Part shown: positions 1-64,000 of the stretch, piece by piece
Numbering within the stretch: position 1 is the stretch's first letter
Layout: every line of letters begins with the position of its first letter
Assembly (NCBI RefSeq): GCF_014645315.1
Contig: NZ_BMLQ01000007.1
Location: forward strand, 134,052 to 198,051
Direction: 5' to 3'
Source of the DNA: Citricoccus zhacaiensis
GTDB lineage: Bacteria; Actinomycetota; Actinomycetes; Actinomycetales; Micrococcaceae
Length of the DNA: 64,000 bases
Translations under genes and position numbers: made by a program
Notes under the pieces: model-generated
Told to the model about the DNA's origin: nothing
Seen by the model: the letters and a program-made list of their open reading frames with translations, nothing else
Databases searched by the model: none

Positions 1-74
1 GGTGCTGCCAGCAGTGGTGCCAGCCAGCGGCTGCGTCGCCGGGGGCTCGTCCATGTCCTCGCGGTCGTGCTCAT
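1..74 (-). CDS. Partial CDS, N-terminus only (unidentified)
   Basis: The window edge cuts this leftward gene after about 24 codons. An ATG at 74 is preceded by AAGGAG with a 5-base spacer, a good ribosome binding site. The predicted peptide starts [14 protein letters not shown] and continues into a hydrophobic stretch (WLAPLLAA). A basic N-terminus followed by a hydrophobic segment suggests an exported or membrane protein. It is divergent from the IclR gene at 235, so the shared 160-base gap probably holds both promoters and the gene may be an IclR target. A second frame starting at 54 (MDEPPATQ) is possible but has a worse ribosome site. Function cannot be told from this fragment. Confidence 0.45.
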   Translation of the reverse strand, partial: MSTTARTWTSPRRRSRWLAPLLAA

Positions 75-184
75 CGGTGCTCCTTGCTCGTGCCGGTGTG
101 GCTGTCCCGGCTGCTGTGGATGGTGACTCCGGTGTTTCCAGAAGCGTAGGATGCGAGATCATCAGGCGGAACGATTCAGCTAAG

Positions 185-203
185 TGTTCTGATGTACGGA
201 ACA
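185..203. promoter_or_regulatory. Inverted repeat, candidate IclR operator
   Basis: TGTTC and GAACA form a perfect 5-base inverted repeat around 9 bases, 32 bases upstream of the IclR start and inside the divergent intergenic region. IclR-family regulators often bind palindromes with GAAC/GTTC half-sites near their own promoter. Assignment to this regulator is inference from position. Confidence 0.35.
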
Positions 204-234
204 ACGGCCCGCAGGGATAGACGAGGAGGGTGCC

Positions 235-993
235 ATGACGGAGATCAGGTCCGTGGTCCACGCACTGACAGTGGTGGACCGCGTCATGGCGGAGGGCGGC
301 GTCCGCGTGCGGGAGATTGCCGAGGACCTCGGCATCGCCCCGTCCAGCGCACACCGCCTCCTGGGCACGCTGGCCTCGCGGGACTACGTGGTCCAGGATC
401 CCTACAGCCGCGTCTACCGACCGGGTGCCGCCCTGCTCTCCCTGGCCGGTGGCGGGATGGAGAACCGGGAGATCCGGCGGGCCGCGCACCGCCCCATGGA
501 GTCCCTGGCCGCGGCCACGGGGGAGTCGGTCTCCCTGTCCGTGCTGGTCCGCTCCGAGGTCGAGTTCGTCGACGGGATCGAGTCCGCCCACGTTCTCCGC
601 GCTTCTCCTCGCATCGGCGCCCGGATGCCTGCGTACGGCACGGCCGGAGGCCGGGTGATGCTGGCAGATCTGGCCCCGGCCGACGTCGCCGGAATGTTCG
701 GCGGTGGTCTGAAGAAGCTGACGGACCACACCGTGGACACCGTGCCGGACCTGACGGGGATGCTGGCTAGAATCCGACAGGCCGGCTACGCGGTGTCCCG
801 TGGCGAGAGCACGGAGGGGATCTCCGCCATCGCGGTGCCACTGAGGGATGTCACCGGCCGCACTGTGGCCGGCTTGGCCGTCGTGGCCCCCACGGAGCGG
901 CTGCCGGACGCCGGGCTGTCGGTCCTCATCGACCAGCTCCAGCAGGCCGCCGAGGCGTTTTCCGAGTCGCTAGGGAATCGAGGAATGGAGTGA
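235..993 (+). CDS. IclR family transcriptional regulator
   Basis: A 252-residue protein with the IclR layout: an N-terminal winged helix-turn-helix (about residues 5-65, recognition region around IAEDLGIAPSSAHRLLGTL) and a C-terminal GAF-like effector domain (about 75-245, with the typical GISAIAVPLRD segment). The family usually represses or activates a neighbouring catabolic or transport operon in response to a small carbon compound. The ATG at 235 follows GAGGAGGG at a good distance. The stop overlaps the GTG start of the next MFS gene by 4 bases, so regulator and transporter are translationally coupled. The partial leftward gene at 1-74 may also be a target. The ligand is unknown. Confidence 0.93.
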   Translation: MTEIRSVVHALTVVDRVMAEGGVRVREIAEDLGIAPSSAHRLLGTLASRDYVVQDPYSRVYRPGAALLSLAGGGMENREIRRAAHRPMESLAAATGESVSLSVLVRSEVEFVDGIESAHVLRASPRIGARMPAYGTAGGRVMLADLAPADVAGMFGGGLKKLTDHTVDTVPDLTGMLARIRQAGYAVSRGESTEGISAIAVPLRDVTGRTVAGLAVVAPTERLPDAGLSVLIDQLQQAAEAFSESLGNRGME

Positions 994-2228
994 GCCAGGC
1001 AACGCCGGCGCCGCAACCGGAGGTGCCGAAGGCCGGCGCGGCGCTGTTGACCGTGCTGCTCATCGCCATGGGCGTGGGCCCGCTGCTCAACTACGGGCTC
1101 TCGGCGACCTCGGACTTGCTGATCCAGGAGCTCGGGGTCTCGGCCGGCCAGTTCGGCCTCCTCGTGACGGTGCTGTTCGTCAGCGCCGCCGTCTCCTCCA
1201 TGGTGATCGGACGGCTCGCCGACGTCCTCAGCATCCGCAGCCAACTGGTCTTCAACTACGGCGGAACCGTGCTGGCGCTGCTGGTCTCGGCCCTCGGCCC
1301 GCAGTACTGGACCTTGATCGTGGCCTGCGTCCTCGTCGGGCCGGCTCAGGTGATCGCCAACCCGACCACCAACCGCGTCATCTACTCGGCCGTGCCCGCC
1401 GTCAAGCGGTCCGGCTGGATCGGCGTCAAACAGTCCGGGGTCCAGGCCAGCCAACTGGTGGCCGGGCTGCTCTTTCCGGCTGCGGCCCTCTGGGCCGGTT
1501 GGTCCGGTGCGGCGCTCGCCGCCGCCGCGGGGGTGCTGGTGCTGCTGTGGTGGTCTCTGCGCCACATCCCGCCGGAGGACCCCACGGACTGGTCGGCCGT
1601 CCGCAATGTCCTGGCGGACCGGTTCCGGCGTCGGCGCCCCGGCTCGGCGGCCTCCCTGCCGGTCCAGGTCTGGCTGTTCGCCGCCGTCGCCTTCTTCTCG
1701 GGCATGGGCACTCAGGCCACCAACGTGTATCTGCCGCTCTTCGCGGTGCGGGACCACGGCTACAGCCTGCTCATCGGAGGCCTCGCCGCCGGACTCTCCG
1801 GAGTGGTGGGCGTGGCCAGCCGCATCTACTGGGGCCGTGCCCTGGGTGCCGGGCGCCGGCCGGGCACATTGCTACTGCTGATCTCCTCCGGCGCCCTGCT
1901 CGGCATGGCCTGCATGGCCACCTCGTCCCTCTGGGATCTGCCCGCCCTGTTCTGGGCCGGGGTCGTCCTGCACGGATTGACCGTGCTCGGCACCAATGTG
2001 GTCGTCAATGCGGGGACCATGCAGGCCGTGGACGCCACCCGGATCGGCGCGGCCAGCGGCACCACCACCATGGGCATGTACGCGGGCTTCGCCGTCGGTC
2101 CCGTGGGGATGGGCGCGATCGTGGAGCTGACCGGCGGATTCGTCCTCGGCTGGGTGCTGGTCGGCGTTGCCTATGCCGTCCTACTCGGCCTGGCCGTGGC
2201 CATGGTCCGCACCACCAGCCGGGGTTGA
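990..2228 (+). CDS. MFS transporter, IclR-coupled
   Basis: A 412-residue major facilitator with about 12 hydrophobic segments and a central hydrophilic loop. Between TM2 and TM3 it has the MFS signature region (VIGRLADVLSIRSQ). It is probably a proton-driven uptake or efflux carrier in the cytoplasmic membrane. The start is a GTG at 990 overlapping the IclR stop (GTGA), with GAGGA about 7 bases upstream. Coupling to an IclR regulator points to uptake of a carbon source, but the substrate cannot be read from sequence. Its 3' end overlaps the 3' end of the opposite-strand MFS gene by 48 bases. Confidence 0.9.
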   Translation: MSQATPAPQPEVPKAGAALLTVLLIAMGVGPLLNYGLSATSDLLIQELGVSAGQFGLLVTVLFVSAAVSSMVIGRLADVLSIRSQLVFNYGGTVLALLVSALGPQYWTLIVACVLVGPAQVIANPTTNRVIYSAVPAVKRSGWIGVKQSGVQASQLVAGLLFPAAALWAGWSGAALAAAAGVLVLLWWSLRHIPPEDPTDWSAVRNVLADRFRRRRPGSAASLPVQVWLFAAVAFFSGMGTQATNVYLPLFAVRDHGYSLLIGGLAAGLSGVVGVASRIYWGRALGAGRRPGTLLLLISSGALLGMACMATSSLWDLPALFWAGVVLHGLTVLGTNVVVNAGTMQAVDATRIGAASGTTTMGMYAGFAVGPVGMGAIVELTGGFVLGWVLVGVAYAVLLGLAVAMVRTTSRG

Positions 2229-3416
2229 GCCGGCCCGGCGTCCGTGGGCGAACCAGTAGGCCACCAGAGCCACCGCGACGAAGCCGGACAACAGCAGGTA
2301 CATCCCGGAGTACCCCGTGGCCGGCAGCAGGGCTCCCAGCAGCACAGGGCCCAAGCCGGTACCGACGTCCAAGAGGAGGAAGAAGGTGGAGGTGGCCACG
2401 CCGATCTGGAAGGACGGCACCAGGGTGGCCGCCACGGTCTGCAGGGACGTGAGCGTGGAGCCGAAGCCGAGGGCACACAGGCCGGCCGAGAGCAGGATGC
2501 CGACAGTGGTCGGCCATAGTGCCAGCACGGCCAATCCGGCCACGAAGAGCACCAGCAGCGGGAAGACCACGGCATTGTCACCGTACCGGTCCTGGGCCGG
2601 ACCCACGATGAACCGGGACGCCACCAGCACCGTCGCGTAGACCACGAAGAAGAGGCTGGTGACGGTAGGACCGATGCCCTGTTCCTGGGCGTATCCGTTG
2701 AGGAAGGCCAGAATGCCGGAGTAGGCCAGGCCGGCCATGAGGATGACCAAGGCGACGGGCAGGACCGGCACGGAGATCAGGCTGCGGAGGGAGAACCGGT
2801 GGCGGGATCCGTTGCCGTGGCGTAGGACGGCCGGCAGCTGCACGAGGAAGCCGGCCAGCAGGCCGATGACGGCGAAACCGGTGCACACGATGAACAGGGA
2901 ATCGAAGCCGAAGCGGTCGGTCAGCTGGAAGGCCAGCACCGGGCCGACGGCGGCGCCGATGTTCATGGACGTGCCGAACCAGCCGGTGCCCTCGCCGCGG
3001 CGGTGGGGTGGGATCATGCCTTGGACCGCGGTGGCCAGTACCGTGCTCGCCGCCCCGAACCCCAGACCGTGGACGAGCCGGACGGCGATCAGCAGGCCCA
3101 GGCTGTCGGCCGCCAGGTACAGGGCCGATGCAACTAGGAAGAGGGCCAGGGCGGAGATCAGAAGTCGCTTGCGTCCGATGAACTCCATGGCCTGGCCGGA
3201 GAACAATCGGGCCACCACGGCGCCCAGCACGAACGCGCTGACGGCCAAACCGGACATGACCTCAGAGGCTTGGAACTCGTTCACCGCGTAGAGCGCCATG
3301 GCCGTCACCAGCAGGTAGAACACCAGGGACAGGAACAGGTTGGTCGTGAAGGTGAGGATGAAGTTCCGGCTCCACAGCCGCTGCGGAGGCAGCGGGGTGC
3401 TGGATTCAGAGGACAC
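2181..3416 (-). CDS. MFS transporter
   Basis: A 411-residue, 12-TM major facilitator. The N-terminus reads LWSRNFILTFTTNLFLSLVF, a common opening for drug/sugar MFS permeases; the loop 2-3 motif is AMEFIGRKRLL. The reading frame stays open far upstream, but that part is hydrophilic and non-homologous in character, so a GTG at 3416 (VSSESSTPL before TM1) is chosen. The ribosome site is weak, so the start is uncertain by some codons. The C-terminus runs 48 bases into the end of the preceding plus-strand MFS gene (tail-to-tail overlap). Substrate unknown. Confidence 0.85.
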   Translation of the reverse strand: MSSESSTPLPPQRLWSRNFILTFTTNLFLSLVFYLLVTAMALYAVNEFQASEVMSGLAVSAFVLGAVVARLFSGQAMEFIGRKRLLISALALFLVASALYLAADSLGLLIAVRLVHGLGFGAASTVLATAVQGMIPPHRRGEGTGWFGTSMNIGAAVGPVLAFQLTDRFGFDSLFIVCTGFAVIGLLAGFLVQLPAVLRHGNGSRHRFSLRSLISVPVLPVALVILMAGLAYSGILAFLNGYAQEQGIGPTVTSLFFVVYATVLVASRFIVGPAQDRYGDNAVVFPLLVLFVAGLAVLALWPTTVGILLSAGLCALGFGSTLTSLQTVAATLVPSFQIGVATSTFFLLLDVGTGLGPVLLGALLPATGYSGMYLLLSGFVAVALVAYWFAHGRRAGSTPAGGADHGHGQAE

Positions 3417-3590
3417 GAAGGGACCGGCTTTCTGGGCTGCGGAGAGGACGGGGCGAAGGTCCCGGCAACGGCAGGGCCGTGGCGATTCTAGCCCTCCGGC
3501 CCCCGTCGGCGGCCGAGGGAAGGGCGGGGAGACGGGTAGCGGAGGGGCGCGGGACGGAGGCAGGGGTGTGCGAGGACTACTCTGGAGATC

Positions 3591-4925
3591 ATGGCAAACC
3601 GCGGAAACCTGACCTGGCTCTGGGTCATGATCGCCGCAGCAGTCCTCACGCAGACCGCCCTGAACCTGTTGCGGCCCGTCACGAGCTACAAGCTGTTGGC
3701 CTTGGGTGCCGGGGAAGCGACGGTCGGCCTGGCCACCGCTGCGTATGCCATCCTCCCGTTGGTGTTCGCGATGTCCCTGGGACGGCTCAGCAGCCGGCTG
3801 CCCACGCTGCGCGGCATGATCGCCCTGGGGGCGCTGGTGCTGGGACTGGGCGGTGTCGGCCTGGCCTTCGGTTCCAACGTCGCCGTGCTGATGGTGTCCT
3901 CGGCTGTGCTCGGCATGGGCCATCTGCTGTTCACCATTGCGGGCCAGACCGTGATCGGCCGGCGTTCCGCCCCGGAGAACATGGACGCGGCGTTCGGGTG
4001 GTTCACCGCCGCCTTCTCCGTGGGACAGATGTCCGGACCGCTGGTCTCCGGGCTGATCCTCGGCAACGCCACGCTCAGCGAGGCCACGCACAGCACGGAG
4101 TTCGCCGGCCGCATTGATGGTGCACTATGGCTCGGTGCGGCCTGCTCCCTGCTCGCCGTGCCGGTGATGTACCTCATGCGGGCTGACGGCGGCCGCCGCT
4201 CCCGACGCCTGCCCGCGGAGCCCACGGAGGAGCCGGGGGACCGGACCCATGGCCTGGGGGACGAGAACAGCGGGCCGGCAGGGTCGGCGTCGGACACCGA
4301 GGCTTCCGTGGGGGCGCGTGACGAGGGCACGGCAGCACCGGGAAAGCCCACGATGCTGGCCATCTGGCGGGTCCCCGGGATCCCCTCGCACATGATGGCG
4401 TCCCTGGCCCTGCTGGCGATGCTGGACATCCTCACGGCATTCATGCCACTGGTCGGTGAATCGGCCGGCGTCTCACCGTTCTGGGTAGGCATCCTGCTGG
4501 CCGTCCGCGGGGGAGCCTCGTTCCTGTCCCGGATCGTGTTGCCCTGGATGTCCGGCCGGTGGGAGCGGCACCACCTCGTGCTCGTGTCCCTGCTGGCGTC
4601 CGCTGTGGCCCTGGGATTCGTGCCGCCGGCCCTGGAAGGGTGGCACGCCATCTGGCTGGCGGTGGTGCTCATGGCCGTAGGCGGCTTCGCCCTCGGCATC
4701 GGGCAGCCGCTGACCATGTCCTTGGTGACCCAGGCGGTGCCCCCGACCTGGCGTGGGCCCGCTCTGGCGTTCCGGCTGGTCGGCAACCGGGTGGGGCAGG
4801 TGGCGATGCCGGTGGTGGCCGGCCTGGCGGCCGCACCCCTCGGGCCTGCCGGTGGCATCTGGTGCGCCTGCCTGATCCTGGCCGCTTCCGGCACGGAGCG
4901 ACTGGTCTCCGGCCGGAAGCGTTAG
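3591..4925 (+). CDS. MFS transporter with long central loop
   Basis: A 444-residue major facilitator starting at an ATG with GGAG 4 bases upstream. It has two six-TM halves joined by a roughly 65-residue hydrophilic loop rich in Glu, Gly and Ser (residues about 200-265, translated from 4190-4385). The opening ANRGNLTWLWVMIAAAVLTQT and the AMSLGRLSSRLPTLRG loop fit MFS carriers. The gene stands alone, divergent from the preceding MFS gene with a 174-base gap and convergent with the acidic protein. No substrate prediction is justified. Confidence 0.87.
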   Translation: MANRGNLTWLWVMIAAAVLTQTALNLLRPVTSYKLLALGAGEATVGLATAAYAILPLVFAMSLGRLSSRLPTLRGMIALGALVLGLGGVGLAFGSNVAVLMVSSAVLGMGHLLFTIAGQTVIGRRSAPENMDAAFGWFTAAFSVGQMSGPLVSGLILGNATLSEATHSTEFAGRIDGALWLGAACSLLAVPVMYLMRADGGRRSRRLPAEPTEEPGDRTHGLGDENSGPAGSASDTEASVGARDEGTAAPGKPTMLAIWRVPGIPSHMMASLALLAMLDILTAFMPLVGESAGVSPFWVGILLAVRGGASFLSRIVLPWMSGRWERHHLVLVSLLASAVALGFVPPALEGWHAIWLAVVLMAVGGFALGIGQPLTMSLVTQAVPPTWRGPALAFRLVGNRVGQVAMPVVAGLAAAPLGPAGGIWCACLILAASGTERLVSGRKR

Positions 4926-4958
4926 CAGGAACTGAACGCGAGCAGAGGCTGACCGATT

Positions 4959-5270
4959 CTAGGCGGGGACGCCTGAGCCTTCCTCGTCTTCCTCGTCGTC
5001 CCGGCCGGCCCACTCGGAGTCCTCGTCCGGCTCGGCAGCGCCGCCAGAATCATCCGAGCTGCCCTCCTGGTAGTCCGGGACGCCGTTGTAGTCCTCGTCC
5101 CCGTCCAGCAGGAAGGTGTCCCGGCGCAACGGGTCGATCGCATCCAGTGAATCGGGGTCATCGGAGGAACCGTGATCCGTGGTCCCATCGCGGCCGTCAG
5201 CCGGCTGCTCCAGGTCGTTCTCGGGCTCTTCGATGAATTGCTGTTCCAGATCGTCTTCGTAGCGGGCCAA
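4959..5270 (-). CDS. Small highly acidic protein, unknown function
   Basis: A 103-residue protein dominated by Asp, Glu and Ser with few hydrophobics (for example DDEEDEEGSGVPA at the C-terminus), predicted to be soluble and largely disordered. The start is a TTG at 5270, chosen because a perfect AGGAGG sits 6 bases upstream; no ATG or GTG competes. A central YNGVPDYQEG stretch is the only part that looks like a structural element. It lies between an MFS gene and a surface protein and shares no clear operon. Similar small acidic proteins are common and uncharacterised in Micrococcaceae. Confidence 0.7.
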   Translation of the reverse strand: MARYEDDLEQQFIEEPENDLEQPADGRDGTTDHGSSDDPDSLDAIDPLRRDTFLLDGDEDYNGVPDYQEGSSDDSGGAAEPDEDSEWAGRDDEEDEEGSGVPA

Positions 5271-5341
5271 CTCGAACCTCCTGAATCTCGGGCGGCCCTT
5301 CGGCGGACAATCCGTCCGAACGGCCGCATCGTCCGGTCAGT

Positions 5342-6574
5342 CTAGTGCCGACGCTCGCCGCGCGGCAGGGCCGCCAGGGCCAGGGCGATGAGGGCGATCA
5401 TCATGAAGCCCACCCCCGCGAACAGCCACAGGGTGGACCCGGTGTGAGTGGTCCGCTCGGCGGCGGCCACAGGCTCCGTGCTGCCAGGGCCGTCTGTGGC
5501 CGCACGGCTGGCACCCTCAGCGCCGTCAGCAACATTGCCGGTGCCGTCCCCACTGGGGAAGTTCCCGCCGCCGGGACGCGACGTCATGCCGGCGGAGATG
5601 CCCGCGATGAGTTTCTCGGCATCCGCCACGGCCCGAACCGGGCAGGCGATGGCGGTGTCCCTGATGATGTTGCTGAGCTTCTGTGCGCTCGGCATCTCGG
5701 CCGCTGGTGCGGAGGGAGATCCGGGGCCGTCCGGCGTCTGGCCGCCCGAGCCGCCGCCACTCGAGCCGTTGTCACCCGCATCTCCGGGAGCTGAGCCGCT
5801 CGGGCTGCCGTTGCCGCCACCTCCGTTGCTGGGGGTCCCGGTGGCAGCACCGGTGGTCGGGCTCGAACCGCTGGGGGTAGCCGGATTCCGGGTCGGTCCG
5901 GCTGTAGGGCCCGACGTCGGAGCCTGGGTCGGCGTGCCCGACCCGCTGGTCGGCTCGGGGCCCGGTTCCGGGGTGGAACTCGTGGGTGCCGGCGTGGGGC
6001 TCGGGCTCGTCGGAGTGGGAGTCGGAGTAGTACTGGGGGTTGGCGTCGGGGTGGGAGTCGGTGTGTGGCTCGGTCCTGCCTGCACCAGGATGGAGATCTC
6101 GCAGTTGGACGTGCCGCCGCGTCCATCATCCGCGGTGACGATGAGGCCGTCGGTGCCGTGGACGTCGGTGGGTGCCGTGTACGTCACCACGTGTCCTTCC
6201 ACGGTGGCCTCGCCGCCGAGCCAGGACGTCCCCGCACTCAAGGTGATGGTGTCCCCGTCCGGATCGAGGGCTGGGATGCGCACGGACTCGGTGTCTCCGG
6301 CTTGGGTCATGAGACCGGGGCAGTCGATCTGCGGAGGCTGATTGGCGCCCGAGGGGGGTGAAGGCGAGGACGAGGGTGGTGTGGGCGCTGGGGCCGCGGA
6401 CTGCGTGGGGCCCAGTGAGTCGCTGGGCGACGGCATCGGGGTGGCCTGAGCCGTTCCGACCAGCCCGGCCAGCACCACGAGGGTGCCGGCGATGGTGGCC
6501 ACGGAGCGTCCGAGGAGCGGGAAGGCTCGACTCATGGAGGAGTGGTCAGCAGTGCACCCTGCCCTGGTGGTCAT
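5342..6574 (-). CDS. Secreted/cell-surface protein with Pro/Thr-rich linker and C-terminal TM
   Basis: About 410 residues. The N-terminus contains a signal peptide (SRAFPLLGRSVATIAGTLVV then a hydrophobic core ending near AQA-TP). An Ig/cadherin-like beta domain follows (about residues 75-165, NQPPQIDCPGL to CEISILVQ, with two Cys that may form a disulfide). Next comes a long low-complexity Pro/Thr/Ser/Gly linker of PTPT type, a short helical segment with one Cys, and a C-terminal hydrophobic helix plus basic tail (LWLFAGVGFMMIALIALA...RGERRH) that would anchor it in the membrane. A strong promoter at 6653-6680 gives a 70-100 base leader. The start is ATG 6574 or ATG 6535; neither has a strong ribosome site. 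Probably a wall-spanning adhesin-like or structural protein; function unknown. Confidence 0.78.
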   Translation of the reverse strand: MTTRAGCTADHSSMSRAFPLLGRSVATIAGTLVVLAGLVGTAQATPMPSPSDSLGPTQSAAPAPTPPSSSPSPPSGANQPPQIDCPGLMTQAGDTESVRIPALDPDGDTITLSAGTSWLGGEATVEGHVVTYTAPTDVHGTDGLIVTADDGRGGTSNCEISILVQAGPSHTPTPTPTPTPSTTPTPTPTSPSPTPAPTSSTPEPGPEPTSGSGTPTQAPTSGPTAGPTRNPATPSGSSPTTGAATGTPSNGGGGNGSPSGSAPGDAGDNGSSGGGSGGQTPDGPGSPSAPAAEMPSAQKLSNIIRDTAIACPVRAVADAEKLIAGISAGMTSRPGGGNFPSGDGTGNVADGAEGASRAATDGPGSTEPVAAAERTTHTGSTLWLFAGVGFMMIALIALALAALPRGERRH

Positions 6575-6605
6575 GCTCCGCCCCCGTCGGTTGGCACTTG
6601 ACCCC

Positions 6606-6640
6606 GTGTTGCCCGCCCCGTTGAGCAGAACGGGCAACAC
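6606..6640 (-). promoter_or_regulatory. Leader hairpin of the surface-protein mRNA
   Basis: GTGTTGCCCG (6606-6615) and CGGGCAACAC (6631-6640) form a perfect 10-bp stem with a 15-base loop. It lies in the predicted 5' leader, starting only a few bases after the expected transcription start. It may be an mRNA stabiliser or a regulator-binding site; it is not a terminator because no T-run follows. Confidence 0.5.
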
Positions 6641-6652
6641 CGGCTAACTGTG

Positions 6653-6680
6653 ATCATACCGTGATATATCCGGTTGTCCA
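6653..6680 (-). promoter_or_regulatory. Promoter of the surface-protein gene
   Basis: On the minus strand TGGACA (6680-6675) and TATGAT (6658-6653) are separated by 16 bases, close to the housekeeping sigma consensus (TTGACA/TATAAT). The predicted start of transcription is near 6646, giving a leader that contains the 6606-6640 hairpin. Confidence 0.65.
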
Positions 6681-6728
6681 CATCACGGAAGCGTCACAGG
6701 GCGAGGAGTGACGAGGGTCACGGAGGGG

Positions 6729-7733
6729 TCAGGCGACGCGGCCCTCCGGGACGGATACGAGTGAGGGATCATCCGTGACGACATGGCCGATGGCCGCGTC
6801 GATGGCACCGAGCGTCGCCTCGTCCAAGGTGAGGTCCAGTGCCTTGACGTTCTCGGCAATCTGCTCCGGGCGGGAGGCTCCGACCAGCGCGCCGGCAACA
6901 TTGGGGTTGGACAGGACCCAGGCAATGGCGAGCTGACCCATGGTGGCGCCGAGCCCGTCCGCGATGGGGCGCAGCTTCTGGACGGCGGTGAGGACCTCGT
7001 CCGTCATCTTGCTGGCCATCGAACGCGCTCCGCCCTTCTCATCCGCACCGCGGGATCCCTCCGGGGCCTGCTGGCCGGGCAGGTACTTGCCGGTGAGGAT
7101 GCCACCGGCCATGGGAGACCAGACGATCTGGGACAGGCCGAGGTCCTCACAGGCGGGGACGACCTCGCCCTCGATGACGCGCCACAGCATAGAGTACTGG
7201 GGCTGGCTGGAGATGAGCTGGAACCCGAGCTGGGCGGCCATGGCGTGGGCCTCGCGGATCTTGTCCGCCGGCCATTCGGAGACGCCGATGTAGAGGGCCT
7301 TGCCGGCTCGGACGATGTCCGCGAATGCCTGCATGGTCTCCTCCAGCGGCGTCTCCACGTCGAAGCGGTGGGCCTGGTAGAGGTCCACGTAATCCATCTC
7401 CAGGCGCTGCAGGGATCCGTTGATGGACTCCATGATGTGCTTGCGGGAGAGGCCCGTGTCATTGTGGCCCTTGGGGCCGGTGGGCCAGTAGACCTTGGTG
7501 AACACCTCGAGCGACTCCCGGCGTTCGTTCTTCAGGGCCTCACCCAGGACGCTCTCCGCCTTGGTGTTCGCGTAGGCGTCCGCCGTATCGAAACTGGTGA
7601 TGCCCTGTGCCAGGGCCTCCTTCACGCACGCATGGGCCGTCTCGTTCTCGACCTGGGAGCCGTGGGTGAGCCAGTTGCCGTAGATGATCTCTGAGATCTT
7701 GAGCCCGCTGTGGCCCAGGTAACGAAATTTCAT
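6729..7733 (-). CDS. Aldo/keto reductase
   Basis: A 334-residue cytosolic AKR-fold (TIM barrel) enzyme, NADPH-dependent carbonyl reductase. The family catalytic tetrad is visible: Asp49 and Tyr54 in FDTADAYAN, Lys80 in EVFTKVYWP and His122 in LYQAHRFD. The length and the SPMAGGILTGKY segment resemble the AKR subgroup that includes potassium-channel beta subunits and YghZ-like reductases. ATG 7733 has only a weak AGGG upstream; a TAGGGT six bases before the ATG could be the -10 of a leaderless mRNA. It stands alone between the surface protein and the cold-shock gene. Physiological substrate unknown (perhaps reactive aldehydes). Confidence 0.92.
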   Translation of the reverse strand: MKFRYLGHSGLKISEIIYGNWLTHGSQVENETAHACVKEALAQGITSFDTADAYANTKAESVLGEALKNERRESLEVFTKVYWPTGPKGHNDTGLSRKHIMESINGSLQRLEMDYVDLYQAHRFDVETPLEETMQAFADIVRAGKALYIGVSEWPADKIREAHAMAAQLGFQLISSQPQYSMLWRVIEGEVVPACEDLGLSQIVWSPMAGGILTGKYLPGQQAPEGSRGADEKGGARSMASKMTDEVLTAVQKLRPIADGLGATMGQLAIAWVLSNPNVAGALVGASRPEQIAENVKALDLTLDEATLGAIDAAIGHVVTDDPSLVSVPEGRVA

Positions 7734-7796
7734 GGTTGTACCCTAGACCGGATTCTGTTTCAGTGGTGCGCTGACATGGCGCGTTGGTCACAGCGA

Positions 7797-7830
7797 AACG
7801 GCCACCGTCCCCGCGGGGATGGTGGCCGTT
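7797..7830. terminator. Bidirectional hairpin terminator
   Basis: AACGGCCACC and GGTGGCCGTT form a perfect 10-bp stem, extended inward by a CCCC/GGGG stem to about 16 bp. It lies 30 bases after the cold-shock stop codon (minus strand) and before the aldo/keto reductase. There is no long T-run, as is usual for actinobacterial terminators. Confidence 0.75.
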
Positions 7831-7860
7831 CTGGAGCCTGAAGGGTTCAGGCGAACTCGG

Positions 7861-8064
7861 TCAGAGCGGGCGGACTGCAGCAGCCTGCATGCCCTTGGGG
7901 CCCTGCTGGGACTCGAACTCGACCTTCTGGTCTTCCTGCAGTTCGCGGAAGCCATTGCCCTCGATGGCGGAGAAGTGAACGAAGATGTCAGCGGACTGAT
8001 CGTCCGGGGAGATGAAGCCGTAGCCCTTCTCTGCGTTGAACCACTTGACGGTACCTGTAGCCAT
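7861..8064 (-). CDS. cspA: Cold-shock protein (CspA family)
   Basis: A 67-residue single cold-shock domain that binds single-stranded RNA/DNA and melts mRNA secondary structure. The hallmark sequences are present: [18 protein letters not shown] (RNP1 KGYGFI), DIFVHFSAI (RNP2) and the terminal [16 protein letters not shown] 8064 is chosen over an upstream in-frame ATG because MATGTVKWF is the universal start and AGGAAAGG lies 7 bases upstream. The mRNA leader is predicted to be about 147 bases, typical for cold-shock genes, with a GAAGCGG/CCGCTTC hairpin at 8114-8138. Several csp paralogues per genome are normal, so the exact symbol is nominal. Confidence 0.96.
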
Positions 8065-8217
8065 GATGGGCCCTTTCCTGAGGTTGTAAACCCGTCGGTC
8101 TTCCAACGGGGGCGAAGCGGCATGTGCGAAACCGCTTCCTACAACGCCCCGAGCGGCCCGAGGGCCAACCGGTCCGCAGTGGTGACGGACTTACTGCTAC
8201 TACTACTTCTGTGACAC

Positions 8218-8245
8218 ATAATACGGGAGAAACCGCGGAACAGAA
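8218..8245 (-). promoter_or_regulatory. Candidate csp promoter
   Basis: On the minus strand TTCTGT (8245-8240) and TATTAT (8223-8218) are 16 bases apart; the -10 is strong and the -35 weak. It predicts a leader of about 147 bases, consistent with regulated cold-shock mRNAs. Confidence 0.45.
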
Positions 8246-8312
8246 GCCCTCAATTTCCACTGTGGGCATTCTTTTCCCGGTGTTCATCTGAGGCCGTCGT
8301 CGGTCCGGGAGC

Positions 8313-8777
8313 TCACTCGGGATCGAGGCCGCGGTCGAGGTCTGGCTCTGGGTCGGTACGGCCGCGGAGCCGGTCCAGCTGGCGCCGGTCTCGCTTGGTG
8401 GGCCGGCCGGCGCCCCGGTCTCGGCGGGGCACGGCCAGCAGTTCGCGGGGCACGGGTTCGGGGGAGTGATCGAGGTAGTGCCGGACCGCCTCGGGGGCGC
8501 CGACCCGTTTGGCCACCAGACCGGTGACCTCGAGGATCCGCTCGCGGCCCGGGAGGCGCAACCGGATGGTGTCACCCGGCTTGACCGGCTGGGCGGCCTT
8601 GGCCGGCTGCCCGTTCAGGCGGACGTGACCGGCCCGGCACGCCGTGGTGGCCGCCGACCTGGTCTTGTACATGCGCACGCCCCAGAGCCAGGCATCCAAA
8701 CGGACCGAGCCGGCCGGCGTCGTGCTCACGCCCGCGCCCGGACGTGGACGCCGCGCGGAGGGGGTGGCGGAAGGCAT
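8313..8777 (-). CDS. S4-domain RNA-binding protein (Hsp15/YlmH-like)
   Basis: A 154-residue basic protein. The S4 RNA-binding domain is at about residues 25-90 (VRLDAWLWGVRMYKTRSAA...CRAGHVRLNGQPAK...VKPGDTIRL), followed by an Arg/Asp-rich tail with RRDRGAGRPTKRDRRQLDRLRG. This is the layout of Hsp15-type ribosome-associated proteins that bind 50S subunits with stalled nascent chains. The ATG at 8777 follows GGAGG and AGGA. It lies 64 bases downstream of the flavin reductase on the same strand and may be read from the same riboswitch-controlled promoter, although no functional link is obvious. Confidence 0.88.
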   Translation of the reverse strand: MPSATPSARRPRPGAGVSTTPAGSVRLDAWLWGVRMYKTRSAATTACRAGHVRLNGQPAKAAQPVKPGDTIRLRLPGRERILEVTGLVAKRVGAPEAVRHYLDHSPEPVPRELLAVPRRDRGAGRPTKRDRRQLDRLRGRTDPEPDLDRGLDPE

Positions 8778-8841
8778 GCCGGAAATCCTACCTCCGGACC
8801 GGACACCGGCCCCGAGGAACGCGGTGAGGAAGGACGTGAGC

Positions 8842-9396
8842 TTACTGGTTGCCCTCGGCGGTGCGCAGATTGCGGAAGGCCGAGCGGTGGAACACGATTG
8901 GCTCGTGTTCTGCGGAGTGGTCGTGCACGCCGTGCACCTCGAGCAGGACCATGGTGTGGTCACCGGCCGGCAGCTCGGAGTAGACGGTGGTGTCCAGCCA
9001 CAGGGCGGCGCCGTCCAGGAAGATCGCGCCCTGGTCCGTGGAGCGGATGTCCAGGCCGGCGAAGCGGTCTCCCTCCTTGGAGGCCAACTGGCGGCAGACG
9101 TCGGTGTGGTGCTCGCCGAGGATGGAGATCCCGATCCGCTCGGCCTGCTTCAACTGGGGCCAGGTGCGGGAGGTGTTCTGCACGGCGAAGGAGACCAGCG
9201 CCGGCTCCAGGGAGACACCGACGGTGAAGGAGGAGGCCACGAGGCCCTCCTTCGCACCGTTGGCGACTCCGGCGAGCGCGGCCACGCCGGAGGGGAAGTG
9301 GGAGAAGGCCGAGCGAAGGGTCTGTGTGGACAGGTCTCGATCGAGGTGAGTGCCGAGGTCGGCGGTCTGCTGGTCGTGGGTAGCCAGGGCGGTCAT
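8842..9396 (-). CDS. Flavin reductase family protein (SAM-riboswitch controlled)
   Basis: A 184-residue FMN-binding split-barrel flavin reductase. It shows the family pattern LRSAFSHFPSGVAALAG, then GLVASSFTVGVSLEPALVSFAVQNTSRTWP and the C-terminal HHRS-like region (PIVFHRSAFRNLR). Such enzymes reduce FMN or FAD with NAD(P)H and pass it to a two-component monooxygenase, for example those that desulfonate alkanesulfonates or oxidise dimethylsulfone. ATG 9396 has GGAGG 7 bases upstream. The leader contains a SAM-IV-type riboswitch, so expression should fall when S-adenosylmethionine is plentiful, which points to a role in sulfur/methionine supply. No monooxygenase partner is encoded nearby. Confidence 0.9.
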   Translation of the reverse strand: MTALATHDQQTADLGTHLDRDLSTQTLRSAFSHFPSGVAALAGVANGAKEGLVASSFTVGVSLEPALVSFAVQNTSRTWPQLKQAERIGISILGEHHTDVCRQLASKEGDRFAGLDIRSTDQGAIFLDGAALWLDTTVYSELPAGDHTMVLLEVHGVHDHSAEHEPIVFHRSAFRNLRTAEGNQ

Positions 9397-9469
9397 GGTG
9401 GGTCCTCCGTCCGAAGGCGCATCTGCACGGCGGTACGCCACGGGAACGTCCCGATCGGCACCAGCAGAA

Positions 9470-9592
9470 ACGCGGTACTTGCCTGCCGGGGCATCCGGTA
9501 GGCCGAATCCTCACCTGGAGCACCCCACTACTGCGTGAAGAGGGTTGCCGTCCCGCAAGCCAGGGCTGTAACAGCGGGAACTCGTGATTCTG
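9470..9592 (-). promoter_or_regulatory. SAM-IV-type riboswitch
   Basis: On the minus strand the leader shows, in order: P1 left arm GAATC (9590-9586) followed by ACGAG; P2 TCCCGC (9579-9574) paired with GCGGGA (9556-9551); the P2 loop CAGCCCTGGCTT; CGGCAACCCTC; GTGGGGTGC; then CCAGGTGA and the P1 right arm GATTC (9509-9505). CCTGG in the P2 loop (9564-9560) can pair with CCAGG (9518-9514), which is the SAM-IV pseudoknot. In mycobacterial SAM-IV RNAs the same positions are more GC-rich, so this looks like covariation. A CCGG/GGCAAG region follows as P5. It lies 74-110 bases upstream of the flavin reductase ATG. Identification is from memory of the consensus, not a covariance-model search. Confidence 0.82.
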
Positions 9593-9598
9593 TGTCCA

Positions 9599-9627
9599 GA
9601 CTAACGACGGACGTCCGGATCGGTCAA
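9599..9627 (-). promoter_or_regulatory. Promoter of the riboswitch transcript
   Basis: On the minus strand TTGACC (9627-9622) and TTAGTC (9604-9599) are 17 bases apart. The expected start of transcription, near 9592, falls just before the 5' end of the SAM riboswitch, which supports both calls. Confidence 0.6.
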
Positions 9628-9712
9628 AGGGTTTCCCGGACTATGAACCCGCGTGACCACCGCCCCACCGCTCCTCGGGACGTCCAGGCATGGCAGCTGG
9701 CGGGGCCGCAGG

Positions 9713-11020
9713 TCAGCGGAAGCGCAGGGAGACGGCCTCACCGTGGGCCGGCAGTCCCTCCGCCGCGGACAGGGAGGAGATCTTGGTGTCCAGCTCCTTC
9801 AGCCCCGTCTCCGTGTAGCGGATGAGCTGCTGCAGGCGCAGGAAGCTCACCGTGTTCAGCCCGGAGGAGTAGCGGGCGGAGCCGCCGGTGGGCAGCACGT
9901 GGTTGGAGCCGGAGGAGTAGTCGCCCAGCGGCACGGGCGAGTGCGGGCCCACGAACACGGCCCCGGCATTGGTCACCCGGCGGGCCGTCTGCAGGGGGTT
10001 CACGGTGTGGACCTCGAGGTGCTCGGCGGCGTAGGCGTCCGCCACGGCCAGCGCCTCGTCCAGGGTCCTCACGAGCAGGATCCCGGACTGCGGGCCGCCC
10101 AGGGCCTGGCGGATCTGCTCCTCGTGGAGACTTCCCGGCACCTGGCTCTCGATCTCGGCCGCCACGTCCCGGGCCAGCTCGGGCGAGGTGGTGATGAGCA
10201 CCGAGCCGGCCATGGGATCGTGCTCGGCCTGGCTGATGAGGTCGGCGGCGACCCACCGGGCATCGGCGGTGCCGTCTGCCAGTACGGCGATCTCGGTCGG
10301 CCCGGCCTCCGCATCGATGCCGATGGTGCCGAGGAGGGCGCGCTTGGCGGCGGCCACGAAGATGTTGCCCGGCCCCGTGACCATGTCCACGGGGGCACAC
10401 AGGCGGGTGCCGTCGTCGTCCGCCACTCCGTAGGCGAACATGGCCACCGCCTGGGCGCCGCCCGCGGCGTAGACCTCGTCCACGCCGAGCAGGGCGCAGG
10501 CCGCGAGGATGACAGGGTGCGGCAGACCGCCGAAGTCCTTCTGTGGCGGAGAGGCGACCGCGAGCGAGGCGACCCCGGCGGCCTGGGCCGGGACCACGTT
10601 CATCACCACGGAGGAGGGGTAGACGGCACGGCCGCCCGGAACGTAGAGACCCACGCGGTTCACCGGGACCCAGCGGTTCTCGACCACAGCCCCCTCCCCG
10701 AGCTCCACCTCGGACCCCGCGGGGACCTGGGCGGCGTGCACCTTGCGGGCGCGGTCGATGGACTCCTCGAGGGCGGCGCGGACCTCCGGGTCCAGGGACT
10801 CGAGCGCCTCGGCGAGCCTCTCGGCCGGCACGGCCAACGACGGCGGCCGGATCCCGTCGAACTGCTCGCCGAGATCCAGCACGGCCCGGGCCCCCTCGGT
10901 ACGCACCCGGTCCAGGATCGGCAACACCTTCGGCACGGCGGCGGCCACGTCGGTCTCGGCGCGGGGGAGCACCGTGGCGGGATCGTAGGTGCGGCCGCGC
11001 AGGTCCGTGGTGGCAAGCAT
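9713..11020 (-). CDS. hisD: Histidinol dehydrogenase
   Basis: A 435-residue enzyme that oxidises L-histidinol to L-histidine in two NAD-dependent steps, the last reactions of histidine biosynthesis, using a bound zinc. Family signatures are clear: [68 protein letters not shown] and the C-terminal [22 protein letters not shown]. Length matches the family (about 430). ATG 11020 follows AGGAG at 7 bases. In most actinobacteria hisD heads a hisDCBHAFI operon; here it is followed by the flavin-reductase unit, so hisD is detached or is a HisD paralogue acting on another alcohol. Confidence 0.95.
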
Positions 11021-11123
11021 GGGAGGGCTCCTGTGATTCCGAGGGATCGGCTGGTTCCGGTGGTCCAGCGTCCATTCTCCCCCCGTTCAGGAACGACTGA
11101 GAACCAGATGACAGACTGGGGCC

Positions 11124-12794
11124 ATGCCGAGTTTGTCCTTCTTCACCGACCTGTTCACCGCTTCGCCCGCCACCGTCCTCGCGTCCGGGGCGGGGCTGAA
11201 CTCCGAGTCGACGGCCGAGCCCAGCGGATCCCCGGAGAACATGCAGGACAGCGTCCGCGAGGGGGCCGAAGGCGCCGTCGACTCGCTCGGACCGTTCTGG
11301 GGGATGCTCTCCACGGTGGCGATCTCCGTGGCATTCGCGCTGGCCGTGCTGGTGGTCGCCTGGCTGCTGGTCAGCGCCGTGCTGCGCCGCAAGCCACAGC
11401 TGCGCAGCCAGGTCGCCCGGTGCCGGGTCCCGGTGGCCGCGGCCGCCGTGCTGCTGGCGGTGCGGATCGCCCTCGGGTTGACCGCCTCCACCTATGCCTG
11501 GTTCAACGGCGTGAATTTCCTGCTGATGGCCGGCATCATCGCCTCCCTCGCCTGGCTCGCGCTGCGCGTGGTGCGGATCGTCGAGGAGCGGCTGCTCGGC
11601 AAGTACGCCTCGGAAGGGGTGGACGACCGCCGGGACCGCAAGATCCGCACCCAGACCGTGCTGCTGCGGCGCGTGATCCAGGCCGCCGTCATCGTGATCG
11701 CCGTGTCCATCGTCCTGCTGACCATCCCGCAGGTTCGTGCCGTCGGCGCGGGGCTGCTGGCCTCGGCCGGCGTGATCTCCGTGGTGGCCGGCCTCGCGGT
11801 GCAGTCCACCCTGACCAACGTGTTCGCCGGCATCCAGCTGGCATTCACCGACGCGATCCGCGTGGGAGACGTGGTCACCGCGGACGGGGTCTACGGCACC
11901 ATCGAGGACATCACCCTCTCCTACGTGGTGGTCAAGATCTGGGACGGGCGCCGCGTGATCTACCCCTCCAGCCACTTCACCACCACCCCGTTCGAGAACT
12001 GGACGCGCACCGGGTCCGCGCTGTCCGGGACCGTGGAGATCGACGTGGACTGGCGGGTTCCGGTGGACGCCACCCGAGAACGCCTCAAGGCGCTGCTGGA
12101 GTCCACCGAGCTCTGGGACGGCAAGGACAGCACCATCCAGGTGAGTGAGGCGCTGGGCGGCACCGTGAAGCTCTGGGTGGCGGTCTCCGCCCGCAACGCC
12201 GGCGACCTGTGGGACCTGCGCTGCCTCGTGCGGGAGGACCTCGTCAACTTCCTGCGCAGCGAGCATCCCGAGGCGATCTACGCGCAGCGCTTCGCCGAGA
12301 CGCCCGTGCAGGCGCCCAGCCTCGCGCCCGTCGGCGCCGAGGCCGCGGCAGGCAACCCCAGCGCAGGCGAGCCCGGCACGGGCCAGGTCGGCACGGGTGC
12401 GCCGGCGGGACAGGAGCACGACGGCGGCGCGTCCGCTGGTGCGTCCGGTGGTGCGTCCGGCAGCCAGCCGCGGACACCCACCAGCCCCCTGCCGCAGGTC
12501 GACCCCGTCACGGGTCAGCAGCCGTCCACCGGGGTCACCGCAGCCGTCACCGGCTCCACGCCCCTGACCCGGTCCAGCGACGACTCCACGGTGTTCACCG
12601 GCTCCATCACCGCGGTGGAACGCAACCGCGAGTTCGCCGGCCCGGGCGAGGCGGCCTTCGCCGAACGCAAAGAGAAGGTCGCGGAGGCCGAGGAAGCCGG
12701 CGACGGTGCCGAAACGGACAGCGACGTGGACGGGCAGCCGCAGCGGCGTCCCGGCCGGGACCACGCCAAGGGGATTGACCATGGCGATCGCTGA
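11124..12794 (+). CDS. MscS-type mechanosensitive ion channel
   Basis: A 556-residue membrane protein. After a Ser/Gly-rich N-terminus there are about four TM helices (near residues 60-85, 100-120, 130-150 and 190-235). The pore helix and beta domain follow (GAGLLASAGVISVVAGLAVQ then QSTLTNVFAGIQLAFTDAIR, VGDVV, WDGRRVIYPSSHF), the MscS core. It ends with a roughly 170-residue low-complexity cytoplasmic tail rich in Gly, Ala, Ser and Thr plus a basic end. It should open under membrane tension and release solutes on osmotic downshift. ATG 11124 is the likely start with GGGG just upstream. It is divergent from hisD and convergent with the stress-protein gene across a strong terminator. The long tail is specific to this lineage. 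Confidence 0.9.
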   Translation: MPSLSFFTDLFTASPATVLASGAGLNSESTAEPSGSPENMQDSVREGAEGAVDSLGPFWGMLSTVAISVAFALAVLVVAWLLVSAVLRRKPQLRSQVARCRVPVAAAAVLLAVRIALGLTASTYAWFNGVNFLLMAGIIASLAWLALRVVRIVEERLLGKYASEGVDDRRDRKIRTQTVLLRRVIQAAVIVIAVSIVLLTIPQVRAVGAGLLASAGVISVVAGLAVQSTLTNVFAGIQLAFTDAIRVGDVVTADGVYGTIEDITLSYVVVKIWDGRRVIYPSSHFTTTPFENWTRTGSALSGTVEIDVDWRVPVDATRERLKALLESTELWDGKDSTIQVSEALGGTVKLWVAVSARNAGDLWDLRCLVREDLVNFLRSEHPEAIYAQRFAETPVQAPSLAPVGAEAAAGNPSAGEPGTGQVGTGAPAGQEHDGGASAGASGGASGSQPRTPTSPLPQVDPVTGQQPSTGVTAAVTGSTPLTRSSDDSTVFTGSITAVERNREFAGPGEAAFAERKEKVAEAEEAGDGAETDSDVDGQPQRRPGRDHAKGIDHGDR

Positions 12795-12798
12795 CCTG

Positions 12799-12835
12799 GA
12801 CACCCGGATCGGCTGACCCTTGCCGGTCGGGTGTC
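12799..12835. terminator. Bidirectional hairpin terminator
   Basis: GACACCCGGATCGGC and GCCGGTCGGGTGTC pair almost completely (about 14 bp, one wobble) around an 8-base loop. It fills the 48-base gap between the convergent mechanosensitive channel and universal-stress genes. Confidence 0.75.
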
Positions 12836-12842
12836 GGGTGGG

Positions 12843-13382
12843 CTATCGGCGCGGGCCGGTGTCCGTCCTGGCGGGGTCGGGGCCATCAGGGGCCTCGGTG
12901 ATGTCCGTGGCCTCCTCGAGGGCCCGCGGCTCAGGGGCGGCGGCGATGTCCTCGGGCGGCGCGTTGCGGACCACGCCGGAGGGCTTGGCGGGATTCTCCT
13001 TGACGCAGAGCACCGGCTGGTCGAGCTCCTTGAGCAGCCCGTCCGAGACGGAGCCCATGACGAAGCGGCCGAAGGTGCCACGGCGCTTGAGGCCGATCAC
13101 CACCACGGAGGGCTGAACCTCATCCGCCACGTCCTTGAGCTCGTCCACCGTCGAGCGGCCACGGGCGTACTGGCGGAACTCGGCAGACAGGCCGGTGGAG
13201 TCCAGGAGAGTCTGTAATTCCAGCTGCTGGTCCTCCGTGACCATGGAGTCGTGCTTGTGCTCTCCGCCAGGCCCCGCGTTGACCACGAGCAGGTCCTCAT
13301 GGGTCAACCGGGCGATGCGGATGGCCTCCTGGAGCGCAGCCTTGGATTCCTTGCTGGCCGTGTAACCGACGAGAATGGTCAT
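12843..13382 (-). CDS. Universal stress protein family
   Basis: A 179-residue protein. Residues 1-130 form a single UspA domain (TILVGYTASKESKAALQEAI...PSVVVIGLKRRGTFGRFVMGSVSDGLLKELDQPVLCVK). The G-x2-G-x9-G-S ATP-binding type motif is recognisable in GLKRRGTFGRFVMGSVS. Residues 131-179 are a disordered Pro/Ala/Asp-rich extension. The role is cytosolic stress or dormancy adaptation, probably nucleotide-binding. ATG 13382 with AGGAGG just upstream is convincing. It is 24 bases downstream of the SDR gene on the same strand, so the two may form an operon. Confidence 0.92.
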   Translation of the reverse strand: MTILVGYTASKESKAALQEAIRIARLTHEDLLVVNAGPGGEHKHDSMVTEDQQLELQTLLDSTGLSAEFRQYARGRSTVDELKDVADEVQPSVVVIGLKRRGTFGRFVMGSVSDGLLKELDQPVLCVKENPAKPSGVVRNAPPEDIAAAPEPRALEEATDITEAPDGPDPARTDTGPRR

Positions 13383-13406
13383 GGTCGGTCCTCCTCTCGT
13401 CAGGGG

Positions 13407-14246
13407 CTATCTGGCCTTGGGTTCGATCCGGCTGAACCGCTCCACCACGGCATCCGGGCTGAAGCGGGCGGCCGTCATGAGGGAACGATACCGGCGGGAG
13501 GGGATGCACACGCTCCGGCCCTCGGCGGCAGCGGTCAGGCCCTCGCGGACCACGTCCTCGGCATCCATCCACGCCCACTTGGGCTTCTTGGAGGTGTCGA
13601 TGCCGGCCCGCGTGTGGAACTCGGTCCGCACCGGGCCAGGGCACAGCGCCGTGATGGTGACGCCGTCAGGCTTGTACCGGGTGTTGGCCCATCGGCTGAA
13701 ACTGATGGACCAGGCCTTCGCGGCGCCATAGCTGCCCTCGGGGATGAAGCCGGCCACGGAGGACACGTTGATGATCCGGCCGCCGCCGCGGGCCAGGAAG
13801 GCCTGGATGGCGGCGTGGGAGAGCAGCATCGGCGCCTCGACGAGCAGCTTGAGCATCGCCAGTTCGTCCTCCGCCTCACTCGCGTGGAACTCCGTGGCCA
13901 GGCCGGAACCGGCATTGTTCACGAGCATGGTGATGGGCTGCTCACGCTGGCGCAACCGTGCGGCCACCACTTCGACGCCTTCGGTGGTGGCCAGGTCCGT
14001 GGTGAGGGTCTCCACGCTGATGCCGTACTGGGCCTCGAGACCTTGGGCCTTGGCGACCAGTTGATGCGGGTTGCGGGAGGTGATCACGAGGTGGTGCCCC
14101 TGCCCGGCGAGCTGCCGGGCGAACTCCGCCCCCAGCCCGGCGGTGGCGCCGGTGATCAGGATCGTCTGGCCGGTGCCCCGGGGCGAGGTGCCGGCCGGGA
14201 CGAGCTCGTCCTGCTGGAGTGCGCGTTCATCGAGTTGTTCTGCCAC
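13407..14246 (-). CDS. Short-chain dehydrogenase/reductase
   Basis: A 279-residue classical SDR with a Rossmann fold. The cofactor motif TGATAGLG is at residues 32-39, NNAG near 110-113, catalytic Ser162/163 in NVSSVAG, and Tyr173 and Lys177 in SYGAAK. Arg58 after the second strand (TSRN) suggests NADP(H). It resembles the DltE/YqjQ-like SDRs with a C-terminal SRRYRSLMTAAR segment. The start is a GTG at 14246 with AGGCGGA upstream. It is probably cotranscribed with the stress protein. Substrate unknown. Confidence 0.92.
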   Translation of the reverse strand: MAEQLDERALQQDELVPAGTSPRGTGQTILITGATAGLGAEFARQLAGQGHHLVITSRNPHQLVAKAQGLEAQYGISVETLTTDLATTEGVEVVAARLRQREQPITMLVNNAGSGLATEFHASEAEDELAMLKLLVEAPMLLSHAAIQAFLARGGGRIINVSSVAGFIPEGSYGAAKAWSISFSRWANTRYKPDGVTITALCPGPVRTEFHTRAGIDTSKKPKWAWMDAEDVVREGLTAAAEGRSVCIPSRRYRSLMTAARFSPDAVVERFSRIEPKAR

Positions 14247-14426
14247 GTGGTCCGCCTAGTTTCATGACTGCCGTCCGACTTCCGAGAAGTACTCGGGAGG
14301 TGGGGGTGGTGGAGGTGGACCCTCCGCATCCCATGATATTCGGGCGCGGTGCCGGAGGAGCGGCAGATCAGCGGCGCGGGAGATCACAGTCTGGACACTC
14401 TCCGCGTTGGCCGACGTCAACCCTCG

Positions 14427-15293
14427 TCAGACCTCATTCTCAAGGTAGGCCAATTGGGCGGACAGGGACTTGACGGCGGCGGGTCGCACCCGTTCGTCGA
14501 TGTCCGGGTACACGGTGTGGGAGAGCAGCCGGGCGAGCTCGTCGATCGAGGCAGCGTTCCGCTGTCCCTCCTCCAGAGCCGCCAGCGCCTGGCGGGCCTG
14601 GTCCAGGCGCTGCTGGCGGTGGCTGCGGTAGGCCGTCCCGACCTGCGCCATGGACGGCAGGACGGGACCGTGGGCCGGCAGCACCGTGGCGTCTCCGAGG
14701 GCGATCAGGGTCTCCAGCGAACGGAGGTAGTCCGCGAGCGTGCCGTCCGGATGGTCGATCACCGTCGTCCCCCGGCCCAGCACCGTGTCCCCGGTCAGCA
14801 CCGAGCCGGCCGCGCCGTCGTCGGGCAGGGCGAAGGAGAAGGAATCCGAGGTGTGGCCGGGCGTGTGCCAGGCGGTGATCACGACGCCGGCCGCAGGGAT
14901 CCGCTCGCCGGGCACCAGGGGCGCCCCGCCGCGTGACCAGTCGGGGGAGCCGCCGCGGACCGGGGCCCCGGTCCGCGCGGCGAAGAGGTCCACGGCGCCG
15001 GTGTGGTCTCCATGGTGATGGGTCACGAGGATCAACTCGATCCGGCGGCCCCCGGCCGCCTCGAGTACGGCTTCGAGATGCTGCTCGGCACCCTCCACCG
15101 GACCCGGGTCCACCACGACCACGGTCTCGGCCTCAGGGTCTCCGATCAGATAGGTGTTGGTGCCCTCCAGCGTCATGCCCGAGGGATTGTCCGCCAGCAC
15201 GGATGTGGTCAGGTGCGAGTCCGCCTGCGGTGAGGTCGAATGGACCGGCGGCTGTTCCGGCTGTGGCTCTGGGGCGGGTGCGGTGGAGGCCAT
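14427..15293 (-). CDS. MBL-fold metallo-hydrolase (LACTB2-like)
   Basis: A 288-residue metallo-beta-lactamase-fold hydrolase. The metal ligands are visible: His92, His94, Asp96 and His97 in THHHGDH, His147 in WHTPGHTSD, Asp169 in LTGDTVLG and a terminal PAHGP His. The order and the DNPSGMTLEGTNTYLIG start match the LACTB2/endoribonuclease-like branch of the glyoxalase II superfamily. It probably binds two zinc ions. In actinobacteria this gene commonly neighbours a Crp-type regulator and nth, absent here. No ribosome site precedes ATG 15293, but TACACT lies six bases upstream, pointing to a leaderless mRNA. Confidence 0.9.
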   Translation of the reverse strand: MASTAPAPEPQPEQPPVHSTSPQADSHLTTSVLADNPSGMTLEGTNTYLIGDPEAETVVVVDPGPVEGAEQHLEAVLEAAGGRRIELILVTHHHGDHTGAVDLFAARTGAPVRGGSPDWSRGGAPLVPGERIPAAGVVITAWHTPGHTSDSFSFALPDDGAAGSVLTGDTVLGRGTTVIDHPDGTLADYLRSLETLIALGDATVLPAHGPVLPSMAQVGTAYRSHRQQRLDQARQALAALEEGQRNAASIDELARLLSHTVYPDIDERVRPAAVKSLSAQLAYLENEV

Positions 15294-15305
15294 AGGCTCA
15301 GTGTA
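15293..15305. promoter_or_regulatory. Interlocked -10 elements of two divergent leaderless genes
   Basis: Only 11 bases separate the two ATGs. Plus strand: TAGGCT (15293-15298), six bases, ATG 15305. Minus strand: TACACT (15305-15300), six bases, ATG 15293. Neither gene has a Shine-Dalgarno sequence. Transcription would start at or next to each ATG, with each -35 inside the opposite gene. Confidence 0.5.
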
Positions 15306-16414
15306 TGGACCAGAACGAGAACCGACAGGGCAGTTACGTGATGGCCGGGCAGGAATTCACCCGGGACACCAATTACATCCAGGACCGGATCGTCGCTGAC
15401 CCGGCTGCCGCGCTGGCTGCGCCGCGGGTCGCCGGGGACAAGATCGGCCGGGCGCGGGGTGGACTGACCGAAGGGGCTGAGGCCTGGCCGGTGGAACCCG
15501 GCCGCTACCGCCTGGTGGCCGCCCGGGCCTGCCCCTGGGCCAATCGCACCATCATCGTGCGCCGGCTCCTGGGGCTGGAGGACGTCCTCTCTCTCGGCAC
15601 CCCGGGCCCCACCCATGACGAGCGATCCTGGACCTTCGACCTGGATCCGGGCGGCAAGGACCCTGTCCTGGGCACCGAGCGCCTCCAGGAGAACTACTTC
15701 CAGCGCTTCCCCGGCTACCCGCGGGGCATCACCGTCCCAGCGATCGTGGACATCCCCACCGGCGCCGTGGTGACCAACGACTACCCGCAGATGACCCTGG
15801 ACTTCTCCACCCAGTGGAAGAAGTACCACCGTGAGGGCGCACCGGACCTGCTTCCGAAGGAGAAGCTGCCGGAGATGCGGGAAGTCGTCACCCGCATCTT
15901 CACCGAGGTCAACAACGGCGTGTACCGCTGCGGCTTCGCCGGCTCCCAGGAGGCCTACGACTCCGCCTATGACCGTCTCTGGACCGCTATGGACTGGCTT
16001 GAGGAGCGCCTGACCGGCCGCCGGTACCTCATGGGGGACACCATCACCGAGGCCGACGTGCGGCTCTTCACCACGCTCGCCCGCTTCGACCCCGTCTACC
16101 ACGGTCACTTCAAGTGCAACCGCAACAAGCTGGACGAGATGCCCGCGCTGTGGGGATATGCCCGGGACCTGTTCCAGACGCCCGGCTTCGGGGACACGAT
16201 CGACTTCACGCAGATCAAGAGCCACTACTACGAGGTGCACCGGGACATCAACCCGACCGGGATCGTACCGCAGGGCCCGGACCTGAGCGGCTGGCTCACC
16301 GAGCACGGACGCGAGGAGCTCGGCGGCTCGCCGTTCGGAGCGGGGACCGCGCCGGGCCCGGTGCGCGAGTCCGAACGAGTGGATGCCGGCCACAATCCCC
16401 TCTACCCGGCCTGA
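15305..16414 (+). CDS. Glutathionyl-hydroquinone reductase-like (Xi-class GST family)
   Basis: A 369-residue ECM4/YqjG-type glutathione-S-transferase family protein. The thioredoxin-fold domain carries the CPWA motif (Cys76-Pro-Trp-Ala79), typical of enzymes that reduce S-thiolated hydroquinones through a cysteine. The all-helical C-terminal domain contains YLMGDTITEADVRLFTTLARFD and HFKCNRNKL. Actinobacteria make mycothiol rather than glutathione, so the thiol partner may be mycothiol. It probably acts in detoxifying quinones or aromatic breakdown products. It is divergent from the MBL hydrolase and followed by an alpha-hydroxy-acid oxidase 26 bases downstream, so it may be in one operon with it. 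Confidence 0.9.
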   Translation: MDQNENRQGSYVMAGQEFTRDTNYIQDRIVADPAAALAAPRVAGDKIGRARGGLTEGAEAWPVEPGRYRLVAARACPWANRTIIVRRLLGLEDVLSLGTPGPTHDERSWTFDLDPGGKDPVLGTERLQENYFQRFPGYPRGITVPAIVDIPTGAVVTNDYPQMTLDFSTQWKKYHREGAPDLLPKEKLPEMREVVTRIFTEVNNGVYRCGFAGSQEAYDSAYDRLWTAMDWLEERLTGRRYLMGDTITEADVRLFTTLARFDPVYHGHFKCNRNKLDEMPALWGYARDLFQTPGFGDTIDFTQIKSHYYEVHRDINPTGIVPQGPDLSGWLTEHGREELGGSPFGAGTAPGPVRESERVDAGHNPLYPA

Positions 16415-16440
16415 GCGGCCGGCCTGAACGGAAGGACCCG

Positions 16441-17685
16441 ATGAAAAGGCAGTTCCCCCGGATCTCCGAGTTGCGCCCCTTGATGCAGTTCGGCCGCCCC
16501 GGCCTGGACCGGCGGGCCGCTCGTCTGGCCCGCGCCGCGGACATCGACGATCTGCGGACCCTCGCGCAGCGGCGGACCCCGCGCCCCGCCTTCGACTATG
16601 TGGACGGCGCTGCCGGCCAGGAGCTGACGGCCCGGCGCACGCGGGAGGCCTTCGCCTCCACGGAGATGCTGCCACGGATCCTGCACGGCACCGCCGCGGC
16701 GGACCTGAGTACGCCGATCGCCGGAGGCACCTCGGCGCTGCCTTTCGGCATCGCTCCGACGGGCTTCACCCGGTTCATGCACGCTGAGGGCGAGGACGGG
16801 GGAGCGGCCGCCGCGGCTGCCGCGGGGATCCCCTTCACCCTCTCCACCATGGGCACCCGTTCACTGGAGCAGGTCGCCGAGGTGAGCGACGCCGTCGCGA
16901 TGGAGCGGCATGGGTCCCCGGGCACCCGGTGGTTCCAGCTGTACCTCTGGAAGGACCGCCAGCGTTCGCTGGACCTGATCGAACGCGCTGCGGCGGCCGG
17001 CTTCGGCACGCTGATGGTGACGGTGGACACCCCGGTGGCGGGGAACCGCCTGCGGGACGTGCGCAACGGCATGACCATCCCGCCACGGCTCGGCCTCAAG
17101 ACCGTGCTGGATGCCAGCCACCGGCCCGAGTGGTGGTTCAACTTCCTGACCACCGACCCGCTGACCTTCGCCTCGCTCAGCACCTCGGCACAGGACCTGC
17201 AGTCCATCATCAGCAGCATGTTCGACCCCACGCTGTCCATCCGGGACCTGGAGTGGATCCGCAGCGTGTGGCCCGGCCGGCTGTTCGTCAAGGGCGTGCT
17301 GACCGCCGAGGACACCCGGCGCTCGCTGGATGCCGGAGCCGATGGGCTCGTGGTCTCCAACCACGGCGGTCGTCAGCTGGACCGGGCTCCCGTGTCCCTC
17401 AAGGCCCTGGCCGAAGTGCGCGCCGAGGCCGGCCCGGACGTGGAGATCATCCTGGACTCCGGCATCCTCACCGGATCGGACATCGTGGCGGCGCTGGCGC
17501 TGGGGGCGGACTTCACCCTCATCGGCCGGGCCTATCTGTACGGTCTCATGGCCGGCGGGCGGCAGGGCGTGGAACGGGCCATCGAGCTGCTCGCCGAGGA
17601 GACCCGGGTGGCGATGATGCTCATGGGTGCGGCCACGGTGGCGGACCTCCGGCGCGAGGGCCGGGTCCGCGCCCCCTGGCTCTGA
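16441..17685 (+). CDS. FMN-dependent alpha-hydroxy-acid oxidase/dehydrogenase (LldD-like)
   Basis: A 414-residue TIM-barrel flavoenzyme that oxidises an alpha-hydroxy acid such as L-lactate or glycolate to the keto acid. Signature stretches: AFDYVDGAAGQE near residue 55, PTGFTRFMHAEGE, the active-site SNHGGRQLDRAP with catalytic His308, and LILDSG-type FMN phosphate site (EIILDSGILTGSD) with GRAYLYGLMAGG. The open frame extends upstream, but ATG 16441 after GGAAGGA is the natural start. Followed by a zinc alcohol dehydrogenase after 124 bases. Whether the substrate is lactate or another hydroxy acid cannot be settled by eye. Confidence 0.92.
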   Translation: MKRQFPRISELRPLMQFGRPGLDRRAARLARAADIDDLRTLAQRRTPRPAFDYVDGAAGQELTARRTREAFASTEMLPRILHGTAAADLSTPIAGGTSALPFGIAPTGFTRFMHAEGEDGGAAAAAAAGIPFTLSTMGTRSLEQVAEVSDAVAMERHGSPGTRWFQLYLWKDRQRSLDLIERAAAAGFGTLMVTVDTPVAGNRLRDVRNGMTIPPRLGLKTVLDASHRPEWWFNFLTTDPLTFASLSTSAQDLQSIISSMFDPTLSIRDLEWIRSVWPGRLFVKGVLTAEDTRRSLDAGADGLVVSNHGGRQLDRAPVSLKALAEVRAEAGPDVEIILDSGILTGSDIVAALALGADFTLIGRAYLYGLMAGGRQGVERAIELLAEETRVAMMLMGAATVADLRREGRVRAPWL

Positions 17686-17809
17686 CGGTCACGGTCTCCT
17701 CGGCTGGTATCGCGGGGTGAGAAGAACTCTTGCGCCGTGCCGTCGGCGGCGTGTAGGACTCGTCAGAGTGGTCACCGGACCATGCCCAACCCGCTTTTCA
17801 GGAGGACCC

Positions 17810-18853
17810 GTGCGTGCCGTCGTGTTTGAGAACTACCAGACCTTCCCCGAGCTCAAGGACGTCGAGAAGCCCGTTCCCGGTCCCGGCGAGGTCCTGCTCA
17901 AGGTGGCCGGAGCGGGAGCCTGTCACTCCGACGTTGCGATCTTCCAGGACTTCACGGAGGGAGCCCCGGGCGCCCAGAGGCCGGAGTTCACCCTGGGCCA
18001 TGAGAACTCCGGCTGGATCGAGGAACTCGGCCCTGGCGTGGAAGGTCTGAACAAGGGGGATGCCTACCTCGTCTACGGGCCCATCGGGTGCCAACACTGC
18101 CGGGCTTGCTCGCGCGGCCAGGACACCTACTGCGAGAACGCCGCCACGATGCCGTACATGGGGGTGGGACTCGGGCGCGACGGCGGGATGGCCGAGTACG
18201 TGCGCGTGCCGGCCCGCAACCTGGTCCCCCTGGGCGACGCCGACCCGGTGGCCGCGGCATCCCTCTCCGACGCCGGGCTCACCCCGTACCACGCCATCAA
18301 GCTGGCCCTGCCGCACCTCAACGGTGGCGGCAAGTACGCCCTGGTCATCGGCCTGGGCGGGCTGGGCCTGCTCGGCGTGCAGATCCTCAAGGCCCTCACC
18401 GGGGCCACCGTGATCGCCACGGACATGAAGCCTGAGGCGATGGCCGAGGCCGAGAGGCTCGGCGCCGTCACGGTGCCCGGCGGCGAAGGCCAGATCGAGC
18501 GGATCCGCGAGATCACCGGCGGCCGAGGCGTGGACGCGGCCTTCGACTTCGTGGGCGTGGCTCCGACCGTGAAGACGGCCATGGAGTCCACGGCCCGCCA
18601 GGGCCGCTGCACCATCGTGGGGATCGCGGGCGGGTCCTATGACTGGTCCTTCTTCACCGCCCCCTATGAGGTGGAGCTGACCAGCACCTACTGGGGCACC
18701 ATCGAGGAGCTCTACGAGGTGGTCGACCTGTTCAAGGCCGGCCAACTGGAGCCGATGTACACCACGTACCCCATGGACCGCGCCCTCGAGGCCTACCAGG
18801 CCCTGGTGGACGGGAAGATCTCCGGCCGCGCCGTCGTCGTGCCACATTCCTGA
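17810..18853 (+). CDS. Zinc-dependent alcohol dehydrogenase, NAD(P)-linked
   Basis: A 347-residue medium-chain dehydrogenase. The catalytic zinc ligands are Cys38 (GACHSD) and His64-Glu65 (LGHENSG). The structural zinc is held by Cys94, Cys97, Cys100 and Cys108 (GCQHCRACSRGQDTYC). The cofactor site is GLGGLG at 181-186, followed by an acidic residue after strand 2 (ATDMK), which favours NAD(H). The start is a GTG at 17810 with AGGAGG 4 bases upstream. It oxidises an alcohol or reduces an aldehyde in the cytosol; the related family includes secondary-alcohol and aryl-alcohol dehydrogenases. A possible own promoter is TTGCGC-18-TAGGAC at 17730-17759. Confidence 0.94.
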   Translation: MRAVVFENYQTFPELKDVEKPVPGPGEVLLKVAGAGACHSDVAIFQDFTEGAPGAQRPEFTLGHENSGWIEELGPGVEGLNKGDAYLVYGPIGCQHCRACSRGQDTYCENAATMPYMGVGLGRDGGMAEYVRVPARNLVPLGDADPVAAASLSDAGLTPYHAIKLALPHLNGGGKYALVIGLGGLGLLGVQILKALTGATVIATDMKPEAMAEAERLGAVTVPGGEGQIERIREITGGRGVDAAFDFVGVAPTVKTAMESTARQGRCTIVGIAGGSYDWSFFTAPYEVELTSTYWGTIEELYEVVDLFKAGQLEPMYTTYPMDRALEAYQALVDGKISGRAVVVPHS

Positions 18854-18863
18854 CGCCCCGGGT

Positions 18864-18928
18864 GATCAGTTGCGGGATTCCGACCCGGTCCGGGCTCGGA
18901 CCACTGGGGTGGAACCCCGCAACTGATC
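18864..18928. repeat. Palindromic repeat, copy 1 (18-bp arms)
   Basis: The left arm 18864-18881 (GATCAGTTGCGGGATTCC) and the right arm 18911-18928 are inverted copies matching at 17 of 18 positions, around a 29-base GC-rich loop. It lies 10 bases after the alcohol dehydrogenase stop and could end transcription. Related elements occur at 53372-53435 and 54535-54594, so it belongs to a dispersed REP-like family rather than being a unique terminator. Confidence 0.7.
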
Positions 18929-18962
18929 GCTCGACCCGGACGGCTTCGCACCTCCCACGGAA

Positions 18963-18977
18963 GATTGTTGAACAATC
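18963..18977. promoter_or_regulatory. GntR/FCD operator 1 in the pxpA promoter
   Basis: GATTGTTGAACAATC is a perfect 7-1-7 palindrome. Its core TTGTTGAACAA fits the FadR/FCD-subfamily consensus TNGTNNNACNA. It contains TTGAAC, which with CATGCT 17 bases downstream could be the promoter, so a bound repressor would block the -35. Two near-identical sites lie at 26182 and 26206. Confidence 0.75.
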
Positions 18978-19030
18978 GCTGACTGTGGGGCATGCTGGGG
19001 TGACCATGAAGAGAGACGGAGGTCACCACC

Positions 19031-19807
19031 GTGAACGCACAGGGCAGCACCGCACAGATCGACCTGAACAGTGACGTCGGCGAGTCCTTCGGCTCGTACA
19101 CCCTGGGCGACGACGCCGCGATCTTCCGCTCGGTGTCCTCCGCGAACGTCGCCTGTGGCTTCCACGGCGGCGACCCGTCGGTGATCGCGCAGACCTGCCG
19201 GGATGCCGCGGCGGCGGGGATCACGGTCGGGGCGCACGTGGCCTACCGGGATCTGGCCGGCTTCGGCCGCCGGTTCCTCGACTGCTCGCCCACTGAACTG
19301 GCCGACGACGTCCTGTACCAGATCGGCGCCCTGGAGGCGATGGCCCATGCGGCCGGGACCGCCGTCCGGTACGTCAAGCCGCACGGTGCGCTGTACAACA
19401 CGATCGTCCACCATACCGTGCACGCCAGAGCCGTGGTGGACGCCGTCAAGGCCTACGATCCCGAGCTGCCGCTCCTCCTGCTGCCGGGAGCCGTGGCCGC
19501 CGAGATCGCCTCGGCCGAGGGGATGCGCGTGGTGACGGAGGCCTTCGCCGACCGCGCCTACACCCCGGAGGGAACCCTGGTCTCCCGCCGTGAGCCCGGC
19601 GCCGTCCTCCACGACGAGGAGCTGGTCGCCGAGCGCATGGTCCGGCTCGCCACCGAGGGGACGCTGACCGCCGTGGACGGCACCGAGATCCGCGTGGAGG
19701 CAGCCAGCATCTGCGTTCACAGCGACACTCCCGGGGCGGTGGCGATGGCGGCCGCCGTCCGGGCCGGCCTCGAGGGGGCCGGGGTGCGAATCGGCTCCTT
19801 CGCGTGA
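19031..19807 (+). CDS. pxpA: 5-oxoprolinase subunit A (LamB/YcsF family)
   Basis: A 258-residue protein of the LamB/YcsF family, one of three subunits of the ATP-dependent bacterial 5-oxoprolinase that opens 5-oxo-L-proline (pyroglutamate) to L-glutamate. Diagnostic stretches: [56 protein letters not shown] and [18 protein letters not shown] 19031 is preceded by GGAGG with an 8-base spacer. The stop overlaps the GTG of the next gene (GTGA), so A and the BC fusion are made together. The promoter carries a GntR-type operator at 18963-18977. Confidence 0.96.
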
Positions 19808-21567
19808 GCGGAACCGCACCCGGCACCCACCGCGCGGTGGCAGGCGCCAGCCCGCGCGGAATCCGCTGGTCCGGCACTCGGGCCTTCCTCCTCGAGTGCG
19901 GGTCCCTGGCCGACGTCGTGGCGTTGCACGCCCGCCTCACCTCCGAACCGTTGCCAGGACAGATCGAGGCCCTGGCCGCCGCCGAGACCCTGGCGCTGTC
20001 CTTCACCCATCGCGGGGCGGCCCTGTCCGCCGCGGAGGTCCTGCGCAGGTGGGGCCCCGTGGAGGGTGACGTGCAGACGGGCGGCCTGGTGGAGATCGAG
20101 GTCGTCTACGACGGCGAGGACCTGGACGAGGTCGGCGAACTGACCGGTCTGGGCCGGGACGGGCTCATCCGCTGGCATACCGGGACCGTATGGATCGGGG
20201 CCTTCGGCGGCTTCGCCCCCGGCTTCACCTACCTGGTGCCGGCGGACGGCCGGGCTGACAACTCGGCTGACAACCCGGCGGACGGCCGGGCAGAGGATCG
20301 GGTACCGGACCGCACCCTGGACATCCCCCGCCGCGACAGCCCCCGCACCACGGTCCCGGCCGGCTCGGTCGCCTTGGCCGGACGCTTCTCCGCCGTCTAC
20401 CCCCGGACCTCCCCGGGCGGCTGGCAACTGATCGGCCGCACCAACGCCACCCTGTGGGACCTGGATCGTTCCGAGCCCGCGCTGGTGGCCCCGGGGGACC
20501 GCGTCCGCTACCGTGCCGTCCGCGAGCACGCGCGCATCAGCGCGGAAGGAAACACAGGCCCCGGCACGACGCCGGCCGGCACCACGGCCCCCGGCACCGG
20601 TCCCGCGGTGGTCATCGAACACCCCGGACTGCAGTCCCTCATCCAGGATCTGGGCCGCCCGGGCCACGGCGATCTCGGGGTCTCCGCCGCCGGTGCCGCG
20701 GACGTGGATTCGGCCCGGCAGGCCAACCGGATCGTGGGCAACGCCCCGGCGGCGGCCGTGATCGAGACGCTGCTCGGCGGACTGCGGCTGCGCGCACGCG
20801 GACACCAGGTCCTGGCGCTGGCCGGTGCGGAGGCCCCGGCGGTCATCACGGCCATCGCCGGAGGGCTGCCTGCCGACCGGGTCGTGGCCCATCGGGCACC
20901 CTTCGCCCTCTATGACGGGGAGACCCTCGAGATCGGCGAGCCCACGGCCGGGCTGCGCACTTACGTGGCCGTGCGCGGAGGTCTGGAGGCCGACGTCGTG
21001 CTCGGCAGCCGCTCGACGGACACGATGTCCGGGCTCGGGCCCGCCCCACTGGTCGCCGGCACCGACATCGCGGTGGGCACGGGGCCGCGCTGTGCCGCCG
21101 TCGGGAGCGCTGAAACGCCGTTGCGCCCGATGCCGCGGGCCGAGGCGACGACCGAGTTGCGCGTGGTTCCCGGTCCCCGCGACGACTGGTTCGGCCCGGC
21201 CGGGCTGGACCGGCTGGCCGTCCAGGACTGGCTCGTGACCGACCAGTCCAACCGCATCGGCGTGCGGCTCGCAGTGGCCCCGGGCGGGACGTCGCATGCC
21301 GGCAAGCCCCTCGAGCGGATCAGGGACGGTGAATTGGCCAGCGAGGGAGCCGTGACCGGGGCGCTGCAGGTGCCGCCGTCCGGGCTGCCCGTGCTGTTCC
21401 TGGCCGATCATCCCGTCACCGGCGGCTATCCCGTGATCGGGGTCGTGGTTCCGGAGGACCTGACCCTGGCCGCCCAGCTGCCCCCCGGGGCACGTGTCCG
21501 CTTCGTGCTGACCACCCCGTCCGAGACCATCCCGTCCGAGACCGTCCCCGAGAGGACTGATCCATGA
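19804..21567 (+). CDS. Fused 5-oxoprolinase subunits B and C (AHS1-AHS2; KipI-KipA type)
   Basis: A 587-residue fusion. The N-terminal half (about 15-245) is the AHS1/PxpB domain ([14 protein letters not shown], then [14 protein letters not shown] and [15 protein letters not shown]). The C-terminal half (about 265-570) is the AHS2/PxpC domain ([35 protein letters not shown], and SNRIGVRLA). A low-complexity insertion of repeated [17 protein letters not shown] units sits in domain B after TYLVPA. Together with PxpA it forms the pyroglutamate hydrolase. AHS1/AHS2 domains are also the core of the carboxyltransferase part of urea carboxylase, which matters because the next gene encodes biotin carboxylase plus BCCP. 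Overlaps its neighbours by 4 bases at both ends. Confidence 0.93.
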
Positions 21568-23339
21568 GCCCACACCGAACCCTGACCAAGGTCCTGATCG
21601 CCAACCGCGGGGAGATCGCCGTGCGCGTGGCCCGCGCCTGCACGGATGCCGGACTCACCTCCGTGGCCGTGTACTCGGATCCGGATGCGGACGCGATGCA
21701 CGTGCACCTCGCCGACGAGGCCTATGCGCTGGAGGGCACCTCCGCCGCGGAGACCTACCTGGACATCGGCAGACTGCTCGAGATCGCCCGGCGTTCCGGG
21801 GCTGATGCCGTGCACCCGGGCTACGGCTTCCTGTCCGAGAACGCGGATTTCGCCGAGGCCGTGATGGAGGCCGGGTTGACCTGGATCGGTCCCTCCCCAG
21901 CGGCGATCCGTGCCCTCGGGGACAAGGTCTCCGCCCGGAAGATCGCCATCAACGCCGGGGCGCCCCTGGTCCCGGGAACCGATGGGCCGGCGGAGGACGC
22001 CGCTCAGGTGCGGGCCTTCGCCGAGGAGCACGGCCTGCCGGTGGCCATCAAGGCCGCCTTCGGCGGTGGCGGCCGCGGTATGAAGATCGTGCACCGGATG
22101 GAGGAGGTGGAGTCCGCCTTCGACTCCGCCGTGCGGGAGGCCGTGGCGGCCTTCGGCCGTGGCGAGTGCTTCGTGGAGCGGTTCCTGGAGAAGCCGCGGC
22201 ACGTGGAGGCACAGGTGCTGGCGGACACCCACGGCACCGTGGTGGTGGTCGGCACCCGGGACTGCTCCCTGCAACGCCGGAACCAGAAGCTCGTGGAGGA
22301 AGCCCCCGCCCCGTTCTTGACGACGGAGCAGCTCGAACGCATCCATGCCTCCGCGAAGGCCATCTGCCGCGAGGCGGGCTATACCGGCGCCGGGACGGTC
22401 GAGTACCTGGTGGCCCCGGACGGGCTGATCTCCTTCCTCGAGGTCAACACCCGCCTCCAGGTGGAGCACCCCGTCACCGAGGAGACCACGGGAGTGGACC
22501 TGGTCCGTGAGCAGTTCAGAATCGCCGCGGGGGAGCGGCTCTCCCTGAGCGAGGATCCGGCCCCGCGCGGCCATGCTCTCGAGTTCCGGCTCAACGCCGA
22601 GGACCCGGCCCTGGGCTTCCTGCCCTCCCCGGGGACGGTCGAGGCCTTCGAGGCGCCCACCGGTGCAGGAGTCCGCGTGGACACCGGTGTGCGCTCGGGA
22701 TCCACCGTTCCGGCCGAGTACGACTCGCTGCTCGCCAAGCTCATCGTCTGGGGAGAGGACCGTCAGCAGGCGATCCGGCGGGCACGGATGGCCCTGGGCG
22801 AACTGGCCATCCGCGGCCTGCCGACCGTGGTCCCGTTCCATCAGGCCGTCCTGGACCACCCGGATTTCACCTCGCAGGATGGGCTCGGCGTCCACACGAC
22901 CTGGATCGAGTCGGCCTTCGCCGCGGACCTGGAGGCCTCGCCCTACCTGGCCGCCGCCACGCCCGGGGCTGAACGCACCGAGATGACCGTGACCGTGGAC
23001 GGCAAGGCCGTCAGCCTCGGCCTGCCCGCCGAATTGGTTCGTGCGCTGCGCAGTGGCGGCCGCGGCGGCAGCGGGGACACCGCCGGGAGCGACGGTGGAC
23101 CGGGACTCGTCCCGGAAGGCAAGCGGGCCGGCGTCGTCCCCGCCCCGATGAACGGCACCGTGGTGACGTGGCTCGTGGAGGACGGGGCCGAGGTGGCCGC
23201 CGGGGAGGACCTGGTGGTGCTGGAGGCGATGAAGATGGAGACCGCCGTGCCCGCGCCGGCGGCCGGTGTCTTCACCCGCGCCGGGCTCAAGCCGGGCAAC
23301 CCGGTGAAGCGCGGGCAGGAACTGGGTCGCCTTGACTGA
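21564..23339 (+). CDS. Biotin carboxylase-BCCP fusion (AccA3/AccC-like)
   Basis: A 591-residue protein. Residues 1-450 are biotin carboxylase with an ATP-grasp fold ([62 protein letters not shown]). Residues 515-591 form a biotinyl carrier domain with AMKM, where Lys557 is the biotin site. It would charge biotin with CO2 from bicarbonate and ATP. The carboxyltransferase subunits usually paired with such proteins are absent; instead it overlaps the pxpBC stop by 4 bases (ATGA). A dedicated role with the AHS1/AHS2 proteins, analogous to urea carboxylase, is an inference. A general acyl-CoA carboxylase subunit is the alternative. Confidence 0.93.
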
Positions 23340-24024
23340 GCCCTCAGCACCAACGCCGGCACCGGCACACACGGCGCGTGCCGCGCACGCGCACACGGGG
23401 GCGTGGGCGGCGCAGGTCCTGCGCACCAGGATCTCCCGCGGTGAGTTGTTGCCCGGGGCCAAGCTGGCGGAGCAGGGGCTCGCCGCCGAGCTGGCCGTCT
23501 CCCGGAACACCCTGCGCGAGGCCTTCGGGACGCTGGCGGACGAGCTGATCGTCGAACGGCTGCCCAACCGGGGAGTCTTCGTCGCCGAGCCGGATGCGGA
23601 GGACATCCGGGAGATCTACCGAATCCGCCGCATGATCGAGCCGGCCGCCCTGCTCTGGGGGGAGCTGACCGCACCGGCGCTGGCCGAGCTGGACGAGATC
23701 GTCCGGCGCGCGCTCGCCGCCCTCGCGGCCGGTGACGTCCCCGGCATGGCGGACGCGAACCAGCAACTGCACGGGGTGATCGTGGCGATGGCCGGCTCGC
23801 CGACCCTGTCCACGGTCATGGACCGGACGCTGGCCCGGATGCGGCTGGTGTTCTACCGGATGTCCGATGCCCCCGATTTCCACTCCGGGTACGCCGAGCA
23901 CAACCGTGACCTGGTCCGGATGCTGCGGGACGGCCGCCGCGAGGAGGCCGCCGCCGCCCTGCGGACGTATCTGGACACCGCCGAGGCGGAACTGTTGGAC
24001 CACCTGGACCGCCGGGGCCTCTGA
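23332..24024 (+). CDS. GntR family regulator, FCD subfamily (pyroglutamate cluster regulator)
   Basis: A 230-residue regulator. It has an N-terminal winged helix (about 18-85; [49 protein letters not shown]) and an all-helical FCD effector domain (about 95-225; the conserved [13 protein letters not shown] and the metal-site His/Asp pattern [18 protein letters not shown]). It starts at a TTG at 23332, 8 bases before the carboxylase stop, with CAGGA upstream, so it is the last gene of the operon. FCD proteins bind TNGTNNNACNA-type palindromes. The three TTGTTSAACAA sites at 18963, 26182 and 26206 are its likely targets, making it local and autoregulatory. Ligand probably 5-oxoproline or a related compound. 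Confidence 0.93.
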
Positions 24025-24051
24025 CCCGGCCGGCAGATCCGGCCCGAGCGT

Positions 24052-24077
24052 TGACCCCGGCGCGTCCGCCGGGGTCA
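24052..24077. terminator. Bidirectional terminator between the two arms of the pyroglutamate island
   Basis: TGACCCCGGCG and CGCCGGGGTCA form a perfect 11-bp stem with a 4-base loop. It separates the rightward pxp-GntR operon from the leftward cyclase gene and overlaps the latter's stop codon. Confidence 0.8.
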
Positions 24078-24863
24078 GGGCACCAGGTAGTCGGAATCCC
24101 GAGCGTCGGTGATGAGCATGTGCCCGGGCGCGTGGCCGATCGCCAGCGGGGGCCGCGACTCCATGACGGCCGCCTGTGGGGTCACGCCGCAGGCCCAGAA
24201 GACCGGGATATGACCGGCTGGGATCTCCACCGGGTCTCCGAAGTCCGGGCGGGACAGGTCCTCGATCCCGAGTTCGTGCGGTGACCCCACGTGTACGGGA
24301 GCCCCATGGACCGCGGGGTAGCGGGAGGTGATCCGGACGGCGTCGGCCACCTGGGACGCCGGGACCGGCCGCATCGAGACGACCAGTGGCCCGGCCAGGT
24401 TCCCGGCCGGGGCGCATCGGGTCGAGGTGCGGTACATCGGCACGTTCACCCCTTGCTGCTGATGGGCCACCGGCACGCCACCGGCCACCAGCGCCGCCTC
24501 GAAGGTGAAGGAGCAGCCGACGATGAACGTCACGAGGTCGTCCCGCCACCAGTCGGTGATCTCGGTCGGCTCCGCCACCGGGACCCCGTCCTCGTAGACC
24601 ACGTACCGCGGGACGTCCGTGCGGATGTCGCCGCCGGTCAGCAGGTCCGAGGTGACCTGGCCGGCGTCGAGCACGCCGAGCAGGGGCATGGGCTTGGGGT
24701 TGCGCTGGGCGAACAGCAGCAGGTCGAAGGCGTGGGACGCCGGGACGATGATCAGGTTGGCCTGGGCATAGCCGGCGGAGATGCCCGACGTCGGCCGTAC
24801 CAGCCCGGCGCGGAAGCGCGCCCGGGCCTCGGCGGGGGAGAGGGTGGAGAGGTTCTCGGTCAT
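24075..24863 (-). CDS. DUF1445/UPF0317 family, D-glutamate cyclase-like
   Basis: A 262-residue soluble protein of the YcsI/DUF1445 family (putative hydro-lyase). Conserved stretches: [58 protein letters not shown] and the C-terminal [13 protein letters not shown]...[12 protein letters not shown]. The same family forms part of the mammalian D-glutamate cyclase, which makes 5-oxo-D-proline from D-glutamate. In Bacillus subtilis ycsI sits with ycsF (pxpA), ycsG and kipI/kipA, the same set as here. ATG 24863 with GGAG upstream; the open frame further upstream belongs to the transporter's antisense. Read with the NRAMP-like gene (gap of 5 bases). Confidence 0.9.
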
Positions 24864-24868
24864 AGGGT

Positions 24869-26122
24869 TCAGGCTCCGGTCAGCAGCTCGATGGCGGGGG
24901 CGAAGGAATAGACGGCCAGGAACACCGTTACCACCCAGGCCATCACCCCGATGACGATGAGCCACACGGGGTAGCGGTAGCCGCCCAACAGGTCCCGGCG
25001 GCGCAGGGCGACCCACAGCAGCACGGCGAAGCCGATGGGCAGGATCAGGCCGTTGAACGCCCCCGCGAAGACCAGCAGGGTCTGGGGAGCCTGACCCAGG
25101 AAGGCGTAGATCACGGCACAGACGGCGATGAAGGCCACGGTGAGCAGGTTGCGGCGGCGGGGGTTGCCGTCCGTCCTCGTGATGAAGGAGATCGAGGTGT
25201 AGGAGGCGCCGATCACCGAGGTCACCGAGGCGGCCCACAGGATCACGCCGAACATCCGCAGCCCGATCTCGCCGGCGGCGTGCTGGAACCCCTCGGCCGC
25301 CTGGTTGTCACTGGTCAGTGCCACGCCGCCGGCCACCACGCCGAGGATCGCCAGGAACAGCAGCACGCGCATGACACCGGTGACGATGATGCCGAGGACG
25401 GAGGTGCGGGTGATCTCCTTCACGGCACCCGGGCCGCGGATGCCCGAATCGATCATGCGGTGGGCGCCGGCGTAGGTGATGTAGCCGCCCACGGTCCCGC
25501 CCACCAGGGTGGTGATGACCAGGATGTCCACGGTCTCCGGCATGACCGTGTTCCTCAGGGCCTCTCCGACGGGCGGCGCGGCGACGACGGCCACATAGAG
25601 CATGAGCAGGATCATCACGGCACCGAGCATCACGACGATTCGGTCCAGGGCCATGCCGGCCCGCTTGGACAGGAAGATCAGGATGGCGACCACCGCGGAG
25701 ACCACGCCGCCGATCTTCGGGTCCACGCCGAGCATGGCATTGGCCCCGAGGCCGGTCCCGGCGATGTTGCCGATGTTGAAGACCAGGCCGCCGGCGAAGA
25801 CCAGGGCCGCGAGCAACCAGCCGATGCCCGGCAGGACCTTGTTGCCGAGTTCCTGGGCGCGCAGTCCGGAGATGCCGATGATGCGCCAGACGTTCAGCTG
25901 GACGGCGATGTCCACGAGGATCGAGATCAGGATGGCGAAGGCGAAGGCAGCGCCGAGCTGGACCGTGAACGTCGTGGTCTGGGTGATGAAGCCCGGCCCG
26001 ATGGCGCTGGTCGCCATGAGGAACATGGCACCGAGCAGGGCCGTGCGCTGGGCGTTTCTCGGACGCCGTTTCCGAGCTGCCGGGGCGTTCGCGAGTGCGG
26101 GATCCTGCATGGGTTCCGTCAT
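24869..26122 (-). CDS. NRAMP-like transporter (YcsG group)
   Basis: A 417-residue integral membrane protein with about 11 helices of the NRAMP fold. The TM1 segment reads [14 protein letters not shown], and so lacks the metal-binding DPGN motif of true Mn/Fe NRAMP carriers. The TM6 region reads [14 protein letters not shown] instead of the metal-site MPH motif. This is the pattern of the YcsG-type branch found beside 5-oxoprolinase genes, suggesting an organic-acid substrate such as 5-oxoproline rather than a metal. ATG 26122 follows GGAAGGA. Two GntR-type operators lie about 60-100 bases upstream, and a promoter TTGCCA-16-TGTAGT spans one of them. Confidence 0.88.
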
Positions 26123-26181
26123 GGGGTCCTTCCAGGGGGCGCGTGATGCGGGTCACCGATCGAATCTGTGGGAACACTACA

Positions 26182-26196
26182 GGTTGTTCAACAATC
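26182..26196. promoter_or_regulatory. GntR/FCD operator 2 in the transporter promoter
   Basis: GGTTGTTCAACAATC matches operator 1 (read on the opposite strand) at 14 of 15 positions; core TTGTTCAACAA. On the minus strand it lies in the spacer between TTGCCA and TGTAGT, where a bound regulator would cover the promoter. Confidence 0.75.
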
Positions 26197-26205
26197 CTGG
26201 CAATG

Positions 26206-26220
26206 CATTGTTCAACAATC
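26206..26220. promoter_or_regulatory. GntR/FCD operator 3 in the transporter promoter
   Basis: CATTGTTCAACAATC, again 14 of 15 matches to operator 1. Its centre is 24 bp from that of operator 2, a little over two helical turns, which would allow paired dimers to contact each other. Confidence 0.75.
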
Positions 26221-26356
26221 AGCGAGGATCACCGGAGGGCGATCCGAGGATGACCGGGGGCCGGAGGAGCCTCCGGGCCGAGAATAGGGCGGATCAGCGC
26301 GGGTCAGCGCGAGGCGGCTGTTGAAACGGACCGCTCTGCGGGAACAGACTGGCCCC

Positions 26357-26641
26357 ATGGCCAAGAAGAACGCATCCAAGGAATCCGACGCCCCACAGAT
26401 CAAGGACGAGGAGATGTACGAAGCCCTCCGCGAGGACGGGGCCAGCAAGGAGAAGGCGGCCCGGATCTCGAACGCCGCCGCCCGAGACGGCCGCTCCGAG
26501 GTGGGCGAGCGCGGCGGTGACTCAGGGTCCTACGAGGACTGGACCGTCGAGGAGCTCAAGGACCGCGCCAAGGAACTGGACCTCTCCGGCTACTCGGACC
26601 TCCGCAAGGACGAACTGATCGAGAAGCTGCGCCACCACTAG
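26357..26641 (+). CDS. Small Rho_N/SAP-like domain protein (DUF7218-like)
   Basis: A 94-residue protein with two parts. The N-terminal half contains DEEMYEALREDGASKEKAARISNAAARDGRSEVG, a short helical motif widespread in actinobacterial stress-type small proteins. The C-terminal 40 residues read YEDWTVEELKDRAKELDLSG...LRKDELIEKLRHH, the Rho-termination-factor N-terminal (SAP-like) helix-extended-helix fold that binds nucleic acid. ATG 26357 is chosen because the shorter form begins MAKKNASKE; the ribosome site is weak. The 3' end overlaps the topoisomerase IB gene by 4 bases on the other strand. Position beside topoisomerase, Ku and LigD suggests a DNA-associated role (inference). Confidence 0.8.
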   Translation: MAKKNASKESDAPQIKDEEMYEALREDGASKEKAARISNAAARDGRSEVGERGGDSGSYEDWTVEELKDRAKELDLSGYSDLRKDELIEKLRHH

Positions 26642-27681
26642 TCCCGATCCGGCTGGTCCGCTCCGGTGAGCAGCTGCAGCAGCGCACGGTCCGGCTGACG
26701 GTCCAGGTTCATCACCCGTCCCCGCTCGAACAGGTCCACCACCCGGGGGTCCACGTAGGACTCCCGGGCCACGGTGGGCGTGTTGTGGAGCAGGTCCGCG
26801 CTGGCCTGGACGGCGATCTTCACGGCCTCCGGGGACGTGACTCCCGCCCGGTGCGAGCGGGCCAGGGACCGCGCCGCTGCCACCGTGCCCTGCCAGGTCC
26901 GGAAGTCCTTCGCGGTGAACTCCAGCCCGGCGATCTCGGTCAAATAGTTGTTCACGTCCGCCGCCGAGACCCCCTTCCATTCCCGGCGACGGCCGGATTG
27001 GACCGGATAGGCCAGGGCGGGGGCCTTGCGTGGAGTCGCCGGGACGCCGGCGAGGAACTCCGCGAGATCTGCATCCCGCAGGGTCACGTCCCACTCGCTG
27101 CCGGACTTGCCGCGGAACACCAGGTGGACATCGGCGCCGACGACGTCCATGTGCCGGCGTTGAAGGGTGGTGGCGCCGAAGGCCTCCAGCTGGCCGGTGT
27201 GCTCGGAACCGCCCACCCGCAGGGCACCGCGGTCCATCAGCCGCACTGCCGCTGCCAGGGCCCGACGCTGGCCGCTCACCTCGCCATTCCCGTCGCGGGC
27301 TCCTGCCCCGCCAGCGTCGTCGGAGGCCGACGTACCCGGCCGGAGGTCCCGCGTGACGCGTCGGCGCAGACCGGGCAGGGCCTCGGCGAAGGACAGGGCA
27401 CGCTCGTACTTCTCTGCGTCCCGCCGCGCACGCCACTGGGGGTGGTAGAGGTACTGTTTCCGGCCGGCGTCGTCGATCCCGGTGGCCTGGATGTGGGCGT
27501 TCTCCGAGGCGGCGATCCAGACCTCGGTCCAGGCCGGCGGGATGACCAGGCCCCGGATGCGCTCGAGGGTCTTGGGGCTGGTGATGCGGCGGCCGTTGGC
27601 GCCGCGATAGCTGAAGCCGGTACCCGACCGACGGCGGGTGTAGCCGCCGCTGCCCGGAACCGACGCCGTCAGCCGGGGCAT
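26638..27681 (-). CDS. DNA topoisomerase IB (poxvirus type)
   Basis: A 347-residue tyrosine topoisomerase that relaxes supercoils by nicking one strand through a 3'-phosphotyrosine. The N-terminal domain is near residues 20-105 (SYRGANGRRITSPKTLERIRGLVIPPAW). The catalytic domain contains ALRVGGSEHT...GATTLQRRHM, VFRGKSGSEW, AKDFRTWQGTV and the active-site VARESYVDPRV with Tyr309. Between the domains is a Gly/Ala/Asp-rich loop (about 115-135). It starts one base after the Ku stop, so Ku and topoisomerase are one operon. Bacterial IB enzymes are accessory and often sit with repair genes. Confidence 0.95.
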   Translation of the reverse strand: MPRLTASVPGSGGYTRRRSGTGFSYRGANGRRITSPKTLERIRGLVIPPAWTEVWIAASENAHIQATGIDDAGRKQYLYHPQWRARRDAEKYERALSFAEALPGLRRRVTRDLRPGTSASDDAGGAGARDGNGEVSGQRRALAAAVRLMDRGALRVGGSEHTGQLEAFGATTLQRRHMDVVGADVHLVFRGKSGSEWDVTLRDADLAEFLAGVPATPRKAPALAYPVQSGRRREWKGVSAADVNNYLTEIAGLEFTAKDFRTWQGTVAAARSLARSHRAGVTSPEAVKIAVQASADLLHNTPTVARESYVDPRVVDLFERGRVMNLDRQPDRALLQLLTGADQPDRD

Positions 27682-27682
27682 G

Positions 27683-28717
27683 TCAGGCGCTCTTGCGACG
27701 CTTCGCCGACGAGGCGGACGACGACTTGCGGGACGACGTCGTGGACTTCGAACCGGATGTGGCCCCGGACTTCGTTCCGGACTTGGCGCCGGACTTCGAA
27801 TCCGACTTGGTCCCGGACTTCGTCCTCGACTTCGCTCGTGACGTGCCCCCCGACGTGGTGCTGGACTTCGAACCCGACGTCTTGCCGGTGCCCTTGCTGG
27901 ATCTGCCGCCAGCCGCTTTGCGACCGCCCCGCTTCTTGTCCAGGGATGCCTTCAGGGCCTGCATCAGGTCGATGACCTCGGCATCCTCACCTTCCGTCTC
28001 CTCCGTGACGTCGCCGAACGTGGCGGCCGTATCCAGAGACTCACCCTGCTCGAGCTTGGCGTCGACGAGCTTGTGCAACTCCACCTGATAGGTGTCCTCG
28101 AACTCCTCGGGCGTGAAATCCGAGGCGAACTGGTCCACCAGGGCCGCTGCCAGCTTCTTCTCCTTGGTGCCGATCTTGGCCTGCGACCGGGTCGCGGGAA
28201 AATCGACTTCCCGGACCTCGTCTGCCCAGTACATGGACTGGAGCACCAGGACATCGTCCTGGACGCGCAACGCGCCCAGCCGGGTCTTCTGGCGCAGCGC
28301 GAACGTCACCACGGCGGTTCGGTCGGTGTCCCCGAGGGCCTGCCGCAGCAACAGGTACGACTTCGGGGACTTGCCCTGGGGTTCCAGGAAGTAGCTCTTG
28401 CCGAACATGATGGGGTCGATCTGGTCCGAGGGGACGAACTGCACCACTTCGATCTCGTCGTTCTGCGCCTCCGGGAGGGACTTGAAGTCCTCGTCTGTCA
28501 GCACGACCGTCTGCTCGCCGTCCTCATAGGCCTTGTCGATGTGCTCGTAGTCGATCTTCTTCCCGCACACCTCGCATCGGCGCTGGTACCGGATCCGGCC
28601 GCCGTCGGCGTCGTGGACCTGGTGGAAGCTGATGTCGTGCTTCTTCGCCGCCGAGTACGCCTTGACAGGGACGTTCACCAGGCCGAAGGTGATAGATCCA
28701 GACCAGATGGCTCTCAT
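27683..28717 (-). CDS. ku: Ku protein, non-homologous end joining
   Basis: A 344-residue bacterial Ku that binds double-strand DNA ends as a homodimer and recruits LigD. The core (about 1-255) begins MRAIWSGSITFGLVNVPVKAY, with RYQRRCEVCGKKIDYEHIDKAYE and DFTPEEFEDTYQVELHKLVDAK. The C-terminal 70 residues are a Lys/Ser/Thr/Gly-rich repeat tail made of KSGTK/KSGAK-type units, which would bind DNA non-specifically. ATG 28717 gives the standard start; ATG 28729 (MLTPMRAIW) is an alternative with AAGGG upstream. Divergent from ligD with about 45 bases between them. Confidence 0.96.
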   Translation of the reverse strand: MRAIWSGSITFGLVNVPVKAYSAAKKHDISFHQVHDADGGRIRYQRRCEVCGKKIDYEHIDKAYEDGEQTVVLTDEDFKSLPEAQNDEIEVVQFVPSDQIDPIMFGKSYFLEPQGKSPKSYLLLRQALGDTDRTAVVTFALRQKTRLGALRVQDDVLVLQSMYWADEVREVDFPATRSQAKIGTKEKKLAAALVDQFASDFTPEEFEDTYQVELHKLVDAKLEQGESLDTAATFGDVTEETEGEDAEVIDLMQALKASLDKKRGGRKAAGGRSSKGTGKTSGSKSSTTSGGTSRAKSRTKSGTKSDSKSGAKSGTKSGATSGSKSTTSSRKSSSASSAKRRKSA

Positions 28718-28762
28718 GGGCGTCAGCATAGGCCCTTGTCGGCAGCCGGGGGGAGAGGTGGC

Positions 28763-31378
28763 ATGGCACGATCCGCGCGGCAGACCTACACCGTCGGTGA
28801 ACATCAGCTCTCCGTCTCCAGCCTCGACAAGGTGCTCTACCCCGCCACCGGCACCACCAAGGCCGAGGTCATGCAGTACTTCCTCGCGGTGGCGGACGTG
28901 CTCATACCGCAGGTGGCCCAGCGCCCGGTCACCCGCAAGCGATGGGTGGACGGCGTGGGCACGGCGGAGAAGCCCGGACAGGTGTTCTTCCGCAAGGACC
29001 TCGAGGACTCAGCGCCGTCCTGGATCCCGACCGGCAGGATTGCGCACTCCGACCACACCAACACCTATCCGCTGGCCAATGAGCCGGCCGTGCTGGCCTG
29101 GTTTGCCCAGGTCGCCGCCCTGGAGGTGCACACTCCCCAGTGGCGTTTCGGGCGGAACGGACAGCCGCGCAACCCGGACCGCCTGGTGCTGGACCTGGAT
29201 CCGGGGGAGGGCGTGGGGTTGGCCGACTGTGCCGAGGTGGCGCGCTGGTGCCGGGACATCCTCGCGGACATGGGCATGGAGTCCTTTCCCGTGACCTCGG
29301 GGTCCAAGGGCATCCACCTCTACGCCGCGCTGGACGGCCAGCACAATGCGGACGCCATCAGCGCCGTGGCCCATGAGCTGGCCAAGGCGCTGGAGGCCGA
29401 CCACCCGGACGAGGTCATCTCGAGCATGCGCAAGGCCAGCCGCGCCGGCAAGGTGTTCGTGGACTGGAGCCAGAACAACGGGTCCAAGACCACCGTGGCT
29501 CCCTACTCGCTGCGCGGGCGGGACCGTCCCTGGGTGGCGGCGCCGCGCACCTGGGCGGAATTGGAGGACCCGGACCTGCAGCACCTGGAGCTCGGGGAGG
29601 TGCTGGAGCGGGTTGCCGACGGCCAGGACCCGCTGGCGCCCCTTGGTTGGGTACCGGACGGCGCGGACAGTTCCGATGGTCCGACCGACCGCCTCGCGAA
29701 GTACCGGTCCATGCGCGATGCGACCAAGACGGCCGAGCCGGTGCCGGCGGAGGCGCCCGTGGAACGGCAGCTCGGCGAGGACGAACGGCCGACCTTCGTC
29801 ATCCAGGAACACCACGCCCGGCGCCTGCACTGGGACTTCCGGCTCGAGCACTCCGGAGTGCTCGTGTCCTGGGCGGTGCCCAAGGGGCCGCCCCTGGACA
29901 CGGAGACCAACCGCCTGGCCGTCCAGACCGAGGACCACCCCCTGGAGTACGGCACCTTCGAGGGCACCATCGCGAAGGGCGAGTATGGCGCCGGGGAGGT
30001 CACCATCTGGGACTCCGGGACCATCGAGATCGAGAAGTGGCGGGAGGGCAAGGAGGTCATCGCCGTGTTGTCCGGGCGGCCGGACGGCGGTCTCGGCGGG
30101 GTGCCGCGGCGCTACGCCCTGATCAACGCCCCCGGCATGGGCGGGGAGGACAACTGGCTGCTCCACCTCATGCAGGACCAGCCGGAGGCGAACACCGCAC
30201 ACCACTCCTCGAAGACCACCGCTAAACCCACCGCCAAACCCACCGAGAAACGAGCCGAGAAGCCCACTGCGAAACCTGCCGCGAAGGGTTCGGAGGACGC
30301 CGCGTTCACGGTGGCAGACCTGCCTTCTCCGATGCTGGCCACCTCCGGCAAGCCCTCCGACCTCACCGCGGACGAGGACTGGTCCTACGAGATGAAGTGG
30401 GACGGCTACCGCCTCCTGGCCGGGGTGACGCCGGAGCAGGTCGTCCTGGCCAGCCGTAACGGCAAGGATCTGACGGCCGACTATTCCTCCCTGCAGGAAC
30501 TCACCGAGCTGCTCACCGGTCCGGCGGAGGAGTGTGGCGGGATGGTGCTCGACGGGGAGCTGGTGGCCCTGGACGGCCAGGGCCGGCCGGACTTCGGACT
30601 GCTTCAGGAGGTCAGCGGCCGCACCAGCCGGGGAATGCGGCGCGGGGGCCGGTCCGGCCGGGCCGCCCGGACCGCCAGGGCTGGTCAGACCGACCGGTCC
30701 GCCGCCGATTCGGAGGGGATCGAGTTGCGGTATCTGGTGTTCGACATCCTCCAGCTCGGGCCGCCGGGCGCCTCGGGTCGGCACGTCCGCTCCCTCCTGC
30801 GCACCCCCTATGGTGAGCGTCGGGAGACCCTGGAGGCCGGCGTCGGGAACGGGGACGTGGTGTCCGTGCCCCCGGGATACCGCGGGACGCTTGCGAGGGC
30901 CCAGCAGGCCAGCCGCGATCTCGGGCTCGAGGGAGTGGTCGCCAAGAGGACGGACTCCCTGTACCTGCCGGGGCGGCGCGGCTCCGCGTGGATCAAGCTG
31001 AAGCTGCAACAGCACCAGGAGGTCGTGGTCATCGGGGCCCGGGAGGGCAAGGGAGGCCGGTCCGGCGGGATCGGCTCCCTGCTGGTGGCCGTGCCGGACG
31101 AGACGGGCGAGCTGCGATACGCCGGACGGGTGGGTACCGGATTCTCGGCGACCCAGCTGGCGGAGACCGAATCCCGGTTGCGGCGCCTGCACCGCAAGAC
31201 CCCGCCGGTGCCGGACGTGCCCGCCGAGGACCGGTCCGACGCCTGGTGGGTCACCCCGTCCCTGGTGGGCGAGGTGTCCCTGGCCGGCCGGACCCGTTCC
31301 GGCCGGGTCCGCCAGGCCGCGTGGCGGGGCTGGCGTGAGGACAAGTCCCCTGACGAGGTGCGCTGGGAGATCTCGTGA
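28763..31378 (+). CDS. ligD: Multifunctional ATP-dependent DNA ligase D
   Basis: An 871-residue three-domain NHEJ enzyme. The primase-polymerase domain (about 1-290) has the DLDPGEGVG metal motif, TSGSKGIHLYA and SMRKASRAGKVFVDWSQNN. The 3'-phosphoesterase domain (about 340-460) has FVIQEHHARRLHWDFRLEHSG. The ligase domain (about 530-871) has the nucleotidyl-acceptor Lys545 in EMKWDGYR, ELVALDGQGRPDF and a C-terminal OB fold. The POL-PE-LIG order is that of mycobacteria, not Pseudomonas. An Ala/Lys/Thr/Pro-rich linker of repeated TAKPT units joins PE to LIG. ATG 28763 has GAGAGG upstream. It fills gaps and seals ends held by Ku. Confidence 0.97.
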   Translation: MARSARQTYTVGEHQLSVSSLDKVLYPATGTTKAEVMQYFLAVADVLIPQVAQRPVTRKRWVDGVGTAEKPGQVFFRKDLEDSAPSWIPTGRIAHSDHTNTYPLANEPAVLAWFAQVAALEVHTPQWRFGRNGQPRNPDRLVLDLDPGEGVGLADCAEVARWCRDILADMGMESFPVTSGSKGIHLYAALDGQHNADAISAVAHELAKALEADHPDEVISSMRKASRAGKVFVDWSQNNGSKTTVAPYSLRGRDRPWVAAPRTWAELEDPDLQHLELGEVLERVADGQDPLAPLGWVPDGADSSDGPTDRLAKYRSMRDATKTAEPVPAEAPVERQLGEDERPTFVIQEHHARRLHWDFRLEHSGVLVSWAVPKGPPLDTETNRLAVQTEDHPLEYGTFEGTIAKGEYGAGEVTIWDSGTIEIEKWREGKEVIAVLSGRPDGGLGGVPRRYALINAPGMGGEDNWLLHLMQDQPEANTAHHSSKTTAKPTAKPTEKRAEKPTAKPAAKGSEDAAFTVADLPSPMLATSGKPSDLTADEDWSYEMKWDGYRLLAGVTPEQVVLASRNGKDLTADYSSLQELTELLTGPAEECGGMVLDGELVALDGQGRPDFGLLQEVSGRTSRGMRRGGRSGRAARTARAGQTDRSAADSEGIELRYLVFDILQLGPPGASGRHVRSLLRTPYGERRETLEAGVGNGDVVSVPPGYRGTLARAQQASRDLGLEGVVAKRTDSLYLPGRRGSAWIKLKLQQHQEVVVIGAREGKGGRSGGIGSLLVAVPDETGELRYAGRVGTGFSATQLAETESRLRRLHRKTPPVPDVPAEDRSDAWWVTPSLVGEVSLAGRTRSGRVRQAAWRGWREDKSPDEVRWEIS

Positions 31379-31974
31379 ACCGCGCGGCGCCGGGTCCCGA
31401 ACCGGCCGGCGAGAGGGCCTCCCCGGCGCAGGCCGATGAGAGCTCGTCCCCGGAGGCGGCCTTCCGGCATGAGACGCCGGCGGAGAAGCTGGACCGCAAC
31501 TGGAGTGACCTGCTCCAGGAGTTGCGGGTGATGCAGACCGGGACGCAGATCGTCACGGCGTTCCTGATGACGTTGCCGTTCCAGGCCCGGTTCGCCGAGG
31601 TGGCCAGCCATCTCCAGGGGTGGTACCTGGCGCTGCTGGTGACGGCGGTGTTGTTGACCGTCCTGATGCTGCTGCCCGTGGTGATCCACCGGCGCTTCTT
31701 CGGCCGGCTGGTCAAGAACCGCACCGTGGCGCTGGGGGACCGCGTGGTGCGGATCTGCCTGGCTGGCATGGGGCTGCTGCTGGCCGGTTGCGTGGCGTTC
31801 ATCGCCCACGTCCTGGTGGCCACGGACGTGGCCTGGTGGATCACCGGCGCCACCGCCCTCGTGATCGCGGTGCTGATGGGGGTGCTCCCGCCGCTGCTGC
31901 GCCCCGGGCCCCGGACCGGCGGCCAGGCCCGCACCGGGCCGCCAGGTGGGGAGCCTCCTGTGCTCAGCCGGTGA
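31375..31974 (+). CDS. DUF6328-like membrane protein
   Basis: A 199-residue protein with about 85 cytoplasmic N-terminal residues (RHETPAEKLDRNWSDLLQELRVMQTGTQIVTAFLMTLPF) and four hydrophobic helices. The EKLDRNWSDLLQELRV...QTGTQI stretch and four-TM layout match the DUF6328 family of actinobacterial inner-membrane proteins of unknown function. The GTG start overlaps the ligD stop by 4 bases, so it is translationally coupled to LigD. A role in repair is not implied by its structure. Its end overlaps the opposite aminotransferase gene by 11 bases. Confidence 0.82.
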   Translation: MNRAAPGPEPAGERASPAQADESSSPEAAFRHETPAEKLDRNWSDLLQELRVMQTGTQIVTAFLMTLPFQARFAEVASHLQGWYLALLVTAVLLTVLMLLPVVIHRRFFGRLVKNRTVALGDRVVRICLAGMGLLLAGCVAFIAHVLVATDVAWWITGATALVIAVLMGVLPPLLRPGPRTGGQARTGPPGGEPPVLSR

Positions 31975-33343
31975 CGTACCGGTCGGTGACGGCCAGCGCC
32001 TGATCCAGGATGTCCAGTCCGTGGCGCACCACCTCGTCCGGGGCGTTCAGGGGCGGCGCCACGTGGATGCGGTTCATGTTCTGGAACGGCAACAGTCCCA
32101 GCTTCTTGCACTCGGCCACGAGCTCGTTCATCTCGGGGGAGGACCCGCCATAGGCGGCCATGGGCTCTTTGGTCTCCCGGTTCTTCACGAGCTCCACGGC
32201 CCAGAAGGCGCCCAGGCCACGGACGTCTCCCACGGAGGGGTGCGCGTCGAAGATCTCCCGCAGACGCGGTCCGATGATCTCCTCACCCAGCCGGGCCGCG
32301 TTGGCCACCATGCCCTCGTCCTGCATCGCGTTCAGCGTGGCCACGGCCGCGGCGCAGGCCAGCGGGTGGCCCGAGTACGTCAACCCGCCCGGGTAGGGCG
32401 TCTCGGCGAAGGTCTCGTAGACCGCGTCCGAGAGGGCCACACCGCCGAGTGGCACGTAGCCGGAGTTCACGCCCTTGGCGAAGGTCAGCAGGTCCGGCTC
32501 CACGCCCCAGTGGTTGACCGCGAACCACTGGCCGGTGCGGCCGAAGCCCACCATGACCTCGTCCGCTATGAACAGGATGCCGTACTCGCGGGTCAGCTCT
32601 CGCACCCCCTGCAGATAACCTGCCGGCGGCACGTAGATCCCCGCCGTGCCGGGGACGGACTCCAGGATCACCGCCGCGATCGACTGCGGCCCCTCCAGCA
32701 GGATGGTCTGCTCCAGGTGCGCCAGTGCGCGCTCGGACTCCTCCTGCTCGGTGGTCGAGTGGAAATAGCTGCGGTACGGATAGGCGGGCATGAAATGGGC
32801 GACGCCGGCCGTCGCCTTGTCGACGGGATTCCGCCGGGGGTCAGCGGTCAGGGCGAAGGCCAGGTCCGTGCCCCCGTGGTACGCGCGGTAGGCGGACAGC
32901 ACCTTGGGCCGGCCCGTGTGGACCCGAGCCATCCGCACGGCGTGCTCCACGGCGTCCGCTCCGGCGTTCGTGAAGAACACGTGGTTCAGGTCCCCGGGTG
33001 TCACGTCCGCTACCAGCCGGGCCGCCTCGGACCGGGCGGCGTTGACGTGGGCAGGGTTGATGGTGGCGATGTCCGCGGCCTGCTCCTGGATGGCGGCCAC
33101 GACCTTCGGGTGTGAGTGGCCGATGTTGGTGTTGATCAGCTGGCAGGAGAAGTCAATGAGCCGGTGGCCCTGCCCGTCCCAGACATAGGGGCCCTCGGTC
33201 TTGACGACCGTCATCGGCGTGATGGTCCGCTGTGCGCTCCACGAGTGGAACACATGCTCGCGGTCGAGGTCGTAGGCCTTGCGGCCGGCGGCCAGCAGGT
33301 CCTCACTGATGGACGGGTCAGGGGACACGGGCTGAATGGTCAT
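31964..33343 (-). CDS. Class III aminotransferase (omega-amino acid type)
   Basis: A 459-residue PLP enzyme of the ornithine/GABA/taurine aminotransferase class. Visible: FTNAGADAVEHAVRMAR (cofactor phosphate loop), YRAYHGGT, ILFIADEVMVGFGRTG (Asp261 contacts the pyridine nitrogen) and LTFAKGVNSGYVPLGG with the Schiff-base Lys290. It moves an amino group from an omega-amino acid or amine (for example taurine, beta-alanine or a diamine) to pyruvate or 2-oxoglutarate. ATG 33343 has AGGAG 5 bases upstream; the open frame beyond it covers tandem repeats and is not coding. Divergent from a MarR regulator that may control it. Confidence 0.93.
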   Translation of the reverse strand: MTIQPVSPDPSISEDLLAAGRKAYDLDREHVFHSWSAQRTITPMTVVKTEGPYVWDGQGHRLIDFSCQLINTNIGHSHPKVVAAIQEQAADIATINPAHVNAARSEAARLVADVTPGDLNHVFFTNAGADAVEHAVRMARVHTGRPKVLSAYRAYHGGTDLAFALTADPRRNPVDKATAGVAHFMPAYPYRSYFHSTTEQEESERALAHLEQTILLEGPQSIAAVILESVPGTAGIYVPPAGYLQGVRELTREYGILFIADEVMVGFGRTGQWFAVNHWGVEPDLLTFAKGVNSGYVPLGGVALSDAVYETFAETPYPGGLTYSGHPLACAAAVATLNAMQDEGMVANAARLGEEIIGPRLREIFDAHPSVGDVRGLGAFWAVELVKNRETKEPMAAYGGSSPEMNELVAECKKLGLLPFQNMNRIHVAPPLNAPDEVVRHGLDILDQALAVTDRYVTG

Positions 33344-33376
33344 CGACTCTCCTGGTACTGGCTGGCGGGCATCATG

Positions 33377-33412
33377 GTGTGGCAAACAGTGTGGCAAACG
33401 GTGTGGCCATCG
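33377..33412. repeat. Tandem 12-bp repeat, three units
   Basis: GTGTGGCAAACA, GTGTGGCAAACG and GTGTGGCCATCG follow one another directly in the gap between the aminotransferase and MarR genes. Two copies are nearly identical and the third is decayed. They could bind a regulator or reflect slippage. Confidence 0.6.
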
Positions 33413-33522
33413 TGATGTGTTCGGGGACACTCCTATCCACCAGCATGCCTGATCCACCGCGGCGGCGGGCCTGTGGGGGGCGAATGCGACCCAGGGCGAA
33501 TCTGTGCGGGCAAATGCGACCA

Positions 33523-33552
33523 AGTGCGGACCAGTGCGGACCAGTGCGAACA
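33523..33552. repeat. Tandem 10-bp repeat, three units
   Basis: AGTGCGGACC occurs twice in tandem, followed by AGTGCGAACA. Looser copies of the pattern (ATGCGACCCA, ATGCGACCAA) lie just upstream at 33484 and 33514. The helical-turn spacing is suggestive of cooperative protein binding on one face of the DNA. Confidence 0.55.
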
Positions 33553-33632
33553 GGAAAAGTATGGACAGGGATGCCCGGTTCACGTGGCGTGATGCGCACC
33601 GGGACCGGCCGGCGGAATGGCACCATGGCATC

Positions 33633-34202
33633 ATGGACCCCGTGAGAGATTCTGTTCAGGCGGCCCGGGGCCCGGAGTCCTCCGCGGAGACCGGCCTCGA
33701 CGGCGTCCGCTGGCTGTCCGCCGCGGAACGCCGGGCGTGGTTGACTTTCGTGGCCACCCACATGCAGCTCATGCCCACCCTGGAGGCAGACCTTCAGGTG
33801 GAGGGCACCGTCAGCTTCTTCGAGTACCAGGTGCTGGCCATGCTCTCGGAGAGCGGGGAGGCGTTGCCGATGAGCGAGTTGGCCGCCCGCACGAACTCCT
33901 CCCTGTCACGGCTCTCCCATGTGGCCCGCAAGCTTGAAGGCCGTGGCCTGATGCGGCGCAGCCCTTCGAGCGAGGATGCCCGGGTCACCATGGCCGTCGT
34001 CACGGACGAGGGGATGGCGGAGATCGTCCGCCTGGCCCCCCACCACGTGGCCAGCGTGCGCGCGCGGTTGCTGGACAGCCTGGATGACCGCGACCTGGCC
34101 GACCTGGGCCGGATCGGCTCCAAGATCCTCGCGCATCTGGACCCGGAGCACTGGGTCTTCCGGGACCCGGCCCTGGCGAACGACAAGCCCCGGCCCGCCT
34201 GA
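33633..34202 (+). CDS. MarR family transcriptional regulator
   Basis: A 189-residue winged-helix regulator. The MarR core covers about residues 50-165 (FFEYQVLAMLSESGEALPMSELAARTNSSLSRLSHVARKLEGRGLMRRSPSSEDARVTMAVVTDEG), where the DNA-reading helix is TNSSLSRLSHVARKL and the wing is SSEDARVTM. ATG 33633 is assumed; an in-frame GTG at 33642 is possible and neither has a clear ribosome site. It is divergent from the class III aminotransferase across 290 bases that hold two tandem-repeat tracts, likely its operator region. Confidence 0.88.
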   Translation: MDPVRDSVQAARGPESSAETGLDGVRWLSAAERRAWLTFVATHMQLMPTLEADLQVEGTVSFFEYQVLAMLSESGEALPMSELAARTNSSLSRLSHVARKLEGRGLMRRSPSSEDARVTMAVVTDEGMAEIVRLAPHHVASVRARLLDSLDDRDLADLGRIGSKILAHLDPEHWVFRDPALANDKPRPA

Positions 34203-34285
34203 CGGGCCTCGCCTCGCCTGACTGCCGCGATACGGCTGGCCGGCGCCTGCCCGGCTGGCCGGCTGGCCGGCGGTAGTCCTCTGGT

Positions 34286-34314
34286 TTGAACGATGCGGGA
34301 CTGTGCCCTAAGAT
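34286..34314 (+). promoter_or_regulatory. Promoter of the rpmB-rpmG-rpsN operon
   Basis: TTGAAC (34286-34291) and TAAGAT (34309-34314) are 17 bases apart, a good housekeeping promoter. The predicted transcription start near 34321 leaves a leader of about 310 bases before rpmB. Confidence 0.7.
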
Positions 34315-34320
34315 GGAACG

Positions 34321-34630
34321 GCGTTAAGCCGCGTTGAGTTGTGGTGTGCCCGTGTTCCGCAGGGGTCGCCAGAACATCGGAAAACAACGTGCTTCCCGTA
34401 ACCGGATCTCCGGCCAGCCTTCACCGGGGCCGGCTGGGGACTCACCGTCTTCCCCCGCGATATAGGGCACTTCGGTTGGATCTCACCCAGCCTGGTTACC
34501 CCTTCGGAAAGTCGCAGTAAGAGCGCGGTGTCACAACTGGTGGCGGGACTCGTGGAGCGCCCGGTTCGTCCGGAGGCTTCACAACGGGTTCCGCCCGTTC
34601 TTTTACTACTACTTGCAACGAGGAGTGATC
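34321..34630 (+). other. Long structured 5' leader of the ribosomal-protein operon
   Basis: About 310 bases with no credible gene. It holds a CCAGCC/GGCTGG hairpin near 34411-34438 and ends with AACGGG-TTCCG-CCCGTT (34583-34599) followed by CTTTTACTACTACTT, a terminator-like hairpin and T-rich tract only about 30 bases before rpmB. This arrangement fits transcription attenuation. The GAGGAG ribosome site for rpmB follows immediately. No known ribosomal-protein leader family was recognised. Confidence 0.5.
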
Positions 34631-34867
34631 ATGGCAGCAAACTGCCAGGTAACCGGGGCTGGGCCAGGTTTCGGCCACAGCATTTCCCACTCGCACCGTC
34701 GCACCAAGCGCCGGTTCGACCCGAACATCCAGAAGAAGACCTACTGGGTTCCGTCCCTGCGCCGCAACGTGACGCTGACCCTGTCCGCCAAGGGCATCAA
34801 GACCATTGACGTGCGCGGTATCGACGCCGTCATCGCCGATCTGCTCGCCAAGGGAGTGAAGCTCTGA
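34631..34867 (+). CDS. rpmB: 50S ribosomal protein L28
   Basis: A 78-residue basic protein: [20 protein letters not shown], then [20 protein letters not shown], the L28 core, ending with [15 protein letters not shown]. Only one Cys remains where zinc-binding L28 has CxxC pairs, so this is the zinc-free (C-minus) type. ATG 34631 has GAGGAG upstream. It heads a tight rpmB-rpmG-rpsN operon, a grouping used by actinobacteria for zinc-independent paralogues; here it may be either the only set or the zinc-starvation set. Confidence 0.97.
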
Positions 34868-34868
34868 C

Positions 34869-35036
34869 ATGGCCAAGGACAAGGACGTACGTCCCATCAT
34901 CAAGCTGAAGTCCACCGCCGGCACCGGGTACACCTATGTGACCCGCAAGAACCGCCGCAACACCCCGGACCGCATCGTGCTCAAGAAGTACGATCCGGTT
35001 GCACGCCAGCACGTCGAATTTCGAGAGGAGCGCTGA
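34869..35036 (+). CDS. rpmG: 50S ribosomal protein L33
   Basis: A 55-residue protein starting [20 protein letters not shown], with [23 protein letters not shown] and ending REER, the L33 family. No CxxC pairs are present, so it is also the zinc-free form. It starts one base after the rpmB stop and ends three bases before rpsN, so the three genes are translated as a block. It is short enough to be missed by length-filtered gene finders. Confidence 0.96.
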
Positions 35037-35039
35037 GGC

Positions 35040-35345
35040 ATGGCCAAGAAGTCCATGATTGCCAAGAATGAGCAGCGTAAGGTCATCGTTGCCCGCTATG
35101 CCGAGAAGCGCCTGGAGCTGAAGAAGACCCTGGTCGACCCGAACGCTTCTGATGAAGCGCGCGAGGCCGCCCGCGTGGGCCTGCAGAAGCTGCCCCGCAA
35201 CGCCTCCCCGGTGCGTGTTCGCAACCGCGACGCCATCGACGGCCGCCCGCGCGGTACCTTCCAGAAGTTCGGCATCTCGCGTGTCCGCTTCCGCGACATG
35301 GCCCACCGTGGCGAGCTGCCGGGCATCACCAAGTCGTCCTGGTGA
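35040..35345 (+). CDS. rpsN: 30S ribosomal protein S14, zinc-independent form
   Basis: A 101-residue S14 of the long (C-minus) class: [42 protein letters not shown] and the C-terminal [25 protein letters not shown]. The short zinc-binding S14 form is about 61 residues with two CxxC; neither is seen here. It assembles into the 30S head. A GAGGAG site lies in the end of rpmG. A strong hairpin follows at 35414. Confidence 0.97.
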
Positions 35346-35413
35346 CGTCTATCCGGTGACAGCCCGCCGGCCTCTGGCCCGGTGACGGTGCCTTCCGGCG
35401 CCAAGCACACCAT

Positions 35414-35455
35414 CCGAAGGGGGTGGCAGACCGTAGGGTCTGCCACCCCCTTCGG
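35414..35455 (+). terminator. Terminator of the rpmB-rpmG-rpsN operon
   Basis: A perfect 19-bp inverted repeat (left arm starts CCGAAGGGGGTGG, right arm ends CCACCCCCTTCGG) around a GTAG loop, 68 bases after rpsN. Very stable; no long T-run follows. Confidence 0.85.
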
Positions 35456-35603
35456 CCGTTCTGAGCCCCTCTTGTCTTCATCCCGGTGCGGCGAACGTGC
35501 AGGGTTGAGTCTGGATATGGTCACCCCTAGCGTGGGAGACGCCAGGAGTTGCCGGCTCCGCTGGCACTGGCATTCCGATACCCCATCAGGAGGAGAGGAA
35601 AGC

Positions 35604-35834
35604 ATGGCGAACGAACCCCAGAGTCCCGTCAAGGATCCCAACTACGACCTGATCTCAGTCCTGGAGGCGTCCCTGAAGATGGTCTTCCAGGCCGAGACCT
35701 ACGCCCGCGACGCCGAGCAGGCCGGTGATACCGAGCTGGCGGAGTGGTTCCGAAAGATCCAGGAGAACAACCGCAAGGCCGGTGACCAGGGCAGCGAAAT
35801 GCTGAAGCAGCGCCTGCAGAACCGCGCCTCCTGA
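35604..35834 (+). CDS. Small helical protein, ferritin-like in character
   Basis: A 76-residue, mostly helical acidic protein (DYDLISVLEASLKMVFQAETYARDAEQAGDTELAEWFRKIQENNRKAGDQGSEML in short segments). The pattern of a helix with QAETYARDAEQAGDTELAEWFR resembles one half of a four-helix ferritin-like bundle, but there are no clear metal-binding ExxH motifs. ATG 35604 follows AGGAGGAGAGG, an excellent ribosome site. It has its own terminator. Related short proteins are frequent in Arthrobacter-like genomes and unstudied. Confidence 0.8.
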   Translation: MANEPQSPVKDPNYDLISVLEASLKMVFQAETYARDAEQAGDTELAEWFRKIQENNRKAGDQGSEMLKQRLQNRAS

Positions 35835-35889
35835 CCTGCCGGGACCACCCCCGGGGTCCCGAGCAGCGCTGGTCACGCCCCACGAGATG

Positions 35890-35922
35890 AAGGGCCCTCT
35901 CCTCTGCGGAGAGGGTCCTTTG
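35890..35922 (+). terminator. Rho-independent-type terminator
   Basis: AAGGGCCCTCTCC pairs with GGAGAGGGTCCTTT (one mismatch) around a 5-base loop and ends in TTT. It lies 55 bases after the small helical gene. Confidence 0.8.
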
Positions 35923-36092
35923 CCGCTGTGAGGGCCCTTGGAGGCGGAAATTTGTGGGAAATCGCCCAGAATCCGCGTGTTTACAGGCTTCCACGGCGTG
36001 TTTCCGCGCTTCCGGGTGGTAGCTTTCGAAGCACGTGCCCGGATCTGATCGGTTCGGGCCATGAAAACCATCATCCAAGTCCAGGAGGACAC

Positions 36093-36377
36093 ATGGCTAT
36101 GAACCGCAGTGAACTTGTCGCCGCCGCCGCTGAGAAGACCGGCAACTCCCAGGCCGCCGTGAACGGTGTGCTGGATGCCGTCTTCGAGATCTTCTCCGCC
36201 CAGGTCTCCAAGGGCGAGAAGGTCACCATCCCCGGCTGGCTCGCCGTCGAGCGCACCGACCGCGCTGCCCGCACCGGCCGCAACCCGCAGACCGGCGAGA
36301 CCATTCAGATCCCGGCCGGCCACTCGGTCAAGATCTCCGCTGGCTCCAAGCTGAAGGCTGCTGCCACCGGCAAGTGA
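36093..36377 (+). CDS. hup: HU family DNA-binding protein
   Basis: A 94-residue histone-like protein: MAMNRSELVAAAAEKTGNSQ, AAVNGVLDAVFEIFSAQV, KVTIPGWLAVERTDRAARTGRNPQTGE, and IPAGHSVKISAGSKLKAA. The beta-arm sequence RNPQTGE contains the proline that intercalates into DNA. It compacts and bends chromosomal DNA. It lacks the long Lys/Ala tail of mycobacterial HupB. ATG 36093 has AGGAGG upstream. Monocistronic with its own terminator. Confidence 0.97.
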   Translation: MAMNRSELVAAAAEKTGNSQAAVNGVLDAVFEIFSAQVSKGEKVTIPGWLAVERTDRAARTGRNPQTGETIQIPAGHSVKISAGSKLKAAATGK

Positions 36378-36427
36378 TCCAGGACGGCCCCGGCCGTGGC
36401 CCGCACGGGTCCGGCCGCCCGGCCATC

Positions 36428-36462
36428 GACGAAGGCGCTCCACACGGTGGGGCGCCTTCGTC
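36428..36462 (+). terminator. Terminator after hup
   Basis: GACGAAGGCGC and GCGCCTTCGTC form a perfect 11-bp stem with a 13-base loop, 50 bases downstream of hup. Confidence 0.8.
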
Positions 36463-36509
36463 GGTTAAGTCCTCGGCCTCGGACCTTCCTTCCGCTCAGC
36501 CGGGCAGTT

Positions 36510-36538
36510 TTCTACAGCCGGTAGAATCCACGTAGCAT
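36510..36538 (+). promoter_or_regulatory. Promoter with overlapping inverted repeat, copper-type cluster
   Basis: TCTACA (36511-36516) and TAGCAT (36533-36538) are 16 bases apart. The perfect inverted repeat TTCTAC-N5-GTAGAA (36510-36526) covers the -35 region, so a repressor bound here would block transcription of the membrane protein-copC-copD genes. It could be a site for a copper-responsive regulator, but I cannot assign a family. Confidence 0.45.
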
Positions 36539-36577
36539 AGAGGTCGGTCCAAGCGCTCGACGCCAGGGAGGTGCACG

Positions 36578-37324
36578 GTGACCACACACCATGCTCGGTA
36601 CCCTGCGCCTCGCGCCGCCCCCGTTCGCGGCCCGGCCCGGTTGCTGCGCGGCTGGGCTGCCGCCGCCGTCGCCACCCTCTGGGCCGCCGGATCCCACACC
36701 GTTGCGTCCGTCTCGACCCGCTCGGCTGATCTGCCCGCGCACGGATACGTCCCAGACCACGTGCACGACGCCGGCCCGGCACCGATCGTCTGGATCCTCA
36801 CCCTCGCGCTGGCCGGCCCCCTCTGCACCGCCCTGGCCGGGCGCCGGCTGTCCTGGTGGCGCCTGGCCTCCGGGGTGGGCACCAGCCAACTGCTCTTCCA
36901 CTGGCTCTACTCCATCGCCGCCGTGCCCGCCGACGCCGGCGCCCTCAGCAGGCTGAGGTCGGCTGCAGGCCATGCCCACCATGCCGGCCATCTCGGCCCT
37001 GGCCCCCTGGCCGGACTGCCGGGCCCCGCCGTCGCCGACGACGCCCTCACCACGTTCTCTGCGGCGATGGTCCTTGCCCACGTGCTGGCCGCGGTCGGGA
37101 CCGTGCTGGTCCTGCGCCGCGGGGAACTGCTCGCGGCGCGCGTGGCGGAACTCGCCGTCGGGCTCGTGCTGCGGTCCCCGGGCGCCCGGCTCGCCCGGTG
37201 GGTCCCGACCGTCCCGGTCCGCCGAGTCACCGTCCGCGCTGTCCGAGTGGTCCACCGGCCGGATGAGGTGCTGCTGGCATCGCCACGTCTGCGTGGTCCG
37301 CCGGAGTTCGCCCTGGCCGCCTGA
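36578..37324 (+). CDS. His-rich multipass membrane protein of the copper cluster
   Basis: A 248-residue protein with about four hydrophobic segments (near residues 22-45, 68-92, 98-115 and 155-178) and a loop rich in His (AAGHAHHAGHLGPGP). The N-terminus also has His pairs (TTHHARYP). It starts at a GTG (36578) with GGGAGG 6 bases upstream. It lies 92 bases ahead of copC, and proteins of this kind commonly accompany copC in actinobacteria, so metal handling at the membrane is likely (inference). The C-terminal 60 residues are basic and probably cytoplasmic. Confidence 0.75.
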   Translation: MTTHHARYPAPRAAPVRGPARLLRGWAAAAVATLWAAGSHTVASVSTRSADLPAHGYVPDHVHDAGPAPIVWILTLALAGPLCTALAGRRLSWWRLASGVGTSQLLFHWLYSIAAVPADAGALSRLRSAAGHAHHAGHLGPGPLAGLPGPAVADDALTTFSAAMVLAHVLAAVGTVLVLRRGELLAARVAELAVGLVLRSPGARLARWVPTVPVRRVTVRAVRVVHRPDEVLLASPRLRGPPEFALAA

Positions 37325-37416
37325 TCGTCCACCGATCTGCCGGCCAGGGAAACCTCACCCTCCATCCGGCAGACCCCTGCCCGGTGCCGTTCTCGGCCCG
37401 GGCTGTGAAGGACACC

Positions 37417-38262
37417 ATGAACACTCACAGAACCACCACCCCTGCACGACCCCCGCGCACCCAGCGCGCCCGCGGCATCGGCGCCGGCACGGCAGCCCTC
37501 TCAGCCGCCGCGCTGCTCGCCTTGGCCACGGCCACCCCGGCGGCGGCGCATGACCAGCTGCTGTCCGCCACCCCGGCGGCCGGCACCGCCGTCATCGAGG
37601 CCCCGGCCGAGATCGGCCTGGAATTCTCCGGGAACCTGACCACCGGCCAGGGCATTCAGAACCTCGTGACGGTCACGGACGAGGAAGGCCACCAGTGGCA
37701 GGACGGCGAAGCCCAGGTCACCGGCCCGAACCTCACCGCCGCCCTGTGCGAGGGCCTGCCCAACGGCGAATACACGGTGGACTACCGCGTCGTGTATTCG
37801 GATGGGCACTCCGAGGAGAAGGGGTACGAGTTCACCCTCGAGGACCCCGCCGCGCCCGAAGCGGCCGTCCCGGAGGACTGCGGGGTGCCGAACCCGGACG
37901 CGCCGGTCTCCTCGGACGCCACGCCGGGTGATGCCGGCACTGGCACCGATGGTGCCGGCTCCACGGCAGACGACGGCAGCACCGCCCCCGCGGATGCTGC
38001 GGCCTCTGCGACCACGGCGGCCACCGCCGAACCCGGCACCGCGGCCACCGACCCGGCGTCGGGCGAGGCCACTGCAGACGACAGCCAGGCGCCCTCCGGT
38101 CCCGTGGCCGGCTGGGTCTGGCCTGCGGCCATCGGCGGGGTCCTCGTCGTTGTGGTCGCCATGCTGATGGTGTTCCGCAAGGCCAGGGCCATCGGCACCG
38201 GCTCCGACGGTGATGCGGGTACCGACGGCGGATCGGACGGTACGGGAACCAGCGGCCGCTGA
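37417..38262 (+). CDS. copC: CopC-domain copper-binding membrane-anchored protein
   Basis: A 281-residue exported protein. A signal peptide (residues 1-44, ending TPAAA) is followed directly by His45 in HDQLLSATPA; the N-terminal His of mature CopC is a copper ligand. The CopC beta-barrel covers about 45-150 (GTAVIEAPAEIGLEFSGNL and RVVYSDGHSEEKGYEF, where Asp and His are further ligands). A Pro/Ala/Thr-rich stalk and a C-terminal TM helix (about 232-255) hold it on the outer face. ATG 37417 follows GAAGGA. Adjacent to copD; the pair is thought to pass copper into the cell or to cytochrome oxidase assembly. Confidence 0.92.
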   Translation: MNTHRTTTPARPPRTQRARGIGAGTAALSAAALLALATATPAAAHDQLLSATPAAGTAVIEAPAEIGLEFSGNLTTGQGIQNLVTVTDEEGHQWQDGEAQVTGPNLTAALCEGLPNGEYTVDYRVVYSDGHSEEKGYEFTLEDPAAPEAAVPEDCGVPNPDAPVSSDATPGDAGTGTDGAGSTADDGSTAPADAAASATTAATAEPGTAATDPASGEATADDSQAPSGPVAGWVWPAAIGGVLVVVVAMLMVFRKARAIGTGSDGDAGTDGGSDGTGTSGR

Positions 38263-38287
38263 CCGGCCAGAGCACCGCTCTGTAGTG

Positions 38288-38304
38288 CAGGTGCAGTGCA
38301 CCTG
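38288..38304. promoter_or_regulatory. Perfect 17-bp palindrome between copC and copD
   Basis: CAGGTGCAGTGCACCTG is an 8-1-8 perfect inverted repeat. Flanking bases (GTAGTG and TACTGC) extend it as an RNA stem with two wobble pairs to about 14 bp. It lies 26 bases after copC and 68 before copD. It may be an operator or an mRNA processing/stability hairpin that sets the copC:copD ratio. Confidence 0.6.
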
Positions 38305-38371
38305 TACTGCACCGGGCGGCCCGGGGCACCCCCGCCCCGGGCCGCCACCGGCAGGACCCTCCTGCGAGAGA

Positions 38372-40477
38372 ATGGATACTGTGAAATCTTCCCCAACCGC
38401 TGAGCGTGGCACTTCCGCGCCGGTGTGGCTGTGGCCCGTGGCCGGCGTCGTCGGCGCGGTCAGCCTGGTGCTGGCCGCCGCCTGGACGGGCATCCTGGCC
38501 GTGGACCAGCTCTCCGACCCCGGGGCCCTGACCCGTTGGGGACTGCCGGTGGCCGAGATGGTGAACAACCTGGCCATGCCCACCGCTGTCGGCGCGTTGA
38601 TCTTCGCCTGCGCCATCATGCCGCCCTCCCGGGGCCAGCGTGCTCACAATGGAGAGGGCGGCGAACATCCGGCCTTCACCCGACTGATGCAGGTGGCCAC
38701 CGCAGCCTCCGTGGTCTGGACGCTGTCCGCCCTTGCCGTTCTCGTGCTGTCCTACTCGGACCTCGCCGGCATGCCGTTGGACCCCAGCGCCTCGTTCACC
38801 TCCGGCCTCGTCGGCTACCTGCAGGACATCTCCGTGGGCCAGGCCTGGACCGTGGTGACCGTCCTCGCCGCCGTCATCACCTCGCTCACCCTGGCCGTCC
38901 GCTCCACGGTCGGCCTCGCCTGGACCGCCCTGCTCGGGCTGGTCGGCATCGTGCCTCTGGCCCTCATCGGCCACTCCGCCTCCGGGGATGACCACAACGG
39001 GGCCGTCAACTCGATCGGCCTGCACCTACTCGGGGTGGTCGTCTGGATCGGCGGGCTGATCGTCCTGGCCCTGATCTCCCCGAAGCTGCACGGCCCGGAC
39101 GGCGCCAGCGGCAAGCCCTCCGCCCACCGGCAGGGTCCTGAACCGCTGATCTACACCGTGGTCAGCCGCTACTCGCTCCTGGCCGGGCTGGGACTGGCCA
39201 CCGTGGTCCTGTCCGGAGTGGTCAACGCCGCCATCCGCATGAACACGCTGGAACAGCTCACCAGTCCCTACGGCGTGCTGGTGCTGGCCAAGCTCGTGGG
39301 CTCCGTGCTGCTCGGCCTGATCGGCCTGATGCACCGGCTGTGGGTCATCCCGCGGCTGGCCACCGGCACCACCGCCCCGCCGCCGGCCGCCAAGCGCCTG
39401 CTCTGGCAGCTGATCGCGGTGGAAGCCGCGATCATGGCGGCGATCATGGGGCTCGCGACCGTGCTCTCGCGCACCTCTCCGCCCGTCCCCGAGGAGATCG
39501 CCCCGGACGCCTCCCCGGCCCGCATCCTCACCGGCTACGACCTGCCGCCGGAACTGACCTTCCAGACCTGGTTCACGCAGTGGCGCTTCGACTGGCTGTG
39601 GGTCGCCATCATCGCGTTCCTGGTGCTCTGGTACGTGCGCGCCACCGTCCGGCTCCACCGCCGCGGTGACCGCTGGCCCATGCTGCGCACGATCTCCTTC
39701 GTGGTCGGCCTGACCATCCTGTTCTGGGTGACCTCCGGCTCCCCGGCGATCTACGGCCAGGTGCTGTTCAGTGCCCACATGGTGGCCCACATGACACTGA
39801 CCATGATCTCGCCGATGTTCCTGGTGCTCGGCGCCCCCGTCACCCTGGCGCTGCGCTCCCTGCCCAGCCGGACGGACGGCACCCGCGGCCCTCGCGAGTG
39901 GATCCTGTGGATCGTGCACTCGCCCTTCGGGCGGTTCATCACCAACCCGGTGGTGGCCGCCGTGAACTTCGCCGGTTCGATCCTGGTGTTCTACTACACG
40001 CCGTTCTTCGGCTTCGCGCTCCAGGAGCACATCGGGCACGAGTTCATGAACGTGCATTTCCTGTTGACCGGCTACATCTTCGCGTCGGTGATGATCGGGA
40101 TCGACCCACTGCCGCGCAAGGCGCTCTACCCGATCCGCTTGGTGATCCTGCTGGCCACCATGGCCTTCCACGCGTTCATCGGTGTGGCCATGACCTCCTC
40201 CGAGTCCCTGCTCCAGGCCTCCTGGTTCGGTTCCACGGGACGCGACTGGGGGCCCTCCGCCATCGCCGACCAGCAGATCGGCGGCGCTGTGATGTGGGGG
40301 ATCGGCGAGGTGCCCACGGTGCTCATGGCCGTGGCGGTGGCCGTGATGTGGTCTCGCACCGATGCCAAGGAGACCAAGCGGCTGGACCGCAAGGCCGATC
40401 TCAACGACGAGGCCGAACTCAAGGCCTGGAACCGTATGTACGAAGAACTTGCCGAGAACGAGGAGCCCCGCCGATGA
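38372..40477 (+). CDS. CopD-CtaG fusion membrane protein
   Basis: A 701-residue polytopic protein with roughly 16 helices. The N-terminal half is a CopD domain (copper resistance D; AGLGLATVVLSGVVNAAIRMN, LVLAKLVGSVLLGLIGLMHR). The C-terminal half, from about residue 410, is the caa3-type cytochrome c oxidase assembly domain (CtaG-like; FSAHMVAHMTLTMISPMFLVLGAPVTLALR, EHIGHEFMNVHFLLTGYIF) with conserved His residues. It probably moves copper across the membrane and hands it to cytochrome oxidase. ATG 38372 is the likely start; the ribosome site is weak. The stop overlaps the lipoprotein ATG by 4 bases. Confidence 0.9.
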   Translation: MDTVKSSPTAERGTSAPVWLWPVAGVVGAVSLVLAAAWTGILAVDQLSDPGALTRWGLPVAEMVNNLAMPTAVGALIFACAIMPPSRGQRAHNGEGGEHPAFTRLMQVATAASVVWTLSALAVLVLSYSDLAGMPLDPSASFTSGLVGYLQDISVGQAWTVVTVLAAVITSLTLAVRSTVGLAWTALLGLVGIVPLALIGHSASGDDHNGAVNSIGLHLLGVVVWIGGLIVLALISPKLHGPDGASGKPSAHRQGPEPLIYTVVSRYSLLAGLGLATVVLSGVVNAAIRMNTLEQLTSPYGVLVLAKLVGSVLLGLIGLMHRLWVIPRLATGTTAPPPAAKRLLWQLIAVEAAIMAAIMGLATVLSRTSPPVPEEIAPDASPARILTGYDLPPELTFQTWFTQWRFDWLWVAIIAFLVLWYVRATVRLHRRGDRWPMLRTISFVVGLTILFWVTSGSPAIYGQVLFSAHMVAHMTLTMISPMFLVLGAPVTLALRSLPSRTDGTRGPREWILWIVHSPFGRFITNPVVAAVNFAGSILVFYYTPFFGFALQEHIGHEFMNVHFLLTGYIFASVMIGIDPLPRKALYPIRLVILLATMAFHAFIGVAMTSSESLLQASWFGSTGRDWGPSAIADQQIGGAVMWGIGEVPTVLMAVAVAVMWSRTDAKETKRLDRKADLNDEAELKAWNRMYEELAENEEPRR

Positions 40478-41433
40478 CCACGCGTTCCCCCCGCACCCCG
40501 GCCATCCGGCCTTCCCTCGACTCCCGCCGGCTGCGCCGCCCGGTTGCTCGGATGGCCGCCCTGGGCCTGGCGGGGATGCTCGTCCTCGCCGGTTGCTCGG
40601 GCGGCGCCAGCGACCAGGACGGGAACGACGCCGGCGTCCCCGCCAACCCGCATGGGATCACCGCGGAGAACCCGTCCGGCAGCGCCATGCCGACCGCTGG
40701 TGCCGACGGCCAGAACGGAGAAGGAACGGAAGGCGGGGCGGGCACGGACGGTGAGACGCCGACGTCGGGCACGGCTTCCGCCGACCCTTCGGAGACCGAG
40801 GCGGCCGACGCGCGGGCCGACCAGGCCGCGGTGGGTGCCGCCGCCGAGCGGGCCGCCAGCTTCGGATTCACCAACCAGGTCTCCGCCACGGACACCGAGA
40901 TCGCCGCCACGCGTGAGGACGCCCGGTTGCGGCAGACGAACTCCTCCGGCACCACGGTGGAGCCGGCCAGCTGCAAGTCCCCCCTGACGGCGGTGGACTG
41001 GTCGCCCATCCTGATGCCGGGGGCGGATGCCTCCCGCCTGGACTTCGGCTCTGAGACGTTCGCCGGGACGGGCACTGTGGAGGTCGCCTCCCTCGAGGAC
41101 GCCGGCGTGGTGGAGGACCACCTGGCCAACGTCGAGCGCCTCGTGGCGGACTGTCCTGAGCTGACGATGACCGTCACGGACTCGGACCTCCAGCAGTCCA
41201 CGTTCGACTTCACCGCCCGGACCTCCGCATCGGCGGGAGAAGGAGTGGACTCCGGCCTCGTGTGGACCCGCACCCCGGCCGGCGGGGGAGCGGAGACCAC
41301 GGCCCACGTGCTGATCGGACAGACGGCGGAGCACGTGGTCATGGTCTCCTTCATCGGTGGCTCGGAGGTGGCCGGGGAGGAGTTCACCGCCATCGCCGAA
41401 CAGATCTTGGCTGCCGCCGAGGGGGCGCTCTGA
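40474..41433 (+). CDS. Lipoprotein of the copper cluster, unknown function
   Basis: A 319-residue lipoprotein. The signal peptide ends in a lipobox LVLAG-Cys41, followed by a Gly/Ser/Thr/Asp-rich tether (to about residue 110). A folded C-terminal domain follows (about 120-319; CKSPLTAVDWSPILMPGADAS...AHVLIGQTAEHVVMVSFIGGSE) with two Cys that may form a disulfide. This alpha/beta region resembles PknH-type or other mycobacterial lipoprotein sensor domains only loosely. ATGA overlap with copD links it to copper or cytochrome-oxidase assembly by context. Confidence 0.85.
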   Translation: MTTRSPRTPAIRPSLDSRRLRRPVARMAALGLAGMLVLAGCSGGASDQDGNDAGVPANPHGITAENPSGSAMPTAGADGQNGEGTEGGAGTDGETPTSGTASADPSETEAADARADQAAVGAAAERAASFGFTNQVSATDTEIAATREDARLRQTNSSGTTVEPASCKSPLTAVDWSPILMPGADASRLDFGSETFAGTGTVEVASLEDAGVVEDHLANVERLVADCPELTMTVTDSDLQQSTFDFTARTSASAGEGVDSGLVWTRTPAGGGAETTAHVLIGQTAEHVVMVSFIGGSEVAGEEFTAIAEQILAAAEGAL

Positions 41434-41439
41434 ACCTCG

Positions 41440-41462
41440 CGGTGAACCACAGGGGTTCACGC
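41440..41462 (+). terminator. Hairpin after the copper-cluster lipoprotein
   Basis: GTGAACC (41442-41448) and GGTTCAC (41454-41460) form a 7-bp stem with a 5-base loop, within 10 bases of the stop codon. Short but well placed. Confidence 0.5.
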
Positions 41463-41534
41463 ACGGCCGAGGATGCTGTCAGGATGGCCGCACGGAACCC
41501 CTGACCGGCAGAACCCGACTCGAAGGAGCCCGCC

Positions 41535-41825
41535 GTGAGTACCACCCAGCCCCAGCCTGATGACAGTTTCCGGGACACGGAGACCAGCGAACTCGACCGG
41601 CAGGGCACCCAGCAGCCCCAGCGCGGCGTCACCGGTGCCGCCAACCAGCCGGGGAAGCCGGTCGAGGAGGACGGGGACACGTACTCCGAGGAACAGGCCG
41701 AGTCCGCGAACCCGGACCCGGCGGAGGAGAACGTCACCGGTCTGGACCGCGGTGGCAGCGTGCCACCGGGGGAGACCCCGCCCGCTGACGATCAGATGAG
41801 CCGGGACCAGGGTCACGAGGAGTAG
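41535..41825 (+). CDS. DUF6480-like small protein
   Basis: A 96-residue, highly hydrophilic protein. The C-terminal stretch NPDPAEENVTGLDRGGSVPPGETPP closely resembles the conserved core of DUF6480 proteins, small actinobacterial proteins of unknown function. Usual family members add a C-terminal membrane helix; here the protein ends after MSRDQGHEE without one. GTG 41535 follows AAGGAG. It stands alone between the copper cluster and the thioredoxin-NHL gene. Confidence 0.72.
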   Translation: MSTTQPQPDDSFRDTETSELDRQGTQQPQRGVTGAANQPGKPVEEDGDTYSEEQAESANPDPAEENVTGLDRGGSVPPGETPPADDQMSRDQGHEE

Positions 41826-41900
41826 GCCCGATTCAGCCGTGGGCGTTGTATGACTTCATGCGTTGGCCACCGAGGTGGGGCCGGGGCGAGAATGGAGCCC

Positions 41901-44087
41901 ATGAGCACCTCTGCCGACCAGCCGGTCACCACAGCAGCCCCCGTTGATGCCGCTCCCGCCGTCGTCACGCCCCGGGCCACGTCCCGGGTCCGCGCGTCCG
42001 AGCTCGTCGGCCGCAACTGGCTGAACACCGGCGGCACGGCCCTGGACCTGGAGGGGCTGCGCGGCAAGATCGTGATCCTGGACTTCTGGTCCTTCTGCTG
42101 CATCAATTGCCTGCACGTGCTGGATGAACTCCGTCCCCTTGAGGCCGAATTCCACGACGTGCTCGTGACCGTCGGCGTGCACTCACCCAAGTTCGACCAC
42201 GAGGCGGACCCGGACGCGCTCGCCGCCGCCGTGGAACGCTATGACGTCCAGCACCCCGTGCTGGACGATCCGACCCTCACCACGTGGCAGGCCTACTCGG
42301 CCCGCGCCTGGCCCACCCTGGTGGTGGTGGACCCCGAGGGCTATATCGCCGCGCACCTCTCCGGTGAGGGCCACGTGGCCGGACTGACCTCGCTCGTCAA
42401 CGAGCTGGTGGCCGAGCACGAGGCCAAGGGCACCCTGCACCGCGGCAACGGCCCCTACGTCCCGCCAGAACCGGTGGCCCGGGACCTGAAGTTCCCCGGC
42501 AAGGCCATCGCCCTGGGAGCCCGTGGCTCGCAGCCCGGCACGTTCCTGGTGGCGGACACCGGCCACCACCGCCTCGTGGAGGTGGCCGGTGACCTCACCA
42601 CGGTGGTGCGCACCATCGGCGGTGCGGTCGCCGAGGGCAACGGGGCCAAGGGCATCGACGACGGCGGCCCGGAGACCGCCCGTTTCAACGAGCCCCAGGG
42701 GCTGGCGCTGCTGCCCGAGGCCGTGGCCGAGGCCGTGGGCTACGACGTGGTGGTGGCGGACACCGTCAACCACCGCCTGCGGGGGGTGAGCCTGGCCGAC
42801 GGCTCCGTCCGGACCCTGGCGGGCAACGGCGTGCAGCGGCTGATCGACCCGGAGCGGGCGCGCGTGGCCGCGGACCCGGAGGACCCGGAGGAGACGGTCT
42901 CGCTCGAGCCTTTCGGCACCGACCCGCTGCAGACCTCCCTGTCCAGCCCGTGGGACGTGCTCTGGTCCACCGCCGAGGACACCCTCATCGTGGCGATGGC
43001 CGGCACCCACCAGATCTTCAGCTTCGACCCCCGCACCGGGGACCTGGCCGTCTACGCCGGCACCGGCCTGGAGGGCCTGGAGGACGGTGCCCCGGACGTG
43101 GCCTGGTTCGCCCAGACCTCCGGGCTGGCCGAGTCGGCCGACGGCACCCTGTGGCTGGCGGACTCCGAGTCCTCCGCCCTGCGGTCCATCACCCCGGGCG
43201 GCACCTCGGCCAGCAGCAGTTCCGCGGACGGAACCGCCTCGGCCACCGGCGCAGATGCGCGGGAACGCCAGGTGAGCTCCGCCGTCGGGACCGGCCTGTT
43301 CGATTTCGGCTTCCGCGATGGGGCCGCCGCGCAGGCCCGCTTCCAGCACCCGCTGGGCGTGGCCGCCTTGCCAGACGGTTCCGTGCTGGTGGCGGACACC
43401 TACAACGGGGCCATCCGCCGGTACGCCCCGGCCGGGGTGGCCGCTGATGGCCGCGCCACCGAGGCCGAGGTGTCCACCGTGGCCCGCGGCCTGAAGGAGC
43501 CCTCGGACATCCTGGTCGAACCCGACGCCGAGGGGAACCCCGCCTCGATCGTGGTGGTGGAGACCAACGCCCACCAGCTGGTGCGGCTGTCCGTGCCGGA
43601 CGAGTACCTGCAGGTGGACGAGGGCGCGCTGCAGACCCAGCGTCCCCGGACCGCCATCGCCGCCGGGGACGTGGAGCTGGCGGTGGCCTTCAAGGCGCCG
43701 AGCGGGCAGAAGCTGGACGACCGCTGGGGCGACCCCACGCAGCTGAAGATCTCCTCCTCCCCGGAGAACCTGCTCCTGGGCGGCGGGGGCACCTCCACCG
43801 GACTGCACCGTACCCTGCGGATCAACCCGGACGTGGCCGAGGGGGTCCTGCACATCACCGCGCGCGCCGCCTCCTGCGACGGTGAGAAGGGCCAGCCGAT
43901 CCCGGACCACGCCGCCTGCCACCTCTACCAGCAGGACTGGGGCATCCCGGTGACCGTGCACGCCGGAACCGGTGCAACCGATTCCACGAGAGAAGCCGAG
44001 ACCGAGGCCGGGACCGTGAACGAGACCACTGCATCGGGTCCGGTGCCGGAGACCCGTCTGGACCTGGACCTGCGCGGGATACACTGA
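41901..44087 (+). CDS. Thioredoxin-NHL repeat protein (NHLRC2-like)
   Basis: A 728-residue cytosolic protein. The N-terminal thioredoxin-like domain (about 40-175) carries FWSFCCINCLH, in which Cys67-Ile-Asn-Cys70 is the redox pair, preceded by an extra Cys66. A beta-propeller of NHL repeats follows (about 190-590; FLVADTGHHRLVEV, VVADTVNHRLRGV, VLVADTYNGAIRRYAP). A C-terminal beta domain ends with dicysteine-type sites (SCDGEKGQPIPDHAACHLYQQ). Same order as NHLRC2 and its bacterial relatives. The biological role is unknown; redox control of a protein partner is likely. ATG 41901 or ATG 41892 are possible starts. Confidence 0.92.
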   Translation: MSTSADQPVTTAAPVDAAPAVVTPRATSRVRASELVGRNWLNTGGTALDLEGLRGKIVILDFWSFCCINCLHVLDELRPLEAEFHDVLVTVGVHSPKFDHEADPDALAAAVERYDVQHPVLDDPTLTTWQAYSARAWPTLVVVDPEGYIAAHLSGEGHVAGLTSLVNELVAEHEAKGTLHRGNGPYVPPEPVARDLKFPGKAIALGARGSQPGTFLVADTGHHRLVEVAGDLTTVVRTIGGAVAEGNGAKGIDDGGPETARFNEPQGLALLPEAVAEAVGYDVVVADTVNHRLRGVSLADGSVRTLAGNGVQRLIDPERARVAADPEDPEETVSLEPFGTDPLQTSLSSPWDVLWSTAEDTLIVAMAGTHQIFSFDPRTGDLAVYAGTGLEGLEDGAPDVAWFAQTSGLAESADGTLWLADSESSALRSITPGGTSASSSSADGTASATGADARERQVSSAVGTGLFDFGFRDGAAAQARFQHPLGVAALPDGSVLVADTYNGAIRRYAPAGVAADGRATEAEVSTVARGLKEPSDILVEPDAEGNPASIVVVETNAHQLVRLSVPDEYLQVDEGALQTQRPRTAIAAGDVELAVAFKAPSGQKLDDRWGDPTQLKISSSPENLLLGGGGTSTGLHRTLRINPDVAEGVLHITARAASCDGEKGQPIPDHAACHLYQQDWGIPVTVHAGTGATDSTREAETEAGTVNETTASGPVPETRLDLDLRGIH

Positions 44088-44132
44088 CAAGCGCCAGCAC
44101 CGCACCCGACACCCGAAGGCGGCAGATGTCCC

Positions 44133-44609
44133 ATGACCACCCTGGTTGTAGCCTCCTCACAGCACGGATCCACCCGAGAGATCGCCGAACGGATCGCCAA
44201 GGTCCTGCGCGTGAACAAGGGCGTGACCACCGTGGTGGAGCACCCGAAGGACGCCCCGAAGTGGCTCGCGACGGTCGACGCCGTGGTGGTGGCCCTGCCG
44301 ATCTACCGTGATGCGCTGGACAAGGCCGGCAAGGCATTCCTGGACACCCACCGGGCCGAGCTGGCGGACAAGTCCCTGTTCATCCTCGCCTCCGGCGCCG
44401 CGCCCTCGATCAACCCGCGCCTGCAGGCCACCATCGACTCCTACGGGCCCCGGGACACCGCCTACCTGCGCGGCGCCCTGACGGAGGAGAAGCTCGGCTT
44501 CCTGGACAAGCTGAGCATCAAGCTGGTCAAGGGCCAGTACGGTGACTTCCGCAACTGGGAGGCCATCGAGGCCTGGGGCAAGTCGCTGTCCGACCGCGGC
44601 GCCCACTGA
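44133..44609 (+). CDS. Flavodoxin-like domain protein (HemG-type)
   Basis: A 158-residue alpha/beta protein. The FMN phosphate loop is ASSQHGSTREIAERIA (residues 7-22), and VDAVVVALPIYRD follows as the second flavin segment. It resembles flavodoxins of the protoporphyrinogen-oxidase HemG-like family. It would carry electrons as FMN hydroquinone or act as a quinone-dependent oxidase. It lies 45 bases after the thioredoxin-NHL gene and may be cotranscribed, which would place two redox proteins together. Terminator follows. Confidence 0.87.
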   Translation: MTTLVVASSQHGSTREIAERIAKVLRVNKGVTTVVEHPKDAPKWLATVDAVVVALPIYRDALDKAGKAFLDTHRAELADKSLFILASGAAPSINPRLQATIDSYGPRDTAYLRGALTEEKLGFLDKLSIKLVKGQYGDFRNWEAIEAWGKSLSDRGAH

Positions 44610-44628
44610 ATCCCTCCCCGTAAATCAC

Positions 44629-44652
44629 TCCCGGCTTCCGCGCCGGGATTCC
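44629..44652 (+). terminator. Hairpin terminator
   Basis: TCCCGGC and GCCGGGA form a 7-bp stem with a 6-base loop, followed by TTCC, 20 bases after the flavodoxin-like gene. Confidence 0.65.
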
Positions 44653-47305
<2,653 letters not shown>

Positions 47306-47327
47306 GGGATCCACGGGTGAGGCCGGA

Positions 47328-48179
47328 TCAGCCGGCCGAATACCCCATCCGCTGGCTGGCGGCCAGGCCGGTCCGGTGCAGGGCCTCCAGTACCGAGGGA
47401 TCGCCGTCGGGGGAGAACCGGAAGGCCGGGCCGGACACGCTGATGCTCGCGATCACCGCGCCCCGGTGGTCGTGGACCGGGACGGCCACCGAGGACAGGC
47501 CGATCTCGTACTCCTCCCGGGTCACGGCGTGCCCGGCGTGCGCTGCCTGCAGCAACTCCTCCTCGAGCCGGGCCCGTGACGTGATGGTTCGGGAGGTGAA
47601 CCGCGGCAGGCGGGTGCCCTGCAGCAGATGGCGGCGGTCCTCCGTGGACAGGGCCGCCAGCAGCACCTTGCCCGAGGCCGTGGCGTGCAAGGGCGTCAGG
47701 CTGCCGATCCAGTCCTGGGTGGCCAGCGTGGACGGGCCGAGGGCCTGGTCCACGTTGACGGCGTAGCCCGAGCGGAGCACGGCCAGGTTCACGGTCTCCT
47801 TCACCGCGGTGGCGAGGTCCTGCAGCAGGGGGCCGGCCTCCTGGACGAGGTTCAACCGTCCCGGGATGGCGGCGGCCAGGCGCAGGATGCCGAACCCCAG
47901 CTGGTACTTGCCGCGGTCATGGTCCTGCTGCACCAGTTCCCGGGCCACCAGGGCTCCGAGCAGGCGGGACGCCGTGGACTTGTGGATCCCCATCTCCGCG
48001 GCGATCTCGCTGACCCCGGCCCGTCCCTCCCGGGCGAGGATCTGCAGGACGGTGGCGGCCCGGTCCACGGACTGCACCCCGGAGGCGCCACCACCGTTCT
48101 CGCTGACCTCCGTGGCCCCGGCGGAGTTGGCGGTGTCCGGCCCGGGCCGGACACCGCCCTCATCCTCAAACGGCGGCAT
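47328..48179 (-). CDS. IclR family transcriptional regulator of the demethylation unit
   Basis: A 283-residue regulator. After about 35 variable residues it has the winged helix (VDRAATVLQILAREGRAGVSEIAAEMGIHKSTASRLLGAL in short segments) and the IclR effector domain (LHATASGKVLLAAL, GYAVTREEYEIGLSSVAVPV-like stretch). ATG 48179 overlaps the end of the upstream demethylase gene by 14 bases, with GGGGG before it, so the two are coupled. The frame continues upstream inside the demethylase, but that is antisense-free same-strand overlap and not a real extension. It probably controls the demethylase and perhaps the dimethylglycine oxidase. Confidence 0.93.
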   Translation of the reverse strand: MPPFEDEGGVRPGPDTANSAGATEVSENGGGASGVQSVDRAATVLQILAREGRAGVSEIAAEMGIHKSTASRLLGALVARELVQQDHDRGKYQLGFGILRLAAAIPGRLNLVQEAGPLLQDLATAVKETVNLAVLRSGYAVNVDQALGPSTLATQDWIGSLTPLHATASGKVLLAALSTEDRRHLLQGTRLPRFTSRTITSRARLEEELLQAAHAGHAVTREEYEIGLSSVAVPVHDHRGAVIASISVSGPAFRFSPDGDPSVLEALHRTGLAASQRMGYSAG

Positions 48180-49488
48180 CCAGCCCCCGTTGGCGGAGGA
48201 TCTCGCGCTGGTTCGGGTTGACGGAGGGCCGGAAGGGGACCTCGACCACCTCGGCGGCCACGGGGCTGCCCGGGACATCGGAGTACTCGTCCGGCAGCTG
48301 CACCCACAGCTGGGTCCCCACCCCGGTGAAGTCCACCGGCACATAGCCCATGGCAATGTTCTGGCCGAGCTCCGGCGAGAACCAGGGGGAGGTGACGTAG
48401 CCGACCGGCTCGCCCGGGCCGCCGTCGTGGGTGGGGCTGATGAGCCAGAAGTCCGGCGCATAGTCCTCAATGGGCTTGCCGCCCAGCCGCAGGCCGACCA
48501 GCTGGTGGGTGTAGGGCGGGGTGCCGGCTTCGAGTTGGCGCCGGGCCTCCTCCAGGGCAGCCTTGCCGATGTAGTCGGCGGCCTTCTGCCGGGGGACCTG
48601 GTAGCCGAGGTTGGCCTGGAAGGGCAGCGTCTCCTGGTCCATGTCCTGGCCCCAGGACAGGATCCCGGCCGCGATCCGGCGGTGGTGCGCCGGGGCGACG
48701 ACGGCCAGCTGGTGGGGCTTGCCGGCCTCCAGGACCGTGTTCCACAGGGTCTCTGCGTGGAGCGTGGAGTCCTTCAGGTAGATCTCGTAGCCCTTCTCCC
48801 CGCTGAAACCGGTCTGGGAGACGATGACGGGGCAGCCGCCCACGTCACCGGCCAGCAGGCCGTAGGGCGGCAGCTCGGCCACGGCCGGGCCGAACAGGTC
48901 CGCCATCAGGTCCACCGACTTGGGGCCCTGGATCTGCACCGGGGACACGTCGATCTCACGGATGTCCACGTCGAACCGGCGGCCGACATTGACGCCCTGG
49001 AGCCAGAACAGCAGGTCGGAGTCCGAGAGGCTGAACCAGAACTCGTCCTCGGCCACGCGCAGCAGCACCGGATCGTTGAGGATCCCGCCGTCCTCGTTGC
49101 AGAGGATCACGTAGCGGGCGTGCATGACGGGGATCCGGGTGGCGTCCCGGGTGATGACGAAGTTCACGAAGTCCTCGGCGCCGGGGCCCTGGACCCGGAT
49201 CTGCCGTTCCACCGCCACGTTCCACAGGGTCACGTGGTTCACGAGCGAGTCGTACTCGGCCATCATCCCGCCGTCCTCCGGCCGGACGTAGCCGCGCGGA
49301 TGGTACATGCGGTTGTAGACGGAGGCCCGCCAGCAGCCGGCCTCCATGGACAGGTGCCAATAGGGCGATTTGCGGACGCGGGTGTCGATCAGCATCTGGA
49401 CCGGGGTCGGACCGGACTGCCGGAGATTGATCGGGACGGTGCGGTCCTGTTGGTCGATCGAGGGGACGTTGGGGTGGGTGTTCTGCAT
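48166..49488 (-). CDS. GcvT-family THF-dependent demethylase
   Basis: A 440-residue aminomethyltransferase-fold protein without an oxidase domain. Key stretches: VRKSPYWHLSMEAGCWRASV near the N-terminus, DGGMMAEYDSLVNHVTLWNV, VQIQGPKSVDLMADLFG, VSQTGFSGEKGYEIYLKD and the C-terminal ENIAMGYV-like segment (GQNIAMGYVPVDFTG). The length and opening resemble the DmdA/LigM/DesA branch, which transfer methyl groups from O-, S- or N-methyl compounds to THF, rather than glycine-cleavage T protein. ATG 49488 with AGAGGA 8 bases upstream is preferred to ATG 49497. It leads a two-gene operon with IclR. Exact methyl donor unknown. Confidence 0.9.
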   Translation of the reverse strand: MQNTHPNVPSIDQQDRTVPINLRQSGPTPVQMLIDTRVRKSPYWHLSMEAGCWRASVYNRMYHPRGYVRPEDGGMMAEYDSLVNHVTLWNVAVERQIRVQGPGAEDFVNFVITRDATRIPVMHARYVILCNEDGGILNDPVLLRVAEDEFWFSLSDSDLLFWLQGVNVGRRFDVDIREIDVSPVQIQGPKSVDLMADLFGPAVAELPPYGLLAGDVGGCPVIVSQTGFSGEKGYEIYLKDSTLHAETLWNTVLEAGKPHQLAVVAPAHHRRIAAGILSWGQDMDQETLPFQANLGYQVPRQKAADYIGKAALEEARRQLEAGTPPYTHQLVGLRLGGKPIEDYAPDFWLISPTHDGGPGEPVGYVTSPWFSPELGQNIAMGYVPVDFTGVGTQLWVQLPDEYSDVPGSPVAAEVVEVPFRPSVNPNQREILRQRGLDAAV

Positions 49489-49561
49489 GGGGGTCATCCT
49501 CTGGGCGCTGTGGGCGGCGGGGAGGCTGCCGCGGCGACGGCCGGACAGCCTCGCCAGACGT

Positions 49562-49593
49562 TGCGCATCATGAACACCGTTCCGTCATGCGCA
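49562..49593. promoter_or_regulatory. Candidate IclR operator upstream of the demethylase
   Basis: TGCGCAT (49562-49568) pairs with ATGCGCA (49587-49593), and inside them GAAC (49572) and GTTC (49579) are spaced by 3 bases. This GAAC-N3-GTTC core is a typical IclR-family half-site arrangement. It lies 74 bases upstream of the demethylase start. Confidence 0.6.
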
Positions 49594-49699
49594 TCTGGTG
49601 CGACCACCGTAGCGGCGTCGAAAGTCCCGGGGAAGAGGTGCGGTCCCATCGTTTTGCCGTCGTCTTCCACTCGTCTTCCCGCCGGTGTGCCCGACGGCG

Positions 49700-50908
49700 T
49701 CAGGGAACGTTCGGCATGTAGCGCACCGCGTCCGGGGTGACGGTGAGGTCGGCCTCCAGCGTGAACGGTTCGCGGTGCTCGACCGTGCGCTGTTCCCCGG
49801 TCACCAGGTCGATCTCGCTCAGGGACAGGATGGCCTCCGCCTCCAGCGGTGCCACCACCGTGGGATCGTCGCCCTCGGCAGGCAGGTCATGCACGCTGGC
49901 CTGGGGGTCGCCGGCCATGGACCAGGTGATCGACTCCGGCGGAATCCGGTTCACCGTGTCATAACCCATGGGACAACCCGCCGGGTTGAGGACCTTCTGC
50001 TCCGTACATCCGGCGAGGAAGCGGTCCAACTGCTCGTTGACCTCGGTGGAGACGGCGTCCGTGTACTGCAGCGCCAGGTCCAGGGTGAGGGAATCTGCCG
50101 ACGGGTCGGTGGTGCCGGCCTCAGTGCCTGGGTCGTGGCCTGCGGTGTGGTCCACGACCAGCCGGGCCGGCTCGGCCTGCAGGTAGGTGCTCTCGAAGCT
50201 GGCCTCCACCACCATCGGGGGCAGCACCGCGAAGGTCCGTCCGGGCGTCTCCTCCTGCTCGGTCACCAGGGGCGCCTGGATGCCGTTCACTGAGGCGGTC
50301 AGCGGACCGGACGCGGCCTCCGGCGGCAGGTTCGCCGGCGCCACGTGGACCGACCGCACGGGAACCTCTGCCATCCGCCACCGGTCGAAGAAGAGCCAGT
50401 CGCGGCCGGTCTTCTCCACCGTGAAGGTGGTGCTGTGCTCCTCGCCGTCCACGGTGTAACCGACCAGGACCTCAGCCGATCGCCCCTCCGGCGTGTCCTC
50501 ACCCCGGGAGACGGTCAGCTCTCCGAGGGCCGCCATGCCGGAGATCAGCGGCTCCCCTTGCAGCAGGTCTGTGGCCGTGCCGGGCGCCAGTTCGGCGGGC
50601 GAACCAGCGGAACCGTCACCGGAGGCCAGGGCCACAGCGGTCCCGCCCTCTCCGGCGGTCAGTGCTGCCAGGTAGTCCTCGACCTGGGCTTCGGGGGAGT
50701 AGACAGTGCTGTTCACCGTGGCGATCGCGATGCCGCCCGCCAGCAGCGCCACGGCGGCGCCGCCGCCCCACCAGGCCCAGGCCGGGCCCGGGGCCCGCCC
50801 GCGGCGGTTCCCCGTTGCGCCGGAGCCTCGTCCTCCGGATCCGTCCTGCGCCGGCTGACTGTCGATCCCGGTGGCGGCGTCGTCTCTGACCTCTGGCATG
50901 AGTGACAT
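49700..50908 (-). CDS. Membrane-anchored extracytoplasmic protein, unknown function
   Basis: About 402 residues. A disordered Gly/Arg/Ser-rich N-terminus (about 50 residues) precedes a single TM helix (WAWWGGGAAVALLAGGIAIA) and a large outside domain of mostly beta character. There are two Cys in AGCTEQKVLNPAGCP. Stretches such as EVLVGYTVDGEEHSTTFTVEKTGRDWLFFDRWRM are typical of actinobacterial surface proteins of no known role. Start at ATG 50908 or ATG 50899, neither with an ideal ribosome site. Its start lies 15 bases from the opposite gene's start. Confidence 0.78.
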   Translation of the reverse strand: MSLMPEVRDDAATGIDSQPAQDGSGGRGSGATGNRRGRAPGPAWAWWGGGAAVALLAGGIAIATVNSTVYSPEAQVEDYLAALTAGEGGTAVALASGDGSAGSPAELAPGTATDLLQGEPLISGMAALGELTVSRGEDTPEGRSAEVLVGYTVDGEEHSTTFTVEKTGRDWLFFDRWRMAEVPVRSVHVAPANLPPEAASGPLTASVNGIQAPLVTEQEETPGRTFAVLPPMVVEASFESTYLQAEPARLVVDHTAGHDPGTEAGTTDPSADSLTLDLALQYTDAVSTEVNEQLDRFLAGCTEQKVLNPAGCPMGYDTVNRIPPESITWSMAGDPQASVHDLPAEGDDPTVVAPLEAEAILSLSEIDLVTGEQRTVEHREPFTLEADLTVTPDAVRYMPNVP

Positions 50909-50923
50909 CCTAGGATGGGCCAC

Positions 50924-51415
50924 ATGCACCAGCCGCAGCGCTACGCCGCCGCCGTGGTGTTCCTCGTGGTGGTGGCCTATGCGACCGTGGCAGCGTTGCA
51001 GATCCTCGTGTGGAACCCGCTGGCGGCCGTCCCCGGGATGACCCTGGGGCAGATCCGCCATGCCATGGAAGAGGCCAACGAGGCACTCCACATCGCCCCG
51101 GTGATCATCGTCCTGGGACTGGGCGTGCTCCTGACGGCGGTACTGGTGACCTGGATGGTGCGAGCCGGCGGGGCAGCGGTCCACGTGGTGCTGCTGGGGT
51201 TGGCCCTGGTGGCCTGCGGTGCCCCCGCGTACTTTGTGGCGTCCTTCAACGCCGGCATGAGCCTGGCCGATGCGTTTGCGATCTCCGGTGCGGACGTCGC
51301 CCCGTGGGGTGGGGTGCTGCTGCAGATCAGCCTCGTGGCGTTCGTGGCGTTCTGGCTCGTTCTGCTGTGGCGGGCCGGCGTGAAGGCCGCGCGTCGCCGC
51401 AGCGTCAGAGGCTGA
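50924..51415 (+). CDS. Four-helix membrane protein, unknown function
   Basis: A 163-residue protein with four predicted helices (about 8-30, 55-77, 85-105 and 128-152). A loop of amphipathic character (TLGQIRHAMEEANEALH) lies between TM1 and TM2. ATG 50924 is preferred because AGGA lies 8 bases upstream; ATG 50915 is also in frame. No motif of a known family was recognised. It is divergent from the surface protein with overlapping upstream regions, so its promoter must lie within the start of the other gene. Confidence 0.75.
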   Translation: MHQPQRYAAAVVFLVVVAYATVAALQILVWNPLAAVPGMTLGQIRHAMEEANEALHIAPVIIVLGLGVLLTAVLVTWMVRAGGAAVHVVLLGLALVACGAPAYFVASFNAGMSLADAFAISGADVAPWGGVLLQISLVAFVAFWLVLLWRAGVKAARRRSVRG

Positions 51416-51437
51416 ACCGGGCCGGACACGAACTCGC

Positions 51438-52454
51438 TCAGGCGAAGATCAGCGCGACGGCGATCATGGCCGGGATCGCCACGATGGTGGTGATGAGGAT
51501 CGTGTCCTTCGAGGCCACCATGCCGGTCTCATAGCGGGAGGCCGAGACGAACACGTTCTGCGCCGTGGGCAGGGAGCCCAGGACAACCGCGATCAGCAGC
51601 TCGTTGCCCTCCATCCCGAACAGGGGCCCGGCCACGACCCAGGCCAGCAGCGGATGGATCAACAGCTTGATGGCGGAGGCCAGTGCCACGTCCGGGCGGC
51701 GGCCGGCGGCCTTCTCGAGGGGCTTGGAACCGACCAGGGACATGCCGAATGCCAGCAGCATGGCCGGGATGGACGCCCCGGCGATCAGGCTGACGGATTC
51801 GGCGACCGGCTCCGGCAGGACCCACCCGGTCGCTGAGAAGACCAATCCGAGCACCGAGCCGATGATCATCGGGTTCACCGCGATGTGGCCGACCTGCCGC
51901 CAGAAGGCGACCCACCGGTTGGGCGGGCGCTTCGGACCGGGCGAGCGGCCGGCGTCGTGCCCTGATGCGCCTTCCGCTTCCGCGCGGCGGCGGGCCTCGG
52001 CCAGGGTGGTGGAGTCCAGTGACGCCACGTAGATGGGGGTGTAGATGGCGAGCTGGAAGATCAGCACGGGGGCCGCGAGGGCGGCGTCGCCGAGGACATA
52101 GGCGGCGATGGGGATGCCCAGGTTGGCGGAGTTGACCATCGAGGCGCTCAGGGCACCGATGACGGTCTCCGAGCCGTCACGCTTCGGCAGGATGAACCGT
52201 GCCAGCAAGAGGTAGAGGCCGGCGGCGGCGAAGGCGGAGATGCCGGCGACGAGCAGTTGCGGACCCAGCACGGACTGCACGTCAGCGGCGGAGAGCGTGT
52301 CGAAGAGCAGGGCGGGGCTGGCGACGAAGAACGCGAGACGGGACAGGACCGGCTGACCGTGATCACCGAGGACCTTGGAGCGGCCGGTGACGTAGCCGAC
52401 CAGGATGATCACCCAGACGACCGTGAATCCGGAGATGACCTCCAGCACCGGCAT
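51438..52454 (-). CDS. AEC family transporter (auxin efflux carrier type)
   Basis: A 338-residue membrane protein with ten predicted helices in two five-TM halves, split by a roughly 45-residue hydrophilic loop (RRRAEAEGASGHDAGRSPGPK). The first half reads VIILVGYVTGRSKVLGDHGQPVLSRLAFFV and MVNSANLGIPIAAYVLGD; the second AMLLAFGMSLVG and GSLPTAQNVFVSASRY, typical of AEC carriers (malate, malonate or similar organic anions). ATG 52454 has GAAGGGG upstream. The frame continues upstream through the tRNA, which is non-coding. Confidence 0.92.
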   Translation of the reverse strand: MPVLEVISGFTVVWVIILVGYVTGRSKVLGDHGQPVLSRLAFFVASPALLFDTLSAADVQSVLGPQLLVAGISAFAAAGLYLLLARFILPKRDGSETVIGALSASMVNSANLGIPIAAYVLGDAALAAPVLIFQLAIYTPIYVASLDSTTLAEARRRAEAEGASGHDAGRSPGPKRPPNRWVAFWRQVGHIAVNPMIIGSVLGLVFSATGWVLPEPVAESVSLIAGASIPAMLLAFGMSLVGSKPLEKAAGRRPDVALASAIKLLIHPLLAWVVAGPLFGMEGNELLIAVVLGSLPTAQNVFVSASRYETGMVASKDTILITTIVAIPAMIAVALIFA

Positions 52455-52523
52455 CCCCTTCCCCTGCGGTTCCGTCACTGAGGCTGGATCCGGCCGGATC
52501 GGGCGCACCCCGGGCAGAAAGAG

Positions 52524-52594
52524 AGCGGGCGACGGGAATCGAACCCGCGTATCTTGCTTGGGAAGCAAGCGCTCTACCATTGAGCTACGCCCGC
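52524..52594 (-). tRNA. tRNA-Gly (anticodon CCC)
   Basis: The minus strand folds as a 71-base tRNA. Acceptor GCGGGCG pairs with CGCCCGC. The D arm contains AGCTCAATGGTAGAGC. The anticodon stem CTTGC/GCAAG holds the loop TTCCCAA, giving anticodon CCC (reads GGG). The T arm is CGCGGGTTCGATTCCCGTCG-like with the TTCGA loop. The discriminator base is U, standard for tRNA-Gly. No CCA is encoded. Confidence 0.97.
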
Positions 52595-52757
52595 AGGACA
52601 CGGCCTGATCAGCCTGTCACGCGCAGTCCAGCTTACACGGATTCCCCCGCAGGTCACTGCCGGACACGGAGCCCGGGCGGAGTCCGCTCCTGCATTGCTC
52701 CTGCACCACGTCTCCACGACTTCTCCAGCATGGTCTGCCCTGCGCTACTTTGGGTAG

Positions 52758-53339
52758 GTGCTTCTCTCAGACCGCGACATCAGGGCCGAACTCAGCGCCG
52801 GGCGCATCCAGCTGGACCCGTTGGTCCTGGACATGGTCCAGCCCTCCAGCGTGGACGTCCGTCTCGACCGGTTCTTCCGCCTCTTCGACAACCACAAATA
52901 CGCTCACATCGACCCGGCCGAGCCGCAGGAGGAACTGACCCGGCTGGTCGAGGTGGACCCCGAGGAATCGTTCATCCTGCATCCGGGGGAGTTCGTGCTG
53001 GGCTCCACCTATGAGCAGGTCACCCTGCCGGACGACATCGCCGCGCGTCTGGAGGGCAAGAGCTCGCTGGGACGGTTGGGGCTGCTGACGCACTCCACCG
53101 CCGGCTTCATCGACCCCGGCTTCTCCGGGCATGTGACGCTCGAGCTGTCCAACATGGCGACTCTGCCGATCAAGCTGTGGCCCGGCTCGAAGATCGGCCA
53201 GCTCTGCTTCTTCCGGCTGTCCTCGCCGGCCGAGCACTCCTACGGCTCCGGTCCCTACCTGAACCGCTACCAGGGACAGCGTGGCCCCACGGCATCCCGC
53301 TCGCACCAGAACTTCCACCGGACCATCATCGAGCGCTGA
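52758..53339 (+). CDS. dcd: dCTP deaminase (Dcd; probably dUMP-forming)
   Basis: A 193-residue trimeric dUTPase-fold enzyme that deaminates dCTP for dTTP synthesis. Start [21 protein letters not shown], then [56 protein letters not shown] (catalytic Glu near its end) and [20 protein letters not shown]. The [11 protein letters not shown] form is found in bifunctional deaminase/dUTPases of actinobacteria that yield dUMP directly. The GTG start has no ribosome site, but TACTTT ends 6 bases before it, so the mRNA is probably leaderless. Confidence 0.96.
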
Positions 53340-53371
53340 GGCCGGTCCGGCGGGTCGGCTTGCCAGCTATG

Positions 53372-53435
53372 GATCAGGTGCTGAACCTGTGCCCAGTGTT
53401 TGACCCGGTCACGGGGGTCGAATCCAGCAACTGAT
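53372..53435. repeat. Palindromic repeat, copy 2 (decayed)
   Basis: Starts ATCAGGTGCTGAACC and ends GAATCCAGCAACTGAT; the two ends are imperfect inverted copies. It shares with copy 1 (18864-18928, opposite orientation) the CCCAGTG segment, a CCCGG...CGGG loop and the GCAACTGAT end, over about 64 bp. It lies between dcd and the DUF559-type gene. Confidence 0.6.
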
Positions 53436-53451
53436 GATCAACAGCGGTGCC

Positions 53452-54420
53452 CTACGCCGTGGCTGAGTTGCCGTGAGCCTCGAACCGGCGGCGAACCACG
53501 TGGATCAAGCGACTGAAACCCTGGCCGAGGTCGAGCGACGTCAGGCGGATCACGAGCCATCCGCGTTCCTGGAACCACGCGTCTCGGTTGGCATCGGAGG
53601 CCTGCTGTGACGCCGTGCGATGGTGTTTTCCGTCGTACTGGATGGCAATCTTCTGCTCTCGGTAACCCAGGTCTGCCGCCGGGGCAAAGCGGTCGCTGGG
53701 ATCCCCCTTGAGCTGCACGGCCGGTTCGGGAAGGCCTGCATCCACCAGTGCCAGCCGCGTCAACGTCTCCGGTGGCGAGTCGGCGCCGACACGGCATCTC
53801 GCGAGCGCGGCCCGTGCATTGCGGACTCCCTTGACCGAGCCCGCCCTGAGTAGCGCATCGGACAACCCAGCCAGGGTTGCCAGGCCGTCAACGCGCCGAT
53901 CCTGGTCCCACGGTCTGTTCACGATGGCATCCCCCAGGATGATGAGGTCGGTGAGGTCCAGGTGACTGGCCATGTCCACCCAGGTTCTCGCCGGGCTGGT
54001 CAGTGGCAGCCGCCGGAACTGCACCCGATCTTCTTCTGGCACCGGTGAGCGATGGGCCGTGATGCCCTTGCGCTGGGCGGCACCGGTCCCACTGCACCAC
54101 GTCAGGTGGATCGTCGTGTCCGAGGCGACGATGTCCGGCAGGGGCAGACGGAACACGAGGGCGGCGGTGCCGTGGGAATACACCGCATCCGGAAACTGTC
54201 GTGCCAGCGCGGCCAGGGACAGCCGACCCATTCCGTGGCCGGGTTCGTCGAAGCCGGCGGGCCATCCCGTGTCAACCGATGAGGACGCCAGCAACCCGTG
54301 GCCGAGGCGAACGATATCCCGTGCCTCGAGACGCTTCCTGCTGACGCCATGGCGACGTGCCTCGGCGCGGGTGAAGGGCGTGTGCTGCAGCGGTTCCGGC
54401 AGTGCGCGTCGATGGACCAT
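53452..54420 (-). CDS. AbiEi/DUF559-type protein (nuclease-like C-terminal domain)
   Basis: A 322-residue protein. The N-terminal part has a small helix-turn-helix-like stretch (FTRAEARRHGVSRKRLEARDIVRLGHG), then a middle region like AbiEi-type antitoxins. The C-terminal 100 residues (DLGYREQKIAIQYDGKHHRTASQQASDANRDAWFQERGWLVIRLTSLDL in short segments) follow the DUF559/Vsr-like restriction-fold pattern: hydrophobic strand, Asp in QYDGKHH, then GWLVIRLT. Such genes are frequent in actinobacteria, often in several copies, with no proven function. ATG 54420 is chosen because upstream codons run into a dispersed repeat. Base composition is somewhat less GC-rich than its neighbours. Confidence 0.8.
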   Translation of the reverse strand: MVHRRALPEPLQHTPFTRAEARRHGVSRKRLEARDIVRLGHGLLASSSVDTGWPAGFDEPGHGMGRLSLAALARQFPDAVYSHGTAALVFRLPLPDIVASDTTIHLTWCSGTGAAQRKGITAHRSPVPEEDRVQFRRLPLTSPARTWVDMASHLDLTDLIILGDAIVNRPWDQDRRVDGLATLAGLSDALLRAGSVKGVRNARAALARCRVGADSPPETLTRLALVDAGLPEPAVQLKGDPSDRFAPAADLGYREQKIAIQYDGKHHRTASQQASDANRDAWFQERGWLVIRLTSLDLGQGFSRLIHVVRRRFEAHGNSATA

Positions 54421-54534
54421 GAAGCCATCGTGGTCCGGTGGCAGGTCTTGCGGGTCCGGACCGGACAACCTGTGGACAACTGCGGTCGAGCCAGCGGTGG
54501 ACCGGGGCGGTGGGCTGGGGCGGTGGCCAACCAC

Positions 54535-54594
54535 CAGTTGTTGAGGATGTCCCGGTGCCAGACCGCAACACCGGCGCGCGATCCAGCAACTGAT
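54535..54594. repeat. Palindromic repeat, copy 3
   Basis: Left arm CAGTTGTTGAGGAT (54535-54548) and right arm ATCCAGCAACTG (54581-54592) are inverted copies with one mismatch and one extra base. The loop includes CCCGGTGCC...CACCGG. The right arm is the same sequence as in copy 2. It lies between the divergent DUF559-type and UMF1-type genes. Confidence 0.65.
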
Positions 54595-54676
54595 GTGGAG
54601 GCCACGTGGTGGGAATGCCGTCACGTCGACGCCGGCAGTTCACGGTCCGGTCCCGGCAGCCAAGTAGCATGCCCGC

Positions 54677-56011
54677 ATGAGCACACCCAACGCACCGGCG
54701 TCGCCCGCGGCCACGCCACCGGACGCCGGTCCGATCGACCGCCCGCTGAACCGCAAGCACGTCACCGCGTGGGCGCTGTGGGACTGGGGTTCTGCCTCCT
54801 TCAACGCGGTGATGGTGACGTTCGTGTTCGCCACCTATCTGGCCTCCGACTCGTTCGGGCCGGATGACCGGGGTACGCAGTGGCTCACGGCGGCCAACGC
54901 GATCGGCGGCATCGTGGTGGCACTCACTGCCCCCGTGATGGGCCAACGCTCAGACCGGGGCGGCCGGCGCAAGTTGTGGCTGGGGATCAACACCGGCGTG
55001 GTCATCCTGCTCACGGCCCTGTGCTTCTTCGTCCGCCCGGACGAGGCGTACCTGTTGCTTGGCGTGGTCCTGATCGCTGCCGCCAACGTGGCCTTCGAGT
55101 TCGCCGGGGTGAACTACAACGCCATGCTGCTGCAGGTGGCGACGCCGAAGACCATCGGCAAGGTCTCCGGCATCGGCTGGGGCGCTGGCTACGTGGGCGG
55201 GATCTTCCTGCTGCTCATCCTCTACGTGGGATTCATCTCGGGGGACACGCACTGGCTCGGGGTGACCAACGACGACGCCATGAACATCCGTGTGGTGGCC
55301 CTCTTCTCAGCCCTGTGGTTCATCGCCTTCGCCCTGCCACTGTTCTTCAGCACCCCTGAACACCGGGGCTCCGGCGAGGACGAGAAGGTCAGCCTGCTCG
55401 AGTCATACCGACGTCTCTGGCGGACCATCCTGGGACTGTGGCGGGATCAGCGCAACACCTTCTGGTTCCTGGCGTCCTCGGCGGTCTTCCGTGACGGCGT
55501 CGGTGCCGTCTTCGCCTACGGCGCCATCCTCGGCACCACGGTCTACGGCGTGGATCCGGCAGACATCCTCATCTTCGGGATCGCCGCCAACGTGGTCGCC
55601 GCTGCCGGCTCCTTCGCCGGTGGCTGGATCGACGACCGGATCGGGCCCAAGCGGGTCATCATGGGGTCGCTGGTCGGGTTGATCGTCACCGCCGGGGTCG
55701 TCTTCTTCCTCAACGGGACCACGGCCTTCTGGATCTTCGGACTGCTCCTGTGCTTCTTCGTGGGCCCCGTGCAGTCCTCGTCCCGATCCTTCCTCGGCAG
55801 GCTGACCTCGGAGCAGCGGGCGGGGGAGATCTACGGCCTCTATGCCACCACCGGGCGGGCGGTGTCCTTCCTGACGCCGGCCCTGATCTCCGTGGGGATT
55901 GCCCTGACCCGCGACTCGCGGTACATGGTCCCCGCCATCCTGCTGGTGCTGATCGCCGGCATGGCCCTGCTGGTCAGGGTGCGGGATCCGAAGACCGCAG
56001 ACGCGCTCTAG
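54677..56011 (+). CDS. MFS transporter, UMF1/Atg22-like
   Basis: A 444-residue, 12-TM protein of the UMF1 branch of the major facilitators. Diagnostic segments: AWALWDWGSASFNAVMVTFVFATYL at TM1, LTAPVMGQRSDRGGRRK, FNYNAMLLQVATP-like (VNYNAMLLQVATPKTIGKVSGIGWGAGYVGG) and GGWIDDRIGPKRVI. Fungal Atg22 homologues export amino acids from vacuoles; bacterial substrates are unknown. No ribosome site precedes ATG 54677, but TAGCAT lies eight bases upstream, suggesting a leaderless mRNA. Confidence 0.92.
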   Translation: MSTPNAPASPAATPPDAGPIDRPLNRKHVTAWALWDWGSASFNAVMVTFVFATYLASDSFGPDDRGTQWLTAANAIGGIVVALTAPVMGQRSDRGGRRKLWLGINTGVVILLTALCFFVRPDEAYLLLGVVLIAAANVAFEFAGVNYNAMLLQVATPKTIGKVSGIGWGAGYVGGIFLLLILYVGFISGDTHWLGVTNDDAMNIRVVALFSALWFIAFALPLFFSTPEHRGSGEDEKVSLLESYRRLWRTILGLWRDQRNTFWFLASSAVFRDGVGAVFAYGAILGTTVYGVDPADILIFGIAANVVAAAGSFAGGWIDDRIGPKRVIMGSLVGLIVTAGVVFFLNGTTAFWIFGLLLCFFVGPVQSSSRSFLGRLTSEQRAGEIYGLYATTGRAVSFLTPALISVGIALTRDSRYMVPAILLVLIAGMALLVRVRDPKTADAL

Positions 56012-56136
56012 CCCTGAACAAACACTGGGCAGATCGTCCGTATTCCCTTGACGCCATGAGAATAATCGGGGAGTCCAGCCGACCTGCGCCCGGTAGGATG
56101 TAACCAACCCCCCACCCCGAAGATGGAGGCCGCCCC

Positions 56137-59100
56137 GTGCTGACTGTGCTCATTGCGCTCTTTGCAATGGCACTCGTGGCCCCCTTGGTCTTCCGGGTCG
56201 CGGATCGCAACGGGTTCTACATCCTCGCCGCCGTCCCGGCCGCCGGTTTCGTCTGGCTCCTGTTCCAGTTGCCCGCCGTCCTCGAGGCTCAGGAGGCCGT
56301 CAACGCGGGGGCCTCCCCGCCCGCCGCCGCTCCCGGCGGACTCGTCCAGACCTACGAGTGGATCCCCGACCTCGGGATCAACCTGTCCTTCCGGATGGAC
56401 GCCCTCGCCGCATTCATGGGATTGATCGTCCTCGGGGTCGGCGCCCTCGTGCTCGCGTATTGTGCCCGGTACTTCACGGTCAACGAGCCGCGCAACGCGG
56501 CCTTCGGCGCCCAGCTGATCGCCTTCGCCGGCGCCATGTTCGGCCTCGTGACCACGGACGACCTGATGGTGCTCTACACCTTCTGGGAACTGACGTCCGT
56601 CCTCTCGTTCCTGCTGATCGGCTACTCTGCACACCGCATCTTCGCTCGCCGGTCCGCCATCCAAGCCCTGATCGTCACCACCTTCGGGGGTCTGGCGATG
56701 CTGGTCGGACTGGTGATGCTCGGTCAGGCCGCCGGCACCTACCGCCTCTCCGAGATCGTGGCCCGCGGTCAGGAGCTGATGGCCGGTCCCTACGGCGGCG
56801 CGTTCATGGAGTGGGCCATCGTGCTCGTCCTGGTGGGCGCCCTCTCCAAGTCCGCGCAGGCGCCCTTCCACTTCTGGCTCCCGGCAGCCATGGCCGCCCC
56901 GACCCCGGTCTCGGCCTACCTCCACGCCGCCGCCATGGTCAAGGCCGGTGTCTACCTCGTCGCCCGGCTCGCCCCGGCCTTCGCGGAGTCCGGCTGGTGG
57001 CAGGCGCTGGTGCTGGGCGTCGGCCTCTGGACCATGCTCGTCGGCGGCTGGCGGGCCCTGCGCCAGACGGACATCAAACTGGTCCTGGCCTACGGCACCG
57101 TGTCTCAGCTCGGCTTCCTCATGGTCGCCAACGGGCTCGGCAACCAGGACGCCGCCATGGCAGGGTTGTCGATGCTGGTGGCCCACGCCCTGTTCAAGGC
57201 ACCCCTGTTCATGGTCGTCGGCATCATCGACCACGAGGCGGGCACCCGTGATCTGGCCAAGCTCTCCGGGGTCGGTCGGAACCACCCCTGGCTGACCACC
57301 ACCGCCGTCATCTGCGCCGCCTCCATGGCCGGCATCCCACCGCTCTTCGGCTTCGTCGCCAAGGAATCCGTCCTCGAGTCACTGCAGCACTGGGCCGAGG
57401 CCGGCTCCGGCGGCGGACTCTGGGCCACTGTCTGGGCTTGGACGCCACTCGTGGTCGTCGCCCTCGGCTCCGTGCTGACGGTGGCCTATTCGGCGCGCTT
57501 CGTGTGGGGCGCGTTCGCCTCCAAGAAGCTCCGCACGGACGGCGAACTGAAGGCCGTCGCGGACACCCGCTTCCACGGCCCCGTCACAGCCGGCGCCCTT
57601 GGCCCGTCCGCCTTGCTGGCCCTGGCCTGCGTGGTCGGCGCCTTCATCCCCACCGTCATGGATGCCCTGCCCGTGGCCTTCGGTGGATCAATGGCGGCCC
57701 TCGATCCGGGTGCCGAGCCCGCCCACCTGGCCCTGTGGCACGGCTTCACGCCGATCCTGGCCATCTCCGTGGGCATCGTCCTGCTCGGCCTCGCCCTGTA
57801 CGCCATCAAGGACGGAGTGGCCCGCTTCCAGGAGGCCGTGCCGTCCTGGGTGGATGCCCAGCGCCTCTACCGCTCCGCACTGCGGGGGTTGGATGACGTG
57901 GCCGTCTGGGTCACCGGCCGCACCCAGCGTGGTTCCCTGAGCTTCTACCTGTTCATCATCTTGGCGGTCGCCTTCGTCGCGCCGTTGTTGGCGCTTCTGT
58001 TCCCCCACGAGCACGACGGCGGCGCAGGCATGGCCGCGTCCCTCTTCAGTTCAGCGAACTGGACGTGGGGCGATTCCCTCGCCCAGATCCTCGTCGGTGC
58101 GGCCATCATCACCGGCGCCATCGCCGCGATTCGGGCCCGCAAGCGCTTCATGGCGGTGCTGCTCGTCTCCGTTTGCGGCTACGGGCTGGCGGCCATCTTC
58201 GCCTTGCAGGGCGCACCGGACCTGGCCCTGACGCAGCTGCTGGTGGAGTCCATCGTCCTCGTGGCCATGGTGCTCGGCCTGCGCGTGCTGCCGGCCGGCT
58301 GGTACACCCGAGACCGCACCAACATCCGCTGGGCACACGCACTACTCGGCATCCTCTTCGGGCTGGTGATGATCTGGGTGGCGATCACCGTCATGGCCTC
58401 CCGAACCGCCGACCCCATCTCCCTGGAGATGCCGCAGCTGGCCTATGAGGACGGCGGCGGCGCCAACATCGTCAACGTGCTGCTCGTGGACATCCGCGCC
58501 TGGGACACCTTCGGGGAACTCACCGTGCTCGCCGCGGCTGCCACCGGTGTGGCCTCGCTGATCTTCATCCAGCACCGGGACCGCCGCACCGGCGACCTGG
58601 ACAAGGTGGCCTCGGGCTCGGTGGGACGCTACAGCCCCACGGGACCCGACGAATCCCGGCAACTGGCCGCCCTGCGCAAGTTCGCCATCGTGGACGAGGA
58701 CCAGTGGCTCGTGGCCGGCCGCACCGTGGCCCCGGAGCGCCGGTCCATCATCTTCGAGGTGGTCACCCGGCTCGTCTTCCACGTGATCATCCTGCTGTCC
58801 ATCTACCTCTTGCTGGCCGGCCACAACACTCCGGGCGGCGGATTCGCCGGCGGGCTGATCGCCGGACTCGCCCTGACCATCCGTTACCTGGCCGGCGGTC
58901 GCTACGAGCTTGAGCAGGCCATGCCGATCCCGGCCGGCGTCCTGCTGGGCTCGGGGCTCGCCTTGGCCGCCGTCACCGGCATGGTTCCGCTGTTCTTCGG
59001 GGGCCAGGTGTTCCAGTCGGCCATCATCGAGTTCACCCTGCCGGTGCTCGGACACGTCAAGTTCGTCTCGGCCACCATCTTCGACATCGGCGTCTACCTC

Positions 59101-59376
59101 GTGGTGGTCGGTCTGGTCATCGATGTCCTGCGCTCCCTCGGCTCGGAGGTGGACCGCCGCCACGAGGTTGAGACCACGGCGCTCGTGGAGGCCGAGAAGC
59201 GGCGCCGTGAGGCCCGCGCCGGCCTCGCGGCAGCCACCTCCACTGCCGCGACTTCCACTACCGCCACGGCCGCCGGCACCGTAACCTCCACCAGCACGTC
59301 CAATGCCACCACCACCGGATCCACCGGTGCCTCGGGAACCACGGGAACTACGGGAACCGGGACGGTGACGCCATGA
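56137..59376 (+). CDS. mrpA: Mrp Na+/H+ antiporter subunit A, with fused MrpB
   Basis: A 1079-residue membrane protein. The first about 620 residues are the NuoL/MrpA-type proton channel (SFRMDALAAFMGLIVLGVGALVL, FWELTSVLSFLLIGY, SKSAQAPFHFWLPAAMAAPTPVSAYLHAA with its conserved Lys and His). The next part (about 620-800) is the MrpA C-terminal DUF4040/MrpA-N region. The last about 200 residues (LVFHVIILLSIYLLLAGHNTPGGGFAGGLIAGLAL) are MrpB. A Thr/Ala/Ser-rich tail closes the protein. GTG 56137 has GGAGG upstream. It is the first gene of a six-gene operon giving Na+ and pH tolerance. The stop overlaps mrpC by 4 bases. Confidence 0.96.
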   Translation: MLTVLIALFAMALVAPLVFRVADRNGFYILAAVPAAGFVWLLFQLPAVLEAQEAVNAGASPPAAAPGGLVQTYEWIPDLGINLSFRMDALAAFMGLIVLGVGALVLAYCARYFTVNEPRNAAFGAQLIAFAGAMFGLVTTDDLMVLYTFWELTSVLSFLLIGYSAHRIFARRSAIQALIVTTFGGLAMLVGLVMLGQAAGTYRLSEIVARGQELMAGPYGGAFMEWAIVLVLVGALSKSAQAPFHFWLPAAMAAPTPVSAYLHAAAMVKAGVYLVARLAPAFAESGWWQALVLGVGLWTMLVGGWRALRQTDIKLVLAYGTVSQLGFLMVANGLGNQDAAMAGLSMLVAHALFKAPLFMVVGIIDHEAGTRDLAKLSGVGRNHPWLTTTAVICAASMAGIPPLFGFVAKESVLESLQHWAEAGSGGGLWATVWAWTPLVVVALGSVLTVAYSARFVWGAFASKKLRTDGELKAVADTRFHGPVTAGALGPSALLALACVVGAFIPTVMDALPVAFGGSMAALDPGAEPAHLALWHGFTPILAISVGIVLLGLALYAIKDGVARFQEAVPSWVDAQRLYRSALRGLDDVAVWVTGRTQRGSLSFYLFIILAVAFVAPLLALLFPHEHDGGAGMAASLFSSANWTWGDSLAQILVGAAIITGAIAAIRARKRFMAVLLVSVCGYGLAAIFALQGAPDLALTQLLVESIVLVAMVLGLRVLPAGWYTRDRTNIRWAHALLGILFGLVMIWVAITVMASRTADPISLEMPQLAYEDGGGANIVNVLLVDIRAWDTFGELTVLAAAATGVASLIFIQHRDRRTGDLDKVASGSVGRYSPTGPDESRQLAALRKFAIVDEDQWLVAGRTVAPERRSIIFEVVTRLVFHVIILLSIYLLLAGHNTPGGGFAGGLIAGLALTIRYLAGGRYELEQAMPIPAGVLLGSGLALAAVTGMVPLFFGGQVFQSAIIEFTLPVLGHVKFVSATIFDIGVYLVVVGLVIDVLRSLGSEVDRRHEVETTALVEAEKRRREARAGLAAATSTAATSTTATAAGTVTSTSTSNATTTGSTGASGTTGTTGTGTVTP

Positions 59377-60065
59377 GTGTGAACATTGTGCTGCTGCTGG
59401 TCATGGGAGTCATGTATGCCGTCAGCATCTACCTGCTGCTGGAGCGGACCCTGACGCGCGTGCTGCTGGGGTTGGTCCTGATCACCAACGCCACGAATCT
59501 GCTGATCCTCACCATGGCCGGCGCCCCCGGCCAGGCCCCGCTCGTGGAGGACGGCGTGGATCCCAGCGCCTACACGGATCCTCTGCCCCAGGCCATGACC
59601 CTGACCTCGATCGTCATCTCCTTCGCCATCACGGCCTTCATGCTCGGCATGATCTACCGGTCCTGGAAGCTGGGCCGGCGGGATGAGGTCCTGGTGGACA
59701 CCGAGGACGTCAAGGTCGCCGAGCAGTCCTCCTTCGACGCGGAGGAGGACGCGGAACTCCTGGAGGAGCCGTCGGAGTTCCTCGAGGAGAACGAGGACCC
59801 GAACGCGGACTACGAGCACGCCACGGCCATCAACCCCTCCACCGGTGCCCTGGCGGTCCGCCACCGTGCAGACGGCACGGTGAAGGTGAAGACGGACGCC
59901 AACCGGCACCTGCCAGGCAGCGGCCGCCGCTCACGGCACGAACCGGAGGAGGGCGAACACCCCGTCGGATCGCTCGGACACGACGACCACCTCCCGGATG
60001 AGGACGAACGCTCCGGCAGCCCCCGGTCCCGACCACGGGGCCGCGACCCGAAGGACGGTGAGTGA
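59373..60065 (+). CDS. mrpC: Mrp antiporter subunit C with long acidic tail
   Basis: A 230-residue protein. Residues 1-110 are the NuoK-like MrpC domain with three helices (VMGVMYAVSIYLLLERTLTRVLLGLVLITNATNLLIL; DPLPQAMTLTSIVISFAITAFMLGM). Residues 115-230 are a charged cytoplasmic tail (EDVKVAEQSSFDAEEDAELLEEPSEFLEENEDP, then HRADGTVKVK and an Arg/Asp-rich end), about twice the usual family length. The ATG overlaps mrpA's stop. The tail may bind cations or a regulator; this is not known for the family. Confidence 0.95.
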   Translation: MSVNIVLLLVMGVMYAVSIYLLLERTLTRVLLGLVLITNATNLLILTMAGAPGQAPLVEDGVDPSAYTDPLPQAMTLTSIVISFAITAFMLGMIYRSWKLGRRDEVLVDTEDVKVAEQSSFDAEEDAELLEEPSEFLEENEDPNADYEHATAINPSTGALAVRHRADGTVKVKTDANRHLPGSGRRSRHEPEEGEHPVGSLGHDDHLPDEDERSGSPRSRPRGRDPKDGE

Positions 60066-61891
60066 TGGACCTGGACATCGTCTCGCTCGCACCCCTCGCA
60101 GTCCTGCTGCCGATCCTCGGCGCTGCCCTGGCCTTCGTGCTGGTCCGCCGCCCCAAGGCTCAGATCGCCACCACCGTCACCACCATCACCCTGACCCTGC
60201 TCCTCGAGTGCCTGCTGCTGGCCGCCACCTGGGACACGGGCGCCGTGGCCGTGTTCATCGGCGGCTGGGAGGCCCCCTGGGGCATCACGATGGTGGTGGA
60301 CCGGTTCTCCGCCCTGATGCTGGTGGTCTCCTCGGCGATCGTCCTCGCGGTGCTGATCTACGCCTCCGCGCAGGGCATCACGGACCAGGACCAGGGCGGG
60401 CCGGTCTCGATCTTCCACCCCACGTTCCTGATCCTCGTGGCGGGCGTCTCCAACGCCTTCCTCGCCGGTGACCTCTTCAACCTCTACGTCGGGTTCGAGA
60501 TCCTGTTGACGGCCTCGTATGTGCTGCTGACCCTGGGAGGCACCGGACCACGCGTCCGGGCGGGCGTGACCTACGTGGTGGTCTCGGTGATCTCCTCGGT
60601 GCTCTTCCTGATCGCCATCGCCATGATCTACGGCGCCACGGGCACCATCAACATGGCCGACCTGGCCGTGAAGCTCGCGGAGCTGGACCCGGACGTTCAG
60701 ATGGTGCTGCACGTGATGCTGCTCGTCGGCTTCGGCATCAAGGCCGCCGTGTTCCCGCTGTCCTTCTGGCTGCCCGACTCCTACCCGACCGCCCCGGCCC
60801 CCGTGACCGCCGTGTTCGCGGGCCTGCTGACCAAGGTCGGCGTCTATGCCATCATCCGCACCGAGACGCTGCTGTTCCCGGGAGACCGGGTGAACTCACT
60901 GCTGCTCTGGGTGGCGCTGCTGACGATGATCGTCGGCATCCTCGGGGCCCTCGCCCAGAACGACATCAAACGTGTCCTGTCCTTCACGCTCGTCTCCCAC
61001 ATCGGCTACATGATCTTCGGTGTGGCCATGGCCAGCGTGCTCGGGCTGGGGGCCACGGTGTTCTACGTGGTCCACCACATCACCGTGCAGACCGGACTGT
61101 TCCTCGTCACCGGTCTGATCGAACAGCGGGCCGGGTCCGCCAACATCGACCGTCTCGGGGGGATGGCGAAGATCTCCCCGCTGATCGCGATCCTGTTCTT
61201 CATCCCGGCCATGAACCTGGGCGGAATCCCGCCGTTCTCCGGCTTCCTCGCCAAGATCGGTCTGGTCCAGGCTGGCGTGGGCGCGGATCACGGCATGGCA
61301 TGGGCGCTCGTGGCCGCCTCTGTGGTGACCTCGCTGTTGACGCTGCTGGTGATGGTCCGCGTGTGGACCCGCTCGTTCTGGCGCCGGGTGGAGGATGTGG
61401 AACACCCGCCGGCCAAGCTCGTCCTGGCGCTGGAGGAGACCGAGGCACGGCGCACTGGCCGGGACGCCAGGCCTGTCGCGATCGAGACTCAGACCAAGAC
61501 CCCAACCCGGGCCGATACCAAGGTCCTGACCAAGACCCAGACCAAGACCCAGATCAAGACCCCGACCAAGATCGCCAAGGGACCGGCCCGCGGCATGGTG
61601 TATCCGACGATCGGGCTCGTGGCCTTCGGCCTGGCCTTCACCGTGTTCGCCGGACCTCTCTACGCCTTCTCTGACCGGGCCGCCACGGACATGCTCTTGC
61701 GCACGCCGTATATCGATGCCGTCCTCGGCCCGGAGGCCGCCGCCCAGGCGGAGCAGGACCTGGGCGGCCTGGAGGAACGGGGCATCCGTGTCCCGGACCA
61801 GGGGAACAGCGGTCCGGGCGAGCTGGACTCCATCCGCGGGGACTCCGAAGGCCACGATGTCGGCGACAGTACGGAAGGGGGGCAGCCATGA
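60065..61891 (+). CDS. mrpD: Mrp antiporter subunit D
   Basis: A 608-residue NuoN/M-like subunit with 14 helices. Recognisable: VVDRFSALMLVVSSAIVLAVL, GDLFNLYVGFEILLTASYVLLTLG (conserved Glu), KAAVFPLSFWLPDSYPTAPAPVTAVFAGLLTKVGVYA and NDIKRVLSFTLVSHIGYMIFG (conserved Lys). A hydrophilic loop near residues 460-510 is a string of TKT/KTP units (KTPTRADTK, TKTQTKTQIKTPTK), a low-complexity insertion between two late helices. ATG 60065 shares bases with the mrpC stop (TGATG). Forms the second proton channel of the complex. Confidence 0.95.
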   Translation: MDLDIVSLAPLAVLLPILGAALAFVLVRRPKAQIATTVTTITLTLLLECLLLAATWDTGAVAVFIGGWEAPWGITMVVDRFSALMLVVSSAIVLAVLIYASAQGITDQDQGGPVSIFHPTFLILVAGVSNAFLAGDLFNLYVGFEILLTASYVLLTLGGTGPRVRAGVTYVVVSVISSVLFLIAIAMIYGATGTINMADLAVKLAELDPDVQMVLHVMLLVGFGIKAAVFPLSFWLPDSYPTAPAPVTAVFAGLLTKVGVYAIIRTETLLFPGDRVNSLLLWVALLTMIVGILGALAQNDIKRVLSFTLVSHIGYMIFGVAMASVLGLGATVFYVVHHITVQTGLFLVTGLIEQRAGSANIDRLGGMAKISPLIAILFFIPAMNLGGIPPFSGFLAKIGLVQAGVGADHGMAWALVAASVVTSLLTLLVMVRVWTRSFWRRVEDVEHPPAKLVLALEETEARRTGRDARPVAIETQTKTPTRADTKVLTKTQTKTQIKTPTKIAKGPARGMVYPTIGLVAFGLAFTVFAGPLYAFSDRAATDMLLRTPYIDAVLGPEAAAQAEQDLGGLEERGIRVPDQGNSGPGELDSIRGDSEGHDVGDSTEGGQP

Positions 61892-62484
61892 GCACCGGTC
61901 CGGACGACCAGGACGGTGGCCGCTCCTTCTGGAGCCAATGGCCCATCCTCCTGGGACTGACCCTGACGTGGGGCGCCCTCTGGCAGGACTTCTCGCCGGG
62001 AGTGCTGCTGGCCGGCGTCGTGTTCTCGATGCTGACGTTGAGCTTCTACCGGCTGCCGCGCGTGAACTTCTCGGACCGATTCAACCTCTGGTACTTCCTG
62101 GTCTTCACGTTGCGGTTCCTCTGGCACGTGGTGACCGCCTCCGTCTCGGTGGCCTGGGATGCCATCAGCAAGGGGCCGACGATCGTCAACTCCGTGGTGG
62201 CGGTGCCACTGCGCAGCCATGATGACCTCATCGTCACCCTCACGGGCCACTCACTGGCCTTGGTCCCGGGATCTCTCGTCATCGACGTGGACCGTCCCAG
62301 CTCCACCCTGTACCTGCACTGCCTCAACGTGAAGAATGCGGAGGCCGTCGAGGCCTTCCGCGCCGAGGCGCTGAGGACCGAGGCCGCGATCATCCGGGCC
62401 CTCGGTTCCAAGGCCGACCTGGCGCTCGTGCAGGACGACGAGGCGCGGCGCGCCGCCGACACCGCTGGGGGGGACCGCCGATGA
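61888..62484 (+). CDS. mrpE: Mrp antiporter subunit E
   Basis: A 198-residue protein. Two N-terminal helices (LLGLTLTWGALWQDFSPGVLLAGVVFSMLTL) and one further helix precede a cytoplasmic domain with VVAVPLRSHDDLIVTLTGHSLALVPGSLVIDVD and YLHCLNVKNAEAVEAF, the MrpE core. Needed for a stable complex. ATG 61888 overlaps mrpD by 4 bases. Confidence 0.95.
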   Translation: MSTGPDDQDGGRSFWSQWPILLGLTLTWGALWQDFSPGVLLAGVVFSMLTLSFYRLPRVNFSDRFNLWYFLVFTLRFLWHVVTASVSVAWDAISKGPTIVNSVVAVPLRSHDDLIVTLTGHSLALVPGSLVIDVDRPSSTLYLHCLNVKNAEAVEAFRAEALRTEAAIIRALGSKADLALVQDDEARRAADTAGGDRR

Positions 62485-62768
62485 CCGTGCTGGAATGGGC
62501 GGGCGTCGTCTGCCTCGTGCTGCTGGGCGTGGGCGCGCTGGCCGCGATCTACCGGATCGTTCGCGGGCCCTCGATCCTGGACCGGGCCATCGCCACGGAC
62601 GTGCTGCTGATCGTCATCTCGTCCGCGCTGTGTGTGGACATGGCCGTGCACCACCACACGGACAACATCGTGTTCGTGGTGGTGGCCTCCGTGATCGGCT
62701 TCGTGGGATCGGTGACGCTGTCCCGGTTCGTGGCCGAATCCAGGAAGGAGCCGAGTGAGCATGTCTGA
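62481..62768 (+). CDS. mrpF: Mrp antiporter subunit F
   Basis: A 95-residue, three-helix protein. The MrpF pattern is RIVRGPSILDRAIATDVLLIVISSALC, then DNIVFVVVASVIGFVGSVTLSRFVAE. ATG 62481 overlaps mrpE by 4 bases; the 3' end overlaps mrpG by about 14 bases. Small scaffold-type subunit of the antiporter. Confidence 0.94.
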   Translation: MTVLEWAGVVCLVLLGVGALAAIYRIVRGPSILDRAIATDVLLIVISSALCVDMAVHHHTDNIVFVVVASVIGFVGSVTLSRFVAESRKEPSEHV

Positions 62769-63207
62769 CAGTGGGGTCTCGATGGTGGAGGTGTTCGACG
62801 GGATTGCCGCCGTGCTGCTGGTGCTCGGCGCCCTGATGTCCACCGTGGCCGGGATCGGCTTGTTCCGGTTCCCGGACCAGCTCTCCCGCATGCACGCTGG
62901 AACCAAGCCCCAGGTCCTGGGCCTGTTGCTGATGCTGCTGGCCCTGGCCTTTGCCTGGCGGGCCTGGGTGTGGGTCCCCGTTCTGGTGCTGGCGTGGGTG
63001 CTCCAGATGCTCACCGCCCCGGTCTCCGCCCACCTCGTGGGCCGAGCGGGATACCGGACCAAGCACCTCAAGAAGGAGTACCTCTTCGTGGACGAGCTCG
63101 CGGACGTGGTTGCCAGCCATGACGACGCCGGCAAGCCTGCGGCTTCGGCGCCGGACCGGCGGACCGTACCGAGGGAGGATCCCACCGACCACGGGGGCCG
63201 GGACTAG
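62755..63207 (+). CDS. mrpG: Mrp antiporter subunit G
   Basis: A 150-residue protein. Three helices include GALMSTVAGIGLFRFPDQLSRMHAGTKPQVLG, the MrpG signature. A hydrophilic C-terminus of about 50 residues ends the protein. Start GTG 62755 (AAGGAG 4 bases upstream) or ATG 62761, both within the mrpF end. Last gene of the operon; a strong hairpin follows. Confidence 0.94.
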   Translation: MSMSDSGVSMVEVFDGIAAVLLVLGALMSTVAGIGLFRFPDQLSRMHAGTKPQVLGLLLMLLALAFAWRAWVWVPVLVLAWVLQMLTAPVSAHLVGRAGYRTKHLKKEYLFVDELADVVASHDDAGKPAASAPDRRTVPREDPTDHGGRD

Positions 63208-63287
63208 GCGCTCCTGTCCTCCCGATTCTGGTCGGCCTGCCCGCCCGGACCCGGACCTCGGCCCGGTGCGGCCATCGGAGAACGCGA

Positions 63288-63329
63288 CGGCCGGCGTCGG
63301 GCCCGGTGAACGGTGCCCGACGCCGGCCG
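63288..63329. terminator. Bidirectional terminator after mrpG
   Basis: CGGCCGGCGTCGGGC and GCCCGACGCCGGCCG form a perfect 15-bp stem with a 12-base loop. It sits between the convergent mrp operon and the DUF4235 gene. Confidence 0.85.
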
Positions 63330-63358
63330 CTGGATGACGCTGTACAGATCGGTTCGGC

Positions 63359-63640
63359 TCACACCTCGGCGGCGCCGGCCTTGCGGGGGGAACGGGCTTT
63401 CATCGACTCCATGGCCTTGTGGGCGCCACGCTGGGAGGTGACGCGGATCAGGGCGGTGATGCCGGCGGAGATCGTGGCGAACGTGATGGCACTCCACATG
63501 TTCGCCTCGGTGTCCTCCGCATCCTTGGGCGCATCATGGCCGGTGACCTTCCGCCAGGTGAACTCGACGATCTTGGTGCCGACGTAGCCGCCGACGACGG
63601 TGATCGCCGTGCTGACGATCTTGTCCGTGAGATTGTTCAT
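63359..63640 (-). CDS. DUF4235 family small membrane protein
   Basis: A 93-residue protein with two hydrophobic segments (VSTAITVVGGYVGTKIVEFTW and MWSAITFATISAGITALIRV). The WRKVTGHDAPKDAEDTEANMWSAI stretch between them is the DUF4235 signature (usually W-x-x-xTG-x-x-PP-x-D-x-D). Function unknown; frequent in actinobacteria. ATG 63640 follows GGAGG at 7 bases. Divergent from the TPP-riboswitch transcript. Confidence 0.88.
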   Translation of the reverse strand: MNNLTDKIVSTAITVVGGYVGTKIVEFTWRKVTGHDAPKDAEDTEANMWSAITFATISAGITALIRVTSQRGAHKAMESMKARSPRKAGAAEV

Positions 63641-63716
63641 GGGGTGTCCTCCCGGCTTGACTGCATGGTCGCTGCCAGCCTAACGGTTCACCGGCCCCGA
63701 CGCGCTGCGAGTGGAC

Positions 63717-63722
63717 TATGAT
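63717..63722 (+). promoter_or_regulatory. -10 element of the thiamine-regulated transcript
   Basis: TATGAT at 63717-63722 would start transcription near 63729, ten bases before the riboswitch. No good -35 is visible. Confidence 0.45.
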
Positions 63723-63738
63723 GGAGGGACACTGTGAA

Positions 63739-63823
63739 CGACAGGGGAGCACCTTCGGGTGCTGAGAGTGCGCCCAGCGCAGACCCTCGAACCTGCTCCG
63801 GCTAGCACCGGCGAAGGAAGTCG
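63739..63823 (+). promoter_or_regulatory. TPP riboswitch (thi-box)
   Basis: The conserved elements are all present: ACAGGGGAGC, TGCTGAGAGTGCG, GACCCTCGAACCTGCTCCGG, GCTAGCACCGGCGAAGGAAG. The closing stem is CGAC (63739-63742) with GTCG (63820-63823). It binds thiamine pyrophosphate and lowers expression of thiamine genes. About 100 bases separate it from the next start codon. Confidence 0.95.
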
Positions 63824-63927
63824 AGTTCTCTGATGGAACGTCAGGAACCGTCCACCGGCATTCGTCTTCGAGTGCCCTCGGCGTACCGTTCCGTCCCCCT
63901 CCTTGCATCCTTGAGGAGGAACACCAC

Positions 63928-64000
63928 ATGGTCTCCATGAAGACCGGCAACACCCCGCAGCACCCCGGCGCAACCCCCGGGCACGACGCCGGCCACGCAC
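63928..64000 (+). CDS. Partial CDS, thiamine-regulated gene (N-terminus only)
   Basis: The window ends after 24 codons (MVSMKTGNTPQHPGATPG then HDAGHA). ATG 63928 follows GAGGAGGA with a 7-base spacer. The peptide is hydrophilic and not diagnostic. Because a TPP riboswitch precedes it, the gene is expected to encode a thiamine biosynthesis or uptake function; which one cannot be told. Confidence 0.75.
   Translation, partial: MVSMKTGNTPQHPGATPGHDAGHA

Follow-up and report, generated by a model that had tools for sequence, protein, structure and literature searches.

The window analyzed here is a stretch of 64,000 nucleotides from Citricoccus zhacaiensis, in which a flavin reductase gene is found on the minus strand behind a leader carrying a SAM-IV riboswitch (Table 1). 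The reductase contains a full PF01613 domain (profile positions 2-152 of 153), and its start is located 73 nt from the aptamer. The neighbouring genes are hisD upstream, and an S4/Hsp15-like gene, a cold-shock gene and an aldo/keto reductase gene downstream. None of these four scanned neighbours encodes a monooxygenase, in agreement with the original prediction of a reductase without an adjoining partner. The solved chains nearest to the protein are an NADH-FMN oxidoreductase (4ywn) and a flavin reductase (3pft), the latter of which we take to be DszD of Mycobacterium goodii. A putative role as an NAD(P)H:FMN reductase feeding a sulfur monooxygenase is suggested by the genomic company described below. 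Co-transcription of the S4 gene with the reductase is plausible, because the gap between them is only 64 nt and the two genes are adjacent in five of the 15 genera possessing a SAM-IV-led reductase (one genome per genus).

Table 1. Features of the reductase locus and their positions in the window.
Feature	Position	Strand	Basis
SAM-IV riboswitch aptamer (RF00634)	9589-9470	minus	cmscan 81.5 bits, gathering 38, E 5.7e-13
P1 5' strand AAUC, extendable by G9590	9586..9589	minus	Rfam structure mapped, pair counts, P1 energies
P1 3' strand GAUU	9506..9509, pairs with 9586-9589	minus	Rfam structure, pair counts
PK-1 5' strand CCUGG (P2 loop)	9564-9560	minus	5 pairs, standard in 35/35 distinct rows
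PK-1 3' strand CCAGG	9518-9514	minus	Pair counts in alignment
PK-2 5' strand ACGC (P3 loop)	9536-9533	minus	Own-versus-swapped test
PK-2 3' strand GCGU (3' tail)	9473-9470	minus	Own-versus-swapped test
P5 hairpin	9481..9503	minus	Rfam structure, alignment pair counts
-35-like TTGACC	9627-9622	minus	Read from sequence, leader conservation
-10-like TAGTCT (TAnnnT)	9603-9598	minus	Conserved in 18 leaders, missed by generic scan
Likely ribosome binding site GGAGGA	9403..9408	minus	Read from sequence
Flavin reductase PF01613, DszD/HpaC-like, 184 aa	8842..9396	minus	Profile match E 4.5e-30
S4 RNA-binding (Hsp15-like) gene	8313..8777	minus	64 nt after reductase

A covariance search recovered the SAM-IV core that had been claimed in the reductase leader, with a match spanning the full RF00634 model (positions 1-116) and a score well above the gathering value. 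In the full-length model alignment the aptamer fits the SAM-IV architecture, being without P4 and having the P5 hairpin after P1, and the core positions T3, C4, G7 and A8 are invariant among 37 sequences. It is an ordinary member of SAM-IV, a known riboswitch class, and binding of SAM and regulation of the reductase are predicted from this membership. A cryo-EM structure exists for a mycobacterial SAM-IV riboswitch, and P1, P2, P3, P5, PK-1 and PK-2 and the lack of P4 are common to both RNAs (PMC6890682). The target gene is different, being a flavin reductase in the window.

The structure is supported by covariation in the alignment of 37 SAM-IV sequences (35 distinct rows). Over the whole structure 94.8% of the cells are paired compared to 82.2% in shuffles, and 19 of the 36 pairs change on both sides, against 13.9 in shuffles. 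Both-side changes occur in nine of the ten P5 pairs, where 82.6% of the cells are paired. The middle pair of PK-1 displays a C-G/U-A double change with 100% of the cells paired, and the pseudoknot between the P2 loop and the 3' side, originally described as CCTGG with CCAGG and as differing in a compensatory way, was thereby corroborated. The second pseudoknot PK-2, which was absent from the original prediction, is also present in the window. P3 loops are more complementary to their own tails than to exchanged ones, with none of 1000 swaps as good; this covers 88 of the 114 SAM-IV sequences, the other 26 having been omitted because the P3 loop or the tail pattern was not found. The same holds within the types, with 0/1000 for 27 aptamers of the AAUCA type and 1/1000 for 40 of the GGUCA type.

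The promoter was read from the sequence, with a spacing of 18 nt between the -35-like and -10-like elements, and transcription is expected to start near position 9591, adjoining the first aptamer base. TTTGAC is present in all seven leaders of the reductase in the genus. Among 18 leaders from 16 genera, TTGAC occurs in 12, and TAnnnT hardly varies in its T, its A and its final T. A generic scan of positions 8300-9720 returned no promoter, its consensus being stricter than the TAnnnT form, so the reading is based on conservation instead; in this way the proposed start right at the aptamer gained support from the leaders. In Corynebacterium glutamicum, a SAM-IV riboswitch is located in front of cg1478, a different target gene from the reductase, and the leader start given by RNA-seq is 1,374,005, compared to 1,374,007 for the predicted aptamer (PMC3890552). 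This leader thus begins at its aptamer, as expected for the one in the window. No terminator-like site was detected in the leader by a generic terminator scan of the same region, and control at translation initiation is therefore the likeliest mode; the reductase is probably controlled at the translational level. Folding of the leader in a model that excludes pseudoknots and ligand gave an unconstrained minimum free energy structure in which the aptamer is disrupted (-85.7 kcal/mol, against -72.4 kcal/mol with the aptamer enforced). Within that model, the comparison of folds with and without the enforced aptamer displayed no clear switch sequestering the Shine-Dalgarno sequence.

The association between SAM-IV and the reductase is conserved in the Micrococcaceae. 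Of 90 close homologues examined, 85 have SAM-IV directly upstream, and these come from 16 genera. All but one of the 90 are among the 102 listed matches scoring at least 209 bits. Seven of the eight genomes of the window's genus carry the reductase (the one studied here and six with 73-94% identity), and all seven are SAM-IV-led. SAM-IV is also upstream in all of the next 23 homologues by profile score, in 38 of 40 selected from the profile listing to cover genera, and in 17 of a further 20 from the family. The five homologues without it come from one genome (G026) and from genus g19, in which all four genomes lack it; an NtaA-type gene is found in the reductase cluster of the two genomes whose surroundings were read, G026 and G019. 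None of four more distant homologues in the window's genus (29-41% identity) has SAM-IV in front, and the eighth genome of the genus, a 430-contig assembly, possesses only homologues of 37-41% identity, adjoining NtaA-like genes. Homologues at E <= 1e-25 were found by profile search in 154 of 295 Micrococcaceae genomes.

A search of the same genome for flavin-dependent sulfur monooxygenases, which according to the original prediction would be encoded elsewhere and fed by the reductase, found candidate genes under SAM-IV. The genome contains three SAM-IV riboswitches over the cut-off, preceding metY-metX, the reductase in the window, and an SfnB-SfnB-NtaA-ABC transporter operon. The last encodes two proteins of the acyl-CoA dehydrogenase fold related to SfnB and DszC, a monooxygenase of the NtaA/DmoA family, and parts of a peptide/nickel-type ABC transporter. 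The two SfnB-like proteins score 223.3 and 244.6 bits to TIGR04022 against a cut-off of 430.9, and they are relatives rather than members of the SfnB equivalog by this measure, whereas the NtaA/DmoA-family protein reaches 490.9 bits to TIGR03860, above the cut-off of 279.7. The closest solved relatives of the first protein are a probable monooxygenase, DszC-type enzymes and methanesulfinate monooxygenase. Those of the third are hexachlorobenzene, alkane and dimethyl-sulfide monooxygenases, followed by riboflavin lyase, YtnJ and DszA. These SAM-IV-led monooxygenases probably pull sulfur from organic molecules. No PF01613 or PF03358 gene was found by profile search on the contig of this operon. 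In the whole genome there are two PF01613 genes, the reductase being one of them, and four PF03358 genes; the latter and the second PF01613 gene could be alternative sources of reduced flavin.

Co-occurrence was analyzed in one genome per genus from 32 genera, in which the genes following all 114 SAM-IV matches were inspected. Gene calling was mechanical, taking the next four genes at most over a distance of 5 kb, and it missed the second SfnB-like gene of the operon described above and the S4 gene in the window, which were known from other evidence. An SfnB-family gene is present in all 15 genomes with the SAM-IV-led reductase and in five of the 17 without (one-sided p 2.7e-5), while NtaA does not discriminate (14/15 versus 12/17, p 0.12). 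Across 295 genomes, an SfnB-family gene accompanies the SAM-IV-type reductase in 97 of 98 cases and is present in 71 of the 197 genomes without it. Genomes were counted as positive at a profile E value of 5e-57 or better, leaving out G026 and the four g19 genomes, which have neither SAM-IV nor SfnB and would change the count to 97/103. SAM-IV was seen upstream in 84 of the 98 positives, and the other 14 (13 from genus g23 and one from g14) were counted by profile score. The SfnB-family threshold of E 1e-40 was our own choice; matches above the NCBIfam equivalog cut-off occur in one of the 32 and three of the 295 genomes. Permutation within genera gave three of 20000 as high and the Cochran-Mantel-Haenszel test p 0.001, a signal coming mainly from a single genus (g32, 13/13 versus 1/10). 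Genera are not mutually independent, and the association is not free of shared ancestry.

SAM-IV-led monooxygenases, encoded by the first gene or by the second after an MFS gene, were found in seven of the 15 genomes with the SAM-IV-led reductase and also in five of the 17 without. To the latter can be added one further row in genus g6, in which SAM-IV is followed by a flavin reductase paralogue of 30% identity, an NMT1-type binding protein, an ABC ATPase, a permease, TauD (PF02668, E 6.5e-61) and NtaA. In another genus, a SAM-IV-MFS-NtaA unit is directly followed by SAM-IV-reductase-S4. For the other eight of the 15 genera, no monooxygenase was found in the genes that come first after a SAM-IV, and together with the five genomes lacking the SAM-IV-led reductase this indicates that the two halves are not generally under common SAM-IV control. 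The monooxygenases in those eight genera must be controlled otherwise.

Taking the evidence together, we consider it likely that the reductase supplies reduced FMN in trans to organosulfur monooxygenases under SAM-IV repression. When SAM, and hence sulfur or methionine, is plentiful, the riboswitch would repress the stand-alone NAD(P)H:flavin reductase, with an OFF polarity. As SAM falls, the unliganded leader would permit synthesis of the reductase, which would then provide diffusible reduced FMN to SfnB/DszC-like and NtaA/DmoA-like two-component monooxygenases. These clients would be encoded elsewhere, partly under a SAM-IV switch of their own in this genome, and would free sulfur from organosulfur compounds. 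The proposal that the reductase serves sulfur scavenging encoded elsewhere is strengthened, as a genomic inference, by the SAM-IV operon in the same genome, the retained linkage and the SfnB co-occurrence. A comparable division of labour is known from desulfurizing actinobacteria, in which a separate reductase, DszD, gives reduced flavin to such monooxygenases, and NADH, FMN and DszD of the 4S pathway are described as essential for bdsABC extracts (PMC3868597). A separate flavin reductase would likewise feed flavin-dependent desulfurization monooxygenases here, and proteins of the SAM-IV operon are related to DszC and DszA. The SAM-IV leader on the reductase distinguishes the present system from that of DszD.

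Alternatively, the reductase may provide reduced FMN to a broad range of monooxygenases, some of them unrelated to sulfur, with SAM-IV reflecting one client only. All seven of its NCBIfam equivalog matches, among them HsaB, FerA, HpaC, StyB and RutF, fall below the cut-off; the matches to HsaB, FerA, HpaC and StyB would be compatible with a general role. The distribution, nearly all of it outside the family, points in the same direction: in a separate collection of 33 named homologues, SAM-IV is present in six, all from Micrococcaceae, and absent from 27, which belong to Microbacteriaceae, Mycobacteriaceae, uncultured actinobacteria, a few proteobacteria and one Arthrobacter. An NtaA-like gene was found in the examined flank of five of these 27. 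Two more NtaA/SfnB clusters in the genome, on contig C2 (L289, 3801-12857; L290, 7598-11660), lack both a SAM-IV over the cut-off and, at those places, any PF01613 or PF03358 gene, and are possible further clients of the reductase. However, such a general function accounts poorly for a SAM-IV linkage kept in nearly all close Micrococcaceae homologues and for the SfnB association across genomes, and we regard it as possible but somewhat unlikely.

The reductase aptamers belong to a distinct subtype. All 15 of them (one genome per genus) begin with AAU and use CCUGG/CCAGG, and the aptamer in the window, with AAUC/GAUU in P1, differs from the metY/metX type, which has GGUC/GACC in P1 and CCCGG/CCGGG in PK-1. 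The AAU/CCUGG type also precedes eight of 14 monooxygenase units, all four OsmC genes and two of four MetQ-type genes, but none of 33 metY/metX units; the MFS, OsmC and MetQ gene calls were backed by Pfam. In the 37-sequence alignment the shift spans pairs of P1, P2, PK-1 and P3 together. This distribution over targets denotes that the compensatory change in PK-1 marks an aptamer type of scavenging and uptake genes and is not a local oddity. Monophyly was tried in a tree of 82 aptamers, which separates the AAUC type only roughly; its best split has support of 0.0, leaving out four of 28 and including one foreign sequence. For the reductase aptamers, the split that fits best reaches a support of 0.858 but omits five of 14 and takes in two others. 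No monophyly is therefore claimed for either.

It could also be supposed that the reduced flavin serves an enzyme of methionine or thiol metabolism and not monooxygenases that cleave C-S bonds, given that no other class of SAM-IV targets in the sample is as numerous as the metY/metX units (33/114) and that OsmC-like genes share the aptamer type. This appears improbable, since no such partner was seen beside the reductase and its recurrent genomic company consists of monooxygenases of the FMNH2 type. A third alternative is that duplication left in the leader a degenerate or accidental imitation of the aptamer that has lost control of the reductase, as its Rfam score below the metY copy (81.5 versus 109.7 bits) might imply. 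This is very hard to reconcile with the near-invariance of the aptamer in the seven genus leaders while the stretch between aptamer and gene diverges, with the compensatory changes and both retained pseudoknots, and with a linkage retained in 16 genera.

Under the preferred reading of a flavin supply for organosulfur monooxygenases, the subtypes may further reflect different SAM thresholds. P1 is weaker in the reductase group, with a mean of -7.2 kcal/mol in 15 aptamers against -9.1 kcal/mol in 31 others, which would fit a different threshold as a hypothesis. A weaker P1 would need more SAM to be switched off, so a milder shortage of SAM would suffice to turn on scavenging and flavin supply than to turn on metYX. 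Tentatively, and with some doubt, we propose a two-tier sulfur regulon in the Micrococcaceae, consisting of a GGUC/CCCGG lineage for methionine synthesis and a weaker-P1 AAUC/CCUGG type for organosulfur scavenging and the shared flavin supply.

Two-component flavin monooxygenases are often encoded without an adjacent reductase gene, and which reductase serves them is then guesswork. Here the riboswitch points to the reductase, connects this enzyme with cellular SAM and allows its clients to be predicted, and the switch may turn on a shared flavin supply for sulfur scavenging at low sulfur. The combination of a conserved stand-alone supply of reduced flavin, its predicted control by SAM, and its tie to probable organosulfur monooxygenases elsewhere is supported by genome evidence. 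It gives direct access to the study of how soil actinobacteria scavenge organosulfur compounds, and it is a clear example of metabolite control over a cofactor supply that several enzymes share. No report of a flavin reductase as a target of a SAM riboswitch was found in the open-access literature searched, although the original SAM-IV description (Weinberg 2008) may mention flavin reductases.

Several other riboswitch matches were observed during the analysis. OsmC-like genes (PF02566 in 4/4) lie directly behind SAM-IV of the scavenging subtype at four loci in four genera. Eight SAM-IV matches are of an AGTAA(T/C)GAG type, and seven of them, all except L248, are followed by a gene whose product is 33-36% identical to MetY; at five loci a small gene with an N-terminus like MSYAGDLTPQ, presumably encoding a rhodanese-like protein, is found in between or at the front. 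Weaker RF00634 matches of a CTTCA type (L247, L256, L266, L279 and others) lie 300-450 nt before an unrelated-looking gene or no clear gene. Both types consist of weaker matches that were assigned to no class beyond "other" and may be cross-matches within the clan, those of the CTTCA type perhaps to another SAM class. The window also contains a TPP riboswitch at positions 63733-63836 on the plus strand, scoring 63.3 bits against a gathering value of 54.3.
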